Shown one piece after another: positions 1 through 35,740 of a stretch of 35,740 bases of DNA. The notes beneath the pieces are model-generated. The model worked only from the letters and a program-made list of their open reading frames with translations, was not told the DNA's origin and made no database searches. Made by a program: the position numbers and the translations under genes. The DNA lies in NCBI GenBank assembly GCA_007376405.1, contig VMGD01000012.1, positions 1 through 35,740 on the forward strand. Reading direction: 5' to 3'. The DNA comes from Microgenomates group bacterium Gr01-1014_7 (GTDB lineage Bacteria; Patescibacteriota; Microgenomatia; Daviesbacterales; UBA10151). The first letter of the stretch is position 1. Each line of letters begins with the position of its first letter.

Positions 1-2484
1 CACTCCCACATTACCTCCGGCAAATATTCCAAATACAGATGAACCACTGGTTATGGATGGAGTAGTACCGGTAAAAGACAGGGCTGCATTATTGGCAGAA
101 AGTGTTTCTACTCCTGAAATACTGGTGGTACCGATAACTGTTAAGTTAGAAGAAGCTGTAGTTGTCCCAATTCCCACATTACCCTGTACCCCCAGTCCAT
201 TGGAAATAGTGGCCGCTCCTCCTGTAAAGGCAGCACCTATATTTAACCCTGAATTTATATATGTATTATGGGCAACAATGCCGTTGGCAACAAAGTTATG
301 AGTTCCTTCTATGGCTAAATCCCAGACCTGTTCTTCTCCGGTATATTCTATAGATACAATGGGGTCCCATTGATAAGAATAATTTTCTGTGCCACTACTG
401 CTGTTGACATTCAACTTACCTGCTGCTATACTGGGGTTAATTCTTGCATTTGTATTAAAAAGAAAGGCAAAATCATTATGATTCTCACTCCTACTGAACA
501 AACTATCGCTATTTATGCTATTTACTATACGCTGTTTATAATTGCTGTCATTTTGGCCGTTCGCTTCTGGGAAACCAAAGTCACCCGCAGCCGATAAATC
601 TTCAGCTACTGCTATTTTATCACCAACCTTTAAATCAGAGACTTTAACCCAACCGGCATTTTGAATTGGAGACACTTCAACTATTCTACTCGGGCCACCA
701 TCCGGGGTGTTTACCAGATATGGATGATTGCCTGTAGTTCTAATTTGTTTCCCTGATCCGGTAGTAAGTTTAAACACCGGCTTTACCCCCATATTAAGTA
801 AAGCATTAACCTGGGCAGGGACAAATTTCTGAGTTTGCTGATCCAGAGTATAGATTTTCTGACCTTCTTTGATCTGGTCAACTCTGACTTTTTCCCCATT
901 CTCTGTGATTAAAATTGAATCCCCTGTCACACACTGGCCCACAACATGCAGGGCCTGTAAGGGGGAAGTAGTACCAACTCCCACATTACCTGATACTGCC
1001 AAACCTGATGATGGAGTAGTTACTCCTGAATATCCAATTAACCCTGATCCTAATGTACCGGTAGAATCTATAGTTAATGTGCCTGTAATCCTGCTATTTC
1101 CCCAGACATCCAATATATTACTGGAGGTGGTGGCCCCAATACCCACATTCCCATCCACAAACAGTCCATTAGCAGGAGCAGCTATTCCCTGCCTGATTCC
1201 TCCTATATGTGCTCCTCCTGCTACTGAAAGTAATGAGTTTGCTGTAGTTATACCTATACCTACATTACCTGCAACAGCCAAACCTAAATTAGGTACAGAT
1301 ACTCCACTGCTGGATGTATATCCCACACCTGCATTACCTGATACATAAAGAGTAGCGCTGGGAGCTATAATACCCACTCCTACATTACCATTTGTATCTA
1401 TGGTTATACCTGATGTGGCACTACCTCCTGTTATTAAACCTATGGTATTACTTGATAATCTATATAATCCTGTATCTAAATCATTAGTAAAGGTTAAAGA
1501 TGGAGCAGAGGCTGATCCATCAGCCAAACTAACTATCCCTGATGTAGTAATACTGGTTATGGACGGAGAATCCTTAAGAGAGAGTGTAACAGATGAGCCT
1601 AAATTAGCATCCCCTCCGCCTGATAAATTAGTTCCTGCTGTTACTGTTATCTTAGAATTAGATAAAGCTGAATTGGGAATACTTTTTAAGGTATTATCCG
1701 ATCCTGATATGGTTTTACTTACTAAGGTCTGAGTAGTATTAGTTCCAACTAGGGTTGTTGTAGCTCCGGGAAGAGTAAATGTATTAGATCCGGAAGTTAT
1801 CTGGGAAGCAGTTCCGCTTAAAGTTATACCGGCAAATGCAGGAGAAGAACTACTGGATACATCCTGATCCAGTTTGGCAGATTTTGTTATATTCAAAATA
1901 GTTCCTCCTGCACCCAGTGTAATAGTTCCTGCTGAAGGAGTAGCTTCCAGGGTTAAGCCATTAATGGTATCTCTGACCGAGAGCGCGCCGTTAATTTGAG
2001 TATCTGAATTTATCTCTAAAAAAGCAGGAGCTGAAGCTACGGCCAGTACATTGGAGGAGGGTATGGAGTATAGAGTATAGGGTATAGAGGGTTTAATAAA
2101 AGATAAACCTGCAATAGTTGCAGATGCAATTACCACTGTGCTCAGGATAGATAATGCAGGAGTTAAGAATTTAAATGCTTTTTTAGGCAGTTCAGTGGGT
2201 TCTTCTATTTCCTTACCCTTTATACTTAATACTGCATACTCTATACTATTTTCTTCTGCCTTTTTTAATAGTTCTTCTGTGGACAGGGGGTTGTACTCAA
2301 ATTGTTCAACAGAGGAAGGATTCAGTTTTCTTAAGGAGTCTAAAGGATATAATCTTGTTCCACCCGGGGTCCTGATGGTTTTTAGTTTGCCTGCTTTTTC
2401 CCATCTGCGCAGAGTATCTATGGAAACACCGAGAAGTTTGGAGGCCTGGCCTATTTTAAGTAAAATTACAGACGGGTTAGACAT
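1..2484 (-). CDS. Membrane-tethered MerR-type HTH protein with tail-fibre-like stalk and intein (partial)
   Basis: The minus-strand frame is open without a stop for 828 codons from the ATG at 2484 to the window edge, so the C-terminus is missing. Residues about 8-55 form a MerR-type helix-turn-helix (IGQASKLLGVSIDTLRRWEK, then GGTRLYP). Residues about 104-130 form one hydrophobic helix after a KK pair, placing the HTH inside and the rest outside the cell. From about residue 150 there are Gly/Ser/Thr-rich repeats of the form GNVGxGT...LxVxG, the motif of phage tail fibres and bacterial stalks. Residues 518-740 are an intein, listed separately. The gene has its own promoter, 116 nt after atpC. 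Likely role (inferred): a surface fibre whose cytoplasmic head binds DNA, perhaps coupling the outside to transcription. The full length and tip domain are not visible. Confidence 0.85.
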   Translation of the reverse strand, partial: MSNPSVILLKIGQASKLLGVSIDTLRRWEKAGKLKTIRTPGGTRLYPLDSLRKLNPSSVEQFEYNPLSTEELLKKAEENSIEYAVLSIKGKEIEEPTELPKKAFKFLTPALSILSTVVIASATIAGLSFIKPSIPYTLYSIPSSNVLAVASAPAFLEINSDTQINGALSVRDTINGLTLEATPSAGTITLGAGGTILNITKSAKLDQDVSSSSSPAFAGITLSGTASQITSGSNTFTLPGATTTLVGTNTTQTLVSKTISGSDNTLKSIPNSALSNSKITVTAGTNLSGGGDANLGSSVTLSLKDSPSITSITTSGIVSLADGSASAPSLTFTNDLDTGLYRLSSNTIGLITGGSATSGITIDTNGNVGVGIIAPSATLYVSGNAGVGYTSSSGVSVPNLGLAVAGNVGIGITTANSLLSVAGGAHIGGIRQGIAAPANGLFVDGNVGIGATTSSNILDVWGNSRITGTLTIDSTGTLGSGLIGYSGVTTPSSGLAVSGNVGVGTTSPLQALHVVGQCVTGDSILITENGEKVRVDQIKEGQKIYTLDQQTQKFVPAQVNALLNMGVKPVFKLTTGSGKQIRTTGNHPYLVNTPDGGPSRIVEVSPIQNAGWVKVSDLKVGDKIAVAEDLSAAGDFGFPEANGQNDSNYKQRIVNSINSDSLFSRSENHNDFAFLFNTNARINPSIAAGKLNVNSSSGTENYSYQWDPIVSIEYTGEEQVWDLAIEGTHNFVANGIVAHNTYINSGLNIGAAFTGGAATISNGLGVQGNVGIGTTTASSNLTVIGTTSISGVETLSANNAALSFTGTTPSITSGSSVFGIFAGGNVGV
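265..933 (-). other. Mini-intein (Hint domain) inside the stalk protein
   Basis: A 223-residue protein-splicing element lies in frame at residues 518-740. Block A starts at Cys518 (CVTGDSILI). Block B is TTGNHPYLV, with the TxxH motif. The C-terminal blocks read VWDLAIEGTHNF and GIVAHN, ending in the canonical His-Asn. The next residue is Thr741, a usable +1 nucleophile. No LAGLIDADG or HNH endonuclease is visible in the middle, only about 70 residues of linker, so this is a mini-intein or a bacterial intein-like domain. The flanks LHVVGQ and TYINS rejoin into the stalk motif LxVxGxxxI seen in neighbouring repeats, which supports precise excision. Splicing activity itself is inferred. Confidence 0.9.
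2060..2090. repeat. Heptanucleotide repeat (GGTATAG family) inside the stalk gene
   Basis: About four 7-bp units (GGTATGG, AGTATAG, AGTATAG, GGTATAG) lie in frame just after the membrane helix of the stalk protein and encode the Tyr/Pro-rich stretch IPYTLYSIP. The same unit family forms four perfect copies inside the penicillin-binding protein gene at 31714-31741. Confidence 0.75.
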
Positions 2485-2507
2485 AGTCTATTTGTTCCGT
2501 CTGCTAA

Positions 2508-2577
2508 AATCTAGGCAAATCTGGTGCTTTGCATAGATTCTATAACCATCGTACATAGGTTTGCATAGATTTGTCAA
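2508..2577 (-). promoter_or_regulatory. Promoter with three operator-like 12-bp sites for the stalk gene
   Basis: On the minus strand TTGACA (2577-2572) is followed after 18 nt by TACGAT (2553-2548), giving an mRNA start near 2541 and a leader of about 57 nt. The 12-mer AATCTATGCAAA occurs on the minus strand at 2571-2560 and 2539-2528, 32 bp apart, or about three helical turns. A third copy with one mismatch (AATCTAGGCAAA) lies at 2508-2519 on the plus strand. The first copy lies in the promoter spacer and the others flank the start region. This resembles an operator set; autoregulation by the gene's own HTH head is an inference. Confidence 0.6.
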
Positions 2578-2600
2578 GAGGGAATTTAGAACAAAATGGA

Positions 2601-2858
2601 TCAGGAAGTAGAATATGTATAAATACTGACCTTATTTTCAGTAGTCAAAATTATAGCTAATGGAAATTTGAAACTCAGGGGTTTTTGTTTTGGAGGTCTT
2701 ACCACAATTGGTTGATTCTCAATGATGGTTATAAAATTGGCATGAAGGGGCAGGATATCAAAATTTCCCTGCAGATTTTTAGAGGAAACAGAAGAAGCCT
2801 GAGTATCCAGGATAACTTGTTGAGGAGAGATTATTCGGACATGTAGTGTTTGATTCAT
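2601..2858 (-). CDS. atpC: F1-type ATPase epsilon subunit, beta-sandwich domain only
   Basis: An 85-residue protein matching the N-terminal beta-sandwich of epsilon, which sits on the central stalk of F1: LHVRIISPQQVILDTQA followed by GNFDILPLHANFITII, the usual substrate-free fold signature. The C-terminal helical domain of typical epsilon (130-140 residues) is absent, so the usual ATP-sensing inhibitory hairpin is missing. The ATG at 2858 is preferred over an upstream in-frame TTG at 2876 because the family motif starts right after it. It is the last gene of the ATPase operon, but 147 nt separate it from atpD, and that gap is filled with heptamer repeats and a hairpin. It may therefore be expressed less tightly with the rest. 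The family call is firm; the functional consequence of the short form is inferred. Confidence 0.85.
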   Translation of the reverse strand: MNQTLHVRIISPQQVILDTQASSVSSKNLQGNFDILPLHANFITIIENQPIVVRPPKQKPLSFKFPLAIILTTENKVSIYTYSTS

Positions 2859-2880
2859 AATTTTGATGCTGGACAATAGA

Positions 2881-3003
2881 TACTAGATGCTAGAATTTGA
2901 TGTTAGATAAATGAGCAAAGCTCCTGCTTTGCAGTAGAAGATAGATAATTTCAATCTTCTAACTTCCAGTTTCAAAATCCAGCTTCCAGCATCCAGCGTC
3001 TAT
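2881..3003. repeat. Inverted heptamer-repeat arms around a hairpin, atpD-atpC gap
   Basis: Between atpD and atpC one arm has 7-bp-spaced GATACTA/GATGCTA-like units (2881-2912). The other arm has CCAGCTT, CCAGCAT, CCAGCGT units (about 2965-3003). The arms are imperfect reverse complements of each other. In the middle is a perfect hairpin, GCAAAGC (2915-2921), loop TCCT, GCTTTGC (2926-2932). It could stabilise the upstream mRNA 3' end or attenuate transcription into atpC. Confidence 0.6.
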
Positions 3004-3005
3004 CC

Positions 3006-5265
<2,260 letters not shown>

Positions 5266-5269
<4 letters not shown>

Positions 5270-6717
5270 GGGCAAAGTTTGGCCAAAAAAGGCCCTGCTC
5301 CTTCCAGAATTTTAATCAGCTCTTCGTCGCTTTGAAACTTAGCTGTTGATTTAGCAATAGGCATCAGCCGGGGATCCCTCAGAAAGGCCTGAATTATTGT
5401 GGCCTTATATTTTTCCACAAAGGCCTGGTTTTTAGTTTGCAAAAATGTGGTAAAGACTAGAGCTAAAAGTATCAGCTGGATCGGTTTTGGGACTTGAGTC
5501 AAAGGATCCTGTTTAAGAAGTTCCATAATCAGATCTCTTCTTCGCAAAGTTAACTGTGTTTCCGGAGGAAGTTCCGAAGAAAATCTGGAGATTGTTTCTA
5601 AATCCGCCGCGGCGGACAAAACCTGTCTTATCTTGGCAGAAAGTAAATTACTGACCGGATCTTGCGTTTGTCTTCCCACCCGCGAAACTGACAGCGAAAT
5701 ATCAATAGCCGGAGTTTGGCCCTGGGAGCGCAAACTTGCTTTAAAAAGTAGATGTCCGTCAGTCATTGACATGACATTGGTGGGGATGAGAGTGGTAAAA
5801 TCATTTAAATTGAGTTCGATGACCGGTAAAGCCGTTATCGAACCTCCTCCATATTGAGGCAAAAAATTTCCTGCCCGCTCCAAAAGATGGGCATGCTGGT
5901 AAAAAATATCCCCCGGATATGATTCACGCCCCGGTGATTTATTGCCCAAAAGAGCAATCTCCCGGTAAATCTTGGCATGAGTACCAAGATCATCAAGAAT
6001 TAACAGCACATCTTTGCCCTTTTTTTGAAAATATTCGGCAATAGTAAAAGCGGTTTTTGGAGTCAGAAAGATCAGGGGAGCAGGTTCGGAAGAGGAAGTA
6101 GCAACAATGACCGTAAATATAAGCGCTTTATTATTTTTTAATGTATCAATTAAGTTTCTAACAACTACAGCCGGTTTGCCGATTGAGGCGTAAATACAGA
6201 TTATTCCGGTATTTTTCTGGTTAATAATGGTATCAATTAAAAATCCGGTTTTGCCTGAGTGAGCGTCTCCCAAAATCAGTTCCCTTTGTCCCTTACCCAG
6301 AGGTATCAAGCTGTCAATTAAAGTTATTCCGGTTAAAAATTGCTCGGTAATAAACTCCCGGCTTTCAATGCCCAAAGCTGCTTGTTCAAGTCCAAGCTCC
6401 GGATTTGTCTTGGTTTTGGAAAGAAGGCCTTTGCCGTCAATTGGCACACCCAAAGGGTTAATGGCCCGGCCGAGTAAAAAATCTCCAACAGATACTCCCA
6501 AACGGGAGCTCAAGCGAATAAATTGCTGTTTGGGAACTATTTTACCTTCATCCAGCATTAAAACTTCAATTTTATCCTCTTCGAGGGAGTTAACCCAACC
6601 CCTTATTCCTTCATCAGACTGCACCATGTCATTTATCTTGATGGTAGGGAAACCATCAAGATAAACCAGAAAATCCCGACTGGAGGTTACATAACCCACT
6701 TCTTGTGTTTGGTCCAT
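5266..6717 (-). CDS. atpA: F1-type ATPase alpha subunit
   Basis: 483 residues against about 500-513 for typical alpha. The P-loop is GDAHSGKT (150-157), a variant of GDRQTGKT. The PGDIFYQHAHLLERAG segment is typical of alpha, and SLSVSRVG carries the arginine (Arg346) that reaches the beta catalytic site, so the head should be able to catalyse. The protein begins almost directly at the beta-barrel domain (MDQTQEVGYVTSSRDF). The usual N-terminal helix of about 20 residues that docks on delta is missing. The ATG lies one base after the delta stop, and its own stop overlaps the atpG start as ATGA. The family is certain; weakened contact with the peripheral stalk is inferred. Confidence 0.95.
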
Positions 6718-6718
6718 A

Positions 6719-7192
6719 TTACCTTAAGAACTTCTTGAAGTTTTCTAAGACCTCTCCTTTCTTTTCATCAAGCCTTGATTTTAATGAATAATCTTTCTTC
6801 CTTCCCTTCCAGACCAGGGAGCATCCTGCTATTAAACCCATATCAATTTTTGTATCCAGCAGAATATTTGGCTGGTATAATTTCCTGGCAAATGAGCCTA
6901 TTTTAAAAATAGTGGGTTCATCAGGCTCAAAGGTAAGATAAATAGTTAAAGTGGGTAATAATTTAATAGCTTTTTCAATTTCTTCAAAGATTTTATACAC
7001 ATTGTCTTTATTGAATTTACTTTTTGCATCCGGCGGCAAGCTGGAAAGCCAGCTCATTTCCCCTGCTGTCAACTGTGTTTGCGATCCTCCGAAAAATTCA
7101 TTTAAAAGAGTGGATTTTAAAACCCTGACCCTTGAATTGAGCTGGGCCAGGGTGAAAGTATCTTTTAAGATAATGGCCAGTAGGTTGTTCAT
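6719..7192 (-). CDS. atpH: F-type ATPase delta subunit (peripheral stalk)
   Basis: 157 residues, somewhat shorter than the usual 175-180. Delta links the b stalk to the top of the alpha3beta3 head. The best match is the C-terminal part, where DTKIDMGLIAGCSLVWKGRK resembles the conserved delta end (a basic/acidic turn, then a Gly-Gly-like beta strand). The N-terminal helices are weakly conserved, as is common. The start overlaps the atpF stop as ATGA and the stop lies one base before atpA, placing it in the expected b-delta-alpha order. That position supports the call more strongly than sequence alone. Confidence 0.8.
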   Translation of the reverse strand: MNNLLAIILKDTFTLAQLNSRVRVLKSTLLNEFFGGSQTQLTAGEMSWLSSLPPDAKSKFNKDNVYKIFEEIEKAIKLLPTLTIYLTFEPDEPTIFKIGSFARKLYQPNILLDTKIDMGLIAGCSLVWKGRKKDYSLKSRLDEKKGEVLENFKKFLR

Positions 7193-7839
7193 ACAATGAA
7201 TTTTTCCACTTTGGCTTTTTCCAGAGCCTCATAAATTAAATCAAGCTGATCTTTAAGTGAAAGCTTTTTGGATAAAACTATGCTTAGGGTTTGTTCCATC
7301 ATGGCAATGATGTTTTCATCAATGAGTTTAAGCTGAGCATTTTTATAAGTTTCAATTAATGACCTGGTGCTTTTTAGCTCAAGCTCTATTGAGGCAGCTG
7401 TTTTTTGCTCTGTCTGTATTAAAAAATCGGATAGTTTTTGCTCCAGTCGCTCAAAAGTTTGGCTGATTCTTTTTTCTGTTGAAACCTTACTGGCTTGCTC
7501 AAAATCCAAACTCCGCTTTTGCAAATCCCGCATAAAGTTTATCAGCTGATCCTGGGCGGAGATTATGGAATCTCTGGAGCCGTCAATCAGATTTTGCAGC
7601 CGGTTTGAATATTCCGAGATCAGCTTTTTTGCGGCCCAGTTGCCACCCGAAACTATTTCGGATTCGGCCTCAAACGCCGCTGCAAGAAGCTCGGCGCTTT
7701 TTTGTTTGGTTTCCAGGTAGACTTCTTTTTGACTTTCAATGATTTTTTTTCTTAAAAAATACTCACGAAGATATAAAATACTAGCCAAAATAGCAACTGT
7801 GCCGGTTATTAAAATGACAGAGTTTTCGGGCAGTTGCAT
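7189..7839 (-). CDS. atpF: F-type ATPase b-like subunit (membrane-anchored stator)
   Basis: 216 residues. One N-terminal membrane helix (about residues 7-24, VILITGTVAILASILYL) is followed by a long, charged, mostly helical region likely to form a coiled coil: FLRKKIIESQKEVYLETKQK, then repeated Glu/Lys/Gln segments to about residue 190. This is the architecture of subunit b, which anchors the stator to the membrane. It is longer than the usual 155-170 residues. It lies between the c-like gene (13-nt gap) and delta (ATGA overlap). On the minus strand a -10-like TATTAT (7852-7847) ends 7 nt before the ATG, so an internal leaderless promoter is possible. Sequence conservation is low; the call rests on architecture and position. 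Confidence 0.8.
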   Translation of the reverse strand: MQLPENSVILITGTVAILASILYLREYFLRKKIIESQKEVYLETKQKSAELLAAAFEAESEIVSGGNWAAKKLISEYSNRLQNLIDGSRDSIISAQDQLINFMRDLQKRSLDFEQASKVSTEKRISQTFERLEQKLSDFLIQTEQKTAASIELELKSTRSLIETYKNAQLKLIDENIIAMMEQTLSIVLSKKLSLKDQLDLIYEALEKAKVEKFIV

Positions 7840-7852
7840 AATTATGATAATA

Positions 7853-8668
<816 letters not shown>

Positions 8669-8693
8669 TTACATAATAAAAAGGGAGTACGCA

Positions 8694-8736
8694 AAATCAG
8701 ATAGAGGCATCCGTCTGCATTGCCCCTATCTGATTT
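8694..8736 (-). promoter_or_regulatory. Long stem-loop at the 5' end of the ATPase operon mRNA
   Basis: A 16-bp stem (AAATCAGATAGGGGCA pairing with TGCCTCTATCTGATTT, one G-U pair) encloses an 11-nt loop. It begins about 6 nt after the predicted transcription start near 8742 and ends 43 nt before the first start codon. Such a 5' stem-loop could protect the mRNA from decay or serve as an attenuator; the U-run after it is short (TTTTGCG), so a terminator is less likely. Confidence 0.7.
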
Positions 8737-8748
8737 CTTTGAGGTTAC

Positions 8749-8777
8749 AGAATACCAAATGAATAATAACTTGTCAA
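8749..8777 (-). promoter_or_regulatory. Promoter of the ATPase operon
   Basis: On the minus strand TTGACA (8777-8772), a 17-nt spacer and TATTCT (8754-8749) form a near-consensus housekeeping promoter. It points at the c-like gene and gives a leader of about 90 nt containing the stem-loop at 8694-8736. Confidence 0.75.
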
Positions 8778-8820
8778 TATCTAAATTTATATCAAAAGCC
8801 ATCAAGATAATTAACGCATA

Positions 8821-8970
8821 GCCTTAAATACAATTTACAATTTACAATTTACAATTTTCAATTAATCAAAATATATACTAACTATATCAAATAAACAATA
8901 GAAATCTTGCTTTGTGCTTGTGAAAAGGAGTGTGAAACGAATTACTAATTACTAATTTCTAATTGACCTA
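8821..8970. repeat. Heptamer-repeat arms in the ATPase-leuS gap
   Basis: The gap 8651-9037 holds the ATPase promoter and leader, then a CAATTTA tandem array (about 8828-8862, four units with drift) and an AATTACT/AATTTCT array (about 8940-8965). The second is roughly the reverse complement of the first, so the pair could fold as a large imperfect hairpin. Nothing else is recognised between them; no T-box was found before leuS. Confidence 0.6.
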
Positions 8971-9001
8971 AATAATTTCCAATGTCAATTCTAGTTTAGG
9001 A

Positions 9002-9030
9002 TTGAAGAAGACTTTAGGTTGTGATAACAT
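9002..9030 (+). promoter_or_regulatory. Leaderless promoter of leuS
   Basis: TTGAAG (9002-9007), a 17-nt spacer and TAACAT (9025-9030) end 7 nt before the ATG at 9038. Transcription would start on or next to the start codon. This argues for the 9038 start and against an upstream in-frame TTG at 9002, which is part of the -35 box. Confidence 0.6.
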
Positions 9031-9037
9031 AAATTTT

Positions 9038-11491
9038 ATGAACAAATACATTCCAAGTTCCATTGAATCCAAATGGCAAAAGAAGTGGAAAGAGGATAAA
9101 CTGTTTAGTCCGGATATGGAGGTTGCTAAAAATCCATATTACAGCCTGATGATGTTCCCTTATCCTTCTGCTGAAGGCTTGCATGTAGGCAACATGTATG
9201 CTTTTTGCGGTTCAGACATACACTCCCGCTTTAAAATGATGCAGGATCTGGATGTATTTGAACCAATTGGGCTAGATGGATTTGGTATTCATAGTGAAAA
9301 CTATGCTCTAAAGGTTAATCAACACCCTGTGGAGCTTTCGAAAATCACAGAGAAGCGATTTTATGAACAATTAATGATGATCGGTAATGCGTATGACTGG
9401 ACTAGAACAGTTGAAACCTTCAAACCCAATTATTATAAGTGGACTCAATGGTTATTTTTGCAAATGTATAATAAGGGCTTAGCTTATCGTAAAAAAGCCA
9501 GTGTAAACTGGTGCCCAAAGGATTTAACAGTACTGGCTGATGAACAGGTGATTAACGGCGCATGCGAAAGGTGCGGCAGTATCGTAGAGAAAAAATTGCT
9601 GGAACAATGGTTTTTTAAGATTACCGATTATACTGAAAGACTTTTGGGTAATTTAGACAAGCTAGATTGGTCAGAAAAGGTAAAGATTGCCCAAAGGATG
9701 TGGATAGGAAAATCTGAAGGTGTGATGCTTAAATTTAATAGCGAGGATAAAGCAGCTGAGGTAGAAGTGTTTACTACGGCATTAGATACGGTGTTTGGAG
9801 TTACCTTTCTAGTCGTCAGTCCTGAAAACCCATTGCTTCAAAAATTTATTAAAGAAGACAAAAGAGAACGTGTAGATCAGTATGTAAAAGCTGTAAAAAA
9901 GAAAACAGAATCGCAGAGAATGGAGAATAGAGAAAAAACAGGTGTTTTTACGGGTGGTTATGTTATTAATCCCCTTAACCGCGAAAAAGTTCCAGTATGG
10001 GTGGCAGACTATGTTCTAGTTGGTTATGGAACAGGAGCTGTAATGGGTGTGCCAGGACATGATGCAAGAGATCACGAGTTTGCCCAAAAATTCAGTTTGA
10101 AGGTAAAACCAGTTATTAAGCCAAAGGATGGGTTTAAAGGAGCGGATGTAGGGCAAGACGGTTTTTGGGATTATCCAGAAATCAAAAATCAATTCGCAGA
10201 AACTTCTGTACTGTTTGATTCGGCACAATACAGCGGACTAACTTCCAAAGAAGCTAAACAAAAAATGTCAGACTATATTGAAGATAACAACCTTGGTAAA
10301 AGACAAATTCAATACCATCTTAGAGATTGGTTGATTTCAAGACAAAGATATTGGGGACCTCCTATACCAATAATTTATTGCGATAAATGCGGGGTAGTTG
10401 CTGTGCCGGAAAAAGACTTACCGGTTGAATTACCCTATGTTAGTGAGTTTAGGCCCAGCGGAAAAGGGCAATCTCCGCTTGCCACAAGCGCAGATTTTTA
10501 TAATGTTAAATGCCCAAACTGCGGCGGAAAAGCTAGACGGGAAACAGACGTTTCAGATACATTTTTAGATTCTTCATGGTATTTTTTAAGGTATCCTTCG
10601 GTGGAATTTGATGATAAACCCTTTGATAAGCAAAGGGTCAAGAAATGGCTGCCGGTAGATATGTACATTGGCGGAGCAGAGCATTCTGTTTTGCATCTGC
10701 TGTATTCCAGATTCATTACCATGGTACTTCACGATTTGGGTTTACTCCAGTTTGAAGAGCCTTTTTCCAAATTTAGAGCTCATGGACTACTGATTGCCGA
10801 AGGAGCCAAGATGAGTAAATCCAAAGGAAATATTGTAAATCCTGATGATTATATCAAAGAATATGGAGCAGATACTTTAAGGACTTATTTAATGTTTTTA
10901 GGTCCTTTTTCAGAGGGAGGGGATTTTCAGGATAAGGCTATTGGCGGTAGTTATCGTTTTTTGCAAAGAGTTTGGGCACTACAGGAAAAAGTGACCGATT
11001 CGGTCATCCTGAGCGAAGCGAAGGATCTGCAAATGATGCATAAGACCATAAAGAAAGTAACAGAAGACATTGAACAGTTAAAATACAACACTGCTATTGC
11101 TGCGATGATGGAATGGCTGAATTATTTATCCAGGAAGGAAAAAGTGAGGGCTGAAGAATATAAAATATATATACTGCTGCTGGCCCCATTTGCTCCGCAT
11201 ATTACGGAAGAATTATGGTATATTATTGGTGAGTCCGGGTCAATACATAAAGAATCTTGGCCGAAGTTTGATAATAAATACTTGGAAGAAGAAGAAATTT
11301 CAATACCGGTCCAGGTAGATGGAAAGGTCCGTGATATCCTTCTGATACAAAAAGATATAATAGATAATAGAGAAGTTGTAGAAAAAATCGCAATGGAGAG
11401 TCAAAAAGTTCAAAAATTTTTACAGGGAAAATCCGTGAAAAAAACTGTGTATATACCTGGTAAAATCATTAGCTTTGTAGTTAGCAATTAG
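9038..11491 (+). CDS. leuS: Leucyl-tRNA synthetase
   Basis: 817 residues from the ATG at 9038 (MNKYIPSSIESKWQ). It charges tRNA-Leu with leucine in the cytoplasm. Class I signatures: HVGN (49-52, the HIGH motif) and KMSKS (591-595). Two Zn-binding-like pairs are visible (CPKD...CERC, and CDKC with CPNC), and the large insertion between them holds the editing domain (TALDTVFGVTFLVVSPEN and following). The FRPSGKGQSPLA segment is typical of bacterial LeuRS. Near residue 660 the short stretch VILSEAKDLQ is encoded by a dispersed repeat (11003-11028) that enters the frame without breaking it. The stop codon lies inside a small inverted repeat (11481-11507). Confidence 0.97.
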   Translation: MNKYIPSSIESKWQKKWKEDKLFSPDMEVAKNPYYSLMMFPYPSAEGLHVGNMYAFCGSDIHSRFKMMQDLDVFEPIGLDGFGIHSENYALKVNQHPVELSKITEKRFYEQLMMIGNAYDWTRTVETFKPNYYKWTQWLFLQMYNKGLAYRKKASVNWCPKDLTVLADEQVINGACERCGSIVEKKLLEQWFFKITDYTERLLGNLDKLDWSEKVKIAQRMWIGKSEGVMLKFNSEDKAAEVEVFTTALDTVFGVTFLVVSPENPLLQKFIKEDKRERVDQYVKAVKKKTESQRMENREKTGVFTGGYVINPLNREKVPVWVADYVLVGYGTGAVMGVPGHDARDHEFAQKFSLKVKPVIKPKDGFKGADVGQDGFWDYPEIKNQFAETSVLFDSAQYSGLTSKEAKQKMSDYIEDNNLGKRQIQYHLRDWLISRQRYWGPPIPIIYCDKCGVVAVPEKDLPVELPYVSEFRPSGKGQSPLATSADFYNVKCPNCGGKARRETDVSDTFLDSSWYFLRYPSVEFDDKPFDKQRVKKWLPVDMYIGGAEHSVLHLLYSRFITMVLHDLGLLQFEEPFSKFRAHGLLIAEGAKMSKSKGNIVNPDDYIKEYGADTLRTYLMFLGPFSEGGDFQDKAIGGSYRFLQRVWALQEKVTDSVILSEAKDLQMMHKTIKKVTEDIEQLKYNTAIAAMMEWLNYLSRKEKVRAEEYKIYILLLAPFAPHITEELWYIIGESGSIHKESWPKFDNKYLEEEEISIPVQVDGKVRDILLIQKDIIDNREVVEKIAMESQKVQKFLQGKSVKKTVYIPGKIISFVVSN
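11003..11028. repeat. Dispersed SEAKDL element inside leuS
   Basis: GTCATCCTGAGCGAAGCGAA and the following GGATCT form a short element read in leuS as VILSEAKDL. Near-identical inverted copies lie between rplJ and rplL (24664-24737). The same peptide-coding repeat is familiar from many unrelated bacterial genomes. Confidence 0.8.
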
Positions 11492-11507
11492 TAATAAAAA
11501 TTGCTAA
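11481..11507. repeat. Inverted repeat over the leuS stop
   Basis: TTAGCAATT (11481-11489) and AATTGCTAA (11499-11507) form a perfect 9-bp stem with a 9-nt loop. It contains the end of the leuS coding region. It is AT-rich with no U-tract, so it is a weak terminator candidate. Confidence 0.5.
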
Positions 11508-11535
11508 TAAGATTTGATAGTTAGTTTAGACTGCC

Positions 11536-11967
11536 ATGACAATTAAAACAAAATATTCATACCAAAGAGATGATCAGTGGCTTTTATCCCGACTTGATTT
11601 TCTCTGGTCAAAATACTTTGTTGATATTCCCCAAAAAAACAGGTTATTTATAAGGTTTGGTAGATTCGCCAAATTTAGACTCGGTTCAATCAGGCTAAGC
11701 AAAAAAAATAGAGCTACTCATATAACCATTACTGGAATGTTCAAAGATTTGACAATTCCGCAGGAAGTGATTGATCAGACAATTGGTCATGAGCTGGTTC
11801 ATTATGCTCATGGTTTTTCATCGGTACACCCCAGACTGCACCGCTATCCCCACGCCGGCGGTGTGGTCAGAAAAGAAATGAAGGAGCGAGGGATGGAGCA
11901 TCTTTATCAGGCATACAGGAACTGGATGAAAAGCTACCGTAAACTGTTAATGAAAAGATATGCTTAA
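11536..11967 (+). CDS. SprT-like zinc metallopeptidase
   Basis: 143 residues, no signal peptide or membrane helix, so probably cytoplasmic. The motif HELVHYAH (85-92) gives the HExxH zinc site with a further His three residues on, as in SprT/Spartan-type proteases. Those act on DNA-protein crosslinks in other organisms. Downstream HPRLHRYPHAGG is His-rich and may add a metal ligand. It starts 44 nt after leuS and its stop overlaps the comEA start by 8 nt, so it is likely cotranscribed with the DNA-uptake genes. The protease fold is well supported by the motif; the substrate is unknown. Confidence 0.75.
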   Translation: MTIKTKYSYQRDDQWLLSRLDFLWSKYFVDIPQKNRLFIRFGRFAKFRLGSIRLSKKNRATHITITGMFKDLTIPQEVIDQTIGHELVHYAHGFSSVHPRLHRYPHAGGVVRKEMKERGMEHLYQAYRNWMKSYRKLLMKRYA

Positions 11968-12553
11968 AGAGCGGCTGGAAAAATTCAAAATCCCTATAGC
12001 CTTATCTCTTCTGGGAATAGTTTTAATCATAGGAGGTACATTTGCTTCTGGTTTAAACAAACACCCAACGACCTCCTCAGGGCAAGGGTTCCCCAAAGAA
12101 AGTCTGGTTAATTCTCAAAAAATGATTTCTGTTGATGTTTCCGGAGCTGTTAATAGGCCAGGTGTGTATAAATTAAATGAAGGCTCAATTGTGGAAGATG
12201 CTATTAGAGTAGGCGGCGGGTTTTCGGATTCGGCTAATAAAGAATACATATCAAAATATCTAAATATGGCACAAAAGCTATCAGATGGTAGTAAAGTATA
12301 TGTGCCTCTGACAGGAGAAACTGGACCGGGGGTCCACACCGGATCCTCAGTTTCCGCAACCAACCCCCAATCTAAGGTGAATATCAATACTTCAACTCAA
12401 GCAGAACTGGAAGCACTACCGGGAATAGGCCCGGTTACTGCCTCTAAAATAATTTCCGGAAGGCCTTACCAAACGTCAGATGAGCTAGTAAGTAAAAAAG
12501 TTGTCAGCAAGATTATATTTGAAAAGATTAAAGATTCTTTAGTAGTGTATTAA
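11960..12553 (+). CDS. comEA: ComEA-like DNA receptor (SLBB plus helix-hairpin-helix)
   Basis: 197 residues. One N-terminal membrane helix (about 11-30) anchors the protein outside the membrane. An SLBB domain follows (ISVDVSGAVNRPGVYKL...VGGGF, about 53-110), and then a C-terminal DNA-binding helix-hairpin-helix (VNINTSTQAELEALPGIGP, about 140-195). This is the layout of ComEA, which binds incoming DNA and passes it to the ComEC channel encoded next. The linker TTSSGQG near residues 37-43 may come from a short GC-rich repeat. The start overlaps the upstream stop by 8 nt. Identification is strong from the domain order and the comEC neighbour. Confidence 0.9.
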   Translation: MLKERLEKFKIPIALSLLGIVLIIGGTFASGLNKHPTTSSGQGFPKESLVNSQKMISVDVSGAVNRPGVYKLNEGSIVEDAIRVGGGFSDSANKEYISKYLNMAQKLSDGSKVYVPLTGETGPGVHTGSSVSATNPQSKVNINTSTQAELEALPGIGPVTASKIISGRPYQTSDELVSKKVVSKIIFEKIKDSLVVY

Positions 12554-12586
12554 GTATTATGTATTATGTATTAAGCAAAAAAAAAA
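12550..12586. repeat. TATTAAG/TATTATG heptamers followed by an A10 run before comEC
   Basis: Units TATTAAG, TATTATG, TATTATG, TATTAAG follow at 7-bp spacing from the comEA stop, then C and ten A's (12577-12586). The same family recurs at 17611-17697 and near 28008-28026. The homopolymer is where a one-base change would fuse an ATG to the comEC frame. Confidence 0.7.
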
Positions 12587-12653
12587 CATAATACTGACTG
12601 TTATTTTATATCTGCTTATTTATTTCATAAGGTTTCAGCAGGGAGGTTGGGAG

Positions 12654-13556
12654 TTGAAGATTGATCTTTTTAAGGTACAAAGAGATGCGCTGGACCAAAA
12701 AATTAGCCAATTTTTACCTTCACCGCAAGCTGAACTTCTGTCAGGAATTCTATTGGGACGCAGCAGAGATTTGCCGGGCCAGTTGAAACTATCCTTAAGA
12801 GACACTTCAACTTTGCATATTGTGGTGGCTTCGGGACAGAATTTGAGCATGGTGGCCGGATTTTTCCTGGGGCTATCGGGTTTAATCAGGCGGAAAAACG
12901 CTGTGATGCTTAGTTTGGCAGCGGCAATTTTCTATACGCTACTTTCAGGTTTGCAGGTGCCGATTTTACGGGCAGCGATCATGTTTTCTTTTGTATCGCT
13001 GGCACAGCTTTACGGCAGGGAAAGAGAAGGAACTTGGGTTTTAATAGTTACCGTGGGCTTAATGTTACTTGTTAATCCCCGCTGGATCACGGAAATATCC
13101 TTTCAGCTCTCTGTATTGGCCACATTTGGGGTAATAGTGGTAGCGCCAATTTTTCTCCACTGGCTGGATAAGATCCCTATTATTGGCCAGGATTTGGCTG
13201 TAAGTTTAGCTGCGCAGGTTATGATTACGCCTGTAATTGCCCAAAATTTTCATCAGTTTTCTCTGGTGGGACTCCTAACCAATGTGCTGATACTTTGGAC
13301 AGTGTCCTTTATTATGATTTTAGGCGGGGCAATGCTGGTGGCCGGCTTTTTATGGAGTAGCTTGGCATGGCTAATATCTTTAGCGGTTTCAGCGCTCTTA
13401 ACTTACTTTATTTATATAGTGCAATTTTTTGCCTCCCTCCCTTTTGCCTGGGAATATGTGGGAGAACAATGGGTAGTTATATGGATTGGATACTACATGG
13501 TGATGGGAGGAGTTTTATTAGCGCTGAATAAATCTGGAAAAATTTCTAATTTCTAA
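12654..13556 (+). CDS. comEC: ComEC-like DNA channel, competence domain only, start uncertain
   Basis: 300 residues from a TTG at 12654, mostly membrane helices. ELLSGILLGRSRDLP followed by TLHIVVASGQNLSMVAG is the ComEC competence-domain signature (usually HLLALSG with a following His or Tyr-Asn). The N-terminal OB-like region and the C-terminal metallo-beta-lactamase domain of full-length ComEC (about 700 residues) are absent. The frame stays open upstream to 12546 and would add a membrane helix (NIILTVILYLLIYFIRF), but there is no ATG in frame. An ATG at 12559 would join this frame if the A10 run at 12577-12586 had 11 A's. The true start may therefore involve slippage or a sequence error. 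The last codons and the stop lie in a heptamer array. Confidence 0.8.
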   Translation: MKIDLFKVQRDALDQKISQFLPSPQAELLSGILLGRSRDLPGQLKLSLRDTSTLHIVVASGQNLSMVAGFFLGLSGLIRRKNAVMLSLAAAIFYTLLSGLQVPILRAAIMFSFVSLAQLYGREREGTWVLIVTVGLMLLVNPRWITEISFQLSVLATFGVIVVAPIFLHWLDKIPIIGQDLAVSLAAQVMITPVIAQNFHQFSLVGLLTNVLILWTVSFIMILGGAMLVAGFLWSSLAWLISLAVSALLTYFIYIVQFFASLPFAWEYVGEQWVVIWIGYYMVMGGVLLALNKSGKISNF

Positions 13557-13564
13557 TTTCTAAT
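13541..13564. repeat. AATTTCT heptamer array ending comEC
   Basis: Three AATTTCT units in a row encode the C-terminal residues of ComEC and supply its stop codon at 13554-13556. A related AATTACT/AATTTCT array lies near 8940-8965. Confidence 0.75.
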
Positions 13565-13598
13565 GAATTTTTAATGTCTTAATGTTTAAAAATTGTGT

Positions 13599-13604
13599 TA
13601 TGAT
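13599..13604 (+). promoter_or_regulatory. -10 box of argS, near-leaderless
   Basis: TATGAT ends 8 nt before the argS ATG at 13613. There is no Shine-Dalgarno sequence in this short leader. No clear -35 box is seen. Confidence 0.45.
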
Positions 13605-13612
13605 TAAGTTGT

Positions 13613-15232
13613 ATGTTAAAACAAAAGATTTTAGAGGATCTTAAAAGAGTAGTTAGTGATTTGGGATATCCATCAGGTGATATAGTTTTATCCATTTCAA
13701 AAAATCCAACCTTCGGAGACTATAGTACAAATTTGGCTCTGCAACTTGCTAAGCTAACACAGGGCTCTAACAAGCAGACCCCGAAAGAGATTGCTAAGAA
13801 AATTGTAAATAAGTTAGGTGGCTTAAGTTACTTAGAAAAAGCAGAAGTTGCCGGCGGGGGATTTATAAATTTTTTTGTAAAGCCGGAGGATTTAGCAAAT
13901 GATTTACATGAAGTTTTGAAGGAGGGAGAAGATTTTGGAAAATCAGATATTAATAAAGGTAAAAAAGCCAGAGTAGAATTTATTTCTGCCAATCCCACCG
14001 GGCCTCTGCATATCGGGAATGCCAGAAGCGGGCCACTGGGAGATGTAATCGCCAATATTTTAACCTCCCAGGGCTATGAGGTTTTAAGGGAGTTTATAGA
14101 TAATAATGTAGGAGAACAGGTTAAAGCTTTGGGGGCAACAATCAAAGCAAAGCTGCATGGGAATTTAGCTGAAGAGAATCAGTATCAGGGAGAATATATT
14201 GACGAGCTGGTTAAGCACTTAGAGGCTGATATAGAGAATTTATCCGATGAAGAGACAGGCAGCCTGGCGGTAGAGATGATGCATGAGGAAATTATGGCCG
14301 ACTCTCATGCCATGGGAATTAAATTTGATTTGGTAGTGCACGAGTCCGAACTACGTAAGGAAGCTGCAGAGATAATAGATGAGCTTAAAAAAGCAGGAGT
14401 GGTTAAAGAAAAAGACGGAGCATTGTGGCTGGCGCCAAATGATGAGTTTTTAAAAGATCGGGAAACTGTTATTCAAAAATCTGATGGAGGATATACTTAT
14501 TTCACAGCCGATATTGTTTACCACAAGCAAAAATTCCAGTCCGGTGCAGACCCAATTATAGATATTTTTGGCAGCAATCATCATGGTCATGTTCCCAGGC
14601 TTCAGGCTGCAGTTTCTGCTTTAGGTTTTGATCCAGGTAAGCTGAAAGTTGTGCTTTATCAGTATGTCAGGGTTAAAAGAGGAAATATTGTGGTTAAGAT
14701 GAGTAAAAGAGCGGGAAATTTTATAACTGCCCGGGAAGTTTTGGATGAGGTAGGGAAGGATGCTTTCAGGTTTTATCTTCTAAGATTTGCTCCGCAAACT
14801 CATATGGATTTTGATTTGGAGCTTTTAAAGGAGGAGTCAAGCAAGAATCCGGTTTTTTATGTTCAATATGCGCATGCCAGGATGGCAAATATTTTGAATA
14901 AGGTTCAAGTGAATAAGATTCAAGAATCAAGCGTCAAGAGTCAAGAAGTGGATTTTGCTCAGTTAAACAATACGAGCGAAATAAATTTAATCAAACATCT
15001 ACTAGCCTTTCCCGATTTGGTAACAGAGCTGGCTTTAAATTTAGCGGTTCATCAGTTGACAGAATATGCCATTAATTTAGCTGATCTTTTTCATAAATTT
15101 TATGAGAACTGTCCTGTTTTACAGGCTCAAAACGATTTAAGGGAAGCAAGATTGTCACTAGTGGAGGCCTCGAGAATTACTCTGGCAAATACTTTAAAAT
15201 TTTTAGGAGTTTCAGCTCCGGAAAGGATGTAG
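13613..15232 (+). CDS. argS: Arginyl-tRNA synthetase
   Basis: 539 residues, the normal size. It charges tRNA-Arg. The N-terminal add-1 domain (residues 1-115) precedes the class I HIGH motif HIGN (133-136) in ANPTGPLHIGNARSGPLGD. The KMSKS equivalent is KMSKR (362-366), and the C-terminal anticodon-binding helical domain ends in TLANTLKFLGV. All catalytic motifs are intact. A short stretch near residues 438-450 (VNKIQESSVKSQEV) is encoded by an AAGATTCAAG-like repetitive tract and is low in complexity. It begins a run with the phosphoesterase (3-nt gap) and ndk (5-nt gap). A tRNA-Arg gene lies about 1.6 kb downstream. Confidence 0.97.
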   Translation: MLKQKILEDLKRVVSDLGYPSGDIVLSISKNPTFGDYSTNLALQLAKLTQGSNKQTPKEIAKKIVNKLGGLSYLEKAEVAGGGFINFFVKPEDLANDLHEVLKEGEDFGKSDINKGKKARVEFISANPTGPLHIGNARSGPLGDVIANILTSQGYEVLREFIDNNVGEQVKALGATIKAKLHGNLAEENQYQGEYIDELVKHLEADIENLSDEETGSLAVEMMHEEIMADSHAMGIKFDLVVHESELRKEAAEIIDELKKAGVVKEKDGALWLAPNDEFLKDRETVIQKSDGGYTYFTADIVYHKQKFQSGADPIIDIFGSNHHGHVPRLQAAVSALGFDPGKLKVVLYQYVRVKRGNIVVKMSKRAGNFITAREVLDEVGKDAFRFYLLRFAPQTHMDFDLELLKEESSKNPVFYVQYAHARMANILNKVQVNKIQESSVKSQEVDFAQLNNTSEINLIKHLLAFPDLVTELALNLAVHQLTEYAINLADLFHKFYENCPVLQAQNDLREARLSLVEASRITLANTLKFLGVSAPERM

Positions 15233-15235
15233 TTA

Positions 15236-16219
15236 ATGTTTGGAAGACGCCATTCTGGCAGACGACACACTAATGTAATATTTGTTATCTTTAGGCTGTT
15301 TTTAAGCCTGATAATGTTTGCTCTGCTTTTAGGAGGAGTTTATTCAGCATATAAGCATTTTTCCGGTGTTGACCCTCTTAAAGCCGACCCGATGGCGATA
15401 GTTTCCCAAATCACCGCATTAATTCCTTCAGTAAAATCCATACCCATAAAAATCCCTCAAAATATTTTAGGCCAGACACAACAGGCAGCCGGCATCGGCA
15501 AGATGTTGTTTAAATTTATGATAGTGGCAGATTCCCATAATGATAATGAAAGTTTAAGCAAAGCTATCTTTCAGGCCAAGAAGTCTCATCCGGATTTAGC
15601 ATTTATTATTGGTTTAGGTGACTATACGGATGTTGGCACGAAAGATGAACTAAAGAAAGCCAAACAAGTTTTTGATAGCAGCGGTTTACGTTACTTTTTG
15701 ATTCCCGGTGACCATGATTTTTGGGAAGCAAGAGAAAATGGTGAAGCTGACAGCAATTTCAGGGAAATTTTTGGGCCAACTTACCAAGCCTTTGATTTTG
15801 AAGGTTTTAAATTTTTGACTTTAAATAACAGTGACAATTATTTAGGAGTGGATGAGCAGCAAATGGTTTGGATAGGCAGTGAGCTGGAAAAGGCAAAAAC
15901 AGATAGTGTTAAAGGGATTTATGTTTTTTTACATGAGCCGCTTTTTCACCCGTCATCTGACAGGGTAATGGGAAAAGTGGATAGTAAATTAAAGCAACAA
16001 GCCCAAAGTTTGATTCTGCAATTTAAAACTGCGGGAGTAAAAAAGATTTTTTCAGGGGATATTCATTATTTCAGTGAATACCCGGAGCCTGCAACCGCTC
16101 TTCCAATGGTAACTGTTGGGGCTATAACAAAAGAAAGAAATCCTCAAGCTCCCAGGTTTGCAGTAGGGTATATGTTTGGAGATGGTACTGTCAGGGTAGA
16201 GGATGTGGAAATTAAGTAG
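15236..16219 (+). CDS. Membrane-anchored calcineurin-like metallophosphoesterase
   Basis: 327 residues. A basic N-terminus (FGRRHSGRRH) and one membrane helix (about 13-36) hold a catalytic domain outside the membrane. The two-metal phosphoesterase ligands appear in order: DSH (in VADSHND), GDYTD, GDHDF, HEPLFH and SGDIHYF. The final GDIH motif and the lack of extra domains resemble purple-acid-phosphatase-like members. The substrate cannot be told; phosphomonoesters, nucleotides or cell-wall phosphates are all possible. It is cotranscribed with argS and ndk, separated by 3 and 5 nt. Family confidence is high, function unspecific. Confidence 0.85.
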   Translation: MFGRRHSGRRHTNVIFVIFRLFLSLIMFALLLGGVYSAYKHFSGVDPLKADPMAIVSQITALIPSVKSIPIKIPQNILGQTQQAAGIGKMLFKFMIVADSHNDNESLSKAIFQAKKSHPDLAFIIGLGDYTDVGTKDELKKAKQVFDSSGLRYFLIPGDHDFWEARENGEADSNFREIFGPTYQAFDFEGFKFLTLNNSDNYLGVDEQQMVWIGSELEKAKTDSVKGIYVFLHEPLFHPSSDRVMGKVDSKLKQQAQSLILQFKTAGVKKIFSGDIHYFSEYPEPATALPMVTVGAITKERNPQAPRFAVGYMFGDGTVRVEDVEIK

Positions 16220-16224
16220 GCCTT

Positions 16225-16740
16225 ATGTTACAGAAAACACTAATAATTATTAAACCTGACGGGGTTCAAAAAGGCCTGACAGATGAGATTATCAGAAGAT
16301 ACGGCGCTGTAGGGCTTAAGGTTATAAAGAGAAAAGATACGATGGCTCCTCTGGAGATAGTGGAAAAGCACTATCCGATGGACCCAGGATATCTTCGTTC
16401 AATTGGGAAAAAAACCATAGCTGCCGGACAAAAAGTAAAATCGCCGGAAGATCAGGGCAGGAATGTGGTTAATTGGCTGCGAAAGTTTATTACTTCCGGC
16501 CCGGTTGTGGTGATTCTTTTGGAAGGGGATGATGCTGTGGCAGTTGCCCGAGCCGTAACCGGTTTTACTGATCCATCAACAGCCGAAAAGGGAACCATCA
16601 GAGGGGATTTGGGAACAGATTCAATTCTTGTAGCCAATAAAGAACAGCGCCCGGTTTATAACCTAATTCATGCCTCTGGTTCTCCGGAGGAAGCTGAAAA
16701 AGAAATTAAGCTTTGGTTTGGTCGGGGTGCTGGGAATTGA
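16225..16740 (+). CDS. ndk: Nucleoside diphosphate kinase
   Basis: 171 residues against about 140-150 for typical bacterial Ndk. It transfers the terminal phosphate between nucleoside triphosphates through a phospho-His. KTLIIIKPDGV opens the protein and the catalytic His149 sits in NLIHASGSPEEAEKEI, the usual NxxHGSDS segment. An insertion of about 20 residues (residues 50-80, after HYPMDP) replaces the short loop of canonical Ndk. The last seven codons (GRGAGN and stop) lie on DNA that also encodes the 3' half of the T-arm and the acceptor end of tRNA-Pro on the opposite strand. A shorter 3' end is therefore constrained by the tRNA. Confidence 0.93.
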   Translation: MLQKTLIIIKPDGVQKGLTDEIIRRYGAVGLKVIKRKDTMAPLEIVEKHYPMDPGYLRSIGKKTIAAGQKVKSPEDQGRNVVNWLRKFITSGPVVVILLEGDDAVAVARAVTGFTDPSTAEKGTIRGDLGTDSILVANKEQRPVYNLIHASGSPEEAEKEIKLWFGRGAGN

Positions 16741-16793
16741 ACCCAGTGTCTCTGCGACCCGAACGCAGCGTGATACCGATTCACTACACCCCG
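16719..16793 (-). tRNA. tRNA-Pro (CGG)
   Basis: Read on the minus strand: acceptor CGGGGTG paired with CACCCCG, D-arm GTGA/TCAC, anticodon stem CTGCG/CGCAG with loop TTCGGGT (anticodon CGG), variable AGACA, T-arm CTGGG/CCCAG with loop TTCAATT, discriminator A and an encoded CCA. The C1-G72 pair is typical of bacterial tRNA-Pro. A TATAAT box at 16807-16802 lies 8 nt upstream. Its 3' end overlaps ndk by 22 nt. Confidence 0.95.
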
Positions 16794-16837
16794 CAGCTTA
16801 AATTATACCCCCTGAAGTGTTAGAATTATATATGTTT

Positions 16838-16911
16838 GGCCCTGTAGCTCAACGGATTAGAGCGGCCGCGTCCTAAGCGGTAGGTTGTGAGTTCGATTCT
16901 CGCCAGGGCCG
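16838..16911 (+). tRNA. tRNA-Arg (CCT)
   Basis: Acceptor GGCCCTG/CAGGGCC, D-stem GCTC/GAGC, anticodon stem GCCGC/GCGGT with loop GTCCTAA (anticodon CCT), T-arm GTGAG/CTCGC with loop TTCGATT, discriminator G. CCA is not encoded (GCAT follows), unlike the neighbouring tRNA-Pro. AT-rich -10-like sequence (TTATATATG) precedes it. The sortase gene begins 9 nt after it, so the two may share a transcript. Confidence 0.95.
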
Positions 16912-16920
16912 CATCCGAAT

Positions 16921-17610
16921 ATGTCAAAACGTTATAAATTAGTATTTTTGATCAGGTTTTTTGGATATTTAATCTTTTTTACCGGGCTTTTGAGCTTTAT
17001 TTTTGTATTGGGGCCTGTGGTTTCCGCAGAAGTTAACTACAGAATAGACAGGGTTTTTGGGGTAAAACACCAGATAGCTGCATCCACCTCGAAGGAGTCA
17101 AAGTCCACCTTCGAGGTGTCGCCGGGTCCGGGTTTTGGTTCTGTTCAGGCGCAGGAAAATACAATTATTCCCGTATCAACAGAGTATGGAATAGTGATTG
17201 AAAAAATAAATGCCAACTCAAAAGTAATTGCCGGCGTTAACCCTGCTAATGAGCGGGAATATACCGGAGCTCTTTCACAGGGTGTGGCAGAAGCTTTGGG
17301 CTCAACTCTTCCCGGACAGCCCGGGAATTTATATTTATTTTCCCATTCAACAGATGCTCCCTGGAATATTATCCGCTATAATGCCACATTTTATTTATTA
17401 AGGGAGCTGGAACCCGGGGATCGGGTGATTATTTTTTATCGCAATATTAGATATGATTATGTGGTTTTTGATAAAACCATTGCTGCACCAACTGATATTT
17501 CATTTTTAACCAACAGATATGAGACACCGGTTTTAACTTTGCAAACCTGTGATCCGCCGGGAACTTTGCTTAACAGGCTAGTTGTGAGAGCAAAGCTGGT
17601 CAGTAGTTAG
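16921..17610 (+). CDS. Sortase
   Basis: 229 residues. One N-terminal membrane helix (about 8-36) and an outside transpeptidase domain. The catalytic triad is visible: His142 in LFSHST, Cys210 in LQTCDPPG, and Arg219 or Arg223 in NRLVVRAKL. Sortases join sorting-signal proteins to the cell wall or to each other, here possibly the surface proteins encoded nearby. The TLQTCDPPGT context resembles class E/D-type enzymes, but the class is not certain. A Ser/Thr/Lys/Glu-rich linker (residues 54-67, ASTSKESKSTFEVS) is encoded by the palindromic repeat at 17085-17118, located between the helix and the catalytic domain where length is tolerated. It starts 9 nt after tRNA-Arg. Confidence 0.92.
   Translation: MSKRYKLVFLIRFFGYLIFFTGLLSFIFVLGPVVSAEVNYRIDRVFGVKHQIAASTSKESKSTFEVSPGPGFGSVQAQENTIIPVSTEYGIVIEKINANSKVIAGVNPANEREYTGALSQGVAEALGSTLPGQPGNLYLFSHSTDAPWNIIRYNATFYLLRELEPGDRVIIFYRNIRYDYVVFDKTIAAPTDISFLTNRYETPVLTLQTCDPPGTLLNRLVVRAKLVSS
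17085..17118. repeat. Palindromic dispersed repeat inside the sortase gene
   Basis: CACCTCGAAGG (17085-17095) and CCTTCGAGGTG (17108-17118) pair perfectly around a 12-nt loop. It is the reverse-complement counterpart of 4692-4725 in atpG, with the stem's variable triplet changed on both sides (compensatory). It is read in frame as part of the linker. Confidence 0.8.
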
Positions 17611-17697
17611 TATTACGTAGTATGTATTAAGTATTATGGGAAGAAAGATTTTGAAAACCCTTAATACATAATACTTGATACTTAATACTTTTTAATA
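17611..17697. repeat. Inverted TATTAAG heptamer arms between sortase and PEGA genes
   Basis: The left arm (about 17611-17639) and right arm (about 17660-17693) each consist of 7-bp units (GTATTAA, GTATTAT; TTAATAC, ATAATAC, TTGATAC). The arms are imperfect reverse complements about 20 nt apart. They could fold at the sortase mRNA 3' end. The rest of the gap holds only the next gene's -10 box. Confidence 0.7.
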
Positions 17698-17704
17698 AAT
17701 AAGC

Positions 17705-17710
17705 TAGAAT
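17705..17710 (+). promoter_or_regulatory. -10 box, leaderless start of the PEGA gene
   Basis: TAGAAT, exactly 6 nt before the ATG at 17717; transcription would begin at the start codon. Confidence 0.5.
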
Positions 17711-17716
17711 ATATCT

Positions 17717-18805
17717 ATGTCAAAAAGATTTATCATAACAATTATCACTCTAGTCGTCATTGCCGTGGCTGCGGCCATTGCCATTTTTTTGGCCAAAGGC
17801 TATACGGTTTCCACTAAGGAAAAAAGAATTGTCGGCACCGGCATTATCAATATTACCTCAGAACCTGATGCTGCCTCGGTTTTTATAGATGGCCATTTAA
17901 CAACTGCCACCAATGCCACCGTTTCTTCCCTGGCTCCCAAAATTTATTCCGTAAAGGTTATCAAAGAAGGTTTTATTCCCTGGGAGCGGGAAGTTGAAGT
18001 TAAAGAAGGACTGGTTACTCCTTTGAAAATTACCCTTTTTCCTGCTATCCCCACAATGTATCCGCTTACCTTTACCGGTGTGGCCAATCCGGTTTTGAGT
18101 GCTGATGGATCAAAGCTGGTCTTCATTGTCGCCTCCGGCAAAAAAGCAGGAGTTTCGGTTTGGACCATGAGTCGCAATCAGCCGATTGCTTTTGCCCGTT
18201 CATCCGAGCCCCACCAAATTACTACAAACTCAGAGGTGGATTATTCAAAAGCAAGCCTTCGCTGGTCTCCTGATTCCAAACAGGTTTTGGCAACAGTAGG
18301 CAAAAATAATTATCTTTTAAATGATGATACCCTAAACACAGAGCCCAGAGATATTACAGCTATTTTGGACTCAACCTTAAAAAGCTGGGATGATGATACT
18401 AAAGCCAAAGATTTAGCCCGGATAGAGGCTATTAAAGATTTGGGTACGCAAAAACTGGCCTCTTCATCAAGTATTTTGCGTTTTTCACCGGATGAAACAA
18501 AGTTCATGTTTGCAGAAGAAAATATAAAATTCAAAGTTTATGATATAGAAAGTAAAAAGCAATATGATTTGCCCTCTGCCAAATCCCATGTTTGGCTGCC
18601 GGATTCAAGGCATGTGATTTTGGTTGACGATAATACGGTTTCCGTTATTGATTTTGACGGAACTAATAAAGCAGTGATTTATGCCGGGAAATTTGAAGAT
18701 TCATTTGTTTTTCCCTGGCCGGATTCATCAAGGCTGGTGATTATTAGTTCGTTCCCCACGCCCACAGCTTCGGAACCGAATCTTTACGGTATTAACCTGC
18801 GTTAG
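17717..18805 (+). CDS. Membrane-anchored PEGA-domain and beta-propeller protein
   Basis: 362 residues. One N-terminal membrane helix (about 5-27). A PEGA domain follows (INITSEPDAASVFIDGHL...YSVKVIKEGFIPWEREV, about 43-110), a beta-sandwich found in surface proteins. The remainder has WD40/TolB-like blades, with LSADGSKLVFI, WSPDSKQVLA, FSPDETKFMFA and WLPDSRHVILV repeated about every 45-70 residues, suggesting a partial propeller. Such proteins are common in this bacterial group and their ligand is unknown. A cell-surface scaffold or sensor role is inferred. It has its own leaderless-type -10 box. Confidence 0.85.
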   Translation: MSKRFIITIITLVVIAVAAAIAIFLAKGYTVSTKEKRIVGTGIINITSEPDAASVFIDGHLTTATNATVSSLAPKIYSVKVIKEGFIPWEREVEVKEGLVTPLKITLFPAIPTMYPLTFTGVANPVLSADGSKLVFIVASGKKAGVSVWTMSRNQPIAFARSSEPHQITTNSEVDYSKASLRWSPDSKQVLATVGKNNYLLNDDTLNTEPRDITAILDSTLKSWDDDTKAKDLARIEAIKDLGTQKLASSSSILRFSPDETKFMFAEENIKFKVYDIESKKQYDLPSAKSHVWLPDSRHVILVDDNTVSVIDFDGTNKAVIYAGKFEDSFVFPWPDSSRLVIISSFPTPTASEPNLYGINLR

Positions 18806-18825
18806 TTTGATCCACTTTGCCCGTC

Positions 18826-18854
18826 TTGTGACATGGTTTTTGGATTGGTAAAAT
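18826..18854 (+). promoter_or_regulatory. Leaderless promoter of mreB
   Basis: TTGTGA (18826-18831), a 17-nt spacer and TAAAAT (18849-18854), then exactly 6 nt to the ATG at 18861. No Shine-Dalgarno site. Confidence 0.7.
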
Positions 18855-18860
18855 GTCCCC

Positions 18861-19883
18861 ATGTTTAATTTATCCAAAAGGATTGGCATTGATCTTGGCA
18901 CTGCCAATTCTCTGGTTTATCTGGCCGGTTCCGGCATTGTTTTAAATGAACCGACAGTGGTGGCTGTGACTACTGATGACAATAGGGTTTTGGCGGTTGG
19001 CAATGAGGCCAAGGAAATGCTCGGCAGAACTCCCGGTAATATCCTGGCCTCCCGTCCAATGAGAGATGGGGTGATTGCGGATTATGTTATTACCGAAGCC
19101 ATGATCCGCTATTTTCTGGATAAAGTCTGCGGTCCATCAAGGCTTTTTAAGCCTGAAGTAATGGTTTGTGCGCCGGCCGGGGTAACATCCGTAGAAAAAC
19201 GGGCTATTTTGGATGCCACTTTATCTGCCGGTGCAAAGGTGGCCTTTTTAATTGATGAGCCGCTGGCTGCAGCAATTGGAGCTAAAATCCCCATAGCCAA
19301 CCCCTCGGGCAATATGATTGTGGATATTGGAGGAGGGACAACCGAGGCGGCAGTAATTTGTCTGGGTGGGGTGGTAGTGCACAACTCAGTTAGGGTGGGA
19401 GGGAATAAGATCGATGAGGCGATCCAAAACTATGTCAGGAAAAAGCATAATTTAATAATAGGTGAGAGAATGGCAGAAGAGGTCAAAATAAAAATTGGAT
19501 CTGCTACCCCCCTTCGCCAAGACTCCGGGGGGCAAGGGAAAATGGAGGTTAGGGGAAGAGACTCATTTTCAGGTTTACCCAGGACTGTTGAGATAAACTC
19601 GGATGAGGTGACAGAGGCTATTTCGGATGTGACTCAAAAAATAGTGGGAGCTGCAAAAGGGGTCCTAGAACAAATTCCACCGGAGCTGGCCTCGGACATT
19701 ATTGACAAGGGGATTGTGATGAGTGGGGGGACATCGCTTCTTCGCAACCTGGACAAGCTATTAACAGATTCCCTGGGGGTGCCGGCAGCTTTGGCTGAAA
19801 ATCCGCTTTTTTGTGTGGCTTTGGGAACAGGCATGGCATTGGAGAATTTGGATATTTATAAAAGATCGGTTAGCAAGCGATAA
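18861..19883 (+). CDS. mreB: Rod-shape-determining actin MreB
   Basis: 340 residues, the family size. MreB forms filaments under the membrane that guide wall synthesis, matching the penicillin-binding protein encoded downstream. Actin-fold ATP-site motifs are visible: phosphate 1 IGIDLGTANSLVYL, phosphate 2 IVDIGGGTTEAAVI, adenosine motif MSGGTSLLRNLDKLL. The N-terminus MFNLSKRIGID is short, with the usual amphipathic start. Around residues 217-226 (TPLRQDSGGQGKMEVRGRD) about six residues are added relative to the usual form, encoded by a GC-rich imperfect inverted repeat. It faces the four-helix-bundle gene tail to tail, with only 10 nt between them. Confidence 0.96.
   Translation: MFNLSKRIGIDLGTANSLVYLAGSGIVLNEPTVVAVTTDDNRVLAVGNEAKEMLGRTPGNILASRPMRDGVIADYVITEAMIRYFLDKVCGPSRLFKPEVMVCAPAGVTSVEKRAILDATLSAGAKVAFLIDEPLAAAIGAKIPIANPSGNMIVDIGGGTTEAAVICLGGVVVHNSVRVGGNKIDEAIQNYVRKKHNLIIGERMAEEVKIKIGSATPLRQDSGGQGKMEVRGRDSFSGLPRTVEINSDEVTEAISDVTQKIVGAAKGVLEQIPPELASDIIDKGIVMSGGTSLLRNLDKLLTDSLGVPAALAENPLFCVALGTGMALENLDIYKRSVSKR
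19507..19538. repeat. GC-rich inverted repeat insertion inside mreB
   Basis: CCCCCC (19507-19512) and GGGGGG (19527-19532) flank a 14-nt loop, followed by CAAGGG. The segment encodes RQDSGGQGK in a loop where other MreB proteins are shorter, so it looks like an in-frame insertion. Confidence 0.5.
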
Positions 19884-19915
19884 GTCACTTAGGTTAATTA
19901 AGATTCTTAAGTCTC
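19882..19915. repeat. 9-bp repeat array (TTAAGTNAC family), mreB 3' junction
   Basis: Units related to GACTTAAGT repeat at 9-bp spacing across the mreB stop, the 10-nt gap and the end of the opposing gene, encoding its last residues (RLKNLN). Further arrays lie at 20076-20109 and 20352-20384 in the same gene, and at 21924-21956, 29456-29489 and 34523-34548. Confidence 0.8.
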
Positions 19916-20466
19916 TTATGAAAGAGGTTTTCAGTAAAACCACCCTCTTTGATAAATCTTTCTTCCAGGGCTTTAATTTGTTTATCAAGTAAAAAAGTTA
20001 CCTGGTGGCAAAGAGTTAAAAGAAAATTAGCATCATCTTCAGGATTATTGAAAAGCTTGGGGTATTCTATGAGCTGACCTAAGTCACTTAGGTTTCTTAA
20101 GTCACTTAATTTAAATGCAAGCTGGCGGAATTTAGTAACTCTAGGATCGGTTTTGGGGTAAATTTCAAACCCGTTTTGCCTCAAGAAGTCTTCATAATCC
20201 ATTAAAAGCTCTTCAAAAGAAGCCTTGGCTACACCCAGGAGTTTAATTTCGCCTTTTTTAGAAGTTTGAGATTGCCCAACCCCTTCAACTATATTTTGTT
20301 TTCCAGATCTAGCAGCTTGGTTCATCTGGTCAGCCTGGCGGTAGTCTGGTTTTAAGTTACCTAAGTTACTTAAGTCACTTAAGATATAGCGTTTGGTGAA
20401 AGCAATTGTTAAATCATGAATTATTTCTGCATAGCGATAGGTTAAAAGATATTTGACTTTGTTCAT
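19894..20466 (-). CDS. Four-helix-bundle protein (23S rRNA intervening-sequence family)
   Basis: 190 residues of mostly alpha-helical sequence. The segment RQADQMNQAARSGKQNIVEG (about 44-63), followed by KLLGVAKASFEELLMDYEDF, matches the four-helix-bundle family named for proteins encoded in 23S rRNA intervening sequences; the long C-terminal part suggests the variant with a suffix domain. Its role is unknown, with nucleic-acid or protein binding proposed for relatives. Two internal stretches, LSDLSNLGNLKPD and KLSDLRNLSDLGQL, and the C-terminal KNLN are encoded by 9-bp repeat arrays. About 15 per cent of the protein is therefore repeat-derived. It shares a 14-bp divergent promoter with the glycosyltransferase operon. 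Confidence 0.85.
   Translation of the reverse strand: MNKVKYLLTYRYAEIIHDLTIAFTKRYILSDLSNLGNLKPDYRQADQMNQAARSGKQNIVEGVGQSQTSKKGEIKLLGVAKASFEELLMDYEDFLRQNGFEIYPKTDPRVTKFRQLAFKLSDLRNLSDLGQLIEYPKLFNNPEDDANFLLTLCHQVTFLLDKQIKALEERFIKEGGFTENLFHKRLKNLN
20076..20109. repeat. 9-bp repeat array in the four-helix-bundle gene (copy 2)
   Basis: GACCTAAGT, CACTTAGGT, TTCTTAAGT, CACTTAA at 9-bp spacing, read on the minus strand as LSDLRNLSDLG. Confidence 0.8.
20352..20384. repeat. 9-bp repeat array in the four-helix-bundle gene (copy 3)
   Basis: TTAAGTTAC, CTAAGTTAC, TTAAGTCAC, TTAAG at 9-bp spacing, read on the minus strand as LSDLSNLGNL. Confidence 0.85.
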
Positions 20467-20480
20467 GATATTATCATAAC
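20467..20480. promoter_or_regulatory. Compact bidirectional leaderless promoter
   Basis: The whole 14-bp gap (GATATTATCATAAC) separates two divergent ATGs. On the plus strand TATTAT (20469-20474) is followed by exactly 6 nt and the ATG at 20481. On the minus strand TATGAT (20478-20473) is followed by exactly 6 nt and the ATG at 20466. The two -10 boxes overlap, so the directions should compete. Confidence 0.65.
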
Positions 20481-21518
20481 ATGCTTATTGGTTTTGATGG
20501 ATCAAGAGCTTTTTCAAAGACAAGAACCGGCACTGAAAATTATTCATATCAGTTGTTAAAGGCTCTGTCTGGGATTGATAAAAAGAATAAGTATTTGGTT
20601 TATTTAAGACTTGGGAATGAGGTTAAAGTTTCGCAGTGGCCAAAGAATTTTCAATTTTCAATTCTCAATTTTAAATTTTTATGGACACAGGTAGGGCTTT
20701 CTCTACAAACATTTAAAGACAAAATGGATGTATTGTTTGTTCCGGCCCATACCTTGCCACTTATAAGAAAGCCTGGATTAAAGACGGTAGTCACTGTACA
20801 TGATCTCGGGTCAGAGTATCTACCACAAATGCACCAATTTAAGCAAAGGCTCTACTTAAGTTTCATGCAAAGATATCAGTTAAAGGGAGCCACTAAAATT
20901 ATAGCCGTATCAAATGCTACCAAAGAAGATTTGATTAAGAAGATTGGAATAAATCCCGGGAAAGTAGAAGTAGTATATGAAGGTCACGATAAAGATAAAT
21001 TTAAAAGTGATATATTAGTTGAGAGTTTGAAACAGTATTATCTATTTGTGGGAACCATACAGCCAAGAAAAAATATCGAAAGGATAATTGAAGCTGCATA
21101 TAGAATAAAACAGAAATTAGTTATAGCAGGATCAAAGGGGTGGGGTAGAAAGCTTAAGGTAGTAGGTAATGTAGAGTTTTTAGGTTATGTGCCGGATAAA
21201 AAATTAGCTAAACTGTACAAAGGGGCAATTGCTTTGCTTTTTCCCTCTCTTTTTGAAGGATTTGGACTGCCCATTTTGGAAGCACAAGCTTGTGGCTGTC
21301 CTGTAATTACTTCCAATATCTCCTCTATGCCTGAGGTTGCAGGAAAAGGGGCTATATATGTGAATCCGTATAATCTAGATGATATAGTTAGGGGAATGAT
21401 TAAAATAAATAACCAAGATACAAGAAACAAGTTAATTAAACTTGGATTTGAGAATATAAAAAGATTTAGTTGGGAGAAGTGCGCCAGGGAAACATTAAAA
21501 GTGCTGGAGGATTTATGA
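20481..21518 (+). CDS. GT4-type glycosyltransferase
   Basis: 345 residues, a GT-B fold transferase (GT1/GT4 family). It moves a sugar from a nucleotide donor to a lipid or glycan acceptor at the inner membrane face. The N-terminal domain carries GTENYSYQLLKAL and VTVHDLGSEYLP; the C-terminal domain has YLFVGTIQPRKNIERIIEA and the EX7E motif in FEGFGLPILEAQACGCPVI. All are typical of retaining mannosyl-like transferases, but the sugar cannot be read. Residues about 57-67 (NFQFSILNFKF) are encoded by a CAATTTT heptamer tract. It heads an operon with the WecG-like gene (ATGA overlap). Confidence 0.93.
   Translation: MLIGFDGSRAFSKTRTGTENYSYQLLKALSGIDKKNKYLVYLRLGNEVKVSQWPKNFQFSILNFKFLWTQVGLSLQTFKDKMDVLFVPAHTLPLIRKPGLKTVVTVHDLGSEYLPQMHQFKQRLYLSFMQRYQLKGATKIIAVSNATKEDLIKKIGINPGKVEVVYEGHDKDKFKSDILVESLKQYYLFVGTIQPRKNIERIIEAAYRIKQKLVIAGSKGWGRKLKVVGNVEFLGYVPDKKLAKLYKGAIALLFPSLFEGFGLPILEAQACGCPVITSNISSMPEVAGKGAIYVNPYNLDDIVRGMIKINNQDTRNKLIKLGFENIKRFSWEKCARETLKVLEDL
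20648..20680. repeat. CAATTTT-type heptamers inside the glycosyltransferase gene
   Basis: TTTTCAATTTTCAATTCTCA and the next AATTTT at about 7-bp spacing, read in frame as NFQFSILNFKF; the family also occurs at 8828-8862. Confidence 0.65.
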
Positions 21519-22204
21519 AAAAAAATGTTCTTGGTGTCAAAATAGATGATGTCAGTATTCCAGAAATAGTGAATATAGTGGAAGGCTGGCTGAAAAAGCC
21601 CGGCAAATATTACATTGTTACCCCTAATCCGGAGATAGTAATGATGGCGCAAAAAGATGCTGAGTTAAAAAGGATAATCAATCAGGCTGATTTGGCAATA
21701 CCGGATGGAAGGGGATTAAAACTGACAGGTGATATAGTAAATAATAGTCCCGGAATAGATGTAATGGAAAGGTTAATAAAAGAGCTCAGCGAAAAGGGCG
21801 CTGCAGCAGGCTTTTTAGGAGGCAAAGGGGATGTAGCAGAGAAAACAGCTGAGTGCTTAAAGAGGAAATACCCAAAACTTCAGGTATCGTTTGCGACCTC
21901 TGGTGGGGAAGTCAATGAAGATGGTAAGTTGCTTAGGTCACTTAAGTTACTTAAGGCAGATTTGCTTTTTGTGGCTTTTGGTCCTCCAAAGCAGGAGAAG
22001 TGGATTGCCAAAAATTTACCTGAGCTTCCTATAAAAGTTGCGATGGGAGTGGGAGGAGCCTTTGATTATATATCCGGCAAAGTACCCAGAGCTCCTCAAT
22101 GGATTCGTGATCTTGGCATGGAATGGTTATTCAGGTTGATTATTCAACCATGGAGAATAAGAAGACAACTATCTTTAATTAAATATCTGCTTATGTTACG
22201 CTAA
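21515..22204 (+). CDS. WecG/TagA/CpsF-family glycosyltransferase
   Basis: 229 residues from the ATG at 21515, which has a clear Shine-Dalgarno GGAGG and overlaps the upstream stop as ATGA. A longer frame to 21470 exists but would lie inside the previous gene. Family members transfer N-acetylmannosamine or related sugars to a lipid-linked glycan, as in teichoic acid or enterobacterial antigen synthesis. Visible signatures: TPNPEIVMMAQKD and IPDGRGLKLTG (the conserved TPN...DG.G pair), and VAFGPPKQEKW near the end. The stretch GKLLRSLKLLKADL is encoded by a 9-bp repeat array. It probably acts with the adjacent GT4 enzyme on a surface polysaccharide. Confidence 0.92.
   Translation: MKKNVLGVKIDDVSIPEIVNIVEGWLKKPGKYYIVTPNPEIVMMAQKDAELKRIINQADLAIPDGRGLKLTGDIVNNSPGIDVMERLIKELSEKGAAAGFLGGKGDVAEKTAECLKRKYPKLQVSFATSGGEVNEDGKLLRSLKLLKADLLFVAFGPPKQEKWIAKNLPELPIKVAMGVGGAFDYISGKVPRAPQWIRDLGMEWLFRLIIQPWRIRRQLSLIKYLLMLR
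21924..21956. repeat. 9-bp repeat array inside the WecG-like gene
   Basis: TAAGTTGCTTAGGTCACTTA followed by AGTTACTTAAGG, read as KLLRSLKLLK in an exposed helix region. Confidence 0.75.
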
Positions 22205-22208
22205 GGTC

Positions 22209-22715
22209 ATGTTGACTTTAAAAACAAAAAAGGACCTAAAACCTGTACTCATGCAGGGCGCAAAAGGAAGTATAAAAACTCCCTACTATTTAATTCGAGA
22301 GGAGGAACAATTAATTTTTGTAGTTACCCCCGGCAAAAACGGTTCCGAATATAATAAAACAGTAGGCTATTTTAGTAATTTTGCCGGCATGCAATCTTAT
22401 CAGTGTTTATATGGTCAGGGAATAATGGTGATGCAGAGAAATGACGAGAGCGGGGAAGCAAAGGAATTTAAAATAGTTAGTTTAAATCCGGGAAGAGGGG
22501 TTGTGGTTCCGGCTGGTTGGGGAATGTGTATGGTTAATACCGGAACGAATTTTTTAGTAGTTATAAGAAACAGTTTATTGGATGAGAATTTTGAAGATTC
22601 AAACCCTATTTTGGAAAAAAGAGGCTTTGCCTATTATATAGTTGAGAAAAAAGGAGAAATCAGCTTTGAGCAAAATCCTAATTATTCTGTACATCCGCAA
22701 ATTTCTACGGAGTAG
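22209..22715 (+). CDS. Cupin of the archaeal phosphoglucose-isomerase type without metal ligands
   Basis: 168 residues with the fold signature of cupin-type phosphoglucose isomerase: NKTVGYFSNF where the enzyme has KTxGHxH (residues 50-58), then YQCLYGQGIMVMQ, PGRGVVVPAGWGMCMVNTG where the enzyme has VPPYWAHRTVNTG, and a C-terminal NPNYSVHP. The His-x-His pair is replaced by Tyr54/Ser56, the glutamate is not retained, and the last His is Met106. The metal site should thus be lost. It follows the two glycosyltransferase genes by 4 nt in one operon. It may bind a sugar phosphate without isomerising it; that function is inferred. Confidence 0.7.
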   Translation: MLTLKTKKDLKPVLMQGAKGSIKTPYYLIREEEQLIFVVTPGKNGSEYNKTVGYFSNFAGMQSYQCLYGQGIMVMQRNDESGEAKEFKIVSLNPGRGVVVPAGWGMCMVNTGTNFLVVIRNSLLDENFEDSNPILEKRGFAYYIVEKKGEISFEQNPNYSVHPQISTE

Positions 22716-22935
22716 ACCCGATTATACTTTCGGAATTTTTCTGCGTAATGCCCAATAACCATAATACGGCTTCTTTTTTGTATCTTCTATCTCCACGGGA
22801 GTTAATTCTAATTGCCGGAAGTTTTCCCCGTTTGCCCCATCTTTTAATGGTTAATGCGGAAACTCGCAAAACTTGCGCCACTTCTCTTACAGTTAAAAGA
22901 TCAGGTAAATTTTCCAGTGATAACTTATCTGCCAT
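22705..22935 (-). CDS. Small excisionase/MerR-type helix-turn-helix protein
   Basis: 76 residues from the ATG at 22935 (MADKLSLENLPDLL); an upstream ATG at 22959 adds eight residues and lies within a palindrome. The domain LTVREVAQVLRVSALTIKRW followed by GKLPAIRINSRGDRRYKKE is the single-domain HTH of the excisionase/HTH_17 family, which usually recognises a short DNA site. No partner phage or transposase genes are nearby, so a local regulator is more likely than an excisionase. Its 3' end overlaps the cupin gene end by 11 nt. It has its own promoter (TTGACA) and a perfect 9-bp inverted repeat near the start, a possible autoregulation site. Confidence 0.8.
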   Translation of the reverse strand: MADKLSLENLPDLLTVREVAQVLRVSALTIKRWGKRGKLPAIRINSRGDRRYKKEAVLWLLGITQKNSESIIGSTP

Positions 22936-22953
22936 ATTTATATGGTCAGAGAA

Positions 22954-22973
22954 GATCATTTATGATCTTCATC
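22954..22973. promoter_or_regulatory. Palindromic operator candidate at the small HTH gene
   Basis: GAAGATCAT (22954-22962), a 2-nt centre and ATGATCTTC (22965-22973) form a perfect palindrome downstream of the predicted transcription start, either as an operator or as an mRNA hairpin. Confidence 0.55.
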
Positions 22974-22989
22974 TGCCATTCTGTTTCAA

Positions 22990-23019
22990 TGTATATCATA
23001 AGAAAACAGATGGTGTCAA
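22990..23019 (-). promoter_or_regulatory. Promoter of the small HTH gene
   Basis: Minus-strand TTGACA (23019-23014), 18-nt spacer, TATACA (22995-22990). The -35 is consensus; the -10 is weaker. Confidence 0.5.
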
Positions 23020-23040
23020 GAGTCGGTTTATTTATTAGGA

Positions 23041-24081
23041 TTATTTATCTGAAAGTACCTTGACTAAATAATCTTCACCCATTTTTCTAGCATCAGTTTG
23101 TTTAGTTGCGCCTAACTTGATTCCCACTAGTTCAAATAATTCCTTTGGTTTACTTTGTTGATGTAATCTCAAAAGTGGTTTATTGTCTCCATTAAATAGG
23201 GGGTTAAGTATTGAGCGTCTATAATTAGAAACCCAGCGAGAATAATCTTCAATTGGAGACCTTCCGATACCAATTTTACTAACCATTCGATCAGTAGATT
23301 CTTCTACAATAGCTTCCTCCAAGGATTTTCTAACTGCCTCATAACAGACTAAATCAGTCTTGCTATTTCCTGGTACAGGTCTTAACCTACCCACCCCTCT
23401 TATTTTAACACCTGGCTCGTTTATTTCGGGATCATCTAGAAGAGGGGCTTTTAAATGATGAAGTTCATGTATGAGTGTAGAAAAAAGTGTAATTGCGGCA
23501 GTACCTCTTGGTTTACCTTCATGAGGAAAACCATACAAAATCGTAGTCAAATTCACACCTAACCAATCTTTATCAAGCATAATCCCTCCATATTGATCAT
23601 CCGGGGTATTTTGAATAATGCAACTAGATTCTTCTAGCCTTATTCTCTTGTGGTCATCAGACCATAAGTATTTAATTCTGCCTTCAAATTCCTTAGGATC
23701 ATATCCCATTTCACTACAGAAATAAGCAACTGCTAAATTGCCAATTCTTGGAGCAATTTCTTTAAAAGATTGAGGATTCCTAAAAACTTCTTGATTTAAG
23801 TTCTGTAACTCTCTTTGATAATACTGGATAGTTTCTCTCGGAAGTAATTCTTGTGTAGAAGTTGGTACAGGAGGGGAAGTGGGTGGTCTAGGTGGTGTTT
23901 CTGATTTTGGTTGAGAAAGCGCTTTCCAAGCTAATCCCACTCCACCCAGAGCTGCTGCGGCTCCACCAATTCCTAATACTTTTAATAAAGTTCTCTTATT
24001 TGGTTGCTCAACCTGTTGTTGATACCTTTGAGTTCTTTTAGAAGAGGGTGGTGGTGATACTTCTTTTCCACGATCTGACAT
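23041..24081 (-). CDS. Membrane-anchored HExxH protein of unknown function
   Basis: 346 residues, not recognised as a named family. A basic Ser/Pro/Gln-rich N-terminus (1-30) precedes one membrane helix (about 31-53, LLKVLGIGGAAAALGGVG). A Pro/Thr linker (about 58-80) and a large outside domain follow. LIHELHHLKA holds a zinc-metalloprotease HExxH motif (His205, Glu206, His209). An acidic helix EEAIVEESTDRM about 50 residues later could provide the third ligand (Glu), as in gluzincin proteases. A secreted protease acting at the cell surface is the best guess. It is monocistronic, with TATAAT exactly 6 nt before the ATG, and sits next to rplL on the same strand. Confidence 0.65.
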   Translation of the reverse strand: MSDRGKEVSPPPSSKRTQRYQQQVEQPNKRTLLKVLGIGGAAAALGGVGLAWKALSQPKSETPPRPPTSPPVPTSTQELLPRETIQYYQRELQNLNQEVFRNPQSFKEIAPRIGNLAVAYFCSEMGYDPKEFEGRIKYLWSDDHKRIRLEESSCIIQNTPDDQYGGIMLDKDWLGVNLTTILYGFPHEGKPRGTAAITLFSTLIHELHHLKAPLLDDPEINEPGVKIRGVGRLRPVPGNSKTDLVCYEAVRKSLEEAIVEESTDRMVSKIGIGRSPIEDYSRWVSNYRRSILNPLFNGDNKPLLRLHQQSKPKELFELVGIKLGATKQTDARKMGEDYLVKVLSDK

Positions 24082-24087
24082 AACTCT

Positions 24088-24093
24088 ATTATA
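24088..24093 (-). promoter_or_regulatory. -10 box, leaderless start of the HExxH gene
   Basis: Minus-strand TATAAT (24093-24088) ends exactly 6 nt before the ATG at 24081. No good -35 box is seen. Confidence 0.5.
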
Positions 24094-24115
24094 TCAGATT
24101 ATAACCCTCTTCTAA

Positions 24116-24655
24116 TTATTGAAGCTCAATAGTTGCTCCGGCGGCTGTTAATTTGGTCTTAGCCTCTTCTGCGGTTTGTTTGTTTACACTCTCAAGTACC
24201 AGTTTTGGAGCTGCTTCTACCAGATCTTTAGCTTCTTTCAAACCTAAAGTTGGAACAAGTTCTCTAACAGCTTTAATTACTGCAATTTTATTGGCTCCAC
24301 TGGCTGAAAGAATGACATTAAAGGTAGTTTTTTCCTCCATCGGCTGTCCGACGTCCGTCGGACCGGCTTGCCCTGCACTGACTGATGCGGTGGCTACCGG
24401 TGATGTGGCTGAAACTCCAAATCGCTCTTCCAAAGCATGCACCAAATCTGCCAATTCTAAAACTGAAAGTTTTTCTATCTGTTCTATGATCTTTTCAAGA
24501 TTGGGTCCGATTGAATCGGACTTGGCTGAAACAGGTTTGGGCGCAGGTTTTGCTGCTGCTTTTGGCTCTTCTGCTGGAGCAGCTTCTTCCTGTTTGGTTT
24601 CTTCCACTGCTTCCTCAGATTTTTCAACCCTTTGTTCTACTTTTTGATCATCCAT
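24116..24655 (-). CDS. rplL: 50S ribosomal protein L7/L12 with N-terminal extension
   Basis: 179 residues against about 125. L7/L12 forms the ribosomal stalk that recruits elongation factors. The C-terminal domain is conserved ([39 protein letters not shown]...[13 protein letters not shown]), and the N-terminal dimerisation helix is [22 protein letters not shown]. Ahead of it is about 50 residues rich in Ala, Glu, Lys and Pro, a form common in this group. The flexible hinge contains [11 protein letters not shown], encoded by an 18-nt perfect palindrome (24346-24363), in the region where length varies. It is cotranscribed with rplJ, with a 72-nt gap filled by an inverted repeat. Confidence 0.95.
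24346..24363. repeat. Perfect palindrome in the rplL hinge
   Basis: GTCCGACG, TC, CGTCGGAC: an 8-bp stem around 2 nt, read in frame as GPTDVG in the flexible hinge. GC-rich compared with its AT-rich surroundings. Confidence 0.75.
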
Positions 24656-24663
24656 ATTAATTT

Positions 24664-24737
24664 GTCATTCTGATCCGGCTTTACCGGAGAAGAATCTCTC
24701 ACGAATGTGAGATCCTTCGCTAATCGCTCAGGATGAC
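24664..24737. repeat. Inverted pair of SEAKDL elements between rplJ and rplL
   Basis: The left part GTCATTCTGA...AGAATCT and the right part AGATCCTTCGC...AGGATGAC are inverted copies of the element in leuS (11003-11028), with a central hairpin CTCAC/GTGAG (24698-24711). The right copy supplies the last codons and the TGA stop of rplJ. The mRNA would fold here between the two genes, possibly adjusting the L10:L7/L12 ratio. Confidence 0.75.
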
Positions 24738-25249
24738 GCTTGTGCGTCACCTCCCTTCGTTTTTTGTATCTCACTCAATGCATATACCAGATTTCTTAGA
24801 TTACCTTGCAAAACCGAAACTATTCCCTGAAGAGGAGCAACCAACACCCCGACAGTTTTACCTCTGAGCTCATCTTTAGTGGGTAAGGTAGAAAGCTGTA
24901 GAATTCTTGCCTCATCCAGAAAATCCGTACCTAAAAACCCCATCTTTATTTTACCGATTCCGGCATCTTTGAGAGCTTTAACTAGAATTTTTAAAGGGGA
25001 GATTTCATCATCATAGGAAAAAAGAGTGGCTGTAGGACCATTAAAGCTGGAAGCTGGAAGAGCACGAATGAGTAAAGTATTCTTGGTGATTGTAAATTCT
25101 GCCTGATGCTGGCGCAGCTTGTCCCGGAGGCCTGACAGTTGGTTCATACTCAGACCTTTATAATCGGTAAAAACAACCGACTTGGCCCGGCCCAGTTTAT
25201 CCTGCAAAGAGATTACCTGTTCTTCTTTTTGTTGTCTTGTTTTAGCCAT
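24728..25249 (-). CDS. rplJ: 50S ribosomal protein L10
   Basis: 173 residues, the family size. L10 anchors the L7/L12 stalk on the large subunit. The RNA-binding N-terminal domain is visible: SVVFTDYKGLSMNQLSGLRD, LRQHQAEFTITKNTLLIRAL. The C-terminal helix for L7/L12 (GNLRNLVYALSEIQKT) is present. The final residues GGDAQASS and the stop come from a dispersed repeat that continues into the rplJ-rplL gap, so the original C-terminus may have been changed by its insertion. It is transcribed from its own promoter (25362-25333), because an unrelated gene pair separates it from rplA. Confidence 0.95.
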   Translation of the reverse strand: MAKTRQQKEEQVISLQDKLGRAKSVVFTDYKGLSMNQLSGLRDKLRQHQAEFTITKNTLLIRALPASSFNGPTATLFSYDDEISPLKILVKALKDAGIGKIKMGFLGTDFLDEARILQLSTLPTKDELRGKTVGVLVAPLQGIVSVLQGNLRNLVYALSEIQKTKGGDAQASS

Positions 25250-25338
25250 TTTTGCCTCGGTGGGAAATTACGGAGATACTTCGACTACGCTCAGTATGTC
25301 GCTTCGCTCCACCCACTGTCTTAAGCTTTGTTATTTTA
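25250..25338 (-). promoter_or_regulatory. rplJL leader with repeat-derived hairpin
   Basis: From the predicted start near 25326 to the rplJ ATG is a leader of about 75 nt. It includes TGGAGCGAAGCGAC and GAGCGTAGTCGAAGTATC, a palindromic dispersed element (25272-25305), and complementary GTGGG/CCCAC. An L10-leader autoregulation element is the usual content of this site in bacteria; here the folding is not verified. Confidence 0.4.
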
Positions 25339-25362
25339 GCCTATCATGCTACAGTTTGTCAA
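25333..25362 (-). promoter_or_regulatory. Promoter of rplJ-rplL
   Basis: Minus-strand TTGACA (25362-25357), 18-nt spacer, TAAAAT (25338-25333). The -35 box lies inside the end of the upstream dockerin gene. Confidence 0.7.
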
Positions 25363-26188
25363 TGCCAGGTATCCAAAGCCAGTAACCGCCTTGGGGATTA
25401 TCCGAAGGGTTGATAGCTCCGGATGGAGTTGCTGCTTTGGGAATAGGAGAAGTCCAAAGTCCGGAAGCGCCGGTTTTACCCAAATTTTTGGCCACAATGG
25501 AAAGATCAAAAGCATTGATCACTCCGTCTTTATTAAAATCCGCCGTTCCGTTCCAGTTTGAGGATTTGGAAGTTGAGCCGAAAGCCTTCTGTATAATAGA
25601 ATAATCGGCAGAGTTGATAATATTATCCTCATTTAAATCCCCGGTTATTAGATTAACTGCTTCTCCGTCATTTAAATTGGTCACAGCCGGGGCCATATAA
25701 AACTCAGATGGGGTGGCAATTTGAGCAGGGCCTTTAAGAAGAGCAGTATATTTTGTGCCACTGATGAGTCCTGCTAAAGATAAATTTGTGTAGGTTCCGC
25801 TAATCGGAAGATTAATACTGAAACTTAATATAAATTTAGGATTTGCTGAAAGAGTTCCTTCTATAATTCCTACAAATAGCTTGGTGGCTTGGTTGTCTAC
25901 AGGCCTTCCTTCCAGAGCTGCTTTTAAAGAAAGAGTGGGGCCGAATGAGGTGGCAATGGTGGAAGAAGAAGGCTCGGGTGTGGCTTCATCCGGGATGGAA
26001 AGAAGGCTTAGTTTGGCAGAAGAAGTTGCTACTTTAGGAGTGGGTTTGACAGTGGGCTTGGGTGCTATCTCTGAGGCTCTGCTTTTGACAGTTTGCTGCT
26101 GGGAAACAAGATAAGCTCCAACAGGAATGGATAGAATCAAAAAAACATATACTCCCAGCAGTAATCTTAGTTTTAAACTAGAGAACAT
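25349..26188 (-). CDS. Membrane-anchored dockerin-domain surface protein
   Basis: 279 residues. One N-terminal membrane helix (about 8-30), a Pro/Thr/Ser-rich linker (about 40-85), a beta-rich middle (about 90-180), and a dockerin type I-like pair of calcium loops: GDLNEDNIINSADYSIIQKAF and, about 25 residues later, DFNKDGVINAFDLSIVAKN. Each has the Asp/Asn ligand spacing of the EF-hand-like dockerin loop. Dockerins bind cohesins in secreted multi-protein complexes; no cohesin gene is seen here, so a stand-alone calcium-binding surface role is also possible. It shares a compact divergent promoter with the flippase-like gene. Its 3' end overlaps the rplJ promoter. Confidence 0.85.
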   Translation of the reverse strand: MFSSLKLRLLLGVYVFLILSIPVGAYLVSQQQTVKSRASEIAPKPTVKPTPKVATSSAKLSLLSIPDEATPEPSSSTIATSFGPTLSLKAALEGRPVDNQATKLFVGIIEGTLSANPKFILSFSINLPISGTYTNLSLAGLISGTKYTALLKGPAQIATPSEFYMAPAVTNLNDGEAVNLITGDLNEDNIINSADYSIIQKAFGSTSKSSNWNGTADFNKDGVINAFDLSIVAKNLGKTGASGLWTSPIPKAATPSGAINPSDNPQGGYWLWIPGIDKL

Positions 26189-26213
26189 AGAATAATTGTA
26201 CTACAATATATAA
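26189..26213. promoter_or_regulatory. Compact bidirectional leaderless promoter
   Basis: The 25-bp gap between two divergent ATGs contains the palindrome ATTGTA-C-TACAAT. Plus strand: TACAAT (26202-26207), 6 nt, ATG at 26214. Minus strand: TACAAT (26200-26195), 6 nt, ATG at 26188. The same geometry is seen at 20467-20480 and 34859-34872. Confidence 0.65.
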
Positions 26214-27200
26214 ATGATAAAAATCCTCTTTAATACTTTACTGGGGCTGGTTTTAATTTTTATCTGGTCAAGATTTGTGGATTTAAATCAAATTTTTACC
26301 ACTATTTCTAAAGTAAATATCCCAAGCTTGGTAATCGTATTTTTCTTCATGCTTTTATCTCCTGTAATCCGGGCCATTAGGTTTAAGATTTTTTTAGCGG
26401 AAGTTAAAAAGGTTCCGCTTTTGGATTTGATTTATCTAAATGGAGTGGCCATGTGTCTTAATTTTTTTATTCCAATCCGGGCAGGGGAGATAGCCAAAGG
26501 AGTTTATCTTAATACTCATTACAACCTGCATTTGGGAAAATCTGTGGTCTGGACCTTTATAGATAGGTTTGTTGATTTCCTGGTAGTTTTGCTTCTGGCA
26601 GGTGTATTATTTTTTGTAATTCCGACCTCTTTAAATATAAGTTTTATTATTATTATAACGGTTATATTAACGATAGCCCTCCTATTAACCTATTTGGCAA
26701 TTTTTCAGTTAGGTTTTACTAAAAAATTAGTCAGTTTTTTGAGGCATCTATTAATAGTTGATAGCATTAAGATATATTTTGATAAATTTAGCAGCTTCAT
26801 TTTACAAGCTTTTTCTATTTTAAACAGGCACCCTAAAGATTTGGTGTTAATAACCTTTATTACTGTTTTGGCTTATGGGGCAGATGCGGCAATCTGGTAT
26901 TTTACTTTTTTATCACTTGGAGCAAATCAGGATTATTTTAAAATGTATTTGGGTCAGCTTTTATCTGCCCTGACTTATCTTATTCCAGCAGCGCCGGGGT
27001 ATGTTGGTTCGGCTGAAGCCTCGGGTCTTTTAATTCTTTCCGGGGTATTCGGAATAAACCCAAACCTGGCCTCAGCCATGATAGTTTTATTCCATATAGC
27101 TTCGGCAGTGTTTGTATTGGTATTTGGCCTAATTTCCGTATTCAGCCTTAAAATTGATCTGGGTTTGATTTTAAGGAAAGCTTTAGGAAAAGAAGCTTAA
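26214..27200 (+). CDS. Flippase-like integral membrane protein (LPG synthase TM family)
   Basis: 328 residues with about eight membrane helices. It has the features of the lysylphosphatidylglycerol synthase transmembrane family: LSPVIRAIRFKIFL, NFFIPIRAGEIAKGVYL and PAAPGYVGSAEASGLL are its characteristic polar motifs inside helices. Members without the catalytic GNAT-like domain, like this one, are thought to move lipids or polyisoprenoid sugars across the membrane; the substrate is unknown. It is read opposite to the ribosomal genes and sits inside the broken rplA-rplJ cluster; its end overlaps rplA by 4 nt. Transcription starts leaderless, next to the dockerin gene. Confidence 0.85.
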   Translation: MIKILFNTLLGLVLIFIWSRFVDLNQIFTTISKVNIPSLVIVFFFMLLSPVIRAIRFKIFLAEVKKVPLLDLIYLNGVAMCLNFFIPIRAGEIAKGVYLNTHYNLHLGKSVVWTFIDRFVDFLVVLLLAGVLFFVIPTSLNISFIIIITVILTIALLLTYLAIFQLGFTKKLVSFLRHLLIVDSIKIYFDKFSSFILQAFSILNRHPKDLVLITFITVLAYGADAAIWYFTFLSLGANQDYFKMYLGQLLSALTYLIPAAPGYVGSAEASGLLILSGVFGINPNLASAMIVLFHIASAVFVLVFGLISVFSLKIDLGLILRKALGKEA

Positions 27201-28006
27201 ATGCTTGTTAAATCCAGTTTAACTCCCGGGCCCATGGTGGGGGATAAGGTGACTTTTTTAATTTTGGTTTTACCCAGGGTAGAGAGAAGAATCTTAATAT
27301 TAGCCTCAAGCTCCTCATTTGGCTGGCTTAGTTTCCCCAAAGCCATATGTATAACAGGAGCTTTTGGCTCGGTTTTGTATTCTGTTTTTCCTGCCTGAAA
27401 GGATTCTACGGCTTTTTTTAGATCATCGGTAATAGTCCCTGCTTTGGGATTGGGCAGCAGTCCCTTTGGACCTAAAACTTTGGCTACTTTGGTTAGTTTG
27501 TGCATCCACTCTGGAGTGGTGATTACCAAATCAAAATCCACTTTTCCTTTGGAAATTGCATCAATTGTCTCATCAGAACCAACAAAATTTGCGCCCGATT
27601 GATCAGCGCCTTTTCCGAAGGCTAAAATGCGCAATTTTTTACCAACTGCATAGGGCAGGGAGACTAACCCGCGAAGGCCCGTTTGCAGGGTGTTTATGTG
27701 TGCTTCTAAGGTGGCATCAAATTTAGCATAAGATAACCTTTTAACCATGTCAAGTGCCTCGGGTAAGGGGTAGGTTTTGGAGCGGTCCAGGTCTTTGGAG
27801 GCCTCAAGGTATTTTTTGGATCTAGGCTTAGCTTTGCCGGGTTTCTGGGGTTCGCTAACTTGCTGTTTTTCTGGTTTGATTCCTAATTCTTCTTTTAGCT
27901 TTTCCACCAAAGCATCCTCACCCTTTTTGGGAGGTTTTGGCTTAGAAGTTTTGGATTCTTCTTGCGGCGCCGAATCATCTATTGTCTTTATCTTTGTCTT
28001 TCCCAT
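27197..28006 (-). CDS. rplA: 50S ribosomal protein L1 with N-terminal extension
   Basis: 269 residues against about 230. L1 forms the mobile stalk next to the E site. The conserved two-domain L1 core starts near residue 62 (SKKYLEASKDLDRSKTYPL) and includes KVAKVLGPKGLLPNPKAGT and PTMGPGVKLDL at the end. The first 60 residues are Lys/Pro/Glu-rich and disordered-looking, an extension also seen on L7/L12 here. The gene follows rplK by 18 nt, in a gap with TATTACG/TATTAAG repeat units. After rplA the conserved cluster is broken by the oppositely read flippase-like gene. Confidence 0.95.
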   Translation of the reverse strand: MGKTKIKTIDDSAPQEESKTSKPKPPKKGEDALVEKLKEELGIKPEKQQVSEPQKPGKAKPRSKKYLEASKDLDRSKTYPLPEALDMVKRLSYAKFDATLEAHINTLQTGLRGLVSLPYAVGKKLRILAFGKGADQSGANFVGSDETIDAISKGKVDFDLVITTPEWMHKLTKVAKVLGPKGLLPNPKAGTITDDLKKAVESFQAGKTEYKTEPKAPVIHMALGKLSQPNEELEANIKILLSTLGKTKIKKVTLSPTMGPGVKLDLTSI

Positions 28007-28024
28007 AATACTTAATACGTAATA

Positions 28025-28453
28025 CTAACTACTAATTTTAACCCCCATAGATCTTGCTGTGCCTTCTACAATTTTTATGGCTGCTTCTACATTTTTAGTA
28101 TTTAAATCCGGCAGTTTGGCTTCGGCTATGGATTTTATTTGAGCAGCAGAGAGAGTTCCAACAGGTTCTTTCAAAGCATTACCTGAGCCTTTTTCCAGGC
28201 TTAGAGTTTTTTTAATCATTTCTGCAACAGGGGGCTCTTTGGTTATAAAGGAAAAGGTTCTGTCTTCATAAACCGTAATCACCACAGGCAGGATATTGCC
28301 CTGCTTCTGCGCAGTTCTTTCATTAAAAGCTTTAACAAACTCCATGATGGGCAGACCATGCTGACCTAAAGCAGGCCCCACAGGGGGAGCGGCAGTGGCA
28401 GAGCCTGCAGGGATATTCAGTTTAATGTAAGTTTTTATCTTTTTAGCTGCCAT
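28025..28453 (-). CDS. rplK: 50S ribosomal protein L11
   Basis: 142 residues, the family length. L11 binds the GTPase-associated region of 23S rRNA. The N-terminal domain ([33 protein letters not shown]) and the C-terminal rRNA-binding domain ([29 protein letters not shown]) are intact. The start has a proper Shine-Dalgarno AAGGAG about 6 nt upstream, one of few in this window. It lies between nusG (9-nt gap) and rplA in the standard order. Confidence 0.97.
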
Positions 28454-28462
28454 GATTTCTCC

Positions 28463-28996
28463 TTATAACTTTTGAACTTGTAAAAAGTCCAGTTCTACCG
28501 GTGTTTCGCGGCCAAAAATAGACACCAGCACCTTAATTTTTCCTCTTTCCTGATCAACATTATCCACTTTACCAATAAAGTCCGCAAACGGCCCATCCAC
28601 AATTTTAACAGTGTCCGAAACTTCGAATACCTGTTTATAAATGGGAGCCTCTGTTTGAGTGAATTTAACAATAGTTGCCACTTCGGCCTCGGAAATTGGA
28701 GTTGGTTTATTGCCTATACCTACAAAAGCTGTCACCCCCTGGGTAGTTCTGACAGCCAGCCAAGACTTTTCATCCAAAACCATTTTAACCAGAATATATC
28801 CGGGGAAGATTTTTTCCTTAACTGACACCTTTTTGCCTGACCTGATTTCTATCTTATCCTGCATCGGGACTAGAACTTCCAAAATTTTCTCTTCCAGATG
28901 CTCTGATTCAATTCTCTGTTTCAGGGCTACAGCCACCTTATTTTCATGGCCGGAATAGGTATGGACCACGTACCATTTAACGCTGTTATCTTCCAT
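28463..28996 (-). CDS. nusG: Transcription termination/antitermination factor NusG
   Basis: 177 residues, the usual size. NusG binds RNA polymerase and links transcription to translation or Rho. The NGN domain is clear (KWYVVHTYSGHENKVAVALK, then FPGYILVKMVLDEKSWLAVR), and the C-terminal KOW domain is DTVKIVDGPFADFIGKVDNV. Its start overlaps the secE stop by 11 nt, and it precedes rplK, the standard arrangement. Confidence 0.97.
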   Translation of the reverse strand: MEDNSVKWYVVHTYSGHENKVAVALKQRIESEHLEEKILEVLVPMQDKIEIRSGKKVSVKEKIFPGYILVKMVLDEKSWLAVRTTQGVTAFVGIGNKPTPISEAEVATIVKFTQTEAPIYKQVFEVSDTVKIVDGPFADFIGKVDNVDQERGKIKVLVSIFGRETPVELDFLQVQKL

Positions 28997-29180
28997 AGTG
29001 TTCTAGTATAAAAGCAGTTACCAGAGTCAAAATATAGTCAAGCCCTCCTAAAAGCAAACCTACAGCTACTGCCACAATTACCACCAAAACAGTATACCTG
29101 ATGGTTTGCTCACGGCTAGGCCAAGCTACTTTCCCCAGCTCCTCTCTAACCTCCTTTAAAAAACTTATGATACTTTGCAT
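28986..29180 (-). CDS. secE: Preprotein translocase subunit SecE
   Basis: 64 residues, the single-helix bacterial form. SecE clamps the SecY channel. SFLKEVREELGKVAWPSREQ is the conserved amphipathic helix and hinge, and one membrane helix follows (about residues 29-56). It heads the secE-nusG-rplK-rplA run. An AT-rich hairpin that could terminate transcription entering from the upstream side lies just before it. Confidence 0.95.
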   Translation of the reverse strand: MQSIISFLKEVREELGKVAWPSREQTIRYTVLVVIVAVAVGLLLGGLDYILTLVTAFILEHYGR

Positions 29181-29188
29181 TTCTACTT

Positions 29189-29217
29189 AAAAAGGGTCCT
29201 ATATTGGACCCCTTTTG
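29189..29217. terminator. Hairpin terminator upstream of secE, active on the minus strand and possibly both
   Basis: GGGTCC (29194-29199) and GGACCC (29206-29211) pair around TATATT. Read on the minus strand a run of five T's follows, as in intrinsic terminators; on the plus strand it ends CCTTTTG. It would stop antisense read-through from the penicillin-binding protein gene before secE. Confidence 0.6.
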
Positions 29218-29239
29218 TCAAGTGTAACAAACAGAATGT

Positions 29240-29245
29240 TATAAT
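29240..29245 (+). promoter_or_regulatory. -10 box, leaderless start of the ASCH gene
   Basis: Consensus TATAAT ends 7 nt before the ATG at 29253. An in-frame ATG at 29244 overlaps the box itself and is less likely. A -35-like TTGTCA lies near 29216. Confidence 0.6.
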
Positions 29246-29252
29246 GCAAGAG

Positions 29253-29645
29253 ATGAAACGGCACTTGGCTATTTTTAAGGGTAGTGGGGGAGAGTTGATT
29301 TTAACCGGAGCAAAAACCATTGAAAGCAGATTTTCAAAGGCAAAAATAGCCCCATTCGGGCGAATTAATAGAGGAGATTTGGTTTATATAAAACCAGCAG
29401 GAAAAGATATAATTGGTCAATTTAGAGTAAACAAAGTGATCTTTTTTGACGGGCTTGACTTAAGTGACCTAAGTAACTTAAGAAACTTATATGAAAGCGA
29501 GATAGCAATGGGTGAAGAGTACTGGAAAGAGAAAGATGACTCAAGAGTGGGTACTTTAATTTTTATAGGAGAGAGCTCCCGCTTCCTAACAGCCCCCTTA
29601 AAAATCCCCAAAAAAGACTTGCGGGGCTGGGTGGTTTTGGATTAG
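29253..29645 (+). CDS. ASCH-domain protein
   Basis: 130 residues. The ASCH fold, a beta-barrel related to PUA that binds RNA or nucleotides, is indicated by the N-terminal AIFKGSGGELILTGAKTIESRFSK motif (Gly-rich turn, then the conserved E-x-R) and IGQFRVNKVIFFD. A specific target is unknown; related proteins act in RNA modification or nucleotide hydrolysis. The stretch GLDLSDLSNLRNLYESE comes from a 9-bp repeat array (29456-29489). It is the only plus-strand gene in this stretch and its end overlaps the penicillin-binding protein gene by 4 nt. The start at 29253 is chosen from the promoter position. Confidence 0.75.
   Translation: MKRHLAIFKGSGGELILTGAKTIESRFSKAKIAPFGRINRGDLVYIKPAGKDIIGQFRVNKVIFFDGLDLSDLSNLRNLYESEIAMGEEYWKEKDDSRVGTLIFIGESSRFLTAPLKIPKKDLRGWVVLD
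29456..29489. repeat. 9-bp repeat array inside the ASCH gene
   Basis: TTGACTTAAGTGACCTAAGT and AACTTAAGAAAC at 9-bp spacing, read as DLSDLSNLRNL. Confidence 0.85.
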
Positions 29646-31867
29646 TTAGCAGGCTCGTTTTTGGCTGAGGTGATGGCAGAGGGAGTGGCAAAGGTGGAAA
29701 AGGCATCGGAAAAGATAGTTTTTTCAGCCTCTTTTCGGATTCGAACCAGTCCTTTGGGTATAATCCCGGCCACTGCCAAATCTCTCCTTCCGTCAATTGT
29801 GGCCTCAATTATTCCTTCTGGCCGCTCAAAAGCAACATCTTGTCTTCCTTCCAAAACCCCTTTCATAATTTTATTCCAAATTGGAGCAGCTCCTGTTATG
29901 CCTGATGTCAGGGCGGGGTTCATGGGGGAGTTATCATTATTTCCCACCCAAACTCCCACCACAAACTCCGGGCTATAGCCAAAAGTCCAGTTATCCCTTT
30001 TATTATCCGAAGTGCCAGTTTTAACTGCCACACTGTGACCCGAAATTTTAAGCAGCGAATTTGATCCAAATGCAGGGGTTCGGGCGCTGTTGTCAGTTAA
30101 AATACTGGTTACTAAATAGGCAATCGGGGCCTCAAGCGCCTGAGTACCGTCCTGCTGATACTCTTCCAATACATTCCCGTCTGAATCCGTCACTTTCAGA
30201 ATTGGGGTGGCCTCACGTTTTTGTCCCATTTGGGCCAATGTTCCATAAACAGTCATCATGTCAATCATTTTAACCTCCCCCCCTCCTAAAGTTAAGGATA
30301 AACCATACCTTTTTGGATCATTAAAAGTGGTAATGCCTAAATCTCTGGCAGTTTTGATCATATTGTCAATCCCGATTGTGGCCAGCATTTTAACTGCCGG
30401 GATATTATATGATGAGCCCAAGGCTGTGCGAATGGACACCGGTCCGTGGAAGCGGCCGTCATAATTTACCGGAGAATAAACATTGACCCCGTCTTTAAAG
30501 CTAACAGGTATATCCAAAATAGTTGTTCCGGGGGTGAACCCCTGTTTGAAAGCGGTGGCATAGGTTGCAACTTTAATAGCAGAACCGGGCTGGCGAAGAG
30601 CCAGTGCCACATTAAATGAGCCAAACTGCCTCTCATGATAATCTTTACTGCCTACCATAGCCAAGATCTGGCCGGAGCGGGCATCCGTTACCATGGCCGC
30701 TCCGTTTTTGACATTCAAACCGGCCAGTTTTTCCACTTCCTCCGAGACAGCTTTTTCAACAGTCTCCTGAAGGGTTAAATCAAGGGTGGTGGTGATCTTT
30801 AATCCTCCCTGGGACAAAACTCTTTGGCCGTATTTTGCGGACAGCAAATCTTTTATATACATCACAAAATGCGGAGCGTATATATTAGTTATCTGGGGTT
30901 TTAAATGTAAATCTTCCGCTAAAGCCTGATTTGCCTGAGCCTCCGTTAAAAATTTATTTTCTTTCATGCTTTGCAGAACTTCCCTTTGGCGATCCTTGCC
31001 CAGCTCCGGGTTGGTGCCGTAAGGGCTAAACTGGGTGGGTGAAGCAGGCAGTCCGGCAAGGTATGCAGCTTGCGCCAGAGTCAACTGCCTGGAGTTGATG
31101 CCAAAATAAGTTTGAGAAGCAGCCTCAATGCCCCAGGCAGGACCTCCATAAGGAGCTTCATTCAAATACATTTGTAAAATCTCATCTTTGCTATAAAGAC
31201 GTTCAGCCCAAAGAGCCAGGATTAGTTCTTTGATCTTGCGGGTGTAGGTTTTTTCCGGGGTCAGTAAAGTGTTTTTAATCAGCTGCTGGGTAATGGTTGA
31301 GGCTCCTTCAAGCTGGTTGTTTTGAGGATTATTCTTCAAGTTGCTAACGCCGGCTCTGATTATTGCCAGAGGATCAATCCCCAAGTGATGATAAAAGTTT
31401 TTATCCTCGGTTGAGATAGTGGCCTGGGCCACGTAGGATGGCAGTTCATTCAAACCAACCAGAGTGCGGTTTCTGCCTTCATAAAGGCGGTACAGCAGTT
31501 TGCCTTTTCTGTCAAAAAACTCGGTGGTTAGCGCCTTGTCTGTTGAAACAAGTTTTTTGGGAGAGGGAAGTTGATAAGCAGTAGTAACGATAAAAGAGGT
31601 ATACACATACAAAAGCAGGAGGCCCAGACTTAATGCGACAGCTATTTTTGTTTTTCTGGACATTCGTCTCCAGAACTTACGCGGCCGGCCTCTGCCCCGC
31701 CTAAGGCGGGAAAGGGTATAGGGTATAGGGTATAGGGTATAGTGCGGAAAAGAAATTTTTGGTAATCTAAATTTAAATAAATATCCCACGATCCAAAGGG
31801 GGACTTGCCCGATTTTAATCAGGCTATATTGAATAAGCAAAATCACTATCCTCAAAAGATAAAGCAT
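29642..31867 (-). CDS. Class A penicillin-binding protein (transglycosylase/transpeptidase)
   Basis: 741 residues, bifunctional peptidoglycan synthase. The GT51 domain carries EDKNFYHHLGIDP (catalytic Glu154) and GASTITQQLIKN. The transpeptidase domain has the SxxK (QPGSAIKV, near residue 430), SxN (SSYNIPAV) and KTGTSDNKRDN motifs, so both activities look intact. A membrane helix lies at about 73-92. The first 68 residues are unusual: an extra hydrophobic helix (about 1-31) then a basic linker encoded by the repeats at 31696-31741; the canonical N-terminus would be Met69 (31663). It may be regulated by a promoter near 31933-31904. It works with MreB in wall synthesis. Confidence 0.95.
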   Translation of the reverse strand: MLYLLRIVILLIQYSLIKIGQVPLWIVGYLFKFRLPKISFPHYTLYPIPYTLSRLRRGRGRPRKFWRRMSRKTKIAVALSLGLLLLYVYTSFIVTTAYQLPSPKKLVSTDKALTTEFFDRKGKLLYRLYEGRNRTLVGLNELPSYVAQATISTEDKNFYHHLGIDPLAIIRAGVSNLKNNPQNNQLEGASTITQQLIKNTLLTPEKTYTRKIKELILALWAERLYSKDEILQMYLNEAPYGGPAWGIEAASQTYFGINSRQLTLAQAAYLAGLPASPTQFSPYGTNPELGKDRQREVLQSMKENKFLTEAQANQALAEDLHLKPQITNIYAPHFVMYIKDLLSAKYGQRVLSQGGLKITTTLDLTLQETVEKAVSEEVEKLAGLNVKNGAAMVTDARSGQILAMVGSKDYHERQFGSFNVALALRQPGSAIKVATYATAFKQGFTPGTTILDIPVSFKDGVNVYSPVNYDGRFHGPVSIRTALGSSYNIPAVKMLATIGIDNMIKTARDLGITTFNDPKRYGLSLTLGGGEVKMIDMMTVYGTLAQMGQKREATPILKVTDSDGNVLEEYQQDGTQALEAPIAYLVTSILTDNSARTPAFGSNSLLKISGHSVAVKTGTSDNKRDNWTFGYSPEFVVGVWVGNNDNSPMNPALTSGITGAAPIWNKIMKGVLEGRQDVAFERPEGIIEATIDGRRDLAVAGIIPKGLVRIRKEAEKTIFSDAFSTFATPSAITSAKNEPAN
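31696..31741. repeat. Palindrome plus GGGTATA heptamers in the penicillin-binding protein gene
   Basis: CCCGCCT-A-AGGCGGG (31696-31710) is followed by four perfect GGGTATA copies (31714-31741). Both lie in the N-terminal linker, encoding PHYTLYPIPYTL and SRLRRGRG. The heptamer matches the stalk gene repeat at 2060-2090. Confidence 0.8.
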
Positions 31868-31903
31868 AATTTTAAAACTGCGGACAGGATGAGCTTTGAG
31901 GCC

Positions 31904-31933
31904 ATTCTAAAATATTTATCTTACAATCCACAA
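31904..31933 (-). promoter_or_regulatory. Promoter of the penicillin-binding protein gene
   Basis: Minus-strand TTGTGG (31933-31928), 18-nt spacer, TAGAAT (31909-31904), 36 nt before the ATG at 31867. Confidence 0.45.
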
Positions 31934-31950
31934 GAGGGAAGTTTAGTCGC

Positions 31951-31979
31951 TTGACTTTTAAAATCCCATAGTGTACAAT
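31951..31979 (+). promoter_or_regulatory. Promoter of the hypothetical membrane-protein gene
   Basis: TTGACT (31951-31956), 17-nt spacer, TACAAT (31974-31979), 13 nt before the ATG at 31993. Confidence 0.6.
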
Positions 31980-31992
31980 GTATACATAAATT

Positions 31993-32691
31993 ATGAGAAC
32001 TAATAATCCAGAAATTTTAGATCAGTCTCCGGCAGCTTTACGCTCAGAATCACCAAAATTTGTGAGTGAAACTTCCAGACTTTCTAAATTAACCAGAAGT
32101 ATTACTGGTGGAATACGAAATCACCCAGCAGAGTATGCTTTTGTGACGTTTGTAACTTTGTATCTTGGTTTTCAAGTAATCCGAGGCATTCCTAATTTCA
32201 GTGCTCGTTTATTGGAAGAATCAACTACAGGAGATGGAAACAAAAATTCTTTAACTTTTTATCCTTCTTCTGAACCTGCTGACTGGATAAGACAGCAATT
32301 GGGAATCTTTGGTGATGTTATATCTACAGGATCTGTTGGAGTTAAGATTATAGAGCCAGAGGGTGTTAATGTAAGGTATTTACCAGATAAAAAATTAGGG
32401 ATAAGGGTTGAAACCGGCCAGCTTGAACCTTATTACAGGGTACTTCAGTATCATAAGTATGATCCTAAACTGATTAACGTTTCACATTTTATTGAAACAA
32501 AAGATGGTAATATTTGGGCTGTTTCTTGGGGTGATCCTGATAAAAACAATGAAGGGTTAAGATACCTTAATTTGTTTGCTGTTAGGGAGGATGGAAAGTG
32601 GCTGGCAGATTTTGTAAATGAATACAATCAGGATATACCTGGCGAGGTACTTTTTAGCCAATACCCTCAACCTGTTGAAGCCAGTAAATAA
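31993..32691 (+). CDS. Hypothetical membrane-anchored protein
   Basis: 232 residues, not recognised. A Ser/Arg-rich cytoplasmic start (1-44), one membrane helix (about 48-64, FVTFVTLYLGFQVIRG), and an outside domain of mixed beta character. Near residues 115-150 the segment GVNVRYLPDKKLGIRVETGQ resembles a bacterial SH3 repeat (VNVRxxP...), which often binds cell-wall peptides. That link is tentative. It has its own promoter and is convergent with the EamA gene, overlapping its end by 25 nt. Confidence 0.7.
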   Translation: MRTNNPEILDQSPAALRSESPKFVSETSRLSKLTRSITGGIRNHPAEYAFVTFVTLYLGFQVIRGIPNFSARLLEESTTGDGNKNSLTFYPSSEPADWIRQQLGIFGDVISTGSVGVKIIEPEGVNVRYLPDKKLGIRVETGQLEPYYRVLQYHKYDPKLINVSHFIETKDGNIWAVSWGDPDKNNEGLRYLNLFAVREDGKWLADFVNEYNQDIPGEVLFSQYPQPVEASK

Positions 32692-33551
32692 AGGCCAATA
32701 GTAATAAATCCTATCCCTATAATTTGAGTAAGTAAAAAATAACCTGAAAATTTAAGTTTAAAAACCTCCGGGAATTTAGTCCCCAGAATTAAACTGAACA
32801 CGATTAAGAAAATATATTTTATTCCCTGAAGGGAGTTGACTATGGCAGGATTTGCCAAAGAAATTGAAAACAAAAGAAGTAATTCTGAAGCTATTGCAGA
32901 TACTTGTCCAAAAATAAAAAGGGGCACACTTTTGACTACAGCTTTTGTTTTCAAAAAAGAAGCAATAATCCTTCTTAAATATGGAACCACTAAGAAGCTG
33001 AGGAGTAAAGGCAAAAGAATGGGCCTTGACCAAATTAGAACTGTTAAAAAACTTGTCTTTAAAAAACTTAAAGACAAAAAATAATATGATAAAGCAAAAA
33101 AGACAGAAGAGAAAATCTCCAAAAAAAGCTCTTTCATATTAATTTTGCCTTTTAAATTCTCCAAAGTTAAAAATATCAGTCCTGCCACAAGTATTGCAAT
33201 GGCTTTAATCTGGGTTTGGGTTAAACCCTGAAAGCCAAGTATAAGTAAAAATATTGGAGTTAGCGCTCCTATGACAGGAATTACTCTTTGAACCTGGCCG
33301 GATTTTAAAGCTCTAAGCATCAGGTATGCGCCGATTATCCAAGAAGCTGTTGAAACTGAAGCCAGCATTATAACTTCTGTGGAGGGAAGTTTTACAAATG
33401 GAATACCTAAAAGTAAACTCATATTCATCAAACTAAAGTAAAAAATATAAATCAGGGGATCGGGAATGGTTTTGGTCAGTAAAATTTTATCAACCGTTAC
33501 AGCAATACTATTTAAAAACTGGGCCAAAATGGCAAAAGGGAGGTACGACAT
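32667..33551 (-). CDS. EamA-family membrane transporter
   Basis: 294 residues with ten predicted hydrophobic helices in two halves, the DMT/EamA layout. FAILAQFLNSIAVTVDKIL opens the protein, and the second-half helix SVFFALSYYFLSLSFLKTS begins the repeat. EamA proteins export small metabolites; the substrate is unknown. Its start overlaps the stop of the GH1 glycosidase gene (TAATG) on the same strand, so the two are translationally coupled and a sugar- or glycoside-related role is plausible. Its 3' end overlaps the opposing hypothetical gene by 25 nt. Confidence 0.85.
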   Translation of the reverse strand: MSYLPFAILAQFLNSIAVTVDKILLTKTIPDPLIYIFYFSLMNMSLLLGIPFVKLPSTEVIMLASVSTASWIIGAYLMLRALKSGQVQRVIPVIGALTPIFLLILGFQGLTQTQIKAIAILVAGLIFLTLENLKGKINMKELFLEIFSSVFFALSYYFLSLSFLKTSFLTVLIWSRPILLPLLLSFLVVPYLRRIIASFLKTKAVVKSVPLFIFGQVSAIASELLLLFSISLANPAIVNSLQGIKYIFLIVFSLILGTKFPEVFKLKFSGYFLLTQIIGIGFITIGLYLLASTG

Positions 33552-34858
33552 TATTTATTTTCTTTGATTATTTCTCTATAGCGCTTTTCCAAAACCTCTT
33601 CTGCATCAACAGTATGACCAATAAAGCGAAGCAGGGAATGGGGAATCCCGCTGTGTTGAATAATATCTGTATACACAAGGGCTGAAGGCCGGATTTTTCT
33701 TTCAAAAGTTAAATAATCTACCTCAACCAAGCCAAACCTGGGGTCAAAGCCCCGATGCCATTCAAAATTATCAATCAAAGACCAGTAGAAAAAGCCCTTA
33801 ACTTGAATGCCTGCTTTGATTGCTCTATAGACCTCGGAAAGATAAGTAATTAAGAATCTATTCTTGCGGTCATCATTGGTGGAGGCAATTCCACACTCTG
33901 TTATATAAATAGGCAGGTCATCGGATAAATCTGCCAGTACATCAAATAAACCTTCGGGATAAACCTCCCAGCCCAGATCGGAAATATCTCTTGACTGTAA
34001 GGTTTCATCGGCAATTTCAGGCCAAAACCCTTTTCCATCTTTAAACCGGGTATGGAAATAGTAATTTATTCCCAGGAAGTCATGGGTCTTTCTTGTCAGA
34101 AAGTAAAACAGATGATTGGCAGTTAAATCCGTGAAAACTACAGCTACCTGCTCAATTAAAGAGTGTTTATGATAAGGCTCAAAAGATTGGACATTTTGGG
34201 CAATGCCAACGGGTTTTTTGGGGAAAGCAGAGTGCAAATATTTATAGACCTTTTTGTGAGCAGATGCCAGATTCAGGGTAGTTTTTATTTGTCCCCAAAA
34301 ACTTTTTTTGGCCGGAGGCCAGACTCTTTCAAAGTAGGCTTCATAAACATATACCCCCGGTTCGTTTAAAGTGATCCAAAAGTCAACATATTCTGCAATC
34401 TCAGGAGCCACCCTTTTAACAAATCTTTCAAAATAGCTTGCTGTTTTGCTATTTTCCCAGCCACCAAGTCCTGCCACCCACTGAGGCAGGGTAAAATGCC
34501 AAAGAGTCAGCATGACTTTAATGTTAAGTGACTTAAGATACTTAAGCACACTGACGTAATGCTCAATTTCATGATGATCAAACTCTCCGTCTTTAGGTTC
34601 AATTCTTGACCATTCAATAGAGAGTCTATGGGCATTATGATTTAGCTCTTTGATAAGAGCAAAGTCTTTTTCATAAAGCTCATATTGGTTGCAAGTCTTC
34701 CCTGAGCGGAATTTAGGGGGGAGTTTTTGTTCCCATGCCCACCAATCGGCATTGACGTTATTGCCCTCCACCTGATAAGCAGAAGTGGCAGCTCCCCATA
34801 AGAAATCCTTTGGGAATTTTAGTATTCCATGTTCATGTTTTGGTTTGGGAGTGGGCAT
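33551..34858 (-). CDS. GH1-family beta-glycosidase
   Basis: 435 residues, the GH1 size. A retaining glycosidase: acid/base Glu166 in TLNEPG and nucleophile Glu321 in YITECG (usually ITENG). FLWGAATSAYQVEG opens the domain and the sugar-binding signatures NHNAHRLSIEWSRIEP and WSLIDNFEWHRGFDPRFG are present. No signal peptide is seen, so it acts inside the cell on small glycosides such as beta-glucosides. The stretch VLKYLKSLNIKV is encoded by a 9-bp repeat array (34523-34548). It is coupled to the EamA transporter and starts from a 14-bp divergent promoter shared with a surface protein gene. Confidence 0.95.
   Translation of the reverse strand: MPTPKPKHEHGILKFPKDFLWGAATSAYQVEGNNVNADWWAWEQKLPPKFRSGKTCNQYELYEKDFALIKELNHNAHRLSIEWSRIEPKDGEFDHHEIEHYVSVLKYLKSLNIKVMLTLWHFTLPQWVAGLGGWENSKTASYFERFVKRVAPEIAEYVDFWITLNEPGVYVYEAYFERVWPPAKKSFWGQIKTTLNLASAHKKVYKYLHSAFPKKPVGIAQNVQSFEPYHKHSLIEQVAVVFTDLTANHLFYFLTRKTHDFLGINYYFHTRFKDGKGFWPEIADETLQSRDISDLGWEVYPEGLFDVLADLSDDLPIYITECGIASTNDDRKNRFLITYLSEVYRAIKAGIQVKGFFYWSLIDNFEWHRGFDPRFGLVEVDYLTFERKIRPSALVYTDIIQHSGIPHSLLRFIGHTVDAEEVLEKRYREIIKENK
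34523..34548. repeat. 9-bp repeat array inside the GH1 gene
   Basis: GTTAAGTGACTTAAGATACT followed by TAAGCA, read on the minus strand as VLKYLKSLN. Confidence 0.75.
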
Positions 34859-34872
34859 GTTATAATCATAAC
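34859..34872. promoter_or_regulatory. Compact bidirectional leaderless promoter
   Basis: The 14-bp gap GTTATAATCATAAC separates two divergent ATGs. Plus: TATAAT (34861-34866), 6 nt, ATG at 34873. Minus: TATGAT (34870-34865), 6 nt, ATG at 34858. Identical geometry to 20467-20480. Confidence 0.7.
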
Positions 34873-35607
34873 ATGTTTCGTTTTCTGCCCTTTATTTTAA
34901 TAGCTCTTTTGGTTCTAGGTGGATTGGGGTATTGGCGGTTTGTGGCTGTAAAGCAAAATCTGGAAAGTCCAAAGGCCGGGCAAGCCCAGGATCAGACCCC
35001 GATTGAGGTATCAAAGACGCTGCCTCAGGCAACTTTGGATGATAGAGTCAAGGCTTTGGAGGATTTAATTTCCAAAGTAGTGGTTGCGCTTAATTCGTTA
35101 AAATCATCCGCAAAGGGGGATACAGGCTCTTCAACGGACGCAAAACTAAACTCTCTGGATGCAGCTGTCACAGAATTAAAGGTAAGAGTTTCAGCTTTGG
35201 AAAAGTCTTCACCTGCAGCTCCCGCAACCACTACCTCAAGCTCGGGTAAATCCACAGTTTATATTCCTTTAGGGTCCGGCGGACAAATGAGTGATACCAA
35301 CTGGGCTACTCTTTCAACCTTTCAGATAAGTTTGGACCCCGCGCAATACCCGGGTTACACCAGTATGCAACTTGAAGTGACCATGAGACTTAATCAGCCG
35401 GGAGGCACGCTTTATGCCCGTTTGTATAATAGTAGCGGCGGTTCTGCCACTTCTTCCGAAGTTACCACCACCTCTACAACTTCCAAACTGGTAAACTCTT
35501 CAAATTTTACGCTGGCAACGGGTACTAAAACTTATGTTCTTCAGGCCAAAACTTCAGATGGCACCCCGGCCTTTTTGGATTATGCCAGGATAAAGGTTAA
35601 TTTCTAA
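34873..35607 (+). CDS. Membrane-anchored coiled-coil surface protein
   Basis: 244 residues from the ATG at 34873; the frame opens farther upstream (to 34810), but the promoter lies in between. One N-terminal membrane helix (about 4-22), a heptad-patterned coiled coil (about 52-118, LDDRVKALEDLISKVV, LKSSAKGD, LDAAVTELKVRVSALE), a Thr/Ser/Pro linker, and a C-terminal beta domain (about 130-244) with Ser/Thr-rich strands. No enzyme motif is seen. A trimeric or dimeric surface stalk with an adhesive tip is a reasonable guess. It is divergent from the GH1-EamA pair and shares their compact promoter. Confidence 0.75.
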   Translation: MFRFLPFILIALLVLGGLGYWRFVAVKQNLESPKAGQAQDQTPIEVSKTLPQATLDDRVKALEDLISKVVVALNSLKSSAKGDTGSSTDAKLNSLDAAVTELKVRVSALEKSSPAAPATTTSSSGKSTVYIPLGSGGQMSDTNWATLSTFQISLDPAQYPGYTSMQLEVTMRLNQPGGTLYARLYNSSGGSATSSEVTTTSTTSKLVNSSNFTLATGTKTYVLQAKTSDGTPAFLDYARIKVNF

Positions 35608-35680
35608 AATTAAGAAGGTGAATTTTTAGGTCTATGTGAGAAGTCATACCTAATTGAATAATGGTACTGAAATTAAGGTA

Positions 35681-35740
35681 CTATTTACGCTGCGAACCGT
35701 CCTGTCTGTCAGCTTCTCTGATTTTCTGGAAGAGTTTTCT
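35681..35740 (-). CDS. C-terminal end of an unknown protein (partial)
   Basis: The minus-strand frame is open from the window edge for 19 codons and ends at TAG (35683-35681). The basic, helical-looking tail KLFQKIREADRQDG is compatible with a real C-terminus, but it is too short to assign a family. The 73 nt to the surface protein gene contain nothing recognised. Confidence 0.35.
   Translation of the reverse strand, partial: RKLFQKIREADRQDGSQRK

Follow-up and report, generated by a model that had tools for sequence, protein, structure and literature searches.

A covarying RNA hairpin with a nearly invariant loop beside leuS in Daviesbacteria

In the window (the whole stretch of 35,740 nt analysed here), minus-strand positions 8736–8694 form a stem-loop that, judged by comparison with relatives, is an evolutionarily conserved RNA hairpin of Candidatus Daviesbacteria, a group of uncultured, ultra-small bacteria within the Patescibacteria to which this genome belongs. 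With a probability of roughly 0.45, we read it as a short RNA of ~45–60 nt that has a promoter and a terminator to itself and whose loop would be the recognition site for a trans-acting factor.

Results

The underlying inverted repeat (8694–8709 and 8721–8736) has 16-nt arms forming 15 Watson–Crick pairs and one imperfect pair around an 11-nt loop, and it ranks among the strongest repeats with a short loop in the 35.7-kb window. The imperfect pair is a G–U in minus-strand RNA and an A–C if the plus strand is read, so the minus strand, which is also that of the ATPase operon, gives the better hairpin; there, folding and covariation place the 5′ arm at 8736–8721, the loop at 8720–8710 and the 3′ arm at 8709–8694. 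The predicted RNA from 8742 to 8688 folds with −24.7 kcal/mol, versus −9.8 ± 2.6 kcal/mol for shuffled sequences (z = −5.86; 0 of 200 shuffles). The 16-bp stem with one wobble and an 11-nt loop, as described in an earlier sequence-only reading, is therefore present, and its description as the only long stem of the leader agrees with the fold of the longer leader, which this hairpin dominates. The loop core CAGACGG (8717–8711, minus strand) lies inside GCAGACGGA (8718–8710). No Rfam family matched these elements in searches of the window and of sister loci.

A consensus scan placed a promoter, P1, just upstream of the stem on the minus strand (8777–8749), consisting of TTGACA (8777–8772), a 17-nt spacer and TATTCT (8754–8749) preceded by TG. 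P1 ranks with the best sigma-70 matches of the first 18 kb, although promoter-like matches as a whole were not more frequent than in shuffles. The near-consensus promoter noted earlier is the same element, from which transcription is predicted to start ~6 nt before the stem. TTGAC lies 36–57 nt ahead of the stem in 21 of 21 leuS-linked copies. Behind the stem, the window carries a weak U-tract (UUUU, 8696–8693, minus strand), while 5–8 U are found in most relatives; a U-tract follows most leuS-linked copies, with little or none in L044, L045, L049 and L050. The 3′ side is T-rich in most copies, and T-richness after the stem exceeds A-richness before it in 18 of 21.

Closer to the ATPase operon, the promoter scan and the intergenic alignment gave a candidate −10 element (TATTGT, 8663–8658, minus strand) seven nt ahead of the ATG; it would belong to a second, near-leaderless promoter, P2, which lacks a good −35 in this species. 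Among 18 scanned ATPase operons, eight carry TTGAC 17–18 nt from a −10-like hexamer that ends 6–9 nt before the start codon, and seven beat shuffles at P < 0.05; the −10 hexamers were imposed by the scan, and the evidence lies in the −35 and the spacing only. The −35 of this ATPase-proximal promoter stands directly behind the U-tract of the hairpin in L002, L007 and L012. The window is atypical in degree, with four U and no good second −35, and since both U-tract and second promoter are weak here, the ATPase operon of this species may receive transcripts that read through from P1.

Relatives were collected as 31 loci recovered with the ATPase alpha protein, the closer of which mostly carry the label Candidatus Daviesbacteria, and the divergent leuS/ATPase arrangement is widespread among them. 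A stem scan of the intergenic regions, performed before any motif was imposed, returned the hairpin as the best or a top-three stem in ten loci, window included, in each case on the strand of the operon and with a TTGAC promoter shortly before it; CAGACGG was in the loop of all ten. In the same scan, 7 of 17 leuS/ATPase regions had no hairpin. In a gapless alignment of six sequences, 98.6% of the stem cells pair, compared with at most 60% when the alignment is slid, and both sides have changed in 8 of 12 stem pairs. With 30 distinct rows, all 12 stem pairs change on both sides, in an alignment that was fitted to the model, includes some reverse-strand rows and so leans towards the structure. 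While every stem pair varies, the loop CAGACGG is exact in 19 of 21 leuS-linked copies.

A covariance model, the E-values of which are rough, found one strong copy in the organism's own genome (a draft of 26 contigs, read in stretches), which rules out a genome-wide repeat; most genomes of the Daviesbacteria family also contain strong copies. The other families sampled yielded no match with the loop, and one match to a class-level model (G046, L055) was rejected as a generic hairpin lacking it. The sequence-only reading had named conservation in close relatives as the point on which it could fail, and on this point it holds. Homologous hairpins with strong stem covariation follow a TTGAC(A) promoter upstream of leuS in many relatives, and their shared place and compensatory changes confirm, at the level of comparative sequence, that the hairpin is not a chance structure.

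In relatives, the gene that consistently neighbours the hairpin is leuS, encoding leucyl-tRNA synthetase (9038–11491, plus strand). On the other side lies the first gene of the ATPase operon (7853–8650, minus strand). In seven leuS-linked copies, promoter and hairpin are retained but the ATPase operon does not follow; the genes that come next include those for a MerR-like HTH protein, an SprT-like protein and polytopic membrane proteins. Several ATPase operons have no hairpin. By this comparison, the hairpin is not an obligate ATPase leader.

Some further features of this region were recorded. The first ATPase gene encodes a c-subunit-like protein (P0001) with an extended N-terminal part that follows a signal-like start; its GRNPLA loop is present, and the second membrane helix has no acidic residue in every aligned relative. 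No subunit a was recognised in the window's ATPase operon, and this ATPase may not be a proton-driven ATP synthase. The intergenic alignment also contains conserved blocks between leuS and P1, CTTTTCACAAGC, TTGATATAGTTNGTATATATTCTGAT and TGCGGTAATTAT-NN-TGATATATTTTGATAT (window 8651–9037). A stretch TTATTTAGGTCAATTAGAAATTAGTAATTAG(A/T)AATTC is near-identical in intergenic regions of different species (window about 8938–8980, L011 and L013) and looks like a dispersed small repeat. Although the region between leuS and the operon initially looked origin-like, a replication origin there was rejected: the GC skew does not switch cleanly, and exact DnaA boxes are few.

A second copy of GCAGACGGA lies at 2504–2496 on the minus strand, in the leader of a MerR-HTH gene for a giant surface protein (ATG at 2484). 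This gene stands behind the ATPase operon, and the word in its leader is a conserved place, kept even in several relatives that lack the leuS hairpin. Here the word is not in a loop; it forms the base of a hairpin predicted to span the start codon, and it can pair across that codon with CCGTCTG (2475–2469, minus strand) in codons 4–6. This partner is found in some genomes, including the window, L002, L005 and L013; elsewhere the partner differs and the word stays. In G025, both sides of the pair have changed together, to TAGACGG and CCGTCTA. Direct repeats AATCTATG near the promoter of the gene look like operator sites.

Across six family genomes, GCAGACGGA occurs 53 times versus 16 for its reversed control, with most sites coding. 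The own genome contains 17 TCCGTCTG/CAGACGGA 8-mers; the noncoding ones are the leuS hairpin, an invariant hairpin described below and the HTH leader, and the others lie in long open frames. Going by annotation, no rRNA, tRNA or other RNA of this genome covers such a site. Since the remaining sites fall in open reading frames and none in annotated RNA, a noncoding RNA partner with the full complement is disfavoured and a protein binder is favoured.

The third noncoding site is a single-copy locus at C8:11407–11443 on the minus strand (L086), where a 37-nt hairpin, GAGCATTACTACCGCAGACGGACTCGAATAGCAATGC, carries the loop word. This sequence is found with at most three mismatches, and mostly identical, in 31 of 45 family genomes. 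The locus begins with a TTGACAAATAGT promoter and a short basic ORF of ~40–60 aa ending in ...QVKKxLxxxDQxLILMVRx, with the conserved C-terminus LILMVR(G/N), often followed by a CAGACGG hairpin with a U-tract and then by GAGCATTACTACCGCAGACGGACTCGAATAGCAATGC. By its layout, the locus resembles a structured RNA, apparently undescribed, whose leader is similar to arrest peptides. Further hairpins with the conserved loops GAGCAG and GGGCAGG follow the 37-nt hairpin (L086; L042, L043, L052, L061–L095).

In two other families of the class, the same hairpin frame occurs with AGCCTA replacing the AGACGG of Daviesbacteria (G125, L106; G219, L187; G237, L188), and in G219 and G237 it also stands behind a short basic ORF. 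The corresponding word GCAGCCTAA was searched in G125 and was found in its invariant hairpin and at two other sites, neither of which is a leuS-type hairpin. Separately, a cobalamin riboswitch was noted in the own genome (L113:1665–1818).

Discussion

The stand-alone short RNA is the best reading of these data because of the copies without an ATPase operon, the U-tracts and the separate promoters of the ATPase operons in 8 of 18 cases. RNA polymerase would start at P1, run through the strong hairpin, which sets in no more than about 10 nt downstream, and in most species be released at the U-tract, leaving an RNA of ~45–60 nt. The stem would act as a scaffold, free to drift in sequence as long as pairing is kept, which presents GCAGACGGA as a recognition site in a 9–12-nt loop. 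The loop looks like a recognition tag that is present at two other gene-control sites as well, and the recurring word is most simply read as the target of one shared trans-acting binder. One binder, probably a protein, would read the leuS hairpin, the HTH-leader word and the single-copy locus, and is considered likeliest because the word recurs both in an HTH-leader mRNA and in a structured single-copy locus. The short RNA could titrate this binder, or the bound hairpin could let polymerase read on (antitermination). However, recognition may differ among the three sites, the HTH-leader word being at the foot of a stem.

Among the alternatives, an attenuator survives best, and we regard it as doubtful. 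P1 would then drive whatever gene follows, which in the window is the ATPase operon, and a factor on the loop, or its absence, would choose between termination and read-through. A promoter-proximal hairpin with a U-tract on the operon strand is what such a device would look like, the poor P2 of the window means that P1 could matter for the ATPase operon, and the CAGACGG hairpin with U-tract directly behind the short ORF of the single-copy locus has an attenuator layout. However, the downstream gene is not conserved, and many ATPase operons are preceded by a separate promoter-like sequence that lies behind the hairpin.

The sequence-only reading had proposed a 5′ stem-loop that stabilises the ATPase mRNA or controls it through loop binding. 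Its placement on the ATPase strand, just after a conserved promoter, and the covarying stem agree with our results, and the near-invariance of the loop is compatible with control through loop binding. Stabilisation of the ATPase mRNA, in contrast, is improbable and would not be the essence of the element. In its favour are the strength of the stem, its position no more than about 10 nt from the predicted start, and the weak U-tract of this species, but a stabiliser tied to this operon is at odds with the seven genomes that keep the hairpin in front of other genes, the operons that lack it and the second promoters in 8 of 18 operons, and a pure stabiliser would need neither an invariant loop nor a U-tract.

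A base-pairing small RNA, the loop of which would pair with UCCGUCUG in codons 3–6 of the HTH surface-protein mRNA, seems just as improbable. The complement is perfect in the window, L002, L005 and L013, all four of which have the hairpin; L007 and L012, however, have the hairpin and not the complement, which is in any case already explained by pairing with the leader word in cis, and both sides of that cis pair have changed in G025. Least probable of all is an ordinary terminator or DNA palindrome with a functionless loop: despite the U-tracts behind most copies, conservation of the loop contrasts with variation in every stem pair, the G–U pairs and the presence of the U-tract on one side only point to RNA made from a single strand, and no same-strand gene lies directly upstream to be terminated.

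Compared with known systems, the hairpin appears to work most like loop-presented protein-binding hairpins and attenuators, with membership not established in any family tested. It shares a GC-containing stem and, in most copies, a U-tract near the transcript start with intrinsic (Rho-independent) terminators and promoter-proximal attenuators, but differs from them in its nearly invariant 7-nt loop core and the weak U-tract of the window, and there is no leader peptide or riboswitch aptamer at the leuS-side hairpin. Like CsrA/RsmA hairpins and CsrB-type sponges, it presents a short motif ending in GGA in a loop, common to a stand-alone RNA and an mRNA leader near a start codon. Unlike CsrA/RsmA sites, a seven-nt core is conserved here and the final A is not required (L005, L015, L047); GGG or GGU takes the place of a strict loop GGA in L005, L045, L047, L049 and L050. 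CsrA was rejected as the binder, its domain (PF02599) being found in 1 of 43 family genomes and absent from the own genome (G000), with positive search controls. The ACGG inside the loop recalls the ACGR-loop hairpins of the guanidine-II (mini-ykkC) riboswitch, from which the present element differs in being a single hairpin rather than two tandem ACGR hairpins, with a 9–12-nt loop and no adjacent guanidine genes; RF01068 had no match in the window or the sister loci. RfaH/ops-type recruitment hairpins offer a tentative parallel, being promoter-proximal with a conserved loop and preceding long operons and surface genes, but their sequence differs from that of the Daviesbacteria hairpin.

A literature search found nothing on regulatory RNAs of the Daviesbacteria group. 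It is possible, though tentative, that the three sites belong to a Daviesbacteria-specific post-transcriptional network built on one RNA word, in which a dedicated binder would read GCAGACGGA in the leuS-side RNA, in the leaders of the giant MerR-HTH genes and in the ultraconserved RNA after the short regulatory ORF, the word having switched between lineages to AGCCTA in the sister families. The reading of this genome is corrected in that the hairpin is not simply an mRNA stabiliser. It represents a sequence-defined RNA family, supported by covariation, whose loop, found at three kinds of site, is nearly invariant, and this three-site word makes the putative binder searchable by phylogenetic profile and RNA pull-down.
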